Source of the DNA: Comamonadaceae bacterium
Lineage (GTDB): Bacteria > Pseudomonadota > Gammaproteobacteria > Burkholderiales > Burkholderiaceae_C
NCBI GenBank assembly: GCA_013297985.1
Contig: JAAFIY010000002.1
Location: forward strand, 1 to 64,000
DNA: 64,000 nt
Reading direction: 5' to 3'
The stretch's first letter is position 1. Each line of letters begins with the position of its first letter. A program made the translations under genes and the position numbers. The notes under the pieces are model-generated. The model had not been told where the DNA came from. It made no database searches and saw only the letters and a program-made list of their open reading frames with translations. Shown here piece after piece: positions 1 to 64,000 of the stretch.

Positions 1-552
1 TGCGGGCCCAAGGCCCAAAGTGGCCACACGCCCAGTGCCGGCCAGGATGCGCGGGGTGGTTGCTCCTAAATTTATAGCTGCATAGGCCGATGAATTGGGC
101 GCATCGGGCCAATTGGCTTGAATCAGCCGGTTGAGCCAGCCGTCGGGCGTGCTTTTGCGACCAGGGGTGCCCGTCTCAAAATAATCTTGGGCGTCAAAGT
201 GCGAACGGGTGGGGTCGGGCGAACCCGCCGCATGCACAAAGGCCAAGGTGCCGCTATCCCAGTGGGGCTTGAGCAGCGCGAGCGATGGGTGCAGCGCAAA
301 CAGCCGCGTCAGCGCGATGGCACCGCCGTCTGCGCCGGGCGGCGGCACCGCCAGAGTGGGTCTGGCGCGGGCATAGGCCGCCTCGCCGTGCGGAATGACG
401 ACATGCAAGCCGTCTACCGCGCCGCGCAGCATCACCACCACCAAGCGGCGCTGGGTGGTGGCTGGGGTTTGGGCGCGCACCACCGTCCAGCCGCCCAGGC
501 TGAAAGCGGCGGTGGCGGCGCTGGCGTGGGTCAGCCAGGTTCTGCGTTTCAT
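1..552 (-). CDS. DUF1501 family protein (N-terminal part; runs off the window start)
   Basis: Minus-strand reading from ATG at 552 gives MKRRTWLTHASAATAAFSLGGW...LVVVMLRGAVDGLHVVIPHGE...; Tat-like start; adjacent to DUF1800 gene, the usual partner. Confidence 0.8.
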   Translation of the reverse strand, partial: MKRRTWLTHASAATAAFSLGGWTVVRAQTPATTQRRLVVVMLRGAVDGLHVVIPHGEAAYARARPTLAVPPPGADGGAIALTRLFALHPSLALLKPHWDSGTLAFVHAAGSPDPTRSHFDAQDYFETGTPGRKSTPDGWLNRLIQANWPDAPNSSAYAAINLGATTPRILAGTGRVATLGLGPA

Positions 553-603
553 TTGGAAGCCTTTACTTGTCAAAACCAATAGCGGTTAAGGGGTGCAGAC
601 GGC

Positions 604-2220
604 TTAGCGCCGCATGAAATCGGGGCTGGCCCACAACACGGTGGCCTGCATGGCGGCCCGCTCGGCCATCACATGGCTGCGCGTGGTGTCGCCGATGGCG
701 GGGCCTAAGGTAGCCAGCACTTGGGCGGCATCAGGCCGATCGGCCACCAGCACGGGGCGGCCTTGGGCCAGCTGGGTGGCGAACTGAATGCGCTGGGTGA
801 TGGCTTCCGCGCTCACCCACGCGGCGGCGGTGTTCTTGTAGCCGTCAGGTGTTTGCGCGCCATACAGCGGCATGCCTTGTTGATTGAGCGCCGCCGCCAC
901 TGGCCCAGCGGGCCGGGGCATGGCGCCCACCGATCGCAGGCTGGACAGCACAAAGTGATAAGGCGTTTTGAACTTGGCCTGTCGATAGGCCGCGTCTGCC
1001 ATTTCGGGCGACAGCAGCAGCGCACGGGTTACCGCACGCAAATCGCCCCCAGTGGCCGCAAAACGTTCAGCCAAACCCTGCACCAGGGCAGTGGGCGGGT
1101 CATCAGCCACGAAGGCTTGCGCGAGCTTGTAGGCGATGTGCCTTGCTGTGGCGGGATGGGCGGCCAACACGTCCAGCGCCCATTCGCCCTCGGCCACGCC
1201 CTGCACTTGGCCGGGGCCGCTCACGCGCTGGCCCAGCCAAAGCTTTTCAGTGGTGTCGTGGCGGCGCGCGTCAAAGGTGAACAAATGGCCCGGCTCCATG
1301 GCCTGCGCGGCGCGGCGGTTGATGGTCCAGCCCGTCAGCATGCGGGCTAAAGCCGTGACATCGGCCTGGGTGTAGCCGCCGTCCACCCCCAAGGTGTGCA
1401 GCTCCATCAGCTCGCGGGCGTAGTTTTCATTCAAGCCGCTGGGCGGCGGCATGCCCGCAAAGTTAGGGCCCGCGTTGTCGCGAAAACCGGGTGCCACCGA
1501 TTGAGTTTGGTCCAAGTACACCAGCATGGCCGGGTGTTTGGCGGTGGCACCCAACAGGTCGCGAAAGCGCCCCAGCACGTGCGGGCGGATGGCTTCGCGC
1601 TCATACGCGCCCACCAGCACGCGGGTGAAGTTTTTGCCCACAAACACGTTGAAGTGGTTGAACCAAAAATCCACCAAGACTTCTTCTAACTGGCGCGGCG
1701 ACGCCAGCGCGCGCCAGATGCGGCCCGATATGGCGTCGGTCACCGTGGGGCCAATCAGCGCGCGGCGCTCTTCTTCGGCCTGCGCTTTGCCTTGCGGCGT
1801 GTCGGGCGCGCGGCGCTCGGCCGTGATGCCGTCGCGAAAACGGCGCAACAACTGCGCGTGGCTTTCTTGTGGTGTGACCATCTCGGCCAATGCATCGGCC
1901 AGCGGGGCAGGCAGGGCCAGGGTTTGCGGCTGTAGTTGCTGATCTACCCAGCGTTCGTAGCCCGTGGCGGCCACGGTTTGCAAGTCGCCGGGGCGCGGCC
2001 CCAATGCAGCGCGGTTGAGCAGATGCGCCGCCAAAGCAGTGCCAGACATAGATGTCTGCGGTGCGGCAGCCCACACCCAGGCGCTCGGTACCGTACCCGC
2101 AGCCGATGCGGCGCCAGCGCTGGCGATCCACTTCAGCATCGAGCGGCGATGGATCGGCGAAGAGGTTTCGGGTTGGCGCATGTGTGGGCTCCTAGATGGG
2201 CGACGCAGTCGCTGACCCAC
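604..2220 (-). CDS. DUF1800 domain-containing protein (start may be 2181)
   Basis: Translation contains HLLNRAALGPRPGDL, WFNHFNVF, NENYARELMELHTLGVDGGYTQADV typical of DUF1800. Confidence 0.88.
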   Translation of the reverse strand: MGQRLRRPSRSPHMRQPETSSPIHRRSMLKWIASAGAASAAGTVPSAWVWAAAPQTSMSGTALAAHLLNRAALGPRPGDLQTVAATGYERWVDQQLQPQTLALPAPLADALAEMVTPQESHAQLLRRFRDGITAERRAPDTPQGKAQAEEERRALIGPTVTDAISGRIWRALASPRQLEEVLVDFWFNHFNVFVGKNFTRVLVGAYEREAIRPHVLGRFRDLLGATAKHPAMLVYLDQTQSVAPGFRDNAGPNFAGMPPPSGLNENYARELMELHTLGVDGGYTQADVTALARMLTGWTINRRAAQAMEPGHLFTFDARRHDTTEKLWLGQRVSGPGQVQGVAEGEWALDVLAAHPATARHIAYKLAQAFVADDPPTALVQGLAERFAATGGDLRAVTRALLLSPEMADAAYRQAKFKTPYHFVLSSLRSVGAMPRPAGPVAAALNQQGMPLYGAQTPDGYKNTAAAWVSAEAITQRIQFATQLAQGRPVLVADRPDAAQVLATLGPAIGDTTRSHVMAERAAMQATVLWASPDFMRR

Positions 2221-2329
2221 ATTTCAACCCAAACCCATCTTGCTGCACAGCCTGCTGAGGCAGGTTTACCCAGCTTTGCAAAAGTGCAAAAAAAGGCCGC
2301 TGCCTCTGGCCCCGCCCAAAACGAAAAAG

Positions 2330-2354
2330 CCCAAGCGCCTTAAGCGCTTGGGCC
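2330..2354 (-). terminator. Putative Rho-independent terminator
   Basis: GCCCAAGCGCcttaaGCGCTTGGGC hairpin, followed on the minus strand by CTTTTTCG. Confidence 0.5.
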
Positions 2355-2473
2355 AGTGTGCTGGCGGGGGGGCGTCTTGCATACCAACACTGCAAGCTGT
2401 TGATTTAATTGCAGATTGACCGCCACCACTCACGCATTACCCGTTCTCTTACCCTCAGACGATTCCAGTCACT

Positions 2474-2767
2474 CTACTTCAACCCCTTGGGCGGGCGCTT
2501 CATGCGCCGCAGCATGAGGTTGTCACTTCGCACTCGGTACACAGCCAGCACCGCGCCGCCTTGGCGCAGCACCACGTAGCCCAGCCCGCCCCGTGCGGCA
2601 TAGCCGCTGCTGTCATCGGGGGTGCCGTGCCTGGGTGCGCCGCTGTCCGGTGGCCCCGACCATGCCGCTTTGCCCCGGCGCACCAGATCGGCCTGGGTGG
2701 CTGCATCGGGGTGTTGGTAGGTGTGGGCCTGTTCAATGGGCATCGGCGGCCCCCTGGGCGCGTTCAA
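2474..2767 (-). CDS. Hypothetical protein
   Basis: ORF overlapping the next gene start in the same orientation; no family recognised. Confidence 0.45.
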   Translation of the reverse strand: MNAPRGPPMPIEQAHTYQHPDAATQADLVRRGKAAWSGPPDSGAPRHGTPDDSSGYAARGGLGYVVLRQGGAVLAVYRVRSDNLMLRRMKRPPKGLK

Positions 2768-2984
2768 GGGCGTCTATGTCGTCCTGCATTAGGGGCACGT
2801 GCCAGTGAGCGACAGCCAGAAGCGCCGCCACAGCGGCGTCGTCCAGCACACCTTCATATCGGTTTAGGACACCTTCGATCAGCCCTTGCACCGTGCCAAC
2901 AGTTCCGGCTTCGTCTTCGGTTGCGACGTCGCACAGCACGTCAAGGCTTTTGACGGTGAGGCGGGGCAGTGGGGCAGTTTGCAT
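2733..2984 (-). CDS. Hypothetical small protein (accessory element)
   Basis: ORF MQTAPLPRLTVKSLDVLCDVATEDEAGTVGTVQGLIEGVLNRYEGVL... Confidence 0.5.
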   Translation of the reverse strand: MQTAPLPRLTVKSLDVLCDVATEDEAGTVGTVQGLIEGVLNRYEGVLDDAAVAALLAVAHWHVPLMQDDIDALERAQGAADAH

Positions 2985-3300
2985 ATTGGGCTCCTTGGGT
3001 TAGTGGAGCCTGAATTCACTCACAAACATAGTTTAATAGTCAAGTTGGGCCACGCTGCGCTGGAGAGGGGCTGAGCCCGCTGGGCCGCTGACAGACCCCC
3101 GATGCACAGGCACCCGCCCTACCCCCGGGGGAGGTGGGACCAAAGCTGCGCGACCCCGCCCCCCGGTGTGGAGATGTGGCTTTCACGCCAGGGTCGATTT
3201 TTGGACATCCCGGCAATTTGGCCCTTGGTTGCGCAAGGGGGTTGACCAGATGAGCGACCCGCACTAGCGTGGCTCTTAAACGAATTGATACGGGGTTGCC

Positions 3301-4164
3301 ATGCGTGCGCTTGTCTTGTCCTCGCTGCTTCGGTTCCGGCTGCCCTTCAAGCCTCCGGCCGTGCAAATGCGGAACGGCCAACCTGGGCACACCCACTTGG
3401 TTATCAACACCCAGCGCGGCGTATACATACCTTGCGGGGCCACCGTCGCTGCTACGGCGGCTCTCTTGCTGGCCTCGGCTGGTGTTGTTACCGTGGCAAC
3501 CAGCGCAATTGCACAGCCAGTGGGCGACGCACCTACCCCTTTCATTGTGCGCGTAGTAAACGACAGTTTACGTGGAGTCCTACCCGCCAACTTCTGCGCC
3601 ATGAATCCGCGAACACCTAACGAACGAGACTATCTAGCGCGTGCTGAGTTAATGGTTGGCCAAGAGAACCGCCTACTATTGTTTGCGGTCAATTGCAACG
3701 AACTTCGGCTATTCATCACAGGGGATATTGACAATTTTAGCCAAGCTCTGACGATAACTTGGAACAGGGGCCGACGAGGCGATATACCCATAACCATACC
3801 AAGATCACAGTACCTAAAGGTGCTGGCACCGCAGATACAGGAGCTTACCAAATCAATTGATCGGCTCGTGCCAACGGTGGAGCTTCGTGCTCGGAAGCTT
3901 GGGGAGGCGGTCACGGTGGCTGGCGCAGAAATACAACCCATTGGCCGAGACCAAAATGCGGTCTACTATGCAATGAAAACTTCCCTACGCCTCCCGGGCA
4001 ACCAACTCCGTTACGTAGAGAACATGCACGCACTGACTTTGATTGGAGGATGGCCAATTACGTTGGCTGCTTTGAATATTAGCGGTGTGCAAGGGCGCCA
4101 TAGACTACTATTGGCCCAACAGGAAATGTTAGATAGCTTAATTGAAGGTAATTTAGCTCGTTAG
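3301..4164 (+). CDS. Hypothetical protein with an internal signal-like hydrophobic segment
   Basis: Hydrophobic stretch ATVAATAALLLASAGVVTVATSAIAQP; ends 13 nt before the RDD gene; true start may be further downstream. Confidence 0.55.
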   Translation: MRALVLSSLLRFRLPFKPPAVQMRNGQPGHTHLVINTQRGVYIPCGATVAATAALLLASAGVVTVATSAIAQPVGDAPTPFIVRVVNDSLRGVLPANFCAMNPRTPNERDYLARAELMVGQENRLLLFAVNCNELRLFITGDIDNFSQALTITWNRGRRGDIPITIPRSQYLKVLAPQIQELTKSIDRLVPTVELRARKLGEAVTVAGAEIQPIGRDQNAVYYAMKTSLRLPGNQLRYVENMHALTLIGGWPITLAALNISGVQGRHRLLLAQQEMLDSLIEGNLAR

Positions 4165-4177
4165 GGTACTAAAAATA

Positions 4178-5920
4178 ATGAGTAGGTCTGAGCGTTTGTT
4201 CACTGACGAAGATGAAAAACATTGGTCAATAGTCGCTGCTGAGGTTGAGGGCTCGACCAAGCGACCGGGCTTGTGGGCGAAGTGCTATGCGGACACGGGT
4301 GGGAATGAGGCAGCGGCAAAAGTTGCCTACATGAAGCTCCGAGTTGAGCAATTGCAGTCTGACGCTGAGCAAGCCGCCCTTGCAGAATTAAAGCGCTCGG
4401 AGCAAGCCGCCATTGCCGAACGAAACATTGCACAGCTAACAGATGAAAAGAGGGCTGCCCTCGCCGCCAAATATCGACGTCAGATATCCGAGCTTCAGTA
4501 TGTAGATGAAAAGGCAGTTCTCACTTTCATCAATTCGATTCCCTTGGAAGATAGAGCTTTCGTTCTGTCATTTAAAAATGATGTGGGCGCATCACTTTTA
4601 CATGTTGCCTCGAAGGAGGGGTGGGCAACTGCGGTGGAGTTGCTTTGTGAAGGTGGCGCCGATCCATCAGCTATCGGTCCAAACGGATTACTCGCTCCTC
4701 AAATTGCGGTCAAAAATGGACACCTTGAACTTGCCAAGCACTTGAAACGAGTCATGGAAGCGCAAGGTTCAAGTGCCGCAGTGTCGGCACCCGGAGTCTT
4801 TTCCCGCCCGACCCCGGCAGTGCGAGCGGCAGCGCTGACGGAAGATCGTCCGTCGCGGCCATCAGACAGCGCCCCTCCTAGGCCGCCGACTCATTCCGCA
4901 ATTGAACCGACGCTCCAGCCTGTTGGGGCTTGGCGGCGCTTTTTTGCGCGTTTCATCGATATTTGGGTCATCGCAGTTGGCCTTGGCTTTAGCACGGGTG
5001 CCTTGATAGCTCATCTCTCACCGGGCTGGCTGCAATTGCCTTGGGTTTGGGTGGTCGGCGGCTTCTTTCTCACGGGGCCAGTTCTGATTGTTGAGGCCAT
5101 CATCTTTTCGGTGTTCGGTACAACGCTGGGTAAGGCGTTGGCTGATATTCGGGTGCGTGATGCACAGGGGCGTCGGCCAACTGGCCAGCAGTACTTCCAA
5201 CGGCAGTGGGGCGTGTTTTGGTCTGGCTTGGGGGCTGGTCTGCCACTGATTCAACTTTTTGCGATGGGCTCTCAATGTCAACGGATTCGCACAGGTCGGT
5301 CGGCCAGCTATGACGAAGGCCGCTTTGTAGTCATCGGCGAAAAAATGGATGCTTTTCGTACCATCGCGGTCACTGTTTTCGTGGTGGGGTACTTCGGGGC
5401 GCTAGGCCTCATGGTCTCCCATGCTCAGACCCTCGGCTCCACGGTGGTTCAAGGCACCCAACGGGGCTTTCACAGCGACGAGCCATGGGTTAACCCGCTC
5501 ACCGGATTTAGCGCGAACATCCCCCCGCATTGGGCCGTGTTCCCTTACGCAACTGACACGCACACCATCTTTGTCTTTAGAGCGTCTGGCCAACCGGAAG
5601 GCGTTGGTCCTCAAGTCATTTTGCGACTCAGGTCGGCCGCCTTGGGCGCCGCTCTAGACGCTTTGGCTGCTGAAGAACAAGCTCGTTGGTCCGGCATCCA
5701 GTTGCGGACCGAGTCTTTGAAGTCATTCACATTGAGTGGGCGCTCAGCAATTTCTTATCGCGGACTGCAGTCGAACCCCGAGGGAGTGTTCGAGAAGGCT
5801 ATTGTGCTTAGCGACAGTCGGCTGTGGACGGTGGACTCCATGTGGCCGAGCGACGCGACCCCGTTGCAATTCAGGGAGCTTCAGCAAGCCCGCGATGCGG
5901 TGCTGGGCTCCTTGAATTGA
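4178..5920 (+). CDS. Ankyrin-repeat / RDD-domain membrane protein
   Basis: N-term ...GSTKRPGLWAKCYADTGGNEAAAKVAYMKLRVEQLQ; ankyrin-like GASLLHVASKEGWATAVELLCEGGADPSAIGPNGLLAPQIAVKNGHLELAKHL; RDD-like AWRRFFARFIDIWVIAVGLG...FGTTLGKALADIRVRDAQGRRPTGQQYFQRQ. Confidence 0.75.
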   Translation: MSRSERLFTDEDEKHWSIVAAEVEGSTKRPGLWAKCYADTGGNEAAAKVAYMKLRVEQLQSDAEQAALAELKRSEQAAIAERNIAQLTDEKRAALAAKYRRQISELQYVDEKAVLTFINSIPLEDRAFVLSFKNDVGASLLHVASKEGWATAVELLCEGGADPSAIGPNGLLAPQIAVKNGHLELAKHLKRVMEAQGSSAAVSAPGVFSRPTPAVRAAALTEDRPSRPSDSAPPRPPTHSAIEPTLQPVGAWRRFFARFIDIWVIAVGLGFSTGALIAHLSPGWLQLPWVWVVGGFFLTGPVLIVEAIIFSVFGTTLGKALADIRVRDAQGRRPTGQQYFQRQWGVFWSGLGAGLPLIQLFAMGSQCQRIRTGRSASYDEGRFVVIGEKMDAFRTIAVTVFVVGYFGALGLMVSHAQTLGSTVVQGTQRGFHSDEPWVNPLTGFSANIPPHWAVFPYATDTHTIFVFRASGQPEGVGPQVILRLRSAALGAALDALAAEEQARWSGIQLRTESLKSFTLSGRSAISYRGLQSNPEGVFEKAIVLSDSRLWTVDSMWPSDATPLQFRELQQARDAVLGSLN

Positions 5921-5957
5921 AGCATCAGCGGGGTGTTGCCGTGTCGATGCATCAACC

Positions 5958-6692
5958 CTACGGCATCAACTCCTCCTCATCGCGCCGCCCCCGCTTGCCC
6001 ACGCCCCGTGCCAACAGTCGTTCGGTCCGGGCAAGGTCACGTCGGATGCTGTCGGCATTGCCTTCTTGGCCCGCCATTTCCAGCCACTCGCAGACCCGGC
6101 GCATTTCTTCAATCAGCATCTGCAAGGCCGCCAGCACGGCGTTGGGGTTGTCGCCTCGGTCGTTGACTTCGTGGGCGGCGTCCAGCTTGCGCAGCAGGGC
6201 GGCTAGGAACTCGGCGCGTCCGTCTGCGAAGGTTTGCACCCGTTGCGGTTTGATGCCGCTTTGGGTGAGCGCGTCGGCGACGCCTGCCACGCCCCGGATG
6301 TATCGGTACCCAACGATGCAGGCCATCACCCCACAGGCCCGCCTGGGGTGGCTGGATGGGGCGGCGAATTGCGAATCGATCTCGGTTCCGGTCAGGAACT
6401 CCGCAGCTAGGTGCAGTGCGCGGGTGACATCCCTAGGCAGGTGGTACGTGGCGTCAGCCCCCCATAGGCCTTCGGTGCCGGGCTCCACAAATCCGGCGTG
6501 CCGGGCATCACAGTAGCCAGCAATGACCTCGCTAGGCGGGGTGCTGAGTTTGTTGTCAACCGTTTGCGTCTTGCGTTTGTACAGGCTTGCGCGGCCTTGC
6601 ACGGGGGCGTTCACCAGATCGCGCAGGCGGTCGTACAGGGGGTGTGGGCTGTTGTAGTCGTCGAGGTATTTCATGGTGTGGGCGTAACTCAT
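5958..6692 (-). CDS. Hypothetical protein of the integrated element
   Basis: ORF 244 aa, MSYAHTMKYLDDYNSPHPLYDRLRDLVNAP... Confidence 0.6.
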   Translation of the reverse strand: MSYAHTMKYLDDYNSPHPLYDRLRDLVNAPVQGRASLYKRKTQTVDNKLSTPPSEVIAGYCDARHAGFVEPGTEGLWGADATYHLPRDVTRALHLAAEFLTGTEIDSQFAAPSSHPRRACGVMACIVGYRYIRGVAGVADALTQSGIKPQRVQTFADGRAEFLAALLRKLDAAHEVNDRGDNPNAVLAALQMLIEEMRRVCEWLEMAGQEGNADSIRRDLARTERLLARGVGKRGRRDEEELMP

Positions 6693-6737
6693 GGCATGGG
6701 TTCCTAGGTTGTGGTCGGGTGGCCTTTCGGTGGATTT

Positions 6738-6758
6738 GTCACACCGGGGCGGTGTGAC
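6738..6758. promoter_or_regulatory. Candidate operator (perfect 8-bp inverted repeat GTCACACC-ggggc-GGTGTGAC)
   Basis: Located 46 bp upstream of the start of the 5958..6692 minus-strand gene. Confidence 0.4.
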
Positions 6759-6847
6759 AGCGGTTTGAAGGGGCGGTGTTAGCTTTTGGGTGGCATGTCG
6801 GGCGCTCCTTGTGAAATCGTTAGGTTTGGGTGGTTTTGGGCCAAGAG

Positions 6848-7115
6848 TGGGTCAAGCAAAGGGGGGGTGCAAAAAATGCTTGGCCCGGCTGGAACCCGCG
6901 CCAGTGCTCGCTTGGTCCGGGTGGGTCAAGTGGGCTGGGCAGTTTTCGGTTTCGGCATTTGGTGGGTGTTTGGGTGGGCGGGGGGCCTGTCACAGAAACT
7001 ATTTCTCCAACTTCAAAAAATGCTTGACCCACTTGACCCACCCGGACCAAGCCAATATCCATGCGGGTTTCAGCGGGCCAAGCATTTCTGGGGGACCCCC
7101 CCGATGCCTGACCCA
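6848..7115. repeat. Large imperfect palindrome with TGGGTCAAG iterons; candidate replication origin of the element
   Basis: Arms about 6848-6934 and 7028-7115; 25-bp perfect core GCTTGGTCCGGGTGGGTCAAGTGGG (6910-6934) and its reverse complement (7028-7052). Confidence 0.7.
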
Positions 7116-7136
7116 CCCGGCCCGATTGAATCGGAG

Positions 7137-9608
7137 CTATTCACTTAACAAAACCTTGGTTTTTTCGGTGAAGGTGCTGCGGAGAACGGGCAGTGGAGGC
7201 AGCACATCAATCCACTCGCGGGCGGTGCCGTTGCGCTGTCGCCTCTTGGCGATGCCCTCGGGTCCGGCCCACTCGTTCAACCTGCGAGACACTGCCGCAT
7301 AGGGGAGCGCATGCCACCCCCGTACCGTTGCCGACTGGTCATAGGACAAGCGCAGCCCGGCGCGGTCGATTTCCGTCTCACTGTCGCCAAGGGTCACCCG
7401 TCGCTCGACCCCCCCCGAGTGCCAGCGCACAGCGCCTTCGCTCAGGCAGTTGGTCCACCAAGCCACCACGGGGTCACGCAGCGCCGTGAGTTCGATCTGT
7501 TTGCGCAGCGGTTCGCCCTTGGGGATCGCCCTTGGGTTGAAGCCGGTCAGGTCTAGGTTTTGCAGGTAGTGCAGCAGCACCCCGGCCCGCGCGTCGGTGT
7601 TTGCGATGGCGTGGTAAGCCTCCCAGGCCTTGAGCTTGGCAAGGTCCACTTCGCCGCTATCCAGATTGGCCCGCAGTGAGCCGCCCATGTCGATCACTAC
7701 AGCCCGGCGCTCGTCGGGCGTCGCCTGCCAAGCGTGCTCATGGTTTGTGAGAATGACGAAAGCGCAGCGGTTGATGCCTTGCACCGGGTCAAATTTCTTT
7801 TGCTCGTACATCATGGCCCGCGCCGTGATGCGGTTCTTGAAGGCGTCGGCCTGCTTGGGGTCGCGGGTGGCTACGGCTTCATTCAGCACCGCCAGGGCCT
7901 TGTAGATCAGGTGCCAAGTGAACCGCCCCGCGACCAGTTCGGAGCTGTCGGTCACCATGGCGTGACGACCAAATATCTTCAGCAGGGGAACAAACAGGCT
8001 ATCTTTGCCGACGCCCTTCCCGCCCCGGAAGATCAGCACCGTGTCAGGCACGTCGCCGGGGTTTTGAATCTTCCAAGCGATCCAACACAAGACATAGAGC
8101 CGCTGCTTCGGGTCGGGCACCAGCGCCGCCAATACGTCCAGCCACCACGTGACATCACCGGGGGCGGGGGCAACTGCCCAGCCTGTCCATAGCTGTAACT
8201 TGTTAAGTGGCACCACTTTGCCGGGGGTAAACACGGTGCCTTCGTAGCGCCTCGTGTCCGGGTGGCTGAGCCAGTAAGACACCAATGACCGTGGCTTTTG
8301 GTTGGGGCCTTGCGCAGGGGCGAACTGGTGAGCGTGCCGCATTCGCAGTGCGTGAAGCTCGATCAGTTCCACAACCTTCATGCCTGTCTCATCGTCCGTG
8401 GCTTCATGGTCAACGATTGCGGTCACCCGCCCGGCAAGAATGGAGTAACGTATGAAAAACTGGGTTGTTTGGTCCACGCTGTCGATCCCACCGCTGGCAG
8501 CGTCCAACGTGCCCAACTGGACAGCCGGGTTCTTGATGCGCCCACGGTGTCTGCAGACCCCGCACGGCCCGCCTGGGCCGTAGGCATCGGCCCACTTGTC
8601 ACAACCCGCTGGGCCACCTGTCAGGCTGGCCAGCTTGGCGTCCGTTTTGGCGGGGTCATAGTCAGCGTGGCCGCTGCTGATCTGGTGCGCGAACTGCACA
8701 CCCTCCACGGACAGCGCCGCCGTGCGCAGCGCCAGCACCCACACCGGGTACGCCACCCCTGCGCCGTTGTCTTTGGCAGCCAGGGCAAGCGCCCCGCATT
8801 CCTTAGCGGCCTTGACGTAGCTAAACGGCTTGTGGTCGGCTTCCAGCACATCGGCATTGATGCTCTGGGCCGCACTCGCTACTGCTGCGGGTGCCGTGAC
8901 TGGCTCAGGCACGTAGCCAACCCCCTCGCTCAACTCCGCGAGCGTGTAGCGCTCTTTGCGCCACAGCACCGCCTTGACTTCGCGCTTAGTTTTCTGGTGC
9001 AGCGAACCGGGGGCACGCATGATCCGCGCCGCGTCGGTAGTTACTTGGGCATCGATCTTCAGCCCGACCTTGGCGCACAAAGCCCGCAGCGCTTGCGCCC
9101 GCTGGAGCCAAGCTTCAGGCACCACCCATGCATCCAAAATCCAGTAGGCATGTAGACCACCGCTGCCCGTCGGCACTACCACGTTGGGGACTGGAAGGCC
9201 GTCGCTGACCGCCTGCTTCAATGCCCCGGCTGTTGCCTTCGGCCCCTCGTATCCACCCTTGGCCACGGTGCCTTCGATGTCGATAACGATGACCCGCAAG
9301 CCCACCACGTTGTCAGCGCTGCGGCCTTTGAAGTCGGTTACTTTGGCGGCGTCAAACGCGGCCAGGGTGTAGTACGCGGGGCATCGCCCCGTTACTTTGT
9401 CGGGTGCCCACTGGCTGAATGGCGCACCGCGTCGGTTCCACATGTGGCGCACCGCGCCGCCCTCAGCGCCGGGCAAAAACACGGCCCCTTGTATGCCGGT
9501 GGGATGTCCGACCGCCACCATGTCGAAGAACTCAGCCACCGCCAGGACGGTTGCACGCGGCTGCGCTTGCGCCGCCGCCGCATCAATTTGCTTCGGGTCA
9601 GGTACCAT
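7137..9608 (-). CDS. Phage/satellite primase-helicase (prim-pol-like N-terminus + DUF5906 helicase)
   Basis: N-term VIDIEG...VVPTGSGGLHAYWILD...DAARIMRAPGSLHQKT; C-term VLIFRGGKGVGKDSLF (Walker A), TPDERRAVVIDMG. Confidence 0.88.
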   Translation of the reverse strand: MVPDPKQIDAAAAQAQPRATVLAVAEFFDMVAVGHPTGIQGAVFLPGAEGGAVRHMWNRRGAPFSQWAPDKVTGRCPAYYTLAAFDAAKVTDFKGRSADNVVGLRVIVIDIEGTVAKGGYEGPKATAGALKQAVSDGLPVPNVVVPTGSGGLHAYWILDAWVVPEAWLQRAQALRALCAKVGLKIDAQVTTDAARIMRAPGSLHQKTKREVKAVLWRKERYTLAELSEGVGYVPEPVTAPAAVASAAQSINADVLEADHKPFSYVKAAKECGALALAAKDNGAGVAYPVWVLALRTAALSVEGVQFAHQISSGHADYDPAKTDAKLASLTGGPAGCDKWADAYGPGGPCGVCRHRGRIKNPAVQLGTLDAASGGIDSVDQTTQFFIRYSILAGRVTAIVDHEATDDETGMKVVELIELHALRMRHAHQFAPAQGPNQKPRSLVSYWLSHPDTRRYEGTVFTPGKVVPLNKLQLWTGWAVAPAPGDVTWWLDVLAALVPDPKQRLYVLCWIAWKIQNPGDVPDTVLIFRGGKGVGKDSLFVPLLKIFGRHAMVTDSSELVAGRFTWHLIYKALAVLNEAVATRDPKQADAFKNRITARAMMYEQKKFDPVQGINRCAFVILTNHEHAWQATPDERRAVVIDMGGSLRANLDSGEVDLAKLKAWEAYHAIANTDARAGVLLHYLQNLDLTGFNPRAIPKGEPLRKQIELTALRDPVVAWWTNCLSEGAVRWHSGGVERRVTLGDSETEIDRAGLRLSYDQSATVRGWHALPYAAVSRRLNEWAGPEGIAKRRQRNGTAREWIDVLPPLPVLRSTFTEKTKVLLSE

Positions 9609-9664
9609 TAGCTTTCCAATCGATTTGCCCGCCTTCGTGCGGGCATTTTTTTGTTTGGTGCGGC

Positions 9665-9916
9665 TCAGGCCGCTTCACGCTCGGTGCGCAGCCGGTGGTT
9701 AGTGACGGCGCTGGCAGCGGCCTTTTTCAGCACCGCCAGACGCTCGTTCAGCGAAAGCGCCGCAGCCGCCAGACGGGCAACGTCGCTCGGTGTTTTGACC
9801 CCCTGGGAGGTCATTGCGCCGTCTAGCAGTAGCAACATGCGCCGCAACTGGTCGGCGCTGTGCAGTTCGGCTTCTTCAGCCTGGGCAAGCTCGGTTTTGA
9901 GGTCTTCGCCGGTCAT
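9665..9916 (-). CDS. Hypothetical small protein
   Basis: MTGEDLKTELAQAEEAELHSADQLRRMLLLLDG...; ATGA overlap with the upstream helicase stop at 9913. Confidence 0.55.
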   Translation of the reverse strand: MTGEDLKTELAQAEEAELHSADQLRRMLLLLDGAMTSQGVKTPSDVARLAAAALSLNERLAVLKKAAASAVTNHRLRTEREAA

Positions 9917-10779
9917 GCGCTGCGCTCCCGCTTTTCCTCGGGCGTGGCATGCCTGCTTGTGATATCGCCCGGCCCGGCCCACTCTTTGAGCTTCTTGAGG
10001 GCATCGCCCTTGGGGATGGCACGCGGGTTGAAGCCGCGCACATCCACCCGCTGGAGGTAGTGCAGCAACGCCCCTGCGCCCGTGTTTACCCATGCGTGGT
10101 ACTTGCTCCAGAACTCCAAATTGCCGCGCAGCCCTTCGCCCACATCAATGACCACGGCGCGGCGTTCATCGGTGGTGGCTTGCCACACATGCCCGCCGTT
10201 GGTCAGCATCACGTAGGCGATCAGGTTTCTACCCGGTATGGGTTCCAAGCCTTTGGACTCGTAGTGCATCAGCTTGGCTGTGACCCGTGCCTTGATGGTG
10301 GCGGCCTGCCTGGGGTCGCCAGTGAACACCGCTTCATCCATCACGACGAACAGCATGTGCATCAAGTGGCCGGTGAAACGGCCCGCCACAAGCTCGGGGT
10401 TGTCGGCCAACATGGCATGCCGCCCGAAGATGGCCATCAGGGGGTCAAACAGGCTGTTTTTGCCGGTGCCCTTTGCGCCCCGGAATATCAAGATGGTGTC
10501 GGGCACGCCGCCTGGGTTTTGAATCTTCCAAGCTAGCCAATTCAGCACGTACGCCCGGTACGCGGGATCGGGCACCAGCGCCGCCAATACCTCAAGCCAA
10601 GGCTGCACATCGCCCGCCACGGGTTCCACGCCAAAGCCCTGGTACTGGTTCAGCATGTCCGGCCCTAGCGCGTTGCTGGGGTCCAAGGCCATGCCCTCGG
10701 CTTGTCGCCGGTTGGGGTGGTTCAGCCAGGCTGCGGCCAGCGGGCGCGGTTTGTCGCCGGTTGGGGTGGTGTTGCTCAT
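9913..10779 (-). CDS. Stand-alone DUF5906-type helicase (paralog of the C-terminal domain of the 7137..9608 product)
   Basis: ILIFRGAKGTGKNSLFDPLMAIFGRHAML...TTDERRAVVIDVGEGLRGNLEFW; collinear with the larger protein. Confidence 0.82.
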   Translation of the reverse strand: MSNTTPTGDKPRPLAAAWLNHPNRRQAEGMALDPSNALGPDMLNQYQGFGVEPVAGDVQPWLEVLAALVPDPAYRAYVLNWLAWKIQNPGGVPDTILIFRGAKGTGKNSLFDPLMAIFGRHAMLADNPELVAGRFTGHLMHMLFVVMDEAVFTGDPRQAATIKARVTAKLMHYESKGLEPIPGRNLIAYVMLTNGGHVWQATTDERRAVVIDVGEGLRGNLEFWSKYHAWVNTGAGALLHYLQRVDVRGFNPRAIPKGDALKKLKEWAGPGDITSRHATPEEKRERSA

Positions 10780-11018
10780 GCTGCGACCCCTTCAACAGCT
10801 TCAGCGTGACGAGCAATCCACCGCGCCGGGTCGGATGCCCACGCATCGACGTCCGACGCCGACCAGCGGGTGAACTTCGGCCCTAGCCGCAGCACCGGCT
10901 GCGGAAACTGCCCGCGCTGCATCAGGTTGTAAATCTGACTGCGCGACACGCGGCAGCGTGCCGTTACGTCGGGCTGGCTGTAGAGCCGTGGCCCCAGGGT
11001 TTGACTCGTTTGGTCCAT
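10776..11018 (-). CDS. AlpA-family HTH regulator / excisionase-like protein
   Basis: QPDVTARCRVSRSQIYNLMQRGQFPQPVLRLGPKFTRWSASDVDAW. Confidence 0.85.
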   Translation of the reverse strand: MDQTSQTLGPRLYSQPDVTARCRVSRSQIYNLMQRGQFPQPVLRLGPKFTRWSASDVDAWASDPARWIARHAEAVEGVAA

Positions 11019-11092
11019 GTGCGCACTCCTGTGAAAACAAGGTGGCGCACGATAAAGATTCGGCCTAGTGGCGTATGAATAGCGCTGTTAAT

Positions 11093-11512
11093 TCAGCCGG
11101 TTGGCGGATCGTCAGGGTTGACCATTAGGGGCACGGTGTGCGTGAGTGACCCGCGCAGCAACTGCCCGAGCATCGGGGCAACTGGCACACTGATAACGCT
11201 CACAGGCCCACGCAGCGCAGCGCTTGCCCGCGTGCGCACGTTGCGTTCGTTGACCAAAAACTCTGCCGCAGCGTGCGCCGCCGCAGATCGGATCGACACG
11301 CCATAGGCGCGAACGAGGTACACCGCCAGTTGCACCGCCTGCTGTGTGGGCGATTGGGGCGCGGGCTTACGTCCCGGGCGCTTGCCAAATGCCGCCCGCT
11401 CAAACTCATTGCGTGGCCTGGGGGGCACATCCCCCTTGCAAGCACGGTCCCAGGCTTCCTCCAGCGATTGGGCAGCTTTGGGGGGCCTACCCCGCCCCCG
11501 TGCCCCGCTCAC
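11093..11512 (-). CDS. Hypothetical protein
   Basis: 139-aa ORF in the same operon direction. Confidence 0.5.
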   Translation of the reverse strand: MSGARGRGRPPKAAQSLEEAWDRACKGDVPPRPRNEFERAAFGKRPGRKPAPQSPTQQAVQLAVYLVRAYGVSIRSAAAHAAAEFLVNERNVRTRASAALRGPVSVISVPVAPMLGQLLRGSLTHTVPLMVNPDDPPTG

Positions 11513-11543
11513 CTCGGCGGGCTGACTCTCAAGGCCAGCGCTA

Positions 11544-11981
11544 TCACTTGCTGCCTCCCAGTCTCTCCAACGCTTTCTCGATCAACCGACCGAGCGCTTC
11601 GGCCATCGATGTGGGCATGTTGTCGTCGGAATGAGGTTTCGCGGCCACTGCCCGAAGAACGGCAATCATCAAGACGGTGGGGACAGTAAAGAGGGGTATG
11701 AGAATCGCTAACGCCACATGCCAAAGGTAAGCTACGTGGGCATTTCGCAGCAGTTCGTACGCAGCGTACAGCCCAGCCACGTAAAGCACGGCAGCGATCA
11801 CCAACGCGCCGTAGCCAGCCACGCGCCGAATGTTGTGGCTTTGCCGACCATCAAGGTCTATTTGGCGCTCTTCCTTGCCCGAGTTTGGGTCCGCAGGTAG
11901 TTTGTCCCGCCCCCGATCTGGCAGGGGCGGCACCTCTTGCGCAGCACCCACTAACGCGCCCGAACCTTCAGGAGGTTGCAT
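11544..11981 (-). CDS. Small membrane protein, candidate PanT-type toxin
   Basis: Two predicted TM segments (YGALVIAAVLYVAGLYAAYELL; YLWHVALAILIPLFTVPTVLMIAVL); overlaps the Panacea gene by 14 nt. Confidence 0.6.
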   Translation of the reverse strand: MQPPEGSGALVGAAQEVPPLPDRGRDKLPADPNSGKEERQIDLDGRQSHNIRRVAGYGALVIAAVLYVAGLYAAYELLRNAHVAYLWHVALAILIPLFTVPTVLMIAVLRAVAAKPHSDDNMPTSMAEALGRLIEKALERLGGSK

Positions 11982-12477
11982 GCTCAGCGACTTTGCCCTG
12001 CGTTAGTTGCGCAACATAGTAAGCGCGGACTTGCTGGTCGGGCAGCACTGCAACCTTCGAGTGCCGGGCAGCCTCCCACGGCCCCCCAGCTTCGTGGGTG
12101 ATCGTAGACAACTGCCGGGCGCTCAGTGACGAATAGCGCTCCCAAACGCGATCAAGCAAGCCCCAAAACTGGGAGTCGCTCTGGACCGGCATAAGCGCTT
12201 TCCGCTCGCCGCTCAGCGGCTCAATCTGCAGCAGGTAAGCGTCTATCTCGCTGGACCCAAAGCCCTTTAGGTCGTGATAGAGGGAGTCAAAGACCGGCCC
12301 GTACTGCCACGCCTGCGGGCGCTCGGAGACCACACTTTCAGTGAAGAAAACGAGGCTCCAAGCGTGCATGAAGAAAACCAGCTTCTGAACTTTCAAATGC
12401 GTCAGGCGTACGCCTTCCTGCCGAGCCTTAAACAGCATGGCATTCGCAACAAGCCGGGGTGTGTACTGAGCAGTCAT
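11968..12477 (-). CDS. Panacea-domain (SocA-like/GepA-like) protein, putative antitoxin
   Basis: VANAMLFKARQEGVRLTHLKVQKLVFFMHAWSLVFF...PQAWQYGPVFDSLYHDLKGFG. Confidence 0.85.
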   Translation of the reverse strand: MTAQYTPRLVANAMLFKARQEGVRLTHLKVQKLVFFMHAWSLVFFTESVVSERPQAWQYGPVFDSLYHDLKGFGSSEIDAYLLQIEPLSGERKALMPVQSDSQFWGLLDRVWERYSSLSARQLSTITHEAGGPWEAARHSKVAVLPDQQVRAYYVAQLTQGKVAEHATS

Positions 12478-12687
12478 GGGGCATCAATATTGACGGCAGT
12501 CGACCCATTTTTCAATTGCAGGGTCACAACATCATGTGAATTTTTTTCCGTTTTTACCAGCACTTTTTTGCCTTTTAGGGCGCGAGGCGTCGTCTTGTCA
12601 CGCTACATATTTTATAGCATGCACATCGAGAGGGTTTGTTCTTACTTGCAGTACCTTGCCACGAACCTGTGGCAAGCTAAAAAGCGC

Positions 12688-13905
12688 TCACGCTGCCAGC
12701 CTCACAAACGGCAGCACAGTGCCCCGCTGCATGCCTTCGAGCAGGTTGCCCCATTCCTGCATCATCCGCGCCCGCTGGGTGAGGTACTGCGCGTGGTTGT
12801 AGGCCGCTGATACCGCGTTGCGCTCTTGGTGGGCTAGCTGGGCTTCGATGTGGGCGTGCTCAAACCCATGTTCGTGCAGCACCGTGGAGGCGATGCCACG
12901 GAAGCCGTGCCCGGTCATCGTGCCTTTGTAGCCCATGCGCTCTAGGGCTTTGAGGATGGTGTTGTTGCTCATCGGCCCACGCGGGTTGCGCTCGCCTGGG
13001 AACAGGTGTTCGCGGTGTCCGGTGACTTCCCGCAGCACTGCCAGCACTTCGACTGCCTGGGTTGACAGGGGCACCACATGGGGGGTTCGCATCTTCATCC
13101 GCTCGGCTGGAATGTCCCAGCGCCGCGCCTCAAGGTCGAACTCGGTCCACTTGGCACCGATCAACTCGCCGGTGCGAACGAAGGTGAGCGCCATCAGCTT
13201 TATGGCCAGCCGGGTCGCGGGCGTGCCTTGGTAGCCTTCAATTTTGCGCAGCAGGGTGGGCAGTTCGCGCACATCTACCCGGGCATAGTTCAACTTCTTG
13301 CGCTCGGGCAGGATGTCGCCCGGCTTGATGTCGGTGGCTGGGTTGCGTGTGGCTCCGCCTAACCCGTGTGCGATGGCGTAGCGAAACACCTGCCCCGCCA
13401 TTTGCAGGCACCGCGCAGCAATGTCCACAGCGCCCCGCGCCTCGATGGTCTTGAGCATCTTCACGAGGTCGGGCGCTTGCACCTCGGCAACGGGGCGGGC
13501 ACCGATGGCGGGGAACACATCAGCTTGCAGCCGCGCAATGACGTAGCCCGCGTGCCTGGGGTTCTTGCCCGTCCTCCAGTGGGCATGCCACTGCCGCGCC
13601 ACGGCTTCAAAGGTGTGGGTGCGGGCTTGTTCTCGCTGGGCTAGCTGGGCGCGTTTGACCTCGATGGGGTCGGCCCCCTTGGCGATCACTTTGCGCAGTT
13701 CGTCGCGCTTGTCGCGGGCATCGGTCAGGCTCACAGCCGGGTAGCTGCCAAGCGATGCGGTCCTTTCGCGCCCCTCATGGCGGTAGCGCAGTTGCCACAG
13801 CTTGGACCCTGTTGGCTGGACAACCAACTGCAAGCCCTTTTCGTCGGTGAGTTTGTACGGCTTGTCGCTGGCTTTGGCCTTGCGAATAGCGGTGTCGGTC
13901 AGCAT
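12688..13905 (-). CDS. P4-type tyrosine integrase
   Basis: MLTDTAIRKAKASDKPYKLTDEKGLQLVVQPTGSKLWQLRYRHEGRERTASLGSYPAVSLTDAR; C-term TGHGFRGIASTVLHEHGFEHAHIEAQLAHQ...AYNHAQYL. Confidence 0.95.
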   Translation of the reverse strand: MLTDTAIRKAKASDKPYKLTDEKGLQLVVQPTGSKLWQLRYRHEGRERTASLGSYPAVSLTDARDKRDELRKVIAKGADPIEVKRAQLAQREQARTHTFEAVARQWHAHWRTGKNPRHAGYVIARLQADVFPAIGARPVAEVQAPDLVKMLKTIEARGAVDIAARCLQMAGQVFRYAIAHGLGGATRNPATDIKPGDILPERKKLNYARVDVRELPTLLRKIEGYQGTPATRLAIKLMALTFVRTGELIGAKWTEFDLEARRWDIPAERMKMRTPHVVPLSTQAVEVLAVLREVTGHREHLFPGERNPRGPMSNNTILKALERMGYKGTMTGHGFRGIASTVLHEHGFEHAHIEAQLAHQERNAVSAAYNHAQYLTQRARMMQEWGNLLEGMQRGTVLPFVRLAA

Positions 13906-13921
13906 TTTTTACCCCTTTCCG

Positions 13922-13998
13922 GCGTAACTGGGTTACGCAGAAACCTTACAGTTTGGAAACCAACTGTGGGTAACGGAGGGGCTGGCGTGTGGGTAACG
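13922..13998. promoter_or_regulatory. Candidate integrase/excisionase binding repeats upstream of the integrase
   Basis: Palindrome GCGTAACtggGTTACGC (13922-13938) and two direct TGTGGGTAACG copies (13965-13975, 13988-13998). Confidence 0.5.
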
Positions 13999-14159
13999 CC
14001 CAAATTGCCCTCAAATTTACCCTCAGCAAGCGTCGGCTTCATGCGGACCTATGCGGACCGATGAAGACGCCTAATGCAGTCGTCTGTAAAGAAAGAGGGA
14101 GGGACAGAGCGCCTTTTGGCGCTTGTCAGACCCGGGGATGCCCCTTTTTCGAGGCTTAT

Positions 14160-14249
14160 TGGCGGAGGGGGCGGGATTCGAACCCGCGGTGGGGATTAAC
14201 CCACACACGCTTTCCAGGCGTGCGACTTAAACCGCTCATCCACCCCTCC
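14160..14249 (-). tRNA. tRNA-Ser (anticodon GGA)
   Basis: Minus strand GGAGGGGTGGATGAGCGGTTTAAGTCGCACGCCTGGAAAGCGTG...GGGTTCGAATCCCGCCCCCTCCGCCA; long variable arm; encoded CCA. Confidence 0.95.
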
Positions 14250-14298
14250 GCGAAGGCGGCGATTGTAGCCGTCGGCAGCAGCGGTTTTGGCTCGCGGC

Positions 14299-14673
14299 CT
14301 AGGCGGCGGTGCGCGGGGGCAGGGCGTGGGCCTGCAAGTCGCTTAAGTCCACGTGGTCTAGGGCCCGCACGTGGGTGCATTCCAGCACCACGGGTGGGGC
14401 CACGCCAGCGTTGAAGGCTTCTTTCCAGCGCAGCACGCACAGGCACCAACGGTCGCCGGGCCTCAGGCCTGCAAAGCGCCATTCAGGCCGGGGGGTGACT
14501 AAGTCGTTGCCGCGTTTGACGGAAAACGCCAGGAAGTCCGCAGTGACCTTGGCGCACACCACGTGGGTGCCGGGGTCGGTGGCGTCGTGGCTGCAGCAGC
14601 CGTCGCGGTGGTAGCCGGTTAGCGGGTCATAGGAACAGGGCAGCAAGGGCTGGCCCAACACATTCAATTGCAT
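14299..14673 (-). CDS. DUF2237 family protein
   Basis: MQLNVLGQPLLPCSYDPLTGYHRDGCCSHDATDPGTHVVCAKVTADFLAFS...GDRWCLCVLRWKEA. Confidence 0.88.
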   Translation of the reverse strand: MQLNVLGQPLLPCSYDPLTGYHRDGCCSHDATDPGTHVVCAKVTADFLAFSVKRGNDLVTPRPEWRFAGLRPGDRWCLCVLRWKEAFNAGVAPPVVLECTHVRALDHVDLSDLQAHALPPRTAA

Positions 14674-14705
14674 GGATCAAAAAGCTCAATTGCCCAGCGC
14701 GGGGC

Positions 14706-15638
14706 TTATCGGTTGGTGGGGGTGGCGCCGCCGACTTGCACCATCTTCATGGCTGAGGTGATGAGGGCCGAGACTTCCGTCATGTTGCTGGGCACGATCA
14801 GGGTGGTGTTGGCGTCGGCGGCCACGCGGCCGTATGAATCAACCGCTTTTTCAGCCACCCGCAGTTGCACCGCTTCAATGCCGCCGGGCTGGCGAATGGC
14901 CGCTGCAATGCGCGAAATGGCGTCTGCCGTGGCTTCTGCCACCGAGGTGATGGCCGCAGCCTCGCCCTGCGCGTTGTTGATCTGGGCCTGCTTTTCGCCT
15001 TCAGACTTGGCAATGAAGGCTTGGCGCTGGCCCTCAGCCAAGTTGATTTGTTCTTGGCGCTTGCCTTCAGACGCAGCGATCAAACCGCGCTTTTCGCGCT
15101 CAGCGGTAATTTGCTGCTGCATGGCGTGCAGGATGTCTTTGGGCGGCGTCAGGTCTTTGATCTCGTAGCGCAGCACCTTCACGCCCCAGTTCAGGGCGGC
15201 TTCATCAATGGCGGTGACGATGCTGTGGTTGATGGTGTCGCGCTCTTCAAAAGTTTTGTCCAACTCCAGCTTGCCGATCACGCTGCGCAACGAGGTTTGC
15301 GCAAGCTGTGTGACGGCCATGATGTAGTTGCTCGACCCATAGCTGGCGCGCATTGGGTCAGTCACTTGAAAGTACAAAATGCCGTCAACCTGCAACTGGG
15401 TGTTGTCGCGGGTGATGCAGACCTGGCTGGGCACATCCAGCGGGATCTCTTTCAAGCTGTGGCGGTAAGCCACGCGGTCGACAAACGGCACCAGAAAGTT
15501 CAAGCCCGGGCCCAGCGTGGCTTGGTACTTGCCCAGCCGCTCGACCACCCAGGCGCTTTGCTGCGGCACCACCTTGATAGAGCGCACGATGAAGATCAGC
15601 GCCACCACAAACACAATCACGGCCAGTGCGACGTCCAT
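14706..15638 (-). CDS. SPFH/band 7 (stomatin/QmcA-like) protein
   Basis: VPQQSAWVVERLGKYQATLGPGLNFLVPFVDRVAYRHSLKEIPLDVPSQVCITRDN. Confidence 0.95.
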   Translation of the reverse strand: MDVALAVIVFVVALIFIVRSIKVVPQQSAWVVERLGKYQATLGPGLNFLVPFVDRVAYRHSLKEIPLDVPSQVCITRDNTQLQVDGILYFQVTDPMRASYGSSNYIMAVTQLAQTSLRSVIGKLELDKTFEERDTINHSIVTAIDEAALNWGVKVLRYEIKDLTPPKDILHAMQQQITAEREKRGLIAASEGKRQEQINLAEGQRQAFIAKSEGEKQAQINNAQGEAAAITSVAEATADAISRIAAAIRQPGGIEAVQLRVAEKAVDSYGRVAADANTTLIVPSNMTEVSALITSAMKMVQVGGATPTNR

Positions 15639-15680
15639 TTGGCTGCTCCCTTAAAGATAGGTCAAGAAAAACGGGCCTTG

Positions 15681-15722
15681 CGCCCTAAATTAGGGCGTAT
15701 CTAGCTATACTCTTTGTAGCAC
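15681..15722 (+). repeat. Dispersed two-hairpin repeat, copy 1 (overlaps the nfeD stop codon)
   Basis: CGCCCTaaattAGGGCGtatctAGCTAtactctttgTAGCacc. Confidence 0.65.
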
Positions 15723-16142
15723 CAGGCGGTTGCCATCCAGCGCCTTCACCCGGTGTACCCCGGGCTCTGGCGCGGTGCCGGGTTCGGGCCGGGCGCTCCA
15801 TTGGGCGCCGCGGTATTTAACGCGGGCCGATCCATCGGGCTCCCAGCGCTCTACATAGACGGTTTCGCCCACGTCCAGCACTACGTTCACGTCGGCCATG
15901 TGCGCACCGCCCTTGGCTTGCACCGCTTTGCGCCGCACGCTGTACCAGGCAAACACGGCCAGGCCACCCACGGCCGCAGCACTGATGAGCTGCCCCACCA
16001 GCGGCAGGCCCAGGTGCGCCGCCACGGCGCCGGCGGCCATGCCCAGCCCCACCATCAACAGGTAGAAGCTGCCCACGAGCAGCTCAGCGCCAATCGTCAG
16101 GGCGGCCAAGATCCACCACACAAGGGCAGGAGACAAATCCAT
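15705..16142 (-). CDS. NfeD family protein
   Basis: MDLSPALVWWILAALTIGAELLVGSFYLLMVGLGMAAGAVAAHLG; downstream partner of the SPFH gene. Confidence 0.88.
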   Translation of the reverse strand: MDLSPALVWWILAALTIGAELLVGSFYLLMVGLGMAAGAVAAHLGLPLVGQLISAAAVGGLAVFAWYSVRRKAVQAKGGAHMADVNVVLDVGETVYVERWEPDGSARVKYRGAQWSARPEPGTAPEPGVHRVKALDGNRLVLQRV

Positions 16143-16328
16143 CTGTGCACGCTCCGTTGAGTTGGGCCGCCACTGGGTGTGGCTGCCGCGCAAGCCCCAG
16201 CTGTAGGGGCAACGCGACATCACTGCAATTGATTGTGAGACAAAAGCCGCCTGCCGCGCCAATTTCGTCAAGTCGAACCCATACACTCTGCCGCTCTTTT
16301 TGTGCCCAGCCTTGTGGAGCGTGTGTCC

Positions 16329-18590
16329 ATGAAATTTCGCTTTCCGATCGTCATCATTGACGAGGACTTCCGCTCTGAAAACACCTCTGGCCTGGGCATT
16401 CGCGCGCTGGCGCAGGCCATTGAGGCTGAAGGGTTTGAAGTGCTGGGCGCCACCAGCTATGGCGACTTAAGCCAGTTTGCCCAGCAGCAGTCGCGCGCCA
16501 GCACCTTTATTTTGTCCATTGATGACGAAGAGTTCACCCCGGGGCCCGATCTAGACCCCGCCGTGCTCAATTTGCGCAGCTTCATTGACGAAGTGCGCCG
16601 CAAAAACGCCGACGTGCCCATCTACATCTACGGCGAAACCAAAACCAGCCGCCATTTGCCCAATGACATCCTGCGCGAGCTGCACGGCTTTATTCACATG
16701 TTTGAAGACACGCCCGAGTTTGTGGCGCGCCACATCATTCGAGAAGCCAAAAGCTACCTAGAGGGCATTCAGCCGCCCTTTTTTAAAGCGCTGCTGGACT
16801 ACGCCGAAGACGGCAGCTATTCATGGCATTGCCCAGGCCACTCGGGCGGCGTGGCGTTTTTGAAGAGCCCCGTGGGTCAGATGTTTCACCAGTTTTTTGG
16901 TGAAAACATGCTGCGCGCCGATGTGTGCAACGCGGTGGAGGAACTTGGCCAACTGCTCGACCACACCGGCCCGGTGGCCGACAGCGAACGCAACGCCGCG
17001 CGCATCTTTAACGCCGACCACTGCTTTTTTGTCACCAACGGCACCAGCACCAGCAACAAGATGGTCTGGCACCACACCGTGGCGCCGGGCGACGTGGTGG
17101 TGGTGGACCGCAACTGCCACAAAAGCGTGCTGCACAGCATCATCATGACGGGGGCCATCCCCGTGTTCTTGAAGCCCACGCGCAACCACTTCGGCATCAT
17201 TGGGCCCATTCCCAAAAGCGAATTTGAGCCCGCTGCCATCCAAGCCAAGATTCGCGCCAATCCGCTCTTGGCGCATGTGGATGCGGCCAAGGTCAAGCCG
17301 CGCGTGCTGACGCTCACCCAAAGCACCTATGACGGCGTGCTCTACAACACCGAAACCATCAAAAACATGGTGGATGGCTATGTGGACAACCTGCACTTTG
17401 ACGAAGCCTGGTTGCCGCACGCTGCGTTTCATCCCTTCTATGGCACCTACCACGCGATGGGCAAAAAGCGCGAACGCCCACGCACCACCATGACCTATGC
17501 CACCCAATCCATCCACAAGCTGTTGGCGGGCATCAGCCAAGCCAGCCATGTGCTGGTGCAAGACGCGCAAGAGGTCAAGCTAGACCGGCATCTGTTCAAT
17601 GAAGCATTCCTGATGCACACCAGCACCAGCCCGCAGTACAGCATCATTGCTAGCTGCGACGTGGCTGCGGCCATGATGGAGCCGCCGGGCGGCACGGCGC
17701 TGGTGGAAGAAAGCATCACCGAGGCGCTGGACTTTCGCCGCGCCATGCGCAAGGTGGACGAGGAATACGGCCAAGACTGGTGGTTCAAGGTCTGGGGCCC
17801 GGCGGTGTTGGCCGACGAAGGTGTGGGGCGCGCAGATGACTGGATCATCAAGGCCGACACCAAGAGCAGCAAATGGCACGGCTTTGGCAAGCTGGCCCCG
17901 GGCTTCAACATGCTCGACCCGATCAAGGCCACCATCGTCACCCCCGGCCTGGACCTGGAAGGGCGCTTTGACAAAACCGGCATTCCGGCGGCAGTAGTCA
18001 ACAAATTCTTGGTGGAACACGGCGTGGTGGTGGAAAAAACCGGCCTGTACAGCTTTTTCATCATGTTCACCATCGGCATCACCAAGGGCCGCTGGAACAC
18101 CCTGCTGACCGCGCTGCAGCAGTTCAAAGACGACTACGCCAAGAACCAACCGATGTGGCGCGTGATGCCCGAATTTGTGGCTAAGCACCGCCAGTACGAA
18201 CGCCTGGGCTTGGCTGACTTGTGCCAGCGTGTGCATGAGCTCTACGCCAAATACGACATTGCGCGGCTGACCACCGACATGTATTTAAGCGATCTGCAGC
18301 CCGCCATGAAACCCGCCGACGCCTACGCCCACATTGCGCGGCGCGAGACCGAGCGGGTGCTGATTGATGAACTGGAAGGCCGCGTCACCACCAGCTTGGT
18401 CACGCCTTACCCGCCAGGCATTCCGCTGCTGATCCCGGGCGAGGTGTTCAACCGCAAGATCGTGGACTACCTGAAATTCTCGCGCGAATTCAACGGCCTC
18501 TTGCCTGGATTTGAGACCGACATCCACGGCCTGGTAGAAGAAGAACGGGACGGCAAAAAGATGTACTTTGCCGATTGCGTCAAGCGATAG
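16329..18590 (+). CDS. Arg/Lys/Orn decarboxylase (PLP-dependent, biodegradative type)
   Basis: MKFRFPIVIIDEDFRSENTSGLGIRALAQAIEAEGFEV...DGSYSWHCPGHSGGVAFLKSPVGQMFHQFFGEN...TQSIHKLLAGISQAS. Confidence 0.95.
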   Translation: MKFRFPIVIIDEDFRSENTSGLGIRALAQAIEAEGFEVLGATSYGDLSQFAQQQSRASTFILSIDDEEFTPGPDLDPAVLNLRSFIDEVRRKNADVPIYIYGETKTSRHLPNDILRELHGFIHMFEDTPEFVARHIIREAKSYLEGIQPPFFKALLDYAEDGSYSWHCPGHSGGVAFLKSPVGQMFHQFFGENMLRADVCNAVEELGQLLDHTGPVADSERNAARIFNADHCFFVTNGTSTSNKMVWHHTVAPGDVVVVDRNCHKSVLHSIIMTGAIPVFLKPTRNHFGIIGPIPKSEFEPAAIQAKIRANPLLAHVDAAKVKPRVLTLTQSTYDGVLYNTETIKNMVDGYVDNLHFDEAWLPHAAFHPFYGTYHAMGKKRERPRTTMTYATQSIHKLLAGISQASHVLVQDAQEVKLDRHLFNEAFLMHTSTSPQYSIIASCDVAAAMMEPPGGTALVEESITEALDFRRAMRKVDEEYGQDWWFKVWGPAVLADEGVGRADDWIIKADTKSSKWHGFGKLAPGFNMLDPIKATIVTPGLDLEGRFDKTGIPAAVVNKFLVEHGVVVEKTGLYSFFIMFTIGITKGRWNTLLTALQQFKDDYAKNQPMWRVMPEFVAKHRQYERLGLADLCQRVHELYAKYDIARLTTDMYLSDLQPAMKPADAYAHIARRETERVLIDELEGRVTTSLVTPYPPGIPLLIPGEVFNRKIVDYLKFSREFNGLLPGFETDIHGLVEEERDGKKMYFADCVKR

Positions 18591-18759
18591 GTGCGCGCGC
18601 CGTCTCGCACCTGAGTCAAGGCGGTCGTGCTCCACAAGCGACCCGCGTCACAAAAAGTCTTTGCCATGCTTGAGCGCCCCTGTTTTTTTGGGATTTAATG
18701 AAATCTCGGTGCCGGAATAGTCCGCGCGCCGTTTCATTGCCAAGGGGCGGGGCAATTCC

Positions 18760-20382
18760 ATGGATGTTTCACGACGTTTTTTGATGTTGGCGCTGGGCTC
18801 CGGCGCGGCGGGCTTGGGTGGCTTGACGGCGTCCACGGGTTCGGTGGCTCAGGTGAGCACGGCTACGCGCCAGCGGGTGATCGTGATCGGTGCGGGCATC
18901 GCGGGCCTGGCTGCAGCACGCAAGCTCGTGGCGGCCGGTCATTCGGTGGTGGTGCTCGAAGGCCGCAACCGCATTGGCGGCCGAGTGTGGACCGAGAACA
19001 TCGAAGGCGTGCCGATGGACATTGGCGCCGGATGGATTCACGGCCCCAATGGCGGTAACCCGATTACCCCGCTGGCCGCCCAGGCGGGGGCACGCACCTA
19101 TGAGACCAACGACTCGTCTGTGCGGGTGATGGACGCCAGCGGCACCGATGTCACCACCCGCCAGTTTGACGAAGGCTCAGCGAAAAACCGCAGGCTGCTG
19201 GCCGCAGTGGCTACCGCGATGGCGGCCGGTGGGCCCGACAAAAGCCTGGCTCAAGCCCTGACAGAGGCCGACCCCACCGCGCTGACCGACCCGTTCAATC
19301 TGTACCCGCTCAACACCACCACTGAATTCGACTCCGGTGGTTGGCTGGAAGCCTTTAGCGCCCGCAGCTACAACAACGACGAAAAGTTTCCGGGCAAGGA
19401 TGTGCTGTTTCCCGGCGGCTACAAAGTCATTCCCGAACTCTTGGCGCAGGGCCTTGATGTCCGGCTCAACACCACGGTGACCAACATCAGCCACACCGCC
19501 AACGGCGTCACGGTCACAGCCAACAACGGCAGCTTCACCGGCGACTGGTGCGTGAACACCTTGCCCTTGGGCGTGTTGAAGGCGGGCACGGTCACTGTCA
19601 GCCCCGCGCTGGCGGCCGACAAGCAGGCCAGCATTGGCCGACTCGGCTTTGGCCAGATCAACAAGCTGTTCATGGTGTTTGACAACGCCTTTTGGCCCAC
19701 CGACCTGCAGTACTTCGGCTGGCATTCGCCGCTGCGTGGGCGCTATTCGTACTTCTTGAGCTACCGCACCTTCAGCAACATCAATTGCTTGGTCACTTTT
19801 GGTTTTGGGCAGCAGGGCCAAGCGCTTGAGCAGCTCAATGACGCGCAGTTGATCGCCGACGTCACCCCCGCCCTGCGCACGGTGTTTGGCGCCAACGCCG
19901 TGGCGCCGCGCCGCGTGCTGCTTACCCGCTGGAACGGCGACGCGTTTGCGCGCGGCGCTTATTCGTTTCAAGCCGTGGGCTGCACCGCAGAAGACCACGT
20001 CACTTTGGCGCAGCCCGCGGGTCGCTTGCTGTTTGCGGGTGAGCACACCCATGAAAAATACCGCGCCACGGTGCACGGTGCTTTCATCACCGGTGAACGC
20101 GAGGCTGATCGCGTGGTGGCCGCCAACGGCCGCAGTGCGGCCATGGAGCCATTTGATCGGGTGATGAACTGGGCCGAATCTGCCGTTGATTTGCTGCGCC
20201 CGCGCGGCATGCAAACGCAAACGGTCGGGCAGTACCGCTACCGCGCTTACCCCAACGGTTTTGTGGTTGGGCTGGACACCGTTAGCGGCAGCTTGGTGTA
20301 CTTGGCGCCGGGAGCGACCGCTCTGGCCACGCTCGGCCCCGTGGCCAGCTTTGTGCCGCAGGCTACCGCAGCGGGCTTCTGA
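18760..20382 (+). CDS. Tat-signal FAD-dependent amine oxidase
   Basis: [21 protein letters not shown] Tat-like signal; [68 protein letters not shown]. Confidence 0.92.
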
Positions 20383-20411
20383 GGCGGCGGTGAGGGCTCA
20401 GGCGGCAGCTT

Positions 20412-20488
20412 CGATGCCGCTAGTCCTGTTCATGCGGCGTCATCCTCGATGCCGCTAGTCCTGTTTAAGCGGCGTCATCTTCGATGCC
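20412..20488. repeat. 35-bp tandem repeat, about 2.2 copies, spanning the fabI 3' end
   Basis: CGATGCCGCTAGTCCTGTTCATGCGGCGTCATCCT repeated with period 35 (20412, 20447, partial at 20482). Confidence 0.85.
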
Positions 20489-21256
20489 ACCGGTGACGTG
20501 GCTAAAGCCGCCGTCCACATAAGTGATCTCGGCCGTCACTCCGGCGGCCAAGTCGCTCAGCAAGAAAGCGGCGACGTTACCCACGTCGTCAATCGTCACA
20601 TTGCGCCGAATGGGTGACTGGGCCGCCACCACGCCCAAGATCTTCCCGAAGCCTTTGATGCCGCTGGCGGCCAAGGTTTTGATGGGCCCGGCGCTGATTC
20701 CGTTGACCCGCACGCCTTTGGGGCCCAGTGAGCCGGCTAGGTAGCGCACGCTGGCTTCCAAGCTGGCCTTGGCCAAGCCCATGGTGTTGTAGTTGGGCAC
20801 GGTGCGGATGGCGCCCAAATACGTCAGTGTCAGCAGCGCGCTGTGTGGGTTCAGGTGGGGCAGGGCCGCCTTGGCCATGGCCGGAAAGCTGTAAGCACTG
20901 ATGTCGTGCGCAATGCGAAAGTTCTCACGGCTCAAGCCGTCTAAAAAATCACCCGCAATGGCTTCTCGCGGGGCGTAGCCTATGGCGTGCACAAAGCCAT
21001 CAAAGCTTGGCCAATGGGTGCTGAGGTCTTTGAACAGGGCGGCGATTTGCTCGTCACTGCCCACATCGCAGTCAAACACCAAGTTGCTGCCAAATTCAGC
21101 TGCGAACTCGGTGATGCGTTCTTTGAAGCGTTCGCCTTGGTAGCTAAAGGCCAACTCGGCCCCTTGGGCGTGGCAGGCCCGTGCCACGCCGTACGCAATC
21201 GATCGGTTGGAAAGTACGCCGGTGATCAACAGGCGTTTGCCGCTCAAAAAACCCAT
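20465..21256 (-). CDS. fabI: Enoyl-[acyl-carrier-protein] reductase (NADH) FabI
   Basis: [40 protein letters not shown]...[45 protein letters not shown]. Confidence 0.97.
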
Positions 21257-21385
21257 GGTGTGTTGGTGGTATTGATGCGGCCACTTCGAGCGCAGCCGAC
21301 GGGATGAAAACGCCGTGGTTCACAGGCCCGCAAGGGCTTTACCGAAAGTGGGCAGAACCGGTTTGAATCGGGGCAGAATTCTCGC

Positions 21386-23311
21386 ATGCACTGTTTGACC
21401 GCCCTGCGCCTGTTGTGTCGCTCTCTGCGTGGGGGCCTTGGGCATGCGGCGAGGGTGATCGCGCTAGTGGCTCTGCTGCCAAGCTGGGCCCACGCCGGGC
21501 ATGCCTATGCGCAGTTTGGCGACATCAAATACCCCCCTGACTTTGCCCATTGGAGCTATGTGAACCCGGCCGCACCCAAGGGCGGCGAAATCCGCTTGGT
21601 GCCACCCACCCGTTTGTCCAACTTCGACAAGTACAACCCCTACACCTTAAAAGGCAGCACCGCGCCGGGCATCACCAGCTTGATGTTCGAGAGCCTGCTG
21701 GTGGGCAACCACGATGAGCCCACCACCTCCTACGGCCTGCTCGCTGCCAGCGTGGTGGTGGCGCCTGACGGCCTAAGCGCAACCTTTGAGTTGCGGCCGC
21801 AAGCCCGCTTTCACCACGGCAAACCGGTGTTGGCCGCCGATGTGGTGCACAGCTTTACTCAAATCACCAGCAAGCAAGCCGCGCCGCAAATTCGCACCTA
21901 TTTCGCCGAAGTGGCAGCCGCCGTGGCGGTGGGCGAGCGCACGGTGCGCTTTGACTTCAAGCGCAAGAACGCCGAACTGCCGCTGATCGTGGGTGGCATG
22001 CCCGTGTTCAGCCGCGACTGGGGCGTGGTGGACGGCAAGCGAAAAGCCTTTGATGAAGTCGTCACCGACATGCCGATTGGCTCAGGCCCCTACCGCATCG
22101 GCCGGGTGAATTTTGGGCGCGACATCACCTATGAGCGCGACGCCAATTACTGGGCCAAAGACTTGAACGTGCGCCGTGGCCTGTTCAACTTTGACCGCAT
22201 CACCTACAAGATCTACAAAGACAACACGGCGCAGCTTGAAGGCTTCAAGGCCGGTGAGTTTGACTACATCCAAGCCTTCATTGCCCGCGAATGGGCGCGT
22301 GCCTACAGCGGGCGCCGATTCGATCGCGGTGAGCTGGTGCGGGCCGAGTTGCCGCACGGCAATGCCGGTGACTTTCAGGGCTTTTTGTTTAACACCCGCA
22401 ACCCGAAGTTCAGCGACCCGCGCGTGCGCCAGGCCATTGCGCTGGCCATGGACTACGAATGGCTCAACCGCCAGTTGTTCTACAACGCCTATGCCCGGGT
22501 GCGCGGCTACTTTCATGGCTCTGACTTTGAAGCCAAAGGCAAGCCATCGGCCGAAGAACTACCCCTGTTAGAGCCCCTGCGCGCCAAGCTGCCGCCCGCG
22601 GTGTTTGATGCCGACGTGCCGCTGCCGCCGGTGGCCCATTTGGATGCCGCGCAAGGCCCCACTTTGCGCGACAACTTGCGCCAAGCGCGCGACCTGCTGC
22701 GCGATGCAGGCTGGACGATTCAAAGCGGCGAGCTTCGCAACGCCCGGGGCGAGCGTTTCACCCTGGAGTTTTTAGACAGCGGTGGCAGCATGGGCCGCGT
22801 GGTCAGCCCCTATGCCAAGAATCTGGAAAAGCTCGGCATTCGCGTCAACCAGCGGGTGATTGACTTTGCGGTGCTGCAAAAGCGCATGGACACGTTTGAC
22901 TTTGAAATCACCTCCAGCCGCATCCCGGGCAACGAAGCGCCGGGCGCTGAGTTGCTTGACCGTTTTGGTTCTGAGGCTGCCAAAACCGAGGGCTCCAGCA
23001 ACGTGATCGGTGTGCGTGATACGGCGGTGGATGCCCTCTTGCAGCACGTACTGGCCGCGCAAACCCGGCCGCAATTGGCCACTGCACTCAAAGCGCTAGA
23101 TCGTGTTCTGCGCCATGGCCACTACTTTGTGCCGCACTGGCTAAGCGATGTGCACCGGGTGGCTTGGGCCGCGCCGCAACTGGTCAAACCGCAGGCCACG
23201 CCGCGCTACTACCAGCCCGAGGCTTGGGTGGTGTCAGCTTGGTGGGCCAGCGAGGCCAATCGGGCGCAGACCGCTGCGCGCGCCCAGCGCGCGACCGAGG
23301 CGGCCAAATGA
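21386..23311 (+). CDS. yejA: Peptide ABC transporter substrate-binding protein (YejA-like)
   Basis: FGDIKYPPDFAHWSYVNPAAPKGGEIRLVPP; upstream of yejBEF homologs. Confidence 0.92.
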   Translation: MHCLTALRLLCRSLRGGLGHAARVIALVALLPSWAHAGHAYAQFGDIKYPPDFAHWSYVNPAAPKGGEIRLVPPTRLSNFDKYNPYTLKGSTAPGITSLMFESLLVGNHDEPTTSYGLLAASVVVAPDGLSATFELRPQARFHHGKPVLAADVVHSFTQITSKQAAPQIRTYFAEVAAAVAVGERTVRFDFKRKNAELPLIVGGMPVFSRDWGVVDGKRKAFDEVVTDMPIGSGPYRIGRVNFGRDITYERDANYWAKDLNVRRGLFNFDRITYKIYKDNTAQLEGFKAGEFDYIQAFIAREWARAYSGRRFDRGELVRAELPHGNAGDFQGFLFNTRNPKFSDPRVRQAIALAMDYEWLNRQLFYNAYARVRGYFHGSDFEAKGKPSAEELPLLEPLRAKLPPAVFDADVPLPPVAHLDAAQGPTLRDNLRQARDLLRDAGWTIQSGELRNARGERFTLEFLDSGGSMGRVVSPYAKNLEKLGIRVNQRVIDFAVLQKRMDTFDFEITSSRIPGNEAPGAELLDRFGSEAAKTEGSSNVIGVRDTAVDALLQHVLAAQTRPQLATALKALDRVLRHGHYFVPHWLSDVHRVAWAAPQLVKPQATPRYYQPEAWVVSAWWASEANRAQTAARAQRATEAAK

Positions 23312-23335
23312 TCCGCACCTGCTTGCAACACTCGG

Positions 23336-23385
23336 TTGCTACCTTTTTGATAGCTGCTTGCGCCCTATTTCAGGGCGCTTCAGGC
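23336..23385 (-). repeat. Dispersed two-hairpin repeat, copy 2 (intergenic yejA-yejB)
   Basis: Reverse complement: GCGCCCTgaaatAGGGCGcaagcAGCTAtcaaaaagGTAGCAAcc. Confidence 0.75.
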
Positions 23386-23403
23386 CGATAAACTGCAAAG
23401 GCC

Positions 23404-24435
23404 ATGTTCAGCTACATCCTCAAACGCCTGCTGTTGATGATCCCCACTCTGTTTGGGGTGATGCTGATTACCTTTGCCGTGATTCAGTTTGTGCCCGGCG
23501 GGCCGGTGGAGCAAATGGTGTCGCAATTGCAGGGCCGCGACACGGGCGGCGAGGGCGCAGCAGCCGCCAGCGTGTACCGCGGCCGCCAAGGCGTTGATGC
23601 CAAGCGCATCGAAGAAATCCGTCAGCTCTACGGCTTTGACAAGCCGGTGCACGAGCGCTTTTTTGACATGGTGGTGGGCTTTGCCCAATTTGACTTGGGC
23701 CGCAGCTTTTTCCATCCCAAAGATGTGTGGTCGCTCATCAAAGAAAAACTGCCGGTGTCTATCAGCTTGGGGCTGTGGACGTTTTTTCTCACCTACTTGA
23801 TCAGCGTGCCGCTGGGCATTGCCAAGGCGGTGCGCGCGGGCACGCGCTTTGACACCTTCACCACCCTGATCGTGTTGGTGGGCTATGCCATTCCAGGCTT
23901 TGTGCTGGGGGTGGCGCTGCTGGTGATTTTTGGCGGGCAGTTGCAATGGTTTCCGCTGCGCGGGCTCACGTCTGCCAACTGGCACGACCTGAGCTGGCCG
24001 GGGCGCATCTTGGACTATCTGTGGCACATCGCACTGCCCGTCACCGCCAGCGTAGTGGGCGCCTTTGCAGTGACGACCATGCTCACCAAAAACTCGGTGC
24101 TCGAAGAAATCCGCAAGCAATATGTGATTACCGCCCGCGCCAAGGGCTTGAGTGAGCGCCGGGTGATGTGGCGGCACGTGTTTCGCAACGGGCTGATCCC
24201 CATCGTCACTGCTTTTCCGGCAGCGTTTGTGGGCGCTTTTTTTGCGGGCTCGTTGTTGATCGAAACCCTCTTTTCGCTGGACGGCCTGGGCTTGCTCAGC
24301 TACGAAAGCGTCATCCGCCGCGACTACCCCGTGGTGCTGGGCAGCTTGTATTTGTTCACCCTCATTGGCTTGGTCACCAAGCTCATCAGCGACCTGTGCT
24401 ACGTGTGGGTAGACCCCCGCGTGAAGTTTGATTAG
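23404..24435 (+). CDS. yejB: Microcin C/oligopeptide ABC transporter permease YejB
   Basis: MFSYILKRLLLMIPTLFGVMLITFAVIQFVPGGPVEQM. Confidence 0.96.
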   Translation: MFSYILKRLLLMIPTLFGVMLITFAVIQFVPGGPVEQMVSQLQGRDTGGEGAAAASVYRGRQGVDAKRIEEIRQLYGFDKPVHERFFDMVVGFAQFDLGRSFFHPKDVWSLIKEKLPVSISLGLWTFFLTYLISVPLGIAKAVRAGTRFDTFTTLIVLVGYAIPGFVLGVALLVIFGGQLQWFPLRGLTSANWHDLSWPGRILDYLWHIALPVTASVVGAFAVTTMLTKNSVLEEIRKQYVITARAKGLSERRVMWRHVFRNGLIPIVTAFPAAFVGAFFAGSLLIETLFSLDGLGLLSYESVIRRDYPVVLGSLYLFTLIGLVTKLISDLCYVWVDPRVKFD

Positions 24436-24444
24436 GCGCGCCGC

Positions 24445-25527
24445 ATGAGCACCGTTGCGTTGCCCGCCCAGAGCACTGAGCTCACCACCGCTGCGGGCGC
24501 TGTACCCGCCAGCCCCGCGCGCCGCGCATGGCGGCGCTTTGCCCGCAACCGCTTGGGCTTTTACAGCCTGATTGTGTTTGTGGCGCTGACGCTGGTGAGC
24601 CTGATGGCCGAAGTCGTCAGCAATGACAAACCCCTCTTGGCCAAGTACGACGGCCAATGGTTTGTGCCGATGCTGAACAACCCGCCAGAGACCGCCTTTG
24701 GCGGTGACTTTGAAACCCCCACTGACCACTTGGACCCTTTCATCCAAGCGCAATTTGCTAAGCCGGGCAACTGGGCGCTGTACCCCATCAACCCCTACCA
24801 CCACAGCACCATCAACTACTTTGCCAAGGTGCCCAACCCTGCGCCGCCGTCGGCCGACAACTGGATGGGCACCGACGACCGGGGCCGGGATGTGCTGGCG
24901 CGCTTGATCTACGGCTTTCGGGTGTCGGTGCTGTTTGCCTTGGCACTCACCGTGGTGGCGGTGGTGCTGGGCGTGGTGACGGGCGCTATCCAGGGCTACT
25001 TTGCGGGCAAGACCGATTTGGCCTTTCAGCGCTTTATTGAAGTGTGGAGCGCCATGCCTGAGCTGTATTTGCTCATCATCTTCTCAGCCGTGTTTAGCCC
25101 CAGCGTGGGTCTGCTGCTGGTGCTGCTGAGCTTGTTTGGCTGGATGGGCTTGAGCGACTACGTGCGTGCCGAGTTTTTACGCAATCGGCAGCTGGACTAT
25201 GTGCGTGCCGCCCGCGCGCTGGGCCTGAGCCACTGGCAAATTATCAGCCGCCATGTGTTGCCCAACAGCCTGACGCCGGTGGTCACCTTTTTGCCTTTTC
25301 GCATGAGCGCGGCGGTGTTGGCTTTGACCTCGCTGGACTTCTTGGGGCTGGGTGTGCCGCCCGGTACGCCCTCGTTGGGTGAACTGCTGGCTCAGGGCAA
25401 AAACAACCTGGATGCGTGGTGGATTTCGCTGTCCACGTTTTGCGTGCTGGTGGGCACGCTGCTGCTGCTCACCTTCATGGGTGACGCGCTGCGCGACGCG
25501 CTTGACCCGCGCAAGGCTGACCTATGA
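24445..25527 (+). CDS. yejE: ABC transporter permease YejE
   Basis: RRFARNRLGFYSLIVF...NWMGTDDRGRDVLARLIYGFRVSVLFAL. Confidence 0.96.
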   Translation: MSTVALPAQSTELTTAAGAVPASPARRAWRRFARNRLGFYSLIVFVALTLVSLMAEVVSNDKPLLAKYDGQWFVPMLNNPPETAFGGDFETPTDHLDPFIQAQFAKPGNWALYPINPYHHSTINYFAKVPNPAPPSADNWMGTDDRGRDVLARLIYGFRVSVLFALALTVVAVVLGVVTGAIQGYFAGKTDLAFQRFIEVWSAMPELYLLIIFSAVFSPSVGLLLVLLSLFGWMGLSDYVRAEFLRNRQLDYVRAARALGLSHWQIISRHVLPNSLTPVVTFLPFRMSAAVLALTSLDFLGLGVPPGTPSLGELLAQGKNNLDAWWISLSTFCVLVGTLLLLTFMGDALRDALDPRKADL

Positions 25528-27146
25528 GCGCTGCCCTCTTGGAGTTGCGCGGTCTGCGGGTGAGCTTTGGCGGCCACCCGGTGGTGCACGGGCTGGACTT
25601 GTCGCTGGCCCCGGGTGAAAAACTGGCGCTGGTGGGCGAATCAGGCTCAGGCAAAAGCGTCACGGCCTTGAGCCTGCTGGGCCTGGCTCAGGGCGCTCGG
25701 GTGGAAGGCCAGGCGCTGTGGCGCACGCACGATCAACCCGAACGCGATTTGCTTCGCTTAAGCCCGCCCGCCCTGCGCGCCGTGCGTGGCGCTGAGATCG
25801 CCATGATTTTTCAAGAGCCCATGACGGCCTTGAACCCGCTGTACACCGTCGGCGATCAGATTGCCGAGGTGTTTCAAGAAAAACAGGGTCTATCGCTCGC
25901 CAATGGGCTGAAGCTAGCTATCGAAATGCTAGCGAAGGTGGGCATTGATGAGCCCGCGCGCCGCGCCAAGGCCTATCCGCATCAGTTAAGCGGCGGCCAG
26001 CGCCAGCGCGCCATGATTGCCATGGCGCTGGCCTGCAAACCCAAACTGCTGCTGGCCGATGAGCCCACCACCGCGCTCGACGCGTCGCTGCGCATACAAA
26101 TCCTGCAACTGCTAGACGATTTGCGGGCCGAGCTCAACATGGCCGTGCTGCTGATTACGCACGACCTGCACCTGGTGCGCCGCTTCGCGCACCGGCTGGC
26201 GGTGATGGAGCGCGGCCATTTGGTGGAGCAGGGCCCGGTGGCCGATGTGTTTGCCAACCCCCAGCACGCCTACACCCAGCGCTTGCTGGCCAGCCAACCC
26301 CAGCGCGATGCCGCGCTAGACGCCTTGCCAGCCGCGCCTGCGGAACCTCTCATGCATGGCCGCGCCGTGGCGGTGCACTACGCGGTGCCGCGCCCTGGTA
26401 TGGCCGGTTGGTTCAAGTCCGGCCGCTTCACCGCTGTCAACGGCGTCGACTGCACCTTAAGTGCCGGGCGCACCCTTGCCGTAGTGGGCGAATCAGGCTC
26501 GGGCAAAAGCACGCTGGCCTTGGCCGCTCTGGGCCTGTTGCCTTTTGACGGCGATTTGGCTTTGGCCGGTGGCCATTGGAAAGCGCCACGTGCTGAGCAG
26601 TTGGCCCTGCGTCGGCGGGTGCAGGTGGTGTTTCAAGACCCGTTTTCGTCGCTGTCGCCGCGCCTGACGGTGGCCGAGCTGGTGGGCGAAGGCTTAGCGG
26701 TGCACCAGCCCCAGATGGCACTGCCCAAGCGCACCCAGCGAGTGCGCGACGCGCTGGCTGAAGTGGGGCTGACCGAAAGCGAATTCCCGCGTCTGCTGGA
26801 CCGATATCCACATGAGTTCTCAGGCGGCCAACGCCAGCGTCTGGCCATCGCCCGCGCCCTCATCGTGCAACCTCAGATGCTGGTGCTGGACGAGCCCACC
26901 AGCGCGCTAGACGTCACCATCCAGCAACAGGTGCTGCAGCTTTTGGTGCGCCTGCAACTTCAGCGCGGCTTGGCCTATTTGCTCATCACCCACGACGTGG
27001 CGGTGGTGGCCGCCATGGCGCACCATGTGATCGTGATGCGGCATGGCCAAGTGGTGGAAACCGGGCCGGTGAATCAAGTGCTGAACGCACCGGCCAACGA
27101 CTACACCCGGGAGCTGTTGGCGGCCTCGGGTTTGGCCGCCGCTTGA
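25524..27146 (+). CDS. yejF: ABC transporter dual ATP-binding protein YejF
   Basis: Two Walker A ([24 protein letters not shown]) and two LSGGQ/FSGGQ signatures. Confidence 0.96.
25891..25938 (+). repeat. Possible dispersed two-hairpin repeat inside yejF (weakest copy)
   Basis: cgctcgccaatgggctgaAGCTAGCTAtcgaaaTgCTAGCgaa; in frame. Confidence 0.4.
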
Positions 27147-27217
27147 CCTGGCGGATTTAGTTCGCGGCATAGTGTGTTTAAGCACTGAATGCATTACAAT
27201 CAGCGGTTAACAAAAAC

Positions 27218-27247
27218 AACGGGCGGCACCACCGCCCGTTTTTTGTT
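27218..27247 (+). terminator. Rho-independent terminator after yejF
   Basis: AACGGGCGGcaccaCCGCCCGTTTTTTGTT. Confidence 0.85.
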
Positions 27248-27399
27248 GCCTGCTTGGGATTTGGGTGACCCGCAGGCTTGATCAATTGTCTCTAAGCGCC
27301 GTTTGGCGCGTCGGATTGGGTCAAGTCTGTTTGTTTGGAACACCACGGCGTGCGCCGGTTGCCTGTGGGCAGCAAATCACCGCAGAAGGCGCGCCTCCA

Positions 27400-27993
27400 T
27401 TGAATTTGCAGCAACTTGTCGAGCAGACCGTGAAAGGTCTGGGCTATGACCTGGTGGACATTGACCGTTCCGCCGGCGGCTTGCTGCGCATCACCATGGA
27501 TCACCCCTGGCAGCCGGGCCAGGCGGCGGCGTTTATCACGGTAGAAGACTGCGAAAAAGTCACCCGGCAGCTTCAGTACGTGCTGGAAGTCGAGACCGTG
27601 GACTACCGTCGGCTTGAAGTGTCCAGCCCCGGCATTGACCGCCCCTTGCGCCATGCGGCTGACTTTGAGCGTTTCACAGGCGAGCTGATCGACATCACCC
27701 TGCGCGAGCCGATCGGCGCGGCCGGGGCCGATGGGCTGGCCAGCGCGGGGCGCAAGAAGTTTCGCGGCACGCTGCAGGTGGCCAGCGACGAGGCCCGCGC
27801 GTCCGGTGACGAATGGCAAATTGAGTTGGCCCCAGATGAGCCCAAGGCGCCCAAGCCCGGCAAAGCCAAGCTCAAGGCTGCAGCAGCGCCGCCCGCGGCA
27901 CTGAGTTTTAAGTTGGGTGACTTGCGCGACGCGCGTTTGGCACCTGTGGTGAATTTCAAAGGGCGGGCTGAATCAGCACCGCCCGCCGCATGA
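27400..27993 (+). CDS. rimP: Ribosome maturation factor RimP (TTG start assumed)
   Basis: LQQLVEQTVKGLGYDLVDIDRSAGGLLRITMDHP...YRRLEVSSPGIDRPLRHAADFERF; upstream of nusA. Confidence 0.93.
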   Translation: MNLQQLVEQTVKGLGYDLVDIDRSAGGLLRITMDHPWQPGQAAAFITVEDCEKVTRQLQYVLEVETVDYRRLEVSSPGIDRPLRHAADFERFTGELIDITLREPIGAAGADGLASAGRKKFRGTLQVASDEARASGDEWQIELAPDEPKAPKPGKAKLKAAAAPPAALSFKLGDLRDARLAPVVNFKGRAESAPPAA

Positions 27994-28008
27994 GGAAGGC
28001 TTTTCGAC

Positions 28009-29580
28009 ATGGCTGCCAGCAAATCCAAGAAAACTGCAGTGCCCGACGCACCCGAGATGCCGCGCATGAACCGCGAAATGCTCATGCTGGTAGACGCAAT
28101 TGCGCGTGAGAAAAACGTCGAGCGCGACATCGTCTTTGGCGCCGTAGAACTGGCCTTGGCCCAGGCCACCAAAAAGCTCTACACCGGCGAAGTGGATCTG
28201 CGCGTGTCGGTTGACCGCGAATCAGGCGAATACGAAACCTTCCGCCGCTGGCATGTGGTGCCCGACACGGCGGGCCTGCAACTGCCTGACCAAGAAATCC
28301 TGCACTTTGAGGCGCTGGAGCAAATCCCCGACATCGAGGTAGACGACTACATCGAAGAGCCGGTGGCCTCGGTGCCCATTGGCCGCATTGGCGCCATGGC
28401 GGCCAAGCAGGTCATCTTGCAAAAAATTCGCGACGCTGAGCGCGAAATGCTGCTGAATGACTTTTTGGCCCGTGGCGAAAAGATCTTTGTGGGCAGCGTC
28501 AAGCGCCTGGACAAGGGCGATTTGATTTGTGAGTCAGGCCGTATCGAAGGCCGCCTCAAGCGCACCGACCTCATTCCCAAAGAAAACCTGCGGGTGGGCG
28601 ACCGAGTGCGGGCCATCATCACCACCGTAGACGCCACCATGCGCGGCGCGCCCATGCTGCTGTCGCGCGCGGCGCCTGAGTTCATGGTGGAGCTGTTCCG
28701 CAACGAAGTGCCCGAGATTGAGCAGGGCCTGCTTGAGATCAAATCCTGCGCCCGTGACCCAGGCAGCCGCGCCAAGATTGCGGTGGTGTCGCATGACCGC
28801 CGCGTGGACCCCATCGGCACCTGCGTGGGCGTGCGTGGCAGCCGTGTCAACGCGGTGACCAACGAACTGGCCGGCGAGCGCGTGGACATCGTCTTGTGGA
28901 GCGAAGACCCCGCCCAGTTTGTGATCGGTGCGCTGGCGCCAGCCAATGTGCAGTCGATCGTGGTGGACGAAGAAAAACACGCCATGGACGTGGTGGTAGA
29001 TGAAGAAAACTTGGCCATCGCCATTGGACGCGGCGGGCAAAACGTGCGCCTGGCCGCTGAGCTGACCGGCTGGAAAATCAACATCATGGACGCGGCCGAG
29101 TCGGCACAGAAAACCGCCAGCGAAACCGAAACGGTGCGCGGGCTGTTCATGCAAAAGCTCGACGTCGACCAAGAAGTGGCCGACATCCTGATTGCCGAAG
29201 GCTTTACCAGCCTGGAAGAGGTGGCCTATGTGCCGCTGCACGAGATGCTGGAAATTGAATCGTTTGACGAAGACACCGTGGGCGAGCTGCGCGCACGCGC
29301 CAAAGACGCGCTGCTCACCATGGAAATTGCGCGCGAAGAAAGCGTTGAAGACGTCTCACAAGACCTGCGCGATCTGGACGGCCTGACGGTCGAGCTCATC
29401 GGCAAGCTCGCCGACGCGGGCGTGCACACCCGCGATGAGTTGGCCGACTTGGCGGTCGATGAACTCACCGACATCACCGGCCAAAGCGCTGAAGACGCCC
29501 GCGCCCTCATCTTGAAGGCACGCGAGCATTGGTTCGCCAACGAAGCGGCTGCCACAGATGGCAGCGGCACCCCCACCTGA
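28009..29580 (+). CDS. nusA: Transcription termination/antitermination factor NusA
   Basis: [37 protein letters not shown]...[33 protein letters not shown]. Confidence 0.97.
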
Positions 29581-29611
29581 ACCCCGGCACTCGAACAAGG
29601 TTGCTCCGCAC

Positions 29612-32600
29612 ATGACCAGTACGACCGTTGCCGAACTCGCCAACGAACTCAAAAAACCCAGCGATTTGCTGCTGGACCAGCTGCGCTCGGCAGGGGTGGC
29701 CAAAGCCATGCCCACCGACGTGGTCAGTGATGCTGACAAGCAGCAACTGTTGAACTACCTGAAGGCCTCGCACGGCACAGCGTCGGCCGACCGCAAAAAG
29801 ATCACCTTGGTGAAGAAATCCACCACCGAGATCAAACAAGCGGACGCGTCGGGCAAAGCCCGCACCATTCAGGTGGAGGTGCGCAAAAAGCGCACCTTCG
29901 TCAAACGCGATGAGGTCGACGGCAACCCTGACGCAGCCAGCGGCGCCGACGGATTGGCCGGTACAGACTCCGAAGTCGATGAGAAAAATACGCCTCTAGG
30001 GCAGGATATATCTGCCGAAGATGCTACAAAAAATGTAGCTTCTGCTCCGATGGCCGAATCAGAGGCGGAACCCGTGGTGGAACAGGCTCCGGTGGTTGCA
30101 CCTGAGCCCCTTGTGCCCGCAGCGCCGGCCCCGCAACCGATGGCCGCGCCATCGCCTGCTGCACCCATGAGCGAGCTAGCCCGCCGCCAGCAAGCTGACA
30201 TGGAAGCCAAGCAGCGTGATCGCGAAGCCGCCGCTGCCCGTGCGCAAGCCGCAGCCGAAGCCAAGGTGTCCCGGCCCACCGCGCCAGCAGGTGCGGCCGA
30301 TGCCGCATTGGCGCCCAGCGCGGATGCAGTTGCCCCGAGTGCTGCCGCTCAAGCCACTGCCCAAGCAGCCGTGCCCGCCGCGCAAGGCGCGCCAGCCGTT
30401 GCCGCCGCACCTGCGGCCGCTCCTGCAGCGCGCGCCCCTGTGCCGCCCGCTGGGGCTGCGCCCGCCGCACCTACTTTGGCGCCCGGCGTCACCGTGGTGC
30501 GCAAGGCGGATGTCGCTGCCAAAGCCGCTCAAGACGAGGCCGCTCGGGTGGCCGATGCCGACTTGCGCCGAAAAAAGGCCGAAGCCGAAGCCGCCGCCAT
30601 CCGGTCGATGATGTCGCAGCCCAAGCGCGTGCTGGTGGCTAAAAAGCCTGAAGAGCCCAAGCCCGCTCAAGCCGATCCAAAAGCCGCAGGCGCCCTCAAA
30701 GGCACCTTGCACAAACCCGCTGCTGCCCCTGGGGCCAAGCCACCAGCGGGCGCAGCCGCACCGGCAGGTGTGCCGGGTGCGTCCAAGGAAGTCAAATCAG
30801 CCAAGCTGTCGTCTAGCTGGGCGGGTGACCCGGCCAAGAAAAAATCCATTCCCACCCGCGGCGACACCTCGGGCGGTGTGGGCCGAGGCGGCTGGCGCTC
30901 TGGCCCGCGCGGTGGCCGCAAGGGCGACCGCAATGACCGTTCTGATGCAGCCGAAGCCGCACCGGTGGAAGCTCGGACGATTGAAGTGCACGTGCCAGAG
31001 ACCATCACCGTGGCCGAGTTGGCGCACAAGATGGCCATCAAGGGTTCGGAGGTGGTCAAGGTGCTGATGAAGATGGGCCAAATGGTCACCATCAACCAAA
31101 GCCTGGACCAAGACACCGCCATGATCTTGGTAGCCGAAATGGGCCACACCGCCGTGGTGGCTGCGCTGGACGACCCGGAAGCCTTCACTGACGAAGAGAC
31201 ATCCGCCCACGACGCGTTGGCGGTGGCACGCGCGCCCGTAGTCACGGTGATGGGCCACGTTGACCACGGCAAGACCTCGCTGCTGGACTACATCCGTCGC
31301 ACCAAGGTGGCGTCGGGCGAAGCGGGTGGCATCACGCAGCACATTGGCGCGTACCACGTCGAAACGCCGCGCGGCATGGTCACCTTTCTTGACACCCCTG
31401 GCCACGAAGCCTTTACCGCCATGCGGGCCCGCGGTGCGCAAGCCACTGACGTGGTGATCTTGGTGGTGGCGGCCGACGACGGCGTGATGCCGCAAACCAA
31501 AGAAGCCATCAAGCACGCCAAAGCGGCCAAAGTGCCCATCGTGGTGGCCATGAACAAGATCGACAAGCCCGAGAGCAACGTCGAACGCTTGAAGAGCGAG
31601 CTGGTCGCCGAAGAGGTGGTGCCAGAAGACTTCGGTGGTGATTCGCCCTTTGTGGCGGTGTCGGCGAAAACCGGGCAGGGCATCGATGCGCTGCTAGAGC
31701 AAGTGCTGCTGCAAGCTGAGGTGCTGGAACTCACCGCCCCGGTCGACGCAGCCGCCAAGGGCCTGGTGATTGAAGCCAAGCTGGACAAGGGCCGCGGCCC
31801 CGTGGCCACCGTGCTGGTGCAAACCGGCACCTTGAAAGTGGGCGATGTGGTGCTGGCCGGCCAAACCTACGGCCGTGTGCGCGCCATGCTGGATGAAACC
31901 GGCAAGCCCACCAAGGCGGCTGGCCCGTCCATTCCGGTGGAAATCCAAGGCCTGTCTGACGTGCCCAATGCGGGTGATGAATTCATGGTGCTCACCGATG
32001 AGCGTCGCGCCCGTGAAATCGCCACCTACCGCGCTGGCAAGTACCGCACCACCAAGCTGGCCAAGCAGCAAGCTGCCAAGTTGGAAAACATGTTTGCCGA
32101 CATGGGCGCGGGCGAAGTCAAAACGCTGCCCATCATCATCAAGGCCGATGTACAGGGGTCGCAAGAAGCGCTGTCGGCCTCGCTGCTCAAGTTGTCTACC
32201 AACGAAGTGAAAGTGCAGTTGGTGTACGCAGCGGTGGGCGGCATCAGTGAATCTGACATCAACTTGGCCATTGCGTCCAAGGCCGTTATCGTGGGCTTTA
32301 ACACCCGCGCCGATGCGGGTGCGCGCAAGCTGGCAGAGAACAACGATGTCGAGATTCGCTACTACAACATCATTTACGACGCGGTTGATGAACTCAAAGC
32401 CGCCATGTCGGGCATGCTCACGCCCGACAAGAAAGAAGAAGTCATCGGCATGGCCGAGATTCGCACGGTGTTTGTGGCGTCCAAGATCGGTACGGTGGCC
32501 GGTTGTATGGTTACTTCGGGCTTGGTCAACCGTGCCGCTAACTTCCGCTTGCTGCGCGATAACGTGGTCATCTACACCGGCGAGCTCGAAAGCTTGAAGC

Positions 32601-32731
32601 GTGTGAAAGACGATGTGCGCGAAGTCAAAGAAGGCTTTGAGTGCGGTATCAAGCTCAAGAACTACAACGACATCCAGGTGGGCGACCAACTGGAGTTCTT
32701 TGAAGTCAAGGAAGTGGCGCGTACGCTGTAA
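29612..32731 (+). CDS. infB: Translation initiation factor IF-2
   Basis: [66 protein letters not shown]. Confidence 0.98.
29991..30043 (+). repeat. Dispersed two-hairpin repeat in frame inside infB
   Basis: cctctaGGGCAGgatatatCTGCCgaagatGCTACaaaaaatGTAGCttc. Confidence 0.6.
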
Positions 32732-32769
32732 GCGGCCCTTGCAAGTCCCTGCGCGTAACCAGCCAAGCC

Positions 32770-33147
32770 ATGCCCCGCAAAGCGTCCTCAGGCCCCAACC
32801 GCGGCTTTCGTGTGGCCGACCAGATCCAGCGCGATCTGTCGGAGCTGATCGCCCGCGAATTGAAAGACCCGCGGGTGGGTTTGGTCACGCTCAATTCGGT
32901 GGAAGTTACGCCCGACTATGCGCACGCCAAGGTGTTTTTCAGCCTGCTCACCGGTGATCCCGACGAGACGACTGAAGGCCTGAACGCCGCAGCGGGCTAC
33001 TTGCGCAATGGCCTATTCAAGCGCCTGCACATCCACACCGTGCCCACGCTGCACTTTGTGTTTGACCGCACCACAGAGCGTGCGGCTGACATGAACGCGC
33101 TCATTGCGCGTGCGGTGGCTTCTCGCTCAAAAGAAAACGAGATCTAG
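32770..33147 (+). CDS. rbfA: 30S ribosome-binding factor RbfA
   Basis: [50 protein letters not shown]. Confidence 0.97.
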
Positions 33148-33149
33148 CC

Positions 33150-34157
33150 ATGACCACGCCGCCTCGCACCAGGGTGCCACGGCGCCCTGTGCATGGGGTG
33201 TTGTGGTTGAACAAGCCAATTGGCCTTAGCAGCAACGACGCGCTGCAAAAAGCCAAATGGCTGCTGCGCGCTGAAAAAGCGGGCCACACCGGCACGCTGG
33301 ATCCGCTGGCCACCGGCGTTTTGCCACTCACCTTTGGCTGCGCCACCAAGTTCAGCCAAGTGGCCTTGGATGCGCCCAAGCAATACCGCGCCCGGGCCCG
33401 CTTGGGCCAAACCACCACCACGGGCGACGCCGAAGGCAGCGTGCTGGCCGAGGTGGCCGTGACGCAAACGCCCGCCCAATTGCAGCGATTGCTTGACACG
33501 GTGCTGCCACGCTTTCGCGGCACTATTTCGCAAACGCCGCCCATGCACAGTGCGCTCAAGCGCGACGGCCGTGCGTTGTACGAATACGCCCGCGCAGGTC
33601 AAGTGGTGGAGCGAGAAGCGCGCGAAGTCACCATCCATGAGCTGTATGGCCAAGCCAATACCGGTCTAGCGCCCGAAATACCTGCCTATGCAGCTATGGA
33701 TTTAATAGCAACCGTCAGCAAAGGCACCTACATCCGTACCTTGGCCGAAGACATTGGCGCTGCCATGGGCCTAGGCGCCCATCTGGTGGCACTGGAGCGC
33801 ACCGCAACGCTCGGCCACGCGCTGGCCGATTGCGTCACCCTGGCTGAGCTTGAGGCCATGGACGACGCCCAGCGCGTGGCCCTGTTGCAGCCACCCACGT
33901 GTCTGTTGCAAGGCTGGCCTACGGTGCAGCTGGATGCGCCCGAGGCGGCTCGCTTCATCACCGGCTTGCGTCGGCGCGGCACCTGGCCGCTGACGCCGCA
34001 TTGCATCGTGACCGGCCCCACGGGTGAACTGCTGGGCAGCGGCCACGTGGCCCGGGGCGACCGCACCGATACCGAGTTGATTGCGCAGCGCCTGCTGTCG
34101 CCCATTGAAGTGCAGCAGTGCGCGGCGCAATTCGCCCCCGCGCTGGCTGCTGCCTGA
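33150..34157 (+). CDS. truB: tRNA pseudouridine(55) synthase TruB
   Basis: VHGVLWLNKPIGLSSNDALQKAKWLLRAEKAGHTGTLDPLATGVLPL; SKGTYIRTLAEDIG. Confidence 0.97.
   Translation: MTTPPRTRVPRRPVHGVLWLNKPIGLSSNDALQKAKWLLRAEKAGHTGTLDPLATGVLPLTFGCATKFSQVALDAPKQYRARARLGQTTTTGDAEGSVLAEVAVTQTPAQLQRLLDTVLPRFRGTISQTPPMHSALKRDGRALYEYARAGQVVEREAREVTIHELYGQANTGLAPEIPAYAAMDLIATVSKGTYIRTLAEDIGAAMGLGAHLVALERTATLGHALADCVTLAELEAMDDAQRVALLQPPTCLLQGWPTVQLDAPEAARFITGLRRRGTWPLTPHCIVTGPTGELLGSGHVARGDRTDTELIAQRLLSPIEVQQCAAQFAPALAAA
33664..33713 (+). repeat. Dispersed two-hairpin repeat in frame inside truB
   Basis: tctaGCGCCCgaaatacctgcctatgcAGCTAtggatttaATAGCAAcc. Confidence 0.6.
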
Positions 34158-34188
34158 ATCCGTTTTTTTGATTGAACCCGCACCCACC

Positions 34189-36024
34189 ATGACCGCACCG
34201 CAGATTCGCAACATCGCCATCATTGCCCACGTCGACCATGGCAAAACCACCATGGTGGATCAACTGCTGCGCCAGTCGGGCACCTTTGCCGAGCACGAAA
34301 AAATCGTCGACACGGTGATGGACAACAACGCGATTGAAAAAGAGCGCGGCATCACCATCCTGGCTAAAAACTGCGCGGTGACCTGGCTGGGCACGCACAT
34401 CAACATCGTGGACACACCTGGCCACGCTGACTTTGGTGGCGAGGTCGAACGCGCTTTGAGCATGGTCGACGGCGTGGTGCTGCTGATCGACGCGCAAGAA
34501 GGCCCCATGCCGCAAACCCGCTTTGTCACCAAGAAAGCACTGGCGCTGGGCCTCAAGCCGATTTTGGTGGTGAACAAAGTCGACAAGCCCGGCTCACGCC
34601 CCCAGCATGTGGTCAACGCCGCGTTTGATTTGTTTGACAAGCTGGGTGCGACTGACGAGCAGTTGGACTTTCCGGTGGTGTACGCATCGGGCATCAACGG
34701 CTGGAGTTCGTTGGAAGAAGGCCCGGCAGGCGAACAGTGGGGCCCTGACATGTCGGCCCTGTTCAACACCATTTTGAAGCATGTGCCCTCACAAAACGGC
34801 GACCCCAGCGCACCCTTGCAGCTGCAAATCTCCGCGCTGGATTTCTCCACCTTTGTGGGCCGCATCGGTGTGGGCCGCATCAGCCAGGGCACCATCAAAC
34901 CCATGATGGACGTGGTGATGATGGACGGGCCTGAGGGCAAGCCCATCAAAGGCCGCATCAACCAAGTGCTGACCTTCCAAGGCCTAGAGCGCGTGCAGGC
35001 CACGGAGGCGGGCCCGGGCGAAATCGTGCTTATCAACGGCATTGCCGACATCGGCATCGGCATGACGATCACCGATCCGCTCAAGCCCGCGCCGCTGCCC
35101 ATGCTGAAGGTGGATGAGCCCACGCTGACGATGAACTTCTGCGTGAATACCAGCCCCTTGGCAGGCCGTGAGGGCAAGTTTGTCACCAGCCGCCAGATCT
35201 GGGACCGCCTGCAGCGCGAGCTGCAACACAACGTGGCTCTGCGGGTGAAAGAAACCGGCGAAGAAGGCGTGTTTGAAGTGATGGGCCGGGGCGAACTGCA
35301 CCTGACCATCTTGCTTGAGAACATGCGCCGCGAAGGCTATGAGCTCGCCGTGTCCAAGCCGCGCGTGGTGTTTCGCATGGTCAATGGCGAAAAGCACGAG
35401 CCCATCGAATTGGTCACCGCCGACATTGAAGACCAGCACCAAGGCGCGGTGATGCAGGCCCTGGGTGAACGCAAGGCCGAACTCGTCAACATGGAACCCG
35501 ATGGCCGCGGCCGGGTGCGGCTGGAATACCGCATTCCAGCGCGCGGCCTGATTGGCTTTACCAACGAGTTCTTGAACCTCACCCGCGGCAGCGGCCTGAT
35601 CAGCAACATTTTTGATAGTTATGAGCCGCACAAGGGTGACATCGGCGGGCGCAAAAACGGCGTGCTCATCAGCATGGACGATGGCGAAATCTTCACCTAT
35701 GCGCTGGGCAAACTGGACGACCGTGGCCGCATGTTTGTGCGCGCCAATGACCCGGTGTACGAAGGCATGATCGTGGGCATCCACAACCGCGATAACGACT
35801 TGGTGGTGAATGCCACGCGCACCAAGCAGCTCACCAACTTCCGTGTCAGCGGCAAGGAAGACGCCATCAAGGTGACGCCGCCCATCGAATGCACGCTCGA
35901 GTACGGCGTGGAATTCATTGAAGACGACGAGCTGGTGGAAATCACCCCCAAAAGCATCCGTCTGCGCAAGCGCCACCTGAAGGAGCACGAACGCAAGCGC
36001 GCCAGCCGCGAAGTCACCGCATGA
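34189..36024 (+). CDS. typA: Translational GTPase TypA/BipA
   Basis: IRNIAIIAHVDHGKTTMVDQLLRQSGTFAEHEKIVDTVMDNNAIEKERGITILAKN. Confidence 0.97.
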   Translation: MTAPQIRNIAIIAHVDHGKTTMVDQLLRQSGTFAEHEKIVDTVMDNNAIEKERGITILAKNCAVTWLGTHINIVDTPGHADFGGEVERALSMVDGVVLLIDAQEGPMPQTRFVTKKALALGLKPILVVNKVDKPGSRPQHVVNAAFDLFDKLGATDEQLDFPVVYASGINGWSSLEEGPAGEQWGPDMSALFNTILKHVPSQNGDPSAPLQLQISALDFSTFVGRIGVGRISQGTIKPMMDVVMMDGPEGKPIKGRINQVLTFQGLERVQATEAGPGEIVLINGIADIGIGMTITDPLKPAPLPMLKVDEPTLTMNFCVNTSPLAGREGKFVTSRQIWDRLQRELQHNVALRVKETGEEGVFEVMGRGELHLTILLENMRREGYELAVSKPRVVFRMVNGEKHEPIELVTADIEDQHQGAVMQALGERKAELVNMEPDGRGRVRLEYRIPARGLIGFTNEFLNLTRGSGLISNIFDSYEPHKGDIGGRKNGVLISMDDGEIFTYALGKLDDRGRMFVRANDPVYEGMIVGIHNRDNDLVVNATRTKQLTNFRVSGKEDAIKVTPPIECTLEYGVEFIEDDELVEITPKSIRLRKRHLKEHERKRASREVTA

Positions 36025-36953
36025 GCCTGCGTTTGAGTGATTTGCGCCTGAGCCACGGCCAAGCCATCGTGGCCATGGTGGCCTGCACCTTGATGTGGAG
36101 CAGCGCAGGCGTCGTCAGCCGCCAGTTGCAGGCCACCGAAGGGTTTGAGATGACCTTTTGGCGCAGCCTGTTTTGTGCGCTGTCGCTCTTGGTGATCTTG
36201 CCGCTGGTGCAAGGCCCCGGCGCATGGCGCACTTGGCCTTGGCGCCATGGCGCTTTTTGGTTGAGCGGCGTGTGCTGGTCGGTGATGTTCACCGCCTTCA
36301 TGATGGCGCTCACCATGACCAGCGTGGCTGCGGTGCTGCTGACCATGTCGGTCGGCCCTTTGATGACAGCGCTCTTGGCCTGGGTGGTCATTCGCCAACC
36401 CTTGCCACTGCGCACCTGGGGCGCCATCGTGGCCGCAGGCGTGGGCATTGGCTGGATTTTTGGGGCGCAATTGGCGGGCCAGGGCCAGGGCGCCATGCCG
36501 GCCGGCGCCAATCCGCTCTTGGGCTTGATGGTGGGCCTGCTGGTGCCGCTGGCCGGCGCGGTGATGTGGACCATTGCCCAGCGCGCCCAAGCGCGGGGTG
36601 TGCAAATGGATTTGGTGCCCTCAGTCATGCTGGGCGCGGTGATGTCGGCGCTGGCCACCTTGCCCCTGGCCTGGCCACTGACGGCGCCGTCTGGTAATGT
36701 GGCTTGGCTTGGGCTTTTGGGCTTGGTGCAGCTGGCCATTCCCTGCAGCTTGGCCGTGGTGGCCGCCCGCACCTTGAAGGCGCCCGAGGTGTCGCTGCTG
36801 GCGCTGCTTGAAGTGCTGTTTGGCATTCTGTGGGCCTGGGCCTTCGCCGGTGAAACACCCGGCCAGGCCGTCATTTGGGGTGGCAGCTTGGTGCTGGGCG
36901 CCCTGGTGGCCAATGAACTCTTGGGCCGCAGCCAAACGGCCCCATCAACCTAA
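36021..36953 (+). CDS. EamA/DMT family transporter
   Basis: Multiple hydrophobic helices, LMWSSAGVVSRQLQATEGFEMTFWRSLFCALSLL. Confidence 0.88.
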   Translation: MSLRLSDLRLSHGQAIVAMVACTLMWSSAGVVSRQLQATEGFEMTFWRSLFCALSLLVILPLVQGPGAWRTWPWRHGAFWLSGVCWSVMFTAFMMALTMTSVAAVLLTMSVGPLMTALLAWVVIRQPLPLRTWGAIVAAGVGIGWIFGAQLAGQGQGAMPAGANPLLGLMVGLLVPLAGAVMWTIAQRAQARGVQMDLVPSVMLGAVMSALATLPLAWPLTAPSGNVAWLGLLGLVQLAIPCSLAVVAARTLKAPEVSLLALLEVLFGILWAWAFAGETPGQAVIWGGSLVLGALVANELLGRSQTAPST

Positions 36954-36967
36954 GCGCATTGACGACG

Positions 36968-38116
36968 ATGAGCGACATCCTGTGCAGCACCCAAGGCCGC
37001 ATTGGCCTCATCACCCTCAACCGCCCCAAGGCGATGAATGCGCTCGGCCTGGGCATGGTGCGGGCCATGGCGCAGGCTCTGTCTGAATGGGCCACGCACC
37101 CTGACATTGATGCGGTGCTGGTGCAAGGCGCACCACGCGTATCGGCCGATGGCCGCAGTAGCACCCACTTTTGCGCGGGTGGCGACATTCGCTTTTTTCA
37201 CGCCGCCGCGCTGGCGGGTGATCCGGCGCTAGAAGACTTCTTTACCGAGGAATACGCCCTTAACCACCAAATCCACCACTTCCCCAAGCCCTACATCAGC
37301 TTGCTGCAAGGCGTGTGCATGGGTGGTGGCATGGGCATTGCTGGGCACGGCGCGGCCAACGCGGTGCGGGTGGTGTCGCCCAGCAGCAAGCTGGCCATGC
37401 CCGAGACGCACATCGGCCTGTTCCCCGATGTGGGCGGCGGATGGTTCTTGGCCCGCTGCCCTGGGCACTTGGGTGAGTGGTTGGCGCTGACCGGTGACAG
37501 CCTGGACGCAGAAGGCGCCATGGCCATCGGCTGGGCTGATGCGCAGTGGGCTGCAGACGACGCCAGCGCCTTGGTCGCTGCGTTGGCCGCGCCGCCCGCC
37601 GGGCACTCAGCGGCCACCCGCAATGGCGTCTTGGCCTTGCTGGCCCATTTGGGCTTGGCCACCCAGCCCTCAGATGCCGCACGCACCCAACTGGCCGCCC
37701 AGCGCGCCCACGCCGATCAGTTTTTTGGCCACCCCACGGCGCTGCAGATCGTGCACGCGCTTGAAGCCGCCACCGACCACGCCTGGGCCCAAACGGCGGC
37801 CCACACCCTGCGCCACCGCAGCCCGCTGATGTGTGAGGTGACGCTGGCCCAAGTGCGCCGCGCCCGCCAGATGGATTTGGCCGGCGCCTTGCGGCTAGAA
37901 CGCGATCTGGTGCGCCACTGCTTTTTCACCCGGCACCTCAGCCGCAGCGGCTTGAGCAGCGAAACGGTGGAAGGCATCCGAGCCCTGGCGGTGGACAAAG
38001 ACCAAAGCCCGCGCTGGAACCCGGCCCGGCTGGAAGACGTTAACGCCGACATGGTCAGCGGCTTCTTTCAAAGCCCGTGGCCTGCAGCGGCACATCCCCT
38101 GGCTCATCTGCGCTAA
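36968..38116 (+). CDS. Enoyl-CoA hydratase/isomerase family (3-hydroxyisobutyryl-CoA hydrolase-like)
   Basis: GRIGLITLNRPKAMNALGLGMVRAM...MGGGMGIAGHGAANAVRVVSPSSKLAMPETHIGLFPDVGGGWFLAR. Confidence 0.9.
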   Translation: MSDILCSTQGRIGLITLNRPKAMNALGLGMVRAMAQALSEWATHPDIDAVLVQGAPRVSADGRSSTHFCAGGDIRFFHAAALAGDPALEDFFTEEYALNHQIHHFPKPYISLLQGVCMGGGMGIAGHGAANAVRVVSPSSKLAMPETHIGLFPDVGGGWFLARCPGHLGEWLALTGDSLDAEGAMAIGWADAQWAADDASALVAALAAPPAGHSAATRNGVLALLAHLGLATQPSDAARTQLAAQRAHADQFFGHPTALQIVHALEAATDHAWAQTAAHTLRHRSPLMCEVTLAQVRRARQMDLAGALRLERDLVRHCFFTRHLSRSGLSSETVEGIRALAVDKDQSPRWNPARLEDVNADMVSGFFQSPWPAAAHPLAHLR

Positions 38117-38140
38117 GGGTTTTAGACTCAATCGGGCTGT

Positions 38141-38187
38141 ACCGCCCTATTTATGGGCCTAAGCAGCTATTAATTAAATAGCAAAGC
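38141..38187 (+). repeat. Dispersed two-hairpin repeat, intergenic
   Basis: ccGCCCtatttatGGGCctaagcAGCTATtaattaaATAGCaaag. Confidence 0.7.
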
Positions 38188-38203
38188 AAGCGGATCGGCG
38201 TGC

Positions 38204-38680
38204 TCAGCGGTGGCGTGACTTCATGGCGCGTTCTACCTCGCGCTTGCCTTCGCGGTCTTTGATCACGTCGCGCTTGTCGTGGTCGGCCTTGCCCTTGGCC
38301 AGGGCAATTTCGCACTTTACGTTGGGGCCCTTCCAGTGCAGATTCAGGGCCACCAGGGTGTAGCCTTTTTGCTCGACCTTGCCCACCAGGCGGCGGATTT
38401 CATCTTTGTGCATCAGCAGCTTTTTGCTGCGAATGGCGTCAGGGCGCACATGGGTGCTGGCGGTGCCCAGCGGGTTGATTTGGCAGCCCAGCAAAAAAAG
38501 CTCACCGTTGCGAATGATCACGTAGCCGTCAGTCAGTTGGACGCGGCCCGTGCGCACGGCTTTGACTTCCCAGCCTTCCAGCACCATGCCGGCTTGGTAG
38601 CGTTCTTCAAAGAAATAGTTGAACGCGGCCTTTTTGTTTTCGGCGATGCGTCCAGTGGCGGGGGCGGTGGCTTGCTTCAT
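38204..38680 (-). CDS. smpB: SsrA-binding protein SmpB
   Basis: [54 protein letters not shown]. Confidence 0.97.
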
Positions 38681-38742
38681 ATTTGGGGCGTGCTGGTCCC
38701 AAACATGGGGGCGGGGGCCGGTAACATCCAGCCGCAAATTGT

Positions 38743-39189
38743 ATGAAGCTGGTCGAAAAGTCCGTTTTGATCTGGTACAGCGCAGATGCGATGTTCGCAT
38801 TGGTCACCGCAGTGCCCGATTACCCGCAGTTTCTGCCATGGTGCGACCACGCCCAGGTGCTGCACACCCACGCCGACGGCATGACGGCACAGATCAGCTT
38901 GAACATCGGCGGCATTCGTCAGCGGTTTACCACCCGCAACACCCACACCCCGGGCCGCAAAGTGCACCTGCAGTTGCTCGAAGGCCCGTTTTCGCAGCTA
39001 GACGGCCTGTGGACCTTCACTCCGGTGGGTGACCCAGCCAGCGCCGAGCCCGCCTGCCGCGTGCACCTAAGCCTGCGCTACGGCTTTGACAACCCCGCCC
39101 TGGCCGCCGTGGTGGGCCCGGTGTTTGACCGGGTGGCAGGCAGCTTGGTGGATGCGTTTGTGCAGCGCGCCGAAGCGGTCTATGGCTGA
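38743..39189 (+). CDS. ratA: RatA/COQ10-like START-domain protein
   Basis: [40 protein letters not shown]; divergent from smpB. Confidence 0.92.
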
Positions 39190-39568
39190 AGCCGCCGATT
39201 CATCCGATGCGCCCCGGGGCGATCTTGCCCCGGTGCTGGTGGTGTGGTCGCAAGGCCCGCGTCAATGGCTGCAACACGCGGTGCCCTGGCACCCTGGTTT
39301 GGCTGTCGGGCAAGCGATTGCGGCTTGCCCATGGCCCTCAGAGCAAGCGCAGGCCTTGCGCGATGACCTCAGCCACGGGCGTCTGCGGGCAGCGGTGTGG
39401 AACCGCCTGGCGCGGCCCGATCAAGTGCTGAACCCTGGCGACCGGGTGGAACTGCTGCGCGGTTTGCGCGTAGACCCTAAAGTGGCGCGGCGCGAGCGCT
39501 TTAGTGCCCAAGGCACCCGAGCCGCGGGCTTGTTTGGCCGCACCCAGCGTCCGCCTGGGGCACGTTAG
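39182..39568 (+). CDS. rnfH: RnfH family ubiquitin-like protein
   Basis: QVLNPGDRVELLRGLRVDPKVARRERF; follows ratA. Confidence 0.85.
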   Translation: MAEAADSSDAPRGDLAPVLVVWSQGPRQWLQHAVPWHPGLAVGQAIAACPWPSEQAQALRDDLSHGRLRAAVWNRLARPDQVLNPGDRVELLRGLRVDPKVARRERFSAQGTRAAGLFGRTQRPPGAR

Positions 39569-39609
39569 TCAAGGCAGCGGACTCGCAGCCGCAGAGGGAG
39601 AGCGCGCCC

Positions 39610-40119
39610 TTAGCGCCTGCAGTTGTCTGCAATCAGCGCATTGGCGCGCTGGGCCTCTTGTGCGCGCTGGGCGTCGTTCAAGATTTCGCGCTCGCCGCTG
39701 GCGGTGGTGCGGGCCAGTCGCACGCCGGAATCAATTTCGCGCTTGGCCTGCATGGCGCGTTCGCAGTTTTCAGCTCGCACCTTGGCAGCGGCTTGTTCTT
39801 CTTGGCGCTTTTTGTCCGCTTCAGCGGCTTCGGCGGCTTGCTTCTTTTTGTCTAGCTCCGTCTCGGGTGGTTTGGCGCCGCCCACCGGGCGGGTGGCGGT
39901 GTTGCTGCCGGGGGCAGGCGCCGCTGCAGAGGCCGCTGCGGTGCCGGTGGGCGCACCGGGGCGACGCAAGATGTTGCGGTCGGGAATTTCAGGCGGCGGC
40001 GGGCGGTCGCTGATGACGCGACGGCCGTTTTGGTCTAGCCATTGGTACTGTGCCGTGGCCACAGGCGCCCAGGCCGACAAGAGTGCCGCCAAGGGCAGGA
40101 TGACAAGCAGCTTGTTCAT
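39610..40119 (-). CDS. DUF4124 domain-containing protein
   Basis: Signal peptide then AQYQWLDQNGRRVISDRPPPPEIPDRNILRRPG. Confidence 0.88.
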   Translation of the reverse strand: MNKLLVILPLAALLSAWAPVATAQYQWLDQNGRRVISDRPPPPEIPDRNILRRPGAPTGTAAASAAAPAPGSNTATRPVGGAKPPETELDKKKQAAEAAEADKKRQEEQAAAKVRAENCERAMQAKREIDSGVRLARTTASGEREILNDAQRAQEAQRANALIADNCRR

Positions 40120-40187
40120 GTGGGCAGTGTAGTGGGGGCGGGCGGGCTTGTGGGCCTCGGTAAAATCCGCGCTTTGGAGTTTTGCCC

Positions 40188-41660
40188 ATGCGCCTACTTG
40201 GCAAAGCGCTCACGTTTGACGACGTGCTGCTCGTGCCCGCGTTTTCACAAGTCTTACCCAAAGACACATCGCTGGCGTCGCTTTTTTCCCGCAACATCAC
40301 TTTGAAGCTGCCGCTGGTGTCCGCCGCCATGGACACAGTGACCGAGTCTCGCTTGGCCATTGCCATCGCCCAAGAAGGCGGTATTGGCGTGATTCACAAG
40401 AACATGAGCGTGGCCGAGCAGGCGGCGCAAGTGGCCAAGGTCAAGCGCTACGAAAGCGGCGTGCTGCGCGACCCGGTGGTCATCACCCCCGAGCACACGG
40501 TGCGCCAAGTGCTGGCCTTGAGCGAGCAGCTCGGCGTGTCGGGCTTTCCGGTGTGTGACGGCGGCAAGGTGGTGGGCATCGTCACCGGGCGCGATTTGCG
40601 CTTTGAAGACCGCATGGACATCGCCGTGCGCACCATCATGACGCCGCGGGAGCGCTTGATTACCGTGCCTGACGGCACCACGCCCGAGCAAGCCCGCGCG
40701 CTGCTCAACAAACACAAGCTCGAGCGCTTGTTGGTCGTCAATGAAGCCTATGAGCTCAAAGGGCTCATCACCGTCAAAGACATCCACAAGCAACTGAACT
40801 TTCCCAACGCTGCGCGTGACGCCGCAGGCCGCTTGCGCGTGGCCGCCGCCGTGGGCGTGGGCGAGGGCACCGAAGAGCGCGTGGCCGCGCTGGCCAAGGC
40901 GGGCGTGGACGCGGTGGTGGTGGACACCGCCCATGGCCACAGCAAAGGCGTGATCGAGCGGGTGCGCTGGGTGAAGCAAAACTATCCGCACCTCGATGTG
41001 GTGGGCGGCAACATTGCTACTGGCGCGGCCGCACTGGCGCTGGCTGAAGCGGGGGCTGATGCGGTGAAGGTGGGCATTGGCCCGGGCAGCATTTGCACCA
41101 CCCGCATCGTGGCGGGCGTGGGCGTGCCGCAAATCACCGCCATTGACAACGTGGCCACCGCCTTGCGCGGCAGCGGCATTCCGCTGATCGCCGACGGCGG
41201 CGTGCGTTACAGCGGCGATCTGGCCAAGGCCCTGGCCGCAGGCGCCAACACCGTCATGATGGGCGGCGTGTTCGCGGGCACCGAAGAGGCGCCCGGTGAA
41301 ATCGTGCTGTACCAAGGCCGCAGCTACAAAAGCTATCGCGGCATGGGCAGCGTGGGGGCCATGCAGCAAGGCAGCGCCGACCGGTATTTTCAAGAAACCA
41401 CCCAAGGCGCCAACCCCAACGCCGACAAGCTGGTGCCCGAAGGCATCGAGGGCCGCGTGCCCTACAAGGGCTCGGTGCTGGGCATCATCTTTCAGATGGC
41501 GGGTGGCTTGCGCGCGTCCATGGGCTACTGCGGCTGTGCCACCGTGGGCGAACTGCGCGAGCGGGCCGAGTTTGTGGAAATCACCTCAGCGGGCATTCGC
41601 GAAAGCCATGTGCATGATGTGCAGATCACCAAAGAGGCACCCAACTACCGGGCCGACTAA
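40188..41660 (+). CDS. guaB: IMP dehydrogenase
   Basis: [65 protein letters not shown]. Confidence 0.98.
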
Positions 41661-41750
41661 AACCCCTTGCCGGGGGCGCACAGCCCGTCACACAGCCGCC
41701 CCAAGCTGGGTGGTACAACGCTAAGCCCAATCACCACACCGGAGCCACAC

Positions 41751-42248
41751 ATGGGACTGATTCAATTCTTCAAAGATGCGGGCGAAAAACTCTTTGGCGG
41801 CAAGCCCGAGGTGGCGGCCGCCATCGCCGAGCCCAGCAACGAAGAAAAACTGGCCAAGGCCAATGTGGTGGCCGGTGACGCCATCAAGACTTACATCAAA
41901 AGCCAAGGCCTGCCCACCGACGATTTGACGGTGACCTTTGACGGCCGAGACCAAGTGGTCACCGTGGCGGGCCTAGTGGCCACCCAAGAGCTGCGAGAAA
42001 AAATCGTGCTGTGCTGCGGCAACGTGCAAAACGTGGCGGGCGTAAACGACCAACTGCAGTGCGCCGCGCCCAAAGACCCGTGTGAATATCACCTGGTGGC
42101 CAAAGGCGACACCCTCAGCGCCATTGCCAAAAAGTTCTACGGCAACGCCAACCTGTACCCGCAGATCTTTGAAGCCAACAAGCCCATGTTGAGCCACCCC
42201 GACAAAATCTACCCCGGCCAGTTGCTGCGCATTCCGCCCAAGGCCTGA
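41751..42248 (+). CDS. lysM: BON/LysM domain protein (LysM/YgaU-like)
   Basis: MGLIQFFKDAGEKLFGG...YHLVAKGDTLSAIAKKFYGNANLYPQIFEANKPMLSHPDKIYPGQLLRIP. Confidence 0.93.
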   Translation: MGLIQFFKDAGEKLFGGKPEVAAAIAEPSNEEKLAKANVVAGDAIKTYIKSQGLPTDDLTVTFDGRDQVVTVAGLVATQELREKIVLCCGNVQNVAGVNDQLQCAAPKDPCEYHLVAKGDTLSAIAKKFYGNANLYPQIFEANKPMLSHPDKIYPGQLLRIPPKA

Positions 42249-42271
42249 TCGCCGTTTGGCTTGGTTCAAAC

Positions 42272-42306
42272 GCCCGCGCCGGATGCGCGGGCTTTTTTCT
42301 TTTTGG
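42272..42306 (+). terminator. Rho-independent terminator between lysM and guaA
   Basis: GCCCGCGCcggatGCGCGGGCTTTTTTCTTTTT. Confidence 0.85.
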
Positions 42307-42317
42307 TGCACCCCGAC

Positions 42318-43961
42318 ATGACGCACGACACCGTATTGATTCTGGACTTTGGCTCGCAAGTCACCCAGCTCATTGCTCGCCGCATTCGCGAAGCGCATGT
42401 GTATTGCGAGGTGCACCCCTGCGATGTGTCAGACGATTGGCTGCGCCAATACGCCGCCAGCGGCAAAGTGCGCGGGGTGATCTTGTCGGGCAGCCACGCC
42501 AGCTTGTGGGAAGACGAAAGCCTGCGTGCACCCAAAGCGGTGTTTGAGTTGGGCGTGCCGGTGTTGGGCATCTGCTTTGGCATGTACGCCATTGCCGAGG
42601 CGCTGGGCGGCACGGTGGAAGGTGGACACAAGCGCGAATTTGGCTATGCCGAGGTGCGTGCGCGTGGTCATACCAAGCTGTTTGACGGCATCCAAGACTA
42701 CGCCACAGCCGAAGGCCACGGCATGCTGCATGTGTGGATGAGCCACGGTGACAACGTCACCCAGATGCCACCGGGCTTCAAGCTCATGGCCAGCACCGAC
42801 AGCTGCCCGATTGCGGGCATGGCCGATGAACAGCGGCGCATCTACGGCGTGCAGTTTCACCCCGAGGTGACGCACACCACACAGGGCCGCGCCATCCTCA
42901 ATCGCTTTGTGCTGGACATCTGCGGCGCAAAGCCCGATTGGGTGATGAAAGACCACATCGAAGAAGCCGTGGCCGCCATCCGCGCCCAGGTGGGGGATGA
43001 AGAAGTCGTCTTGGGGCTGTCAGGCGGGGTGGATTCATCGGTGGCCGCAGCCCTCATCCACCGCGCCATTGGCGATCAATTGACCTGCGTGTTTGTCGAC
43101 CACGGCCTGCTGCGGCTGAACGAAGGCGACGCGGTCATGGACATGTTTGTGGGCCAGCTGCACGCCAAAGTGATTCGGGTGGATGCGTCTGATCGCTTTC
43201 TGGGCGCGCTGGCAGGCGTGGCCGAGCCAGAAGCTAAACGCAAAATCATCGGCCGTGAATTTGTAGAGGTTTTTAAGGCCCAAGCGCAGCAATTGACTGC
43301 CCAAGCAGCTACAAATTCTGTAGCAACCGCGTCGCAACGCCGTGGCGCCACATTCTTGGCCCAAGGCACGATCTACCCTGACGTGATCGAGAGCGGCGGC
43401 GCCAAAAGCAAGAAAGCTGTCACCATCAAAAGCCACCACAACGTAGGCGGTCTGCCCGAGCAGCTAGGCCTAAAGCTGTTGGAGCCCCTGCGCGACTTGT
43501 TCAAAGACGAAGTGCGCGAACTGGGCGTGGCCTTAGGCCTGCCACCCCACATGGTGTACCGCCACCCCTTTCCCGGCCCCGGGCTGGGCGTGCGCATCTT
43601 GGGCGAAGTCAAACGCGAATACGCCGACCTATTGCGCCAAGCCGACGCCATCTTTATTGAAGAACTGCGCCGCCACACCGACCCCGCCACCGGCAAAACC
43701 TGGTACGACCTAACAAGTCAAGCCTTCGCCGTCTTCTTGCCTGTGAAAAGCGTCGGCGTGATGGGCGACGGCCGCACCTACGACTATGTGGTGGCCCTGC
43801 GCGCGGTGCAAACCAGCGACTTCATGACGGCCGACTGGGCCGAGCTGCCGTATGCGCTGCTAAAGAAAGTGTCGAGCCGCATCATCAATGAGGTGCGGGG
43901 GATTAACCGGGTGACCTACGACGTGAGCAGCAAGCCGCCGGCGACGATTGAGTGGGAGTGA
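42318..43961 (+). CDS. guaA: GMP synthase (glutamine-hydrolysing)
   Basis: [25 protein letters not shown]...[35 protein letters not shown]...PPATIEWE end. Confidence 0.98.
43278..43329 (+). repeat. Dispersed two-hairpin repeat in frame inside guaA
   Basis: ggcccaaGCGCAGcaattgaCTGCccaagcAGCTACaaattctGTAGCAAccg; encodes apparent extra residues ([16 protein letters not shown]) before [14 protein letters not shown]. Confidence 0.75.
43944..43961 (+). repeat. guaA 3' end attachment-like direct repeat, site 1
   Basis: ACGATTGAGTGGGAGTGA. Confidence 0.7.
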
Positions 43962-44029
43962 CGGAGAGTTCTGGTTGCTTGCGATTGGTGTGCGCTTTGC
44001 ATACGAGACGGTGACTATGCGACACCGTG

Positions 44030-44890
44030 CTAGGCTGCAGACCGAATAGCATCAATCGCCTTGTTAATTGAAGACGAGCCTAAGCGTGTAAACACTGAAT
44101 TGAGGAAAGAAAGCCGATTATTGGCATCCGCAGTGTGTTTATAGAAATCGTCGTTGTCGTCAAAGTATCCCCAATCGTTTCGTATGTTTCCCGACGCTTT
44201 TGTATTGGGCAATGCTTGAATAAAAGACGAAGAATTTGCATTCCATTGCGAGTTGCCAGCGAGGTGGATGCCGAATCCGACAGAGCGACCTTCATTCGCA
44301 AGCTTCTTACGAGCAGCATTTGCTAGAGGCATATCAACAACATAAGAGTCCAGCGCGATCCATTTTCTTTCCAAGAAAACTTCTGCAACCGCATGGTCAA
44401 CGAATGCTGTGCCCGGTGAGAATAGGCCGCGAAGTACCTGTGAAGACAAGGCAACATATCGAATGCGCGTAGGGATATCAACTGATCGGAGTAATGCGCA
44501 AAAAAGCATCGCTTTTGTGTTGCAGTATCCCAGCTGTCTATCAAGTACCTCGCTAGCTTTCATATCGTAGAAAGCAGGTGCAATACCGAATTGAATGTTA
44601 TCGCGTACCCAGTTGTGAATCTTGGCTGCTCTATCTAGATCATTTCCAGCGCCATCAACCAAAGTTTGCGCCAGTCCCACTACGGCGTTATGGTTGCTAT
44701 CAATTAAACGTGTGGGTTGGGTATGCTTTTTCGTCGGTAAATCCGCGAAGTTTTCGCTTGCCAAAATAGTTGAACTGAATGTCATGGTCAATACCCCACC
44801 GGCTATCTGGCTTAAGACATCGCGGCGCAGCAAATCCTTTTCCTTCATCTCGGCTTCCATGGATGTGTAGCTTATTGCATTTCTAACCAT
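44030..44890 (-). CDS. Transglutaminase-like cysteine peptidase with Tat-like signal (intact copy)
   Basis: LLRRDVLSQIAGGVLTMTFSSTILA; DRAAKIHNWVRDNIQFGI...LDRQLGYCNTKAMLFCALLRSVDIPTRIRYV; true start probably 44860 or 44848. Confidence 0.82.
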   Translation of the reverse strand: MVRNAISYTSMEAEMKEKDLLRRDVLSQIAGGVLTMTFSSTILASENFADLPTKKHTQPTRLIDSNHNAVVGLAQTLVDGAGNDLDRAAKIHNWVRDNIQFGIAPAFYDMKASEVLDRQLGYCNTKAMLFCALLRSVDIPTRIRYVALSSQVLRGLFSPGTAFVDHAVAEVFLERKWIALDSYVVDMPLANAARKKLANEGRSVGFGIHLAGNSQWNANSSSFIQALPNTKASGNIRNDWGYFDDNDDFYKHTADANNRLSFLNSVFTRLGSSSINKAIDAIRSAA

Positions 44891-45477
44891 ATCTCGTTGC
44901 GTCGCATAAACCGAGGTGTCAGAGGTCGGTTGTAGCGGGCAAGTACGGGTTCACCCTTTGTAGACAAACTATTGGATTTCAAAGTGCTGCGTAACTTAGA
45001 CAAATACCACTCGTCGTTTGCAGCCGACCAAGCGCCCGAATAGCGAATGACAGCCCATTGTCTAGCTGGTATTTGACGCAGTTGAATGCGTGAGTCCAAC
45101 GGCTCGGGTGCGCTTTCCAAATTTACTGTTCTGGGCAGGACAAATTGAATCTGTGTGCCACCCTCTACATTTACATGAGTCACGGGAGCAGTCATTTCCA
45201 TTTTCATTGGGACTCTAGACTGAGTGACCGGCGCTGTCATTTCGAACTGACGCTCGCCTTTGTTTTTTCCGAAGATATAACCAGCCAGTATGGGAAATGC
45301 AAGGTTACCCGCATCCTCGGGCTTTGAATCAATAACAACCTGAGCCACAACGTAGGGGTTGTACTGCCGTACCTCAACCTGATCTATGGTTTGAACGACT
45401 CGATAGCCAGGCTCTTCAGCAGCTTGACTCATCCATGGAAAAACTAAAAGGAGAATTTTGGATAAAAAGCGCAGCAT
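44872..45477 (-). CDS. SOUL family heme-binding protein (copy 1)
   Basis: EEPGYRVVQTIDQVEVRQYNPYVVAQV...FGKNKGERQFEMTAPVTQSRVPMKMEMTAPV. Confidence 0.95.
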   Translation of the reverse strand: MLRFLSKILLLVFPWMSQAAEEPGYRVVQTIDQVEVRQYNPYVVAQVVIDSKPEDAGNLAFPILAGYIFGKNKGERQFEMTAPVTQSRVPMKMEMTAPVTHVNVEGGTQIQFVLPRTVNLESAPEPLDSRIQLRQIPARQWAVIRYSGAWSAANDEWYLSKLRSTLKSNSLSTKGEPVLARYNRPLTPRFMRRNEIWLEMQ

Positions 45478-45529
45478 ATGTGCTCCGTAAAGTTGACGAA
45501 ATGTAGTGGGTATTCCCGAGAAGGAAGAC

Positions 45530-46309
45530 TTATCGGGTTGCTGTCATTGATTTAGATCGCTTGCGTACATAAAAAGTAGTTATCACGATTGCAACAATCA
45601 CACACCCAGCACCTGCGGCAACCAATGGTTGATTGGTGGAAATCAAATTGTCAACAATGATGGCAACTTGAGCCCAAAGCAGCGTTAGTACGTAGGCCAT
45701 AGAAGCCTTGGTTTTGTAAATCATGGTGAGTGCGATCAAGGATGCACAGGCGAGTGTGAAAAATGCGAGAGCGACGTTTTGCAATCCGAAAATAGAGATG
45801 CCATATTCAGGCAAGATGTTTGTGAAGTTAAGCACAGTAGCCGCAGTTAACCATCCAGCATAAATGCCAAGTAGTGGTCGAACAACGCGTCGCTCGCCTT
45901 TTGTCGGAGAGCTGTTTTGAAGGGAGATAAGAAGTGCAGCTGAAATTAGCGTAAACATGATCACAATGAGTGGAATGGTTAGATATGCTGGACCCCAGCG
46001 TGCAAACACGATCCAAGCAACGCAAGATGCGAAACATCCCGCTGTGTACCAGCCGATTTTCTTGTAGATTGGGTTCGAGTGTTGTGAAGGTAATGCCTGT
46101 AACACACCATACACGACTGAGAGCGAGTAAATCAAAAACCAAATTGCGAACGCATAGATGGCAGGAGTTGCAAAATCCTGTTGTGCCGAAATCGGACCAT
46201 CAGCGGACAGAACCTCAAAATCCGATGCGCCAAAGACCAAGTTAGCGGTTATGAACTGTGCTATCGCTAGAATCAAGTTAAGCGTGATGCGAAAAAAATC
46301 AGAATTCAT
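45530..46309 (-). CDS. TspO/MBR-like integral membrane protein (copy 1)
   Basis: Multi-TM; ATPAIYAFAIWFLIYSLSVVYGVLQALPSQ, LLGIYAGWLTAATVLNFTNIL. Confidence 0.65.
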   Translation of the reverse strand: MNSDFFRITLNLILAIAQFITANLVFGASDFEVLSADGPISAQQDFATPAIYAFAIWFLIYSLSVVYGVLQALPSQHSNPIYKKIGWYTAGCFASCVAWIVFARWGPAYLTIPLIVIMFTLISAALLISLQNSSPTKGERRVVRPLLGIYAGWLTAATVLNFTNILPEYGISIFGLQNVALAFFTLACASLIALTMIYKTKASMAYVLTLLWAQVAIIVDNLISTNQPLVAAGAGCVIVAIVITTFYVRKRSKSMTATR

Positions 46310-46356
46310 GAACAGGCCTTTTCTAGGTGGAGGTAAATTTCTTTCTTTTAATAACT

Positions 46357-46372
46357 TATATCATATGATATA
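46357..46372. promoter_or_regulatory. Candidate TetR-type operator (perfect 16-bp palindrome TATATCATATGATATA)
   Basis: In the AT-rich upstream region of the TspO-like operon; duplicated at 49897-49912. Confidence 0.5.
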
Positions 46373-46425
46373 TTTTATTATCCTTCCGGCCGTAGTGGTT
46401 ATTTCGAGCTATTGATCGGAGTTAG

Positions 46426-47619
46426 GGAAGGTCTGAAAAATCGCTCATCCAGCGGTGCTCACTGACAAGCGTGGCCACTTTGGTCGGTTTTGATCTGATT
46501 TCACTCATCAAAGGCCTGGGTGAGGGTGTTTGGGTGCGCCCTTGCCGCGTTTGCAGGCCGCAGTGGTCGCTTGCAGACACACTTGTCCATCCAGTACCTC
46601 AAGCCGTTTGCGCGCCATCCACAGATTGGCCAGAGCAAACAAGGTGTGCAGTTGAGCGGTGTTCTTTTGGAGTCCGCGATAGCGCACCTTGACATGACCA
46701 AACTGGCGCTTGAGGACACGAAACGGATGCTCGACCTTGGCGCGCATGCGAGCCGTCAGGCGTTCACGCTGATCAATCAGGGCGTCAATGGGGTCGGCCT
46801 TGTCCAGCGCACGGCGCAGCCCCGGGCGCATGGCGGTGATCCAGGGGATGTGGCGCGTGGCCTCAGCCCGCTTGGCCACGCCCTGGTAGCCCGCATCGCC
46901 CAGCGCGACTTCTTCTTCGCCATGCAACAGCGCATGGGCCTGGGTAACGTCGTTAACGTTGGCAGGCGTGCCAATGACGGTGTGCACCAGGCCCGACTGC
47001 GCATCCACGCCGATGTGGGCCTTCATCCCGAAGTACCACTGATTGCCCTTCTTGGCTTGGTGCATCTCAGGGTCACGCTCGCCACTGGCGTTCTTGGTCG
47101 AACTCGGGGCCGCAATCAGTGTGGCGTCCACCACTGTGCCCGCCTTGAGCAGCAGGCCCTTTTGGCTGAGCACGCCGTTGACCAAGGCCAGCATCTGCAC
47201 AGCCAAGTCGTGGCGCTCCAGCAGGTGGCGAAACCTCAGGATGGTGCTCTCATCGGGCAGCCGGGTGCTCCAGTTGTCCAGGCCCGCAAACTCCCGAAAC
47301 AGCGGCACGTCGTGCAGTGCCTCTTCCATCGCCGGATCGCTCAGCGTGAACCACTGCTGCATGAAGTGAATGCGCAGCATGGTGTCAATGCCAAAGGGCG
47401 GGCGGCCCCGCACACTGACCGGTGCATAGGGGGCCACAAGGGCCACCAAGCGATCCCAGGGCACCACGCGGTTCATCTCGTCCAAGAACTCGCGTTTGCG
47501 GGTGCGCTTGTTCGACAGGTTCAGGCCCAGATCGGTTTGCTTCATGGTTCGAATTGTCTGGCCTCGGTCAGCTACGGGCTACGCCCAGGGGGTCTGAGGT
47601 GGACTTTTGCAGACTTTCC
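46426..47619 (-). mobile_element. IS5-family insertion sequence, copy 1
   Basis: Terminal inverted repeats GGAAGGTCTGAAAAATC / GGAAAGTCTGCAAAAGTC; one transposase ORF; YTAR-type flanks (TTAG left, CTAA right). Confidence 0.92.
46508..47545 (-). CDS. IS5-family transposase (copy 1)
   Basis: RGRPPFGIDTMLRIHFMQQWFTLSDPAMEEALHDVPLFREFAGL...DATLIAAPSSTKN...GNQWYFGMKAHIGVDAQSGLVHTV. Confidence 0.96.
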   Translation of the reverse strand: MKQTDLGLNLSNKRTRKREFLDEMNRVVPWDRLVALVAPYAPVSVRGRPPFGIDTMLRIHFMQQWFTLSDPAMEEALHDVPLFREFAGLDNWSTRLPDESTILRFRHLLERHDLAVQMLALVNGVLSQKGLLLKAGTVVDATLIAAPSSTKNASGERDPEMHQAKKGNQWYFGMKAHIGVDAQSGLVHTVIGTPANVNDVTQAHALLHGEEEVALGDAGYQGVAKRAEATRHIPWITAMRPGLRRALDKADPIDALIDQRERLTARMRAKVEHPFRVLKRQFGHVKVRYRGLQKNTAQLHTLFALANLWMARKRLEVLDGQVCLQATTAACKRGKGAPKHPHPGL

Positions 47620-48430
47620 CTAAGCGTGTAAACACTGAATTGAGGAAAGAAAGCCGATTATTGGCATCCGCAGTGTGTTTATAGAAATCGTCGTTGTCGT
47701 CAAAGTATCCCCAATCGTTTCGTATGTTTCCCGACGCTTTTGTATTGGGCAATGCTTGAATAAAAGACGAAGAATTTGCATTCCATTGCGAGTTGCCAGC
47801 GAGGTGGATGCCGAATCCGACAGAGCGACCTTCATTCGCAAGCTTCTTACGAGCAGCATTTGCTAGAGGCATATCAACAACATAAGAGTCCAGCGCGATC
47901 CATTTTCTTTCCAAGAAAACTTCTGCAACCGCATGGTCAACGAATGCTGTGCCCGGTGAGAATAGGCCGCGAAGTACCTGTGAAGACAAGGCAACATATC
48001 GAATGCGCGTAGGGATATCAACTGATCGGAGTAATGCGCAAAAAAGCATCGCTTTTGTGTTGCAGTATCCCAGCTGTCTATCAAGTACCTCGCTAGCTTT
48101 CATATCGTAGAAAGCAGGTGCAATACCGAATTGAATGTTATCGCGTACCCAGTTGTGAATCTTGGCTGCTCTATCTAGATCATTTCCAGCGCCATCAACC
48201 AAAGTTTGCGCCAGTCCCACTACGGCGTTATGGTTGCTATCAATTAAACGTGTGGGTTGGGTATGCTTTTTCGTCGGTAAATCCGCGAAGTTTTCGCTTG
48301 CCAAAATAGTTGAACTGAATGTCATGGTCAATACCCCACCGGCTATCTGGCTTAAGACATCGCGGCGCAGCAAATCCTTTTCCTTCATCTCGGCTTCCAT
48401 GGATGTGTAGCTTATTGCATTTCTAACCAT
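47579..48430 (-). pseudogene. Second copy of the transglutaminase-like gene with its C-terminus replaced by IS-derived sequence
   Basis: Identical to 44030..44890 until ...SVFTRLG, then KVCKSPPQTPWA* read from the IS end. Confidence 0.88.
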
Positions 48431-49017
48431 ATCTCGTTGCGTCGCATAAACCGAGGTGTCAGAGGTCGGTTGTAGCGGGCAAGTACGGGTTCACCCTTTG
48501 TAGACAAACTATTGGATTTCAAAGTGCTGCGTAACTTAGACAAATACCACTCGTCGTTTGCAGCCGACCAAGCGCCCGAATAGCGAATGACAGCCCATTG
48601 TCTAGCTGGTATTTGACGCAGTTGAATGCGTGAGTCCAACGGCTCGGGTGCGCTTTCCAAATTTACTGTTCTGGGCAGGACAAATTGAATCTGTGTGCCA
48701 CCCTCTACATTTACATGAGTCACGGGAGCAGTCATTTCCATTTTCATTGGGACTCTAGACTGAGTGACCGGCGCTGTCATTTCGAACTGACGCTCGCCTT
48801 TGTTTTTTCCGAAGATATAACCAGCCAGTATGGGAAATGCAAGGTTACCCGCATCCTCGGGCTTTGAATCAATAACAACCTGAGCCACAACGTAGGGGTT
48901 GTACTGCCGTACCTCAACCTGATCTATGGTTTGAACGACTCGATAGCCAGGCTCTTCAGCAGCTTGACTCATCCATGGAAAAACTAAAAGGAGAATTTTG
49001 GATAAAAAGCGCAGCAT
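48412..49017 (-). CDS. SOUL family heme-binding protein (copy 2)
   Basis: Identical translation to 44872..45477. Confidence 0.95.
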   Translation of the reverse strand: MLRFLSKILLLVFPWMSQAAEEPGYRVVQTIDQVEVRQYNPYVVAQVVIDSKPEDAGNLAFPILAGYIFGKNKGERQFEMTAPVTQSRVPMKMEMTAPVTHVNVEGGTQIQFVLPRTVNLESAPEPLDSRIQLRQIPARQWAVIRYSGAWSAANDEWYLSKLRSTLKSNSLSTKGEPVLARYNRPLTPRFMRRNEIWLEMQ

Positions 49018-49069
49018 ATGTGCTCCGTAAAGTTGACGAAATGTAGTGGGTATTCCCGAGAAGGAAGAC

Positions 49070-49849
49070 TTATCGGGTTGCTGTCATTGATTTAGATCGC
49101 TTGCGTACATAAAAAGTAGTTATCACGATTGCAACAATCACACACCCAGCACCTGCGGCAACCAATGGTTGATTGGTGGAAATCAAATTGTCAACAATGA
49201 TGGCAACTTGAGCCCAAAGCAGCGTTAGTACGTAGGCCATAGAAGCCTTGGTTTTGTAAATCATGGTGAGTGCGATCAAGGATGCACAGGCGAGTGTGAA
49301 AAATGCGAGAGCGACGTTTTGCAATCCGAAAATAGAGATGCCATATTCAGGCAAGATGTTTGTGAAGTTAAGCACAGTAGCCGCAGTTAACCATCCAGCA
49401 TAAATGCCAAGTAGTGGTCGAACAACGCGTCGCTCGCCTTTTGTCGGAGAGCTGTTTTGAAGGGAGATAAGAAGTGCAGCTGAAATTAGCGTAAACATGA
49501 TCACAATGAGTGGAATGGTTAGATATGCTGGACCCCAGCGTGCAAACACGATCCAAGCAACGCAAGATGCGAAACATCCCGCTGTGTACCAGCCGATTTT
49601 CTTGTAGATTGGGTTCGAGTGTTGTGAAGGTAATGCCTGTAACACACCATACACGACTGAGAGCGAGTAAATCAAAAACCAAATTGCGAACGCATAGATG
49701 GCAGGAGTTGCAAAATCCTGTTGTGCCGAAATCGGACCATCAGCGGACAGAACCTCAAAATCCGATGCGCCAAAGACCAAGTTAGCGGTTATGAACTGTG
49801 CTATCGCTAGAATCAAGTTAAGCGTGATGCGAAAAAAATCAGAATTCAT
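49070..49849 (-). CDS. TspO/MBR-like integral membrane protein (copy 2)
   Basis: Identical translation to 45530..46309. Confidence 0.65.
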   Translation of the reverse strand: MNSDFFRITLNLILAIAQFITANLVFGASDFEVLSADGPISAQQDFATPAIYAFAIWFLIYSLSVVYGVLQALPSQHSNPIYKKIGWYTAGCFASCVAWIVFARWGPAYLTIPLIVIMFTLISAALLISLQNSSPTKGERRVVRPLLGIYAGWLTAATVLNFTNILPEYGISIFGLQNVALAFFTLACASLIALTMIYKTKASMAYVLTLLWAQVAIIVDNLISTNQPLVAAGAGCVIVAIVITTFYVRKRSKSMTATR

Positions 49850-49965
49850 GAACAGGCCTTTTCTAGGTGGAGGTAAATTTCTTTCTTTTAATAACTTATA
49901 TCATATGATATATTTTATTATCCTTCCGGCCGTAGTGGTTATTTCGAGCTATTGATCGGAGTTAG

Positions 49966-51159
49966 GGAAGGTCTGAAAAATCGCTCATCCAGCGGTGCTC
50001 ACTGACAAGCGTGGCCACTTTGGTCGGTTTTGATCTGATTTCACTCATCAAAGGCCTGGGTGAGGGTGTTTGGGTGCGCCCTTGCCGCGTTTGCAGGCCG
50101 CAGTGGTCGCTTGCAGACACACTTGTCCATCCAGTACCTCAAGCCGTTTGCGCGCCATCCACAGATTGGCCAGAGCAAACAAGGTGTGCAGTTGAGCGGT
50201 GTTCTTTTGGAGTCCGCGATAGCGCACCTTGACATGACCAAACTGGCGCTTGAGGACACGAAACGGATGCTCGACCTTGGCGCGCATGCGAGCCGTCAGG
50301 CGTTCACGCTGATCAATCAGGGCGTCAATGGGGTCGGCCTTGTCCAGCGCACGGCGCAGCCCCGGGCGCATGGCGGTGATCCAGGGGATGTGGCGCGTGG
50401 CCTCAGCCCGCTTGGCCACGCCCTGGTAGCCCGCATCGCCCAGCGCGACTTCTTCTTCGCCATGCAACAGCGCATGGGCCTGGGTAACGTCGTTAACGTT
50501 GGCAGGCGTGCCAATGACGGTGTGCACCAGGCCCGACTGCGCATCCACGCCGATGTGGGCCTTCATCCCGAAGTACCACTGATTGCCCTTCTTGGCTTGG
50601 TGCATCTCAGGGTCACGCTCGCCACTGGCGTTCTTGGTCGAACTCGGGGCCGCAATCAGTGTGGCGTCCACCACTGTGCCCGCCTTGAGCAGCAGGCCCT
50701 TTTGGCTGAGCACGCCGTTGACCAAGGCCAGCATCTGCACAGCCAAGTCGTGGCGCTCCAGCAGGTGGCGAAACCTCAGGATGGTGCTCTCATCGGGCAG
50801 CCGGGTGCTCCAGTTGTCCAGGCCCGCAAACTCCCGAAACAGCGGCACGTCGTGCAGTGCCTCTTCCATCGCCGGATCGCTCAGCGTGAACCACTGCTGC
50901 ATGAAGTGAATGCGCAGCATGGTGTCAATGCCAAAGGGCGGGCGGCCCCGCACACTGACCGGTGCATAGGGGGCCACAAGGGCCACCAAGCGATCCCAGG
51001 GCACCACGCGGTTCATCTCGTCCAAGAACTCGCGTTTGCGGGTGCGCTTGTTCGACAGGTTCAGGCCCAGATCGGTTTGCTTCATGGTTCGAATTGTCTG
51101 GCCTCGGTCAGCTACGGGCTACGCCCAGGGGGTCTGAGGTGGACTTTTGCAGACTTTCC
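49966..51159 (-). mobile_element. IS5-family insertion sequence, copy 2 (TTAG direct flanks)
   Basis: Same IRs as copy 1; TTAG at 49962-49965 and 51160-51163. Confidence 0.93.
50048..51085 (-). CDS. IS5-family transposase (copy 2)
   Basis: Identical translation to 46508..47545. Confidence 0.96.
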   Translation of the reverse strand: MKQTDLGLNLSNKRTRKREFLDEMNRVVPWDRLVALVAPYAPVSVRGRPPFGIDTMLRIHFMQQWFTLSDPAMEEALHDVPLFREFAGLDNWSTRLPDESTILRFRHLLERHDLAVQMLALVNGVLSQKGLLLKAGTVVDATLIAAPSSTKNASGERDPEMHQAKKGNQWYFGMKAHIGVDAQSGLVHTVIGTPANVNDVTQAHALLHGEEEVALGDAGYQGVAKRAEATRHIPWITAMRPGLRRALDKADPIDALIDQRERLTARMRAKVEHPFRVLKRQFGHVKVRYRGLQKNTAQLHTLFALANLWMARKRLEVLDGQVCLQATTAACKRGKGAPKHPHPGL

Positions 51160-51166
51160 TTAGAAG

Positions 51167-51781
51167 ATGAGGCAAAAAGGCAGTCGTAACAACGCGTATG
51201 AGGAGAGACGCACTGAGCTGCTGGAGCGCCTACTAGCGCGTCTGGCACGCCGAGACTCGGGATATATAAGCATGCGAGAGCTGGCCTCTGCTGCGGGCGT
51301 GACAGTGCCTACGCTGACGCACTATTTCGGTGGACGCGATCAACTCGTACAGAAGGTTCTTGAAGAGCAAGAAGTTGCTGGGCGTCCTTACCGTGCTATT
51401 GCTTCAAGTTCTTCAGAACCGTTCCCCCGTTCAATTCGCTCTTTTTTAGAGTATTTGAGGGAAGGGCATTTTCACGGTGTGGGTTTAATTCATGCCGCTG
51501 GTTTAGCTGAAGGGCTAGGTAACGATACCTTAGGGCCCAGCTATCTAGCAAACATCCTAGAACCCGTGCTCCAAGTAGCAGAAGCTAGACTAGGCGAGCA
51601 TGTTGCAAAAAAGGAAATGAGAGCCTGCGATCTTCGCTCTGCGGCTTTAGCTTTGATTGCGCCATTGCTTTTGCTCTTGCTGCACCAGAAAGAGTTAGGT
51701 GGGCATTGCGTTCGCATTGCCAATATAGATGCCTTTATTGAATCGCACTGTGAGGCCTTTGTACTGGGCTACAGAGCTTAA
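51167..51781 (+). CDS. TetR family transcriptional regulator
   Basis: RRTELLERLLARLARRDSGYISMRELASAAGVTVPTLTHYFGGRDQLVQKVLEEQ; start may have been altered by the IS. Confidence 0.88.
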   Translation: MRQKGSRNNAYEERRTELLERLLARLARRDSGYISMRELASAAGVTVPTLTHYFGGRDQLVQKVLEEQEVAGRPYRAIASSSSEPFPRSIRSFLEYLREGHFHGVGLIHAAGLAEGLGNDTLGPSYLANILEPVLQVAEARLGEHVAKKEMRACDLRSAALALIAPLLLLLLHQKELGGHCVRIANIDAFIESHCEAFVLGYRA

Positions 51782-51928
51782 CTCTTCCTTACTGGCATCG
51801 CCAGTACCTGACTGACATCAAATTTTCTGACGGTAAAGCTGACGGTATGGATGATCTTGGACGATGTAGTGCAATCGTCCGGCTAAGAGCAACGCGATGC
51901 AATTACGTTCAAATTTTCTCGCGGGTTG

Positions 51929-51946
51929 ACAATTGAGTGGGAGTGA
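51929..51946 (+). repeat. guaA 3' end attachment-like direct repeat, site 2
   Basis: ACAATTGAGTGGGAGTGA, 17/18 identical to the guaA end. Confidence 0.7.
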
Positions 51947-52001
51947 TCCACCGCATTGCCAAGCCGGCAGATGGCCGCCTTCGGCTCGGCAGCCACAGAG
52001 G

Positions 52002-52946
52002 CTATGCTGAGATCGAGAAAACGGCCTTGCCCAAAGTGCCAGCGGCTTTCACTTCCGCATAGGTGGATTTGAACTCTGACCACTGGGCTGTCTTGCCGAT
52101 GACGAGATCCATCCAATCGCGGGCGTAATCGGCCACTGTGGTCAGCTTTTCTTGCGTGGGTTTCATCACCAAGATTTTGCGTTTGCGCGCTGAAAAGATG
52201 TTGTGGATGGCGCCAGCGGCCATTGATTTCGGGTCAGGCAGGGTGTTGACATAGGTGGCGCTTGGCTTCATCAAAGCCATCGCCTGCGCAAAGGGAAGTT
52301 TGTCCGATAGGTCAATGACTACGTCGAAGCGCTGGGCCAGCTGTTGAAGCGGGGTGGTGGAGTAATCCACCACAAAGTCGCTTTTGAGTTTCTTTGCCAG
52401 GCCTATCCCGCGCCTGCTCACCACGGCTGTGACGATAGCCCCCCGGCGTTTGGCAATTTGCATCAGAAGGGTGCCGATCCCCCCACCGGCGCCGTTGATC
52501 AGAATTTCGCTGCCTTCGTGAACTGAGGCCAAATCGTCCAGGATTTGTAAGGCCGATGTGCCGGAAATGGGCAAGGCTGCAGCCTCCACAAACGACAGGT
52601 TCGGCGGCTTGATCTGAATTTGCTCCACCTTGGCCACCACTTGCTCGGCCAAGGCACCGCCTTTAAACGCCTCCAGCATCCCGAAAACGGCGTCGCCTAC
52701 CTGAAAGCGTGTGACCGAGCTGCCCAGTTGCGAGACCACGCCCGAGAACTCGATGCCGATCCCGCGCGGAAACTTCGACCCGGTCATGAGCTTCATCTGA
52801 CCCTCCAGAATCTTCCAGTCCAGCGGGTTGATGGCCGTGGCCTTGACATCGACCAACACTTGCCCTGCAGCAGGCGTGGGCGTGGGCCGATCCACCATTT
52901 CGAGGTCGTTGAAGCTGCCGTAGCGGTTGTAGATGATCTGTTTCAT
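52002..52946 (-). CDS. MDR/zinc-type NADP-dependent alcohol dehydrogenase / quinone oxidoreductase
   Basis: MKQIIYNRYGSFNDLEMVDRPTPTPAAGQVLVDVKATAINPLDWKILEGQM...ILINGAGGGIGTLLMQIAKRRGAIV. Confidence 0.92.
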   Translation of the reverse strand: MKQIIYNRYGSFNDLEMVDRPTPTPAAGQVLVDVKATAINPLDWKILEGQMKLMTGSKFPRGIGIEFSGVVSQLGSSVTRFQVGDAVFGMLEAFKGGALAEQVVAKVEQIQIKPPNLSFVEAAALPISGTSALQILDDLASVHEGSEILINGAGGGIGTLLMQIAKRRGAIVTAVVSRRGIGLAKKLKSDFVVDYSTTPLQQLAQRFDVVIDLSDKLPFAQAMALMKPSATYVNTLPDPKSMAAGAIHNIFSARKRKILVMKPTQEKLTTVADYARDWMDLVIGKTAQWSEFKSTYAEVKAAGTLGKAVFSISA

Positions 52947-53055
52947 GGGTGCGCTTTCGCTTCTGGCCAATGGGTGAAAGCTGTCAATGTAGGTCGTTCT
53001 AAAACAAACATCTATATCGACAATCTAGACGCATTGTTCTGATAATGGAACGATC

Positions 53056-53943
53056 ATGAACCTCATCGCACTGGCTGACTTCAACCTGGTGGCGACCCAT
53101 GGGGGCTACGCGGTCGCCAGTCGGACCGCCCAGCGACCCAAGGCGACGCTGTCGCGCCACGTGGTTGAGCTAGAGCAAAGCCTGGGTGTGCGCCTAATCG
53201 AGCGGGTGGGGCGATCTTTCCGACTGACTGAGGAGGGGCGTGCCTTGCACGCGCGCACCAAAGACCTACTGGGAGAGATCGAAGAAGTAGCTGGCGACAT
53301 TTCGTCTGCGCGCGGGCAACCTCGGGGCAAATTGCGCGTGAGCGTGCCCGTTACTTTCGGGCACGTGGCGATGGGACGCGTGGCCACCGAGTTTGTTGCC
53401 CGCTATCCAGACATTGAGCTGGAGGTGACGATTGACGACCGGCTGGTGGATCTGATTGAAGAAGGCTACGACGCGGTGATTCGCGTCAACCCAAGCCCCA
53501 GCAGCGATCTGGTGGGGCGATGCTTTTATCGCGATCAACTGGTGATCGTCGCGCCCCCCACGCTTGCCCGACCGGCGGCCAGCCAAGAACCGCTGGCCGA
53601 TGCGGCAACACCAGCCGTGGTGGGCCTGCGTGCCAACCCGCTTGACACATGGACAGCGGTCGATGGCGGTTCGCGCTTCAGCTTTTTGAGACGAGCCGCT
53701 CTTCGCTTACCCGTGCCGCTGATGGTCCGCGACGCGGTCTTGGCAGGTGCTGGCGCGGCAATCTTGGGGCGAGACTTGGTGAGATCCGATATTGCGGGGA
53801 AGCGGCTGGCTTGCTGGGGCGAAGTGCCTGGCAGCGCTATTGAACTGTGGGTCTTGCACACATCGCGCCGGCTCATCAGCTCCAGAGTCGCTTGCTTCTC
53901 GCAGTTTCTTTGCGAACAGCGCAATGTCATGCGCCGAGAATGA
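53056..53943 (+). CDS. LysR family transcriptional regulator
   Basis: MNLIALADFNLVATHGGYAVASRTAQRPKATLSRHVVELEQSLGVRLIERVGRSFRLTEEG; divergent from the oxidoreductase. Confidence 0.93.
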   Translation: MNLIALADFNLVATHGGYAVASRTAQRPKATLSRHVVELEQSLGVRLIERVGRSFRLTEEGRALHARTKDLLGEIEEVAGDISSARGQPRGKLRVSVPVTFGHVAMGRVATEFVARYPDIELEVTIDDRLVDLIEEGYDAVIRVNPSPSSDLVGRCFYRDQLVIVAPPTLARPAASQEPLADAATPAVVGLRANPLDTWTAVDGGSRFSFLRRAALRLPVPLMVRDAVLAGAGAAILGRDLVRSDIAGKRLACWGEVPGSAIELWVLHTSRRLISSRVACFSQFLCEQRNVMRRE

Positions 53944-54034
53944 TGGCAACAGCGGCTAGGGGCCCGGATGATGTGCGCCACGTGCCCCGCCTCCAGCACC
54001 ACAGTCCGTTGAAGGCTGCTGGTTGTGCGGGTTC

Positions 54035-54052
54035 ACGATTGAGTGAGAGTAA
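54035..54052 (+). repeat. guaA 3' end attachment-like repeat, site 3 (diverged)
   Basis: ACGATTGAGTGAGAGTAA; preceded by GCGGGTT as at site 2. Confidence 0.55.
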
Positions 54053-54220
54053 CGTGGCACCTCTCGCTCCTCCACTCGCGCGGTGCTCCGTGAGATCGGA
54101 GCGGCCTGATTGAATGGCGTCCACCAAGCTCATTGGTGAGTGTTCGTAAACAACGAAACTCACCTATACGCGCGCACCCGATTTTGGCTGTGATGCCAAA
54201 CTGCATCGCACCCAACAAAA

Positions 54221-56407
54221 TTAAGTCAGTTTGAAGGGAAGGCCCCGCAAACGCTGACTGGTGATTGAATAAACGGCGTTGGAAATTGCTGGCGCCACCG
54301 GCGGCAAACCGACCTCTCCAATACCACCCGGGGCATTGTCGCTAGGCATGACTTTTACATGGATGCGTGGCGTTTCGTTGACCCGCAATACCGGATAGTC
54401 GTGAAAATTGCTCTGCTGAAATTCGCCGTTGACCACAGAGAGCTTTTCTTTCAACGCAGCAGATACGCCCCACACCGCGCTGCCTTCGATCTGGCGCGCC
54501 ACGTTGCCAGGTTGCAAGACAATGCCGCAATCCACGGCGCTCCAAATATCATGCACCACAATGTCGCTGGCGTTGACGGACACATCCACGATCATTGCGC
54601 AGTGTGTATTCCAAATATCAGAGTATGCCAGTCCAAGTGCGCGGTTGCGCTTTGCTTTGCCGCCGTCCCACTTGGCCATTGCAGCCACCTCGCGCAGCAC
54701 GGCTTGTGCCCGTGGTTGCTTTGTAAGAAGGCCCAAACGGTATTCAAGGGGGTCTTTATTGGCCTGGCGGGCAAGCTCATCTATCATGGATTCAATGGCG
54801 AACTTGGTATAGCCGCCACCTACCGCTCGCCAAAACCCCACATCGACTCCGCGTTGCTCTCGCAGATACTGGGCGAGTCGATGATCGACGCCATAGTTAA
54901 TTTCAAAACCTTCGCAAACTGGCTCATCTTTTCCGCCAGCGCCCGTCAGCGCGTCTGGGGCGAAGCGGCCAAAGATCGATTCCCCGACCATTTTGTGTTT
55001 GACGGCCACAAGGTTGCCTTGCGCATCCACACCGGCGGAAATGTGTTGCGCCATCATGGGGCGCAGTTTGTCGCCCATCACGTCGTCTTCGCGCGACCAA
55101 ACCGCCTGCACCGGTGTGCCGGGCATGGCTTTCGCAAGGAGCACCGCATCGAGCACGAAATCAACCTCGATCCGGCGGCCGAAAGCGCCGCCCATCAGTG
55201 GGGTGTGGACCGTGATGTCGTCTGCCTTGAAGCCGCCAAGCGGCGAGCTGGACGCGCCGATCACGGTGGTGGGTGCCTGCGACGGAGCCCATACCTCAAG
55301 CCTGCCGTTGCGCACCCAGGCGGTGGCGTTCATCGGCTCAAGGCATACATGCGACACGTGCTCGCAGGTGTAGGTGGCTTCGATGCGCTTGGCCGCTGAC
55401 TTCAGCGTCTGCTCGGTGTCGCCGTGCGACCCCATAACGACGCCGGCGTCCGTTGTGTCTTGTGCCCGGCCAACAAATTCAGCAAGGGCCTTATCGGTGG
55501 AGTAGCTGCGGGCTTTTGAAGTCTGAGTCCAAACCACCTTCAGTGCGCGCTTGGCCTGAAACGCGGTCCACGTGTTGTCGGCGACTACGGCAACACCGTA
55601 GGGCAAACGTATGACGTTTCGCACACCCTTCATTGCCCTTGCGGCGGCGTCGTCAAATGACACGGGCGTTTCCCCATGCACCGGCGCACGTAGAACCGAG
55701 GCGTAGAGCATGCCGGGCAGGCGTTGATCGATGCCAAACTTGGCTTGCCCAGTGACCTTGGCAAAGCCATCAACCCGCGCCACGTCTTTGCCAATCAAGC
55801 GAAAGTTCGCGGGTTGCTTGAGCTGGGATCGCTCAACAACGGGGATCGTTGACGGCGCGGTGGCGAAGGTCGCAATTTCACCGTAGCTCAGCCTGCGCCC
55901 GGTTGCAGCGTGGAGGCAGGCGTGCGCGACAGTGCTCACCTCTTGGGTGGGTACACGCCACTTTGCGGCTGCATTGGCAATTAACACTGCGCGGGCTTGC
56001 GCGCCAGCCATTCGCATGGGCTCCCAATACCCTTGCACAGTACGCGATGCACCGGTGATCATGGCGCCGCCAAACAAGGGATTGCCTAAACTTCTCGCAT
56101 TACCGCCCGCCTGCACGACTGCTTGCACCACTTTGCACTGCGCCCAATCTAAGTCCATCTCTTCCGCAATGATGAGGGGCACCGCAGTCATGACCCCTTG
56201 GCCAAATTCCGAGACAGGCGATACCAATGTCACGCCTCCGTCTGATGCAATAGTCATCCATAAACTAGGCGAGAAGTTTTTGGTCGCCGGTTGGGGTGTC
56301 GCATCGCTCGTTGCGCAGCCCGCAAAGGTCACTGATATAGAAAAAGCGCCAACGCCCACTAAAAAGCTGCGGCGCGATTCGCTTTGTGGTAAGTGATTTG
56401 TTTTCAT
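54221..56407 (-). CDS. Molybdopterin-binding subunit, xanthine dehydrogenase / isoquinoline 1-oxidoreductase beta family
   Basis: Tat-like SRRSFLVGVGAFSISVTFAGC; KPAN...GKDVARVDGFAKVTGQAKFGIDQRLPGMLYASVLRAP...GGAFGRRIEVDFV. Confidence 0.93.
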   Translation of the reverse strand: MKTNHLPQSESRRSFLVGVGAFSISVTFAGCATSDATPQPATKNFSPSLWMTIASDGGVTLVSPVSEFGQGVMTAVPLIIAEEMDLDWAQCKVVQAVVQAGGNARSLGNPLFGGAMITGASRTVQGYWEPMRMAGAQARAVLIANAAAKWRVPTQEVSTVAHACLHAATGRRLSYGEIATFATAPSTIPVVERSQLKQPANFRLIGKDVARVDGFAKVTGQAKFGIDQRLPGMLYASVLRAPVHGETPVSFDDAAARAMKGVRNVIRLPYGVAVVADNTWTAFQAKRALKVVWTQTSKARSYSTDKALAEFVGRAQDTTDAGVVMGSHGDTEQTLKSAAKRIEATYTCEHVSHVCLEPMNATAWVRNGRLEVWAPSQAPTTVIGASSSPLGGFKADDITVHTPLMGGAFGRRIEVDFVLDAVLLAKAMPGTPVQAVWSREDDVMGDKLRPMMAQHISAGVDAQGNLVAVKHKMVGESIFGRFAPDALTGAGGKDEPVCEGFEINYGVDHRLAQYLREQRGVDVGFWRAVGGGYTKFAIESMIDELARQANKDPLEYRLGLLTKQPRAQAVLREVAAMAKWDGGKAKRNRALGLAYSDIWNTHCAMIVDVSVNASDIVVHDIWSAVDCGIVLQPGNVARQIEGSAVWGVSAALKEKLSVVNGEFQQSNFHDYPVLRVNETPRIHVKVMPSDNAPGGIGEVGLPPVAPAISNAVYSITSQRLRGLPFKLT

Positions 56408-56415
56408 TTGATGCC

Positions 56416-56871
56416 TTACGCTGCTTTCGCCACACGCTCAATAGCCGCAATGATTTGGTTGTATGTGCCACAGCGGCAAATGTTGCCCGCCATGTGCTCA
56501 ACGATTTGAGCGCGCGAAGGCGTCTTGTTTTTCTCGAGGAGCGCCGCTGCCTGCATGATCTGCCCGCTTTGGCAATAGCCGCACTGTGGTGCCTGCTCAA
56601 TGATCCAGGCTTTTTGTAGAGGATGATCTCCCTTAGGCGATAGCCCTTCAATCGTGGTAACCTTTTTGCCTACCAGCATTGAGGTCGGCGTTACACAAGC
56701 CCTGACAGGTTGTCCGTCCACGTGTACCGTGCATGCACCGCATTGCGCCAAACCGCAGCCAAATTTAGTGCCCGTCATATTGAGCACGTCGCGCAATACC
56801 CAAAGAAGCGGCGTGGATGGCTCGGTATCAACCGAAACAGTTTTGCCATTGATCGACAGCGGTATCGCCAT
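56416..56871 (-). CDS. (2Fe-2S)-binding subunit (IorA-like)
   Basis: [59 protein letters not shown]...[11 protein letters not shown]. Confidence 0.95.
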
Positions 56872-57026
56872 AGTTGACTCCTGATAGAACAAATAAAATG
56901 ATAAACATGAGCGTGTGGGTGCGCCTGCCAGTTCCTTCGCGACGCATGCCAATACCTCCAAAGTTGACGGCGCTGGGCCGGGGCGCAGGCGCGCCCTGCT
57001 AGTCTTTTGGGCTACAGGAGGAGTGC

Positions 57027-57914
57027 ATGTACCTATCGCGTCTTAAAGAACTGTGCGACTACCACTACGTAGAACAACGCAGTGAAGCGCAGCCCCTGCC
57101 TGGGCTGTCGGTTTTTTGCCGGGTGGCCCCCAGCGCGATGGAGGGCTGGATGTACGAACCGGTGCTGTGCCTGGTCGTGCAAGGCAGCAAGGTGGCTTCG
57201 ACCGGCGTTCAGACGGTAGATCTCCAGCCCGGCGACGCGCTGATCGTGAGTCACGACTTGCCCGTGGTTTCACAGATCACCACGGCCTCTGCGCAGCAGC
57301 CCTACCTTGCGGTGATCCTTGCGTTCGATCTGCAACTGCTTCACAGCCTCACCGACGACGTCGGTCAGTTGCCGCTGTCCAACGTCGGCGCGCGGTCCAT
57401 GTGCAAAGGCCCGGCTGAAGCAGCCTGGCTTGAGCCTTTGGTCAGGTACTTCGAGTTGATGGGTAGCCAGTCAGATGCGAAGGTGCTCGGCCCTTCGACC
57501 TTGAGAGAAATTCACTACCGGCTACTGCTGTCTCCGATGGGAGCGATGTTGCGCAACCTCTTGGTGGCAGATGGACATGCGAGTCGGGTTGCCAAGGCGA
57601 TCCGCCAGCTGAGGTCCCAATATCGCCTGCCGTTGAAGGTCCCAGATCTGGCCAGAACGGCCGGAATGAGCGCCTCGTCGTTCCACGAACACTTCAAGGC
57701 CATCACCGGAACGACGCCACTCCAGTACCAAAAAGACCTGCGATTGATTGAAGCCCAAGCCTTGCTGAAAACGCTAAGCCACACCGTGTCGGAGGCTGCC
57801 TATGTGGTGGGCTACGAAAGCCCAAGCCACTTCAGTCGCGACTTCAGCCGAAAGTTTGGCGTGCCCCCCAGTCGCGGGGCAAGCTCGTCGGATGCCGACC
57901 GCGCAGCGCGTTGA
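57027..57914 (+). CDS. AraC family transcriptional regulator
   Basis: C-terminal [76 protein letters not shown]. Confidence 0.95.
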
Positions 57915-58283
57915 ATTGGGCGTTGCGTCGGCCTTCAACGGCAGCCTTGGGCGTGGCGCGTCGCAACCCCAACCCACCGAATCCTCCCGGGACCGCCCGG
58001 CACCAATGTGCGACGCCGCTGTGTGCCGCTGGGCGATCAGCATGCACGCTGGAGCTCGGAGCCCGAGCCACTCGATTCCAAACTAAAACTTTGGTTTTTC
58101 ATAGGCATTAGGCGCATTGCGTTGGGCTGCTCCGGGCCCTAAAGTTCACTCATCGGGTTTGAGTTGATCTAAGAGGTATTTGAACTTTTCACGGTGAGCC
58201 GACCAAGTTTAGTTATTGAATTGATCAGATAACCAGATGAAATTCTTAGCCTCTGCGCCGCCCCAAAACACTTAGGAACTGCC

Positions 58284-58835
58284 ATGGACAAAACCGCTGC
58301 CGCAATGATCGAAAACATGTTGGCCAAGACGGGTCATTCATTAGATGAGTGGAAAAAAATCATCTCCAAAGCAAAACTAGTCAAGCATGGTGAGATCGTC
58401 AAGTTTCTAAAAGAAACCCATCAAATCACGCACGGCTATGCCTCTGAAATCGCCCTCAAAGCATTGGCGTCAGACGCCGACTCTGCCGCCGACACGGCCC
58501 CGTTGGTGGAAGCTCAGTACAAAGGCAAAGAGCATTTTAAGCCCTTGTATGAGCGTCTGATTGCTGAAGTCACCGGTTTTGGGGGCGAGTTTGAGATTGC
58601 CCCCAAAAAGACCTATGTGGCGCTGCGCCGCAAAAAGCAGTTTGTAATTCTGAATCCAGCCACCAAAACCCGGTTTGAAATTGGCTTTAATTTGAAGGGC
58701 GTTGAGCCCAAAGGCAAACTCGAAGCGGAGAAGCCCGACGGGATTTGTTCGCACAAAATCAGTTTGTCGGACATCGGCGGAATCGATGCCGAGGTTGTCA
58801 GCTGGATCCGCATGGCTTTTGACAAAGCTGCTTGA
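58284..58835 (+). CDS. DUF4287/DUF5655 domain-containing protein
   Basis: MIENMLAKTGHSLDEWKKIISKAKLVKHGEIVKFLKETHQITHGYASEIALKAL...YERLIAEVTGFGGEFEIAPKKTYVALRRKKQF. Confidence 0.88.
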   Translation: MDKTAAAMIENMLAKTGHSLDEWKKIISKAKLVKHGEIVKFLKETHQITHGYASEIALKALASDADSAADTAPLVEAQYKGKEHFKPLYERLIAEVTGFGGEFEIAPKKTYVALRRKKQFVILNPATKTRFEIGFNLKGVEPKGKLEAEKPDGICSHKISLSDIGGIDAEVVSWIRMAFDKAA

Positions 58836-59014
58836 CCTGCGTGGCTTCGACTCAGCACCCATGGGGCGGTGGCTTAGTCATTGGGTGGCCGAGGTAGGTT
58901 GATTGGGCGACTTCGTCCACCTCAACTGAGTAGGTGGTGCGGAAAAGCCAATCCGCCGCGCTGCCAGCTCTCAATTCGGTGCGATCCAGCTGGCCTGATG
59001 TTTACCCGGGCTAG

Positions 59015-59965
59015 CTAAGCCCCGACCCATTCAAAAGGTGCCAAAAGCTTTTCAGGCGAGGTGTGTAAATCCCTCTCGCCTTCAAGCTCAGCGAGAATAT
59101 AGTCTACCATGGCTCGGGTGCGCAACGGCAAATTTCTTCGGCTCGGGTAATATAAATAGGAAATCAGATCCATGCTAATTGATGAGGTGAGCACCGGAAC
59201 CAGGCGACCTAGTCGAATTTCCGGCATCACCAAAGGCAAAGGCAGGCAAACCAATCCAACGCCGTGTTGCCCAGCAGTCAGCAACGCGGAGAAATCATTC
59301 AGACAGAGATTGCCGTTAAGCTCTGCATTCAGTTTTTGGTCCAAATTGTTTAGAAACCACGGCATAGGCTGCTGGCTGCCGATGCGTGAAAACCGCAGGC
59401 AGTTGTGCTGGCGTAGATCTTCAAGCGCGGAGGGTGCACCTCGCAGACGAAGGTATTCTGGGCTTGCGCACACCACAAATGGCAGGGGTGCGATCGGGCT
59501 CGCGACCAGGGAACTGTCTTTCATGTACCCCACGCGAATACCGATGTCGTAGGCCTGCGCCACCATACTGCTAACGGCATCGTCCAGGTGAAGTTCAACT
59601 TGCACCCGTGGATGCATGCCATGAAATCGCTCCACGATTGGCAGTACGTAGCCAGTGGCCAAGGGGGCAGCGCAGGTCACCCGCACCAAGCCTGAGAGCG
59701 ACTTGTGACTGTTCTCAATCACCGCCTGCGCGGCTTCGAGCTCGCGCAGCGGGCCCAGGCACTGCTTGTAGAACTGGTGGCCTTCAGCAGTCAGGCTGAG
59801 CTTGCGGGTTGTGCGCTGAAACAGCCGCACCCCTAGTTGGCGCTCGAGCGTCGCCACGTTTTTGCTCACGGCTACAGCACTCACGCCCTGCAACTTGGCC
59901 GCTGCCGCGAAGCTGCCGCAGCCAGCCACGGCCGCAAAACTGCTGATGCCTTTGAGACTTTTCAT
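59015..59965 (-). CDS. LysR family transcriptional regulator
   Basis: MKSLKGISSFAAVAGCGSFAAAAKLQGVSAVAVSKNVATLERQLGVRLFQRTTRKLSLTAEG. Confidence 0.94.
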   Translation of the reverse strand: MKSLKGISSFAAVAGCGSFAAAAKLQGVSAVAVSKNVATLERQLGVRLFQRTTRKLSLTAEGHQFYKQCLGPLRELEAAQAVIENSHKSLSGLVRVTCAAPLATGYVLPIVERFHGMHPRVQVELHLDDAVSSMVAQAYDIGIRVGYMKDSSLVASPIAPLPFVVCASPEYLRLRGAPSALEDLRQHNCLRFSRIGSQQPMPWFLNNLDQKLNAELNGNLCLNDFSALLTAGQHGVGLVCLPLPLVMPEIRLGRLVPVLTSSISMDLISYLYYPSRRNLPLRTRAMVDYILAELEGERDLHTSPEKLLAPFEWVGA

Positions 59966-60086
59966 GTGGGTGCGCCGGGCAATTGCTAACCAAAGGTTAA
60001 GCATGATCTTACCCATCGGGCGGCTGGGCAAGTGGACTGCGTCGGCCTAGCATGGGTCTTGGTCGAACACAACGCAGGTCCAACCC

Positions 60087-60578
60087 ATGAACACACTCTT
60101 GGCCAATATTTTCTTTAGTTTGCTCGTTTTTGGCGCGGCGTATCACTGGCTATTAAAACCAATGTTGCCACGGCTGAACCCGCATACGGTGTTGATTCCA
60201 GTCTTGCTGCTGCACAGCATGCGCCACCTAGGCCTGATGTTCCTCACCACCGGCGTGGCATCCACCCAAATGCCGCCGCAATTCGCCGTTCCTGCCGCCG
60301 CAGGAGATTTCTTGGCAGCAGTGCTGGCGTTTGCAAGTGCAATGGCCATTCAGTACAAAAAAAGATTCGCAATGGCGTTGGTTTGGCTATTTACTTGGGT
60401 TGGCATCGCTGATTTTGCCATGGCGGTTGTGCTTTCGCGTTTGTATGACGCAGCTAATTACATGGGTGGGTCATATTGGATTCCGGCGTTCTGGGTGCCC
60501 ATGCTCATCGTGGGGCACGTCGCGATAATTAGGGTGCTGCGTGATATGAAGTCGAAAGGGATGACTTTCGCGCAATAG
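60087..60578 (+). CDS. Hypothetical integral membrane protein
   Basis: 4 hydrophobic segments; divergent from the LysR gene. Confidence 0.75.
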   Translation: MNTLLANIFFSLLVFGAAYHWLLKPMLPRLNPHTVLIPVLLLHSMRHLGLMFLTTGVASTQMPPQFAVPAAAGDFLAAVLAFASAMAIQYKKRFAMALVWLFTWVGIADFAMAVVLSRLYDAANYMGGSYWIPAFWVPMLIVGHVAIIRVLRDMKSKGMTFAQ

Positions 60579-60681
60579 GTTGCAGGTAACGGCGGTACCG
60601 GCGCCCAGGGCTACCTCGGTTTCCAATAGCGCAGTTCGATGGGTCGATGTCTGCGACAATTAGTTGAATGGATATTAGATA

Positions 60682-61674
60682 ATGATAATACGTCTGCTTG
60701 TTCGAATCGGTGTTGGCCTAATTTTGGTGGCCGCGGTCTTGGGGTGTGCGGGCCCATTGCCTGCTGGAGGCACCCAGCCGATTTACGACAGTTACGTGGC
60801 GCAGTTCAATCTTGAACAGCGTCCCCAGACCACAATGATCACCCGGCCCGACGGCCACCGTATACACGCCCGACAATTTGGGCTTGAGCACCAGGGTCGA
60901 TCGCCCACCCTGGTGATGATGCACGGCTTTCCAGATAACCAACATTTATACGATGCGCTGATACCAGAGCTGGCTGATCGATTTCATGTGGTGACCTTTG
61001 ATTTTCTAGGTTCGGGCCAGTCCGAAAAACCAGCAGCCCATGTCTATGACGTGTCGAGCCAACGCACTGATTTAGAGTCGGTAGTTAAGGCGCTGGGCTT
61101 GAATAGGATCGTGCCCGTGGTTCATGATCTTTCTGGTCAGGCGGGAATCGACTGGGCGCTAGACAATGAATCGCAAACTGTGGCATTGGTATTGCTGAAT
61201 ACGTATTACTCGCCCATGGTCAGTCTTGTAGCCCCGGAGGCCATCCAATTTTATTCCACACCCGGCGTATTGCGAGACATCATGGTGTGGGGTTCAATGA
61301 AATCTGGTGGAAACTTTCAGAACGGGGTGGCGAGTCAGCTGGCCAAGTTCTTTAGCAATGATGTAGCACGAGATAAATATCTTCCCATCGTCACCCACGG
61401 GGCAAGTGACATTCGTCCGGCCTTCTTTAGCTCGACTGCGCTTCTGTGGCCTGAGTTGGAGGCTAGGCGCGTCAGCGGACCGCGCTTGCAGCAATTCAAA
61501 AAGCCAGTGCATATCGTGTTCGGGGCAGATGATCCGTATCTGAATACTGGCGTAGCGGCTGAATTTACAGACCTGTTTCCCGCTGGCGCGTTACACCTGA
61601 TTTCGGGTGCGGGCCACTATGTTCAGTTGGATGCCCCACAGCGGGTCGGGCGCATCCTTCGCGAGTCTCTGTGA
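60682..61674 (+). CDS. Alpha/beta hydrolase (lipoprotein-like signal)
   Basis: RIGVGLILVAAVLGCAGP lipobox-like; PTLVMMHGFPDNQHLYDALIPELADRFHVVTFDFLGSGQSEKP. Confidence 0.9.
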   Translation: MIIRLLVRIGVGLILVAAVLGCAGPLPAGGTQPIYDSYVAQFNLEQRPQTTMITRPDGHRIHARQFGLEHQGRSPTLVMMHGFPDNQHLYDALIPELADRFHVVTFDFLGSGQSEKPAAHVYDVSSQRTDLESVVKALGLNRIVPVVHDLSGQAGIDWALDNESQTVALVLLNTYYSPMVSLVAPEAIQFYSTPGVLRDIMVWGSMKSGGNFQNGVASQLAKFFSNDVARDKYLPIVTHGASDIRPAFFSSTALLWPELEARRVSGPRLQQFKKPVHIVFGADDPYLNTGVAAEFTDLFPAGALHLISGAGHYVQLDAPQRVGRILRESL

Positions 61675-61932
61675 GGGCGCTCTGTGGAGGCGGGTAGGCC
61701 ACCCGTGCGGGTCTTGAGCGACGCCGGGCGTTGATAGGGCCGGTGGTTGGGCCAGTGGTCGGTTCGGTCGCGTCCGTACGTGGCGAGCCAATCGCAGCCC
61801 CATCCAAACAAGGCAGTTTTGGACAAGCCCGCACCGGCTCGCCTCGGAAGAATTCATCCCATCGCAATGACTGCATCACACAGTGTGAAACGGGTTGCGT
61901 AGTGCTTGATTTCTTCTTTAGGAGCCCTTGTC

Positions 61933-62817
61933 ATGAACGCATCTCAAACCGTTGAACAACGCCGCCGCTTTTTGACTGGCGCCACCGCCGTCGCAGGTGC
62001 CGCCTTTGCCGCCGTGGGTGGCGCCGCCGCCGCCACCCAGGGCGCGGGCTCTGGCCGCAGTGCAGGCCGCTTTGCGGGCAAGGTGGTGTTGATCACCGGC
62101 GCCACCAGCGGTATTGGCCGCAGCGCCGCCGAGAAGTTTGCGGCCGAAGGGGCCAAGGTGATGTTTTGCGGCCGCCGCGAAGTGCTGGGCCGCGAAGTAG
62201 AGGCCGGTATCCGCCGCGCCGGGGGTGACGCCCGCTTCATGCGCGCTGACGTGACAGTACCCGCGCAGGTGGAGGCGTTGGTCAACGCTTGCGTGGCGCA
62301 ATACGGCCGCATTGACATTGCCTTTAACAACGCGGGCAATGATCTGCCCGCCAAGTCGATTGCCGAGACCAGTTTTGAAGACTACGACAGCCTGATGAAC
62401 ACCCACGCCCGGGGCGTGTTTGCGGCGATGAAGTACGAGCTGCCTGTGATGTTGCGCCAGGGCGGCGGCCAAATCGTCAACACCGCCAGCGTGGGTGCGC
62501 ACAACGCCTATGCGGGGGTGTCGGTCTACACGGCAGCCAAGGCGGCGGTGATGCACCTCACCAAGACGGCGGCGGTGGAATACGGCGACAAGAACATCCG
62601 CACCATGAGCATTTCGCCCGGCTGGGTGGACACCCCCATGATGGACCGCGCCACCAAAGCTTGGGGCATCACCAAAGAGCAAGCAGTGGCGGGGCAACCG
62701 TCCAAGCGCGCGGCCAAGCCTGAAGAAATCGCCGATGCGGTGATGTTTTTGGTCAGCGCCAATGCGGCCTACATCTCGGGTACCGATCTGCTCATCACCG
62801 GCGGCTGGCAGGGCTGA
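61933..62817 (+). CDS. SDR family oxidoreductase carrying an N-terminal Tat-like signal
   Basis: MNASQTVEQRRRFLTGATAVAGAAFAAVGGAAAA; GKVVLITGATSGIGRSAAEKFAAEGAKVMFCGRR; YxxxK (VYTAAKAA). Confidence 0.92.
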   Translation: MNASQTVEQRRRFLTGATAVAGAAFAAVGGAAAATQGAGSGRSAGRFAGKVVLITGATSGIGRSAAEKFAAEGAKVMFCGRREVLGREVEAGIRRAGGDARFMRADVTVPAQVEALVNACVAQYGRIDIAFNNAGNDLPAKSIAETSFEDYDSLMNTHARGVFAAMKYELPVMLRQGGGQIVNTASVGAHNAYAGVSVYTAAKAAVMHLTKTAAVEYGDKNIRTMSISPGWVDTPMMDRATKAWGITKEQAVAGQPSKRAAKPEEIADAVMFLVSANAAYISGTDLLITGGWQG

Positions 62818-62878
62818 GCCCGGCGGGCGTGGCTAGGGTGGCTGGCCACCTCTGCACCAAAGAACAAATCAGCCCATT

Positions 62879-62925
62879 GCGCCCTTAAACAGGGCGTAAG
62901 CAGCTATAAAAAGCGTAGCAAATGG
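62879..62925 (+). repeat. Dispersed two-hairpin repeat, intergenic
   Basis: GCGCCCTtaaacAGGGCGtaagcAGCTAtaaaaagcgTAGCAAat. Confidence 0.75.
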
Positions 62926-63056
62926 CCAGTGGCTGCCCGCGTGGCCTGGGTGCCCACGCCGGGCGCGGCTTGGGCTGGTGGTAAGGTGCTTGCGTAACCC
63001 AACTTAGGTGGCCAATCGCAGCCCCAAAGCTGGGTGCTCAACCCTTCGGAGGCCGC

Positions 63057-64000
63057 ATGCCCTTGCTCGCTCGTCCACAAGCCCGATCCAGTCGCGGCCT
63101 GCAACGCATCCGCCGCTTGGGCCTGCTGCTCTGCCTAGTCACACTGCTGGCCCCCGCCATCGCCACCGCCCAAGACTGGCCCACCAAATCCGTCACGCTG
63201 GTGGTGCCGTTTCCGCCCGGCGGCTCCAACGATGTGGGCGCGCGGCTGGTGGGTGAAAGCGTGCGCAAGCGCATCGGCCACAACGTGTTGGTCGACAACA
63301 AACCAGGGGCCAACGGCGCCTTGGGGGTTGAGGCGGTGCTGCGCGCCCCCAAAGACCAACACACGCTGCTGGTGGCCTCAGATTCGGTGTCGCTGCTGCC
63401 GCTGTTTCGCCAGTCCAATTGGGATCTGACGAAGACCTTCACCCCGGTGGCGGTGTTGTCGTTTCAGCCCATCGTGGTGGTGACCGGCGCGCAAACCGGT
63501 ATCAAAAGTCTGAAAGACGTGGCTGCAGCGGCCAAGGCCAAGCCCGATTCGGTGCCGTACGCCACATCAGGCCAGGGCTCGCTGCAGCATTTGGTGGGTG
63601 AACTGTTCTCGCAGAATATGGGCATTGACTTGCTGCACGTGCCCTACAAGGGCGGCGGCCAGGCCGTCAACGACGTGCTGGCGGGCCAGGTGCGGCTCGC
63701 AGCGTTGGGCGCTGCGGCCGTGTTGCCGCACATCAAATCAGGCAAGTTGGTGGCGTTGGCGGTAAGCACCAAACAACGTTCACCCATGCTGCCCGATGTG
63801 CCCACGCTGGCTGAAAGCGGCGCGGGCGACATTGACGTGCCGCAGTGGTCAGCCGTGTTCGCGCTAGACGGCACACCGCCCGCCGCATTGGCCCGCATGC
63901 GGCGCAGCTTTGCCGACAGCCTGGGCGAGCCTGAAGTCAAGCAACAACTGCTGAACGCCGCCATGGAAACCGTCAACACCACGCCCGAGGCCTTTCAGCA
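63057..64000 (+). CDS. Bug family tripartite tricarboxylate transporter substrate-binding protein (C-terminus beyond window)
   Basis: MPLLARPQARSSRGLQRIRRLGLLLCLVTLLAPAIATAQDWPTKSVTLVVPFPPGGSNDVGARLVGESVRKRIGHNVLVDNKPGANG; open to the window end, so absent from the ORF track. Confidence 0.92.
   Translation, partial: MPLLARPQARSSRGLQRIRRLGLLLCLVTLLAPAIATAQDWPTKSVTLVVPFPPGGSNDVGARLVGESVRKRIGHNVLVDNKPGANGALGVEAVLRAPKDQHTLLVASDSVSLLPLFRQSNWDLTKTFTPVAVLSFQPIVVVTGAQTGIKSLKDVAAAAKAKPDSVPYATSGQGSLQHLVGELFSQNMGIDLLHVPYKGGGQAVNDVLAGQVRLAALGAAAVLPHIKSGKLVALAVSTKQRSPMLPDVPTLAESGAGDIDVPQWSAVFALDGTPPAALARMRRSFADSLGEPEVKQQLLNAAMETVNTTPEAFQ

Follow-up and report, generated by a model that had tools for sequence, protein, structure and literature searches.

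The window (the whole 64-kb stretch of DNA that was analyzed) contains a noncoding, imperfect palindrome of ~288 bp located directly 3' of a primase-helicase gene. The palindrome is very probably the replication origin of the element in which it lies, and the 9-bp units composing its arms are the predicted binding sites of the adjacent PrimPol-helicase. In silico comparison places it, as a candidate, among single-locus iteron origins situated 3' of a primase-helicase gene, of the SaPI, Cch2 and P4 crr kind. A candidate origin had been proposed here in a sequence-only reading, and this proposal is strongly supported, because (i) the array, and not its spacers, is conserved in related loci, (ii) the same architecture occurs 3' of DUF5906 genes elsewhere, and (iii) the P4 crr site has an array at the corresponding place.

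The arms of the palindrome are composed of 9-bp units (TGGGTCAAG or TGGTCCGGG), grouped into two clusters per arm (Table 1). In a fold of positions 6835-7130 the arms pair out to ~6837 and 7124, i.e., over ~105 nt each; they were rightly described before as inverted, with too short a length of ~87 nt. Complementarity is 76% between 6885-6946 and 7016-7077, further arm pairs are found at 6861-6887/7074-7100 and 6847-6868/7095-7116, and the perfect 25-bp core reported earlier (GCTTGGTCCGGGTGGGTCAAGTGGG) was recovered at 6910-6934 and 7028-7052. The same is true of all the listed copies of TGGGTCA(A/G)G (6848 and 6922 on the plus strand; 7023, 7032 and 7107 on the minus strand), to which additional TGGTCCGGG units at 6913 (+) and 7041 (-) can be added; the 9-bp pair at 7023-7041 was picked up independently by Tandem Repeats Finder. 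As already noted in that reading, the array is noncoding and abuts the 3' end of the primase-helicase gene, whose stop codon is separated from it by 12 bp, and on the other side it is flanked by the start of ORF 5958-6692. With z = 7.3, it surpasses every other inverted array of 9-bp period in the window, where 7 of the 210 tiles outside the locus have z above 3. The central segment is mildly A+T-rich (the primase gene has 63% GC), and its GC content in related loci is 37-50%. Pattern search and a whole-locus scan revealed no second iteron cluster in the element. A separate perfect 10-bp inverted repeat with a 3-nt gap (TGTCACACCG/CGGTGTGACA; 6737-6759), operator-like in appearance, is present between the array and ORF 5958-6692.

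Table 1. Features of the inverted array and of the surrounding element (positions in the window).
Feature	Position	Strand
Whole inverted iteron array (imperfect palindrome), proposed replication origin	6837-7124	.
Outer cluster, distal arm: TGGGCCAAG (6837-6845) and TGGGTCAAG (6848-6856)	6837-6856	+
Spacer, distal arm, 56 bp	6857-6912	.
Inner cluster, distal arm: TGGTCCGGG (6913-6921) and TGGGTCAAG (6922-6930)	6913-6930	+
Central segment, ~92 bp between inner units, 52% GC; proposed melting region	6931-7022	.
Inner cluster, primase-proximal arm: tandem TGGTCCGGG-TGGGTCAAG-TGGGTCAAG, then CATTTTTT	7023-7049	-
Outer-inner spacer, primase-proximal arm, 57 bp; unit-to-unit 66 bp	7050-7106	.
Outer cluster, primase-proximal arm: TGGGTCAGG (7107-7115) and degenerate CGGGCCGGG (7116-7124)	7107-7124	-
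Protein of 244 aa beyond the array, without assigned function	5958-6692	-
PrimPol (AEP) + D5/NrS-1-type SF3 helicase (DUF5906) + C-terminal domain, 823 aa; proposed initiator	7137-9608	-
AlpA-type regulator/excisionase	10776-11018	-
Tyrosine integrase of the element	12688-13905	-
tRNA-Ser(GGA), likely integration site	14160-14249	-

The proposed initiator shows matches to the DUF5906 helicase family (E = 3e-13) and to PHROG DNA primases, and its helicase half has sequence similarity to the NrS-1 primase, its closest solved relative (6k9c/6k9e/6lrb). A model of the C-terminal half (pLDDT 54), which backs a fold match only and no DNA-binding mode, matches NrS-1 and, weakly, the SaPI5 primase-helicase (7ola; E = 0.04). 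The whole-protein model was poor (pLDDT 43), and its use was restricted to the AEP part (about 70-80); this N-terminal part matches AEP PrimPols, namely the S-2L PrimPol (6zp9; E = 4e-9) and RepB' (3h20). A PriS-like HMM match of the same protein was weak and below the cut-off. Given the AEP PrimPol fold, the primase half is not a homologue of P4 alpha, to which the earlier label "P4-alpha-like" does not apply. Directly upstream, a second DUF5906 ORF (9913-10779, minus strand) encodes a helicase only and shares 58% identity with residues 436-706 of the full-length protein; it is possibly a relic, or a regulator competing in mixed rings, and no iteron array belonging to it stood out in the window scan.

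Judging from the sequence, the surroundings (a tyrosine integrase, AlpA, a SocA/Panacea protein and tRNA-Ser) are those of a small integrated element. Its mobility is only putative, because a search covering 14160-14249 and the left flank did not turn up a directly repeated copy of the 3' end of tRNA-Ser that would mark the other boundary. No packaging gene was recognized in it.

Scanning of genome contigs with a two-copy protein alignment yielded five related loci (L009-L013; 50-54% protein identity) of Polaromonas, Rhodoferax and a beta-proteobacterium, four of which (L010-L013) have a tRNA-Ser gene upstream, none being seen in L009. Locus L009 ends at a contig edge, and the gene match in L013 stops early. 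The array recurs immediately behind the primase gene in four of these loci, L009-L012, whose proteins show 52-54% identity. The distance between outer and inner units is exactly 66 bp in all five arrays (the window and L009-L012), and the inner units lie 101 bp apart in L010 and L011, as in the window, and 105 bp apart in L012. Sequence conservation is seen in the units and not in the spacers: relative to L010-L012, the units of the window show 76-81% identity, vs. 18-47% for the spacers and centre. A region not conserved in related elements, which the sequence-only reading had named among its grounds for refutation, was thus not what was found. In the distant locus L026, TGGTCAGGG-TGGTCATAG units are followed by TATTTTTTGAAGTT, recognizably the CATTTTTTGAAGTT of the window, and the array is kept with the initiator gene there as in L009-L012.

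In the window the AAG-type units, tandem copies included, have the sequence TGGGTCAAG on either arm, compared with mostly TGGTC(C/T)AAG in the relatives (unit TGGTCTAAG); same-strand tandem units of the window thus differ from those of the relatives in concert. Since base pairing ties cross-arm partners and not tandem neighbours, a trans-acting reader of the units is the simpler cause, and the array looks like protein-read DNA rather than RNA.

Several other features of these loci were recorded. The primase-side outer-inner spacers of L009-L012 contain a small local dyad, whose sequence varies between loci (AAGTGCTAT..ATAGCACTT in L009, AGCGCTATTA..TAATAGCGCT in L012, GCTAT..ATAGC in L011). 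Just past the array of L012, an element of Polaromonas CG9_12, there are two equal 564-aa ORFs (11456-13150 and 15619-17313), which are probably duplicated insertion-sequence genes. Protein scans of viral contigs found no relatives, a 20-base iteron pattern likewise had no match there, and a DNA similarity search of phages and plasmids returned nothing relevant.

The array folds strongly, both as DNA (z = -10.0 vs. dinucleotide shuffles) and as RNA (z = -12.6 and -9.8 for the minus and plus strands, respectively), and none of 200 shuffles folded as well. If the DNA acted as an extruded hairpin or as a single-strand start site, the model put forward for the pRN1 stem-loop, the enzyme would read this fold and not the 9-bp units. 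Besides the fold itself, two observations speak for such a structure: the window spacers also pair across the arms (SW 24 vs. 6.9 for shuffles; 44 of 57 nt paired), and pRN1 depends on a stem-loop of ~100 bp, located downstream of the PrimPol gene (PMC4234260). However, when the arms were compared in relatives, as had been suggested earlier, the units were found to persist, whereas the cross-arm similarity of the spacers is much weaker in L010, L011, L012 and L026 (SW 9-11; shuffles 6.1-6.3). Moreover, a Klebsiella plasmid (L035) carries tandem units in direct orientation only, a Roseomonas plasmid (L032) has direct-inverted-direct clusters, and no 9-bp array was seen in phage BPP-1, a near-identical sister of BIP-1, for which a pRN1-like stem-loop has been reported. 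We therefore favour iterons over structure, to whose use extrusion may contribute, and regard a fold-reading enzyme as unlikely. The idea that the pRN1 and BPP-1 stem-loops are hidden 9-bp arrays was dropped, as BPP-1 shows none.

A structured RNA had been named before as the alternative; it could belong to the primase mRNA as its 3' UTR or serve as a leader of ORF 5958-6692, and the very stable RNA fold and the adjoining primase stop codon agree with it. We nevertheless consider it improbable, since the only Rfam match of the array (MIR7127) scored 35 bits, far under the gathering score of 100, and was discarded as a chance hit, and since pairing does not require the tandem copies to change together. 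Direct-only and three-cluster layouts at the same position elsewhere, and a 9-bp period common to P4 crr, also argue against an RNA.

Recurrence of the architecture was scored as the best pair of mutually inverted two-unit tandems (lags 6 to 14) relative to 100 dinucleotide shuffles; this shuffle-calibrated score replaced a strict tandem test, which missed the distal arm of the window because the two units of that arm differ. For a first set of 33 DUF5906 loci (the window family, other elements, plasmids, phages and P4), partly hand-chosen and including close relatives, the mean lag-9 z over the 450 bp that follow the gene on its 3' side was 4.36, and 19 loci exceeded 3. The corresponding controls gave 0.14 for the 450 bp 5' (1 of 31 above 3) and 0.38 for the CDS end (0 of 33), and lag 9 was the best lag in 18 of the 33 loci. 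Because of the composition of this set, a second, independent sample of 40 DUF5906 loci was obtained by searching 573 genomes of the class and phylum with Pfam. Its mean z was 4.40, with 24 of 40 loci above 3 (CDS-end control, 0 of 40) and lag 9 best in 22; an array was present behind 20 of the 24 ORFs of at least 700 aa and behind 4 of the 16 shorter ones.

Unit sequences vary widely between loci (TGTGACGCT, AGGTAACGC, TGTGCAGGG, TGGCACGGG, TTTTCCACG, ACCCTGGAC and others); the pattern TG....GGG fits many arrays, not all, and is not claimed as a universal consensus. In 16 of 18 scans of a whole replicon or locus, the top-scoring place was no more than ~500 bp beyond the 3' end of the gene. 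On small plasmids, the top array of the whole replicon lies 3' of the DUF5906 gene in five of seven; the plasmids with this position include Vibrio vulnificus pMP1, the Roseomonas plasmid, a Citrobacter plasmid, pMNOD07 and Proteus pW47-1, for which no replicon is named in the PLSDB typing shown. The direct tandem of the Klebsiella plasmid, made of ATAATCCCA units without an inverted set, occupies the same place.

The array is not universal 3' of DUF5906 genes: it is absent from plasmid pRHB09, from most shorter ORFs and from some phages; in RDJL1, CN1, YuA, BPP-1 and Chi no array of 9-bp period reached significance (z up to 2.5). A DNA polymerase gene lies nearby in CN1 and YuA, for which reason their enzyme may serve the fork instead of initiation. 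Inverted arrays with a best period of 8, not 9, occur at the same place in Citrobacter plasmid pC-202212 and in loci L088 and L090. The unit TGGTCAGGG is common to Microcystis phage MJing1 (1454-1663), L026 and L069, in each case behind a DUF5906 gene, and its presence in a cyanobacterial phage and in proteobacterial elements points to initiators of related specificity in different phyla, or to horizontal transfer.

The distribution of the arrays also bears on two explanations that involve no origin. Iterons can double as operators, and ORF 5958-6692 starts 145 bp downstream of the array, so that a cluster of operators, through which some DNA-binding protein would regulate this ORF or the primase operon, has to be considered. 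It is nonetheless very improbable, because the array is found 3' of the primase gene whatever gene comes next: a homologue of ORF 5958-6692 occupies the same place in L011 (37% identity over 163 aa), but is absent from L012, which retains the array next to an unrelated ORF. The array is also the top one of the replicon on most of the small plasmids tested. Partition (centromere) and packaging sites can likewise be repeat arrays. Such a function is extremely unlikely here, as no partition or terminase families were matched among the element proteins searched, and the array accompanies the primase-helicase gene in plasmids, elements and phages alike.

An origin in this position would have known counterparts. 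In SaPIs, the origin is located directly downstream of rep and is recognized by the C-terminal domain, and Cch2 of SCCmec binds direct repeats downstream of its own gene (PMC7581432); these staphylococcal systems, likened to the window by position and description, share with it iterons directly downstream of a D5/Primase_Cterm helicase gene. GN-PICIs, alike in layout and not in sequence, combine int, alpA and a primase gene (pri) with an ori downstream of the latter (PMC10111431). The resemblance to P4, already drawn in the sequence-only reading, holds for the iterons immediately 3' of the primase-helicase gene (alpha), with annotated 8-bp type-1 crr units spaced 9 bp apart on both strands (lag-9 z = 3.9). 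It does not extend to the two-site arrangement of P4, which has crr and a distant ori1, whereas the window element has one cluster. Furthermore, crr is composed of two 120-bp direct repeats and not of one large palindrome, the unit sequences differ, and P4 alpha is of the TOPRIM type (PMC4234260), in contrast to the AEP enzyme of the window.

Plasmid pRN1 likewise encodes an AEP PrimPol-SF3 helicase and has its origin, with a large inverted repeat, downstream of the gene; the ~100-bp stem-loop is required (PMC4234260). Its authors report no iterons (PMC4234260), in contrast to the window, whose arms consist of them, and a conserved structure without iterons is not what was found here, where units are conserved and spacer pairing is weak in relatives. 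NrS-1 differs in that it is reported to use an 8-nt priming sequence, present twice in the genome (PMC7102993), and not an array. Origins (for Cch2, the binding site) downstream of the primase/rep gene are thus already known from SaPI, Cch2, GN-PICI and pRN1, and P4 crr is found there too. No description of a 9-bp inverted-array rule for PrimPol-DUF5906 replicons was found in the open-access literature searched, an absence that is no proof.

SaPI Rep and Cch2 both use the C-terminal domain to bind iterons that lie downstream of their own genes (PMC7581432). On this model, and on that of P4 alpha at its annotated crr site, the PrimPol-helicase would bind the 9-bp units, probably via its C-terminal domain. 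The two inverted unit sets would load two helicase rings facing each other across the ~92-bp centre, which would be melted between them and primed by the PrimPol domain, and the host replisome would take over after excision of the element. The facing clusters suggest two rings and bidirectional opening, as argued on symmetry grounds for pRN1 (PMC4234260).

Beyond this element, we consider it rather likely that the locus exemplifies a general origin architecture of PrimPol-DUF5906 replicons, in which inverted 9-bp clusters flank a centre of ~90 bp immediately 3' of the gene, covering integrated elements, some phages and untyped cryptic plasmids, with units that diverge as the private address of each initiator. 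As a predictive rule, a full-length DUF5906 gene would be followed by an inverted 9-bp array with element-specific letters, as were 20 of the 24 sampled in Pseudomonadota. This gives candidate origins, and a means of typing and grouping, for small plasmids and satellite-like elements without a recognized replicon. It also opens the recognition of iterons by initiators with D5-type helicases to a direct test, in which units or C-terminal domains are exchanged. If the general architecture holds, the origins and incompatibility groups of untyped replicons would be readable from sequence.
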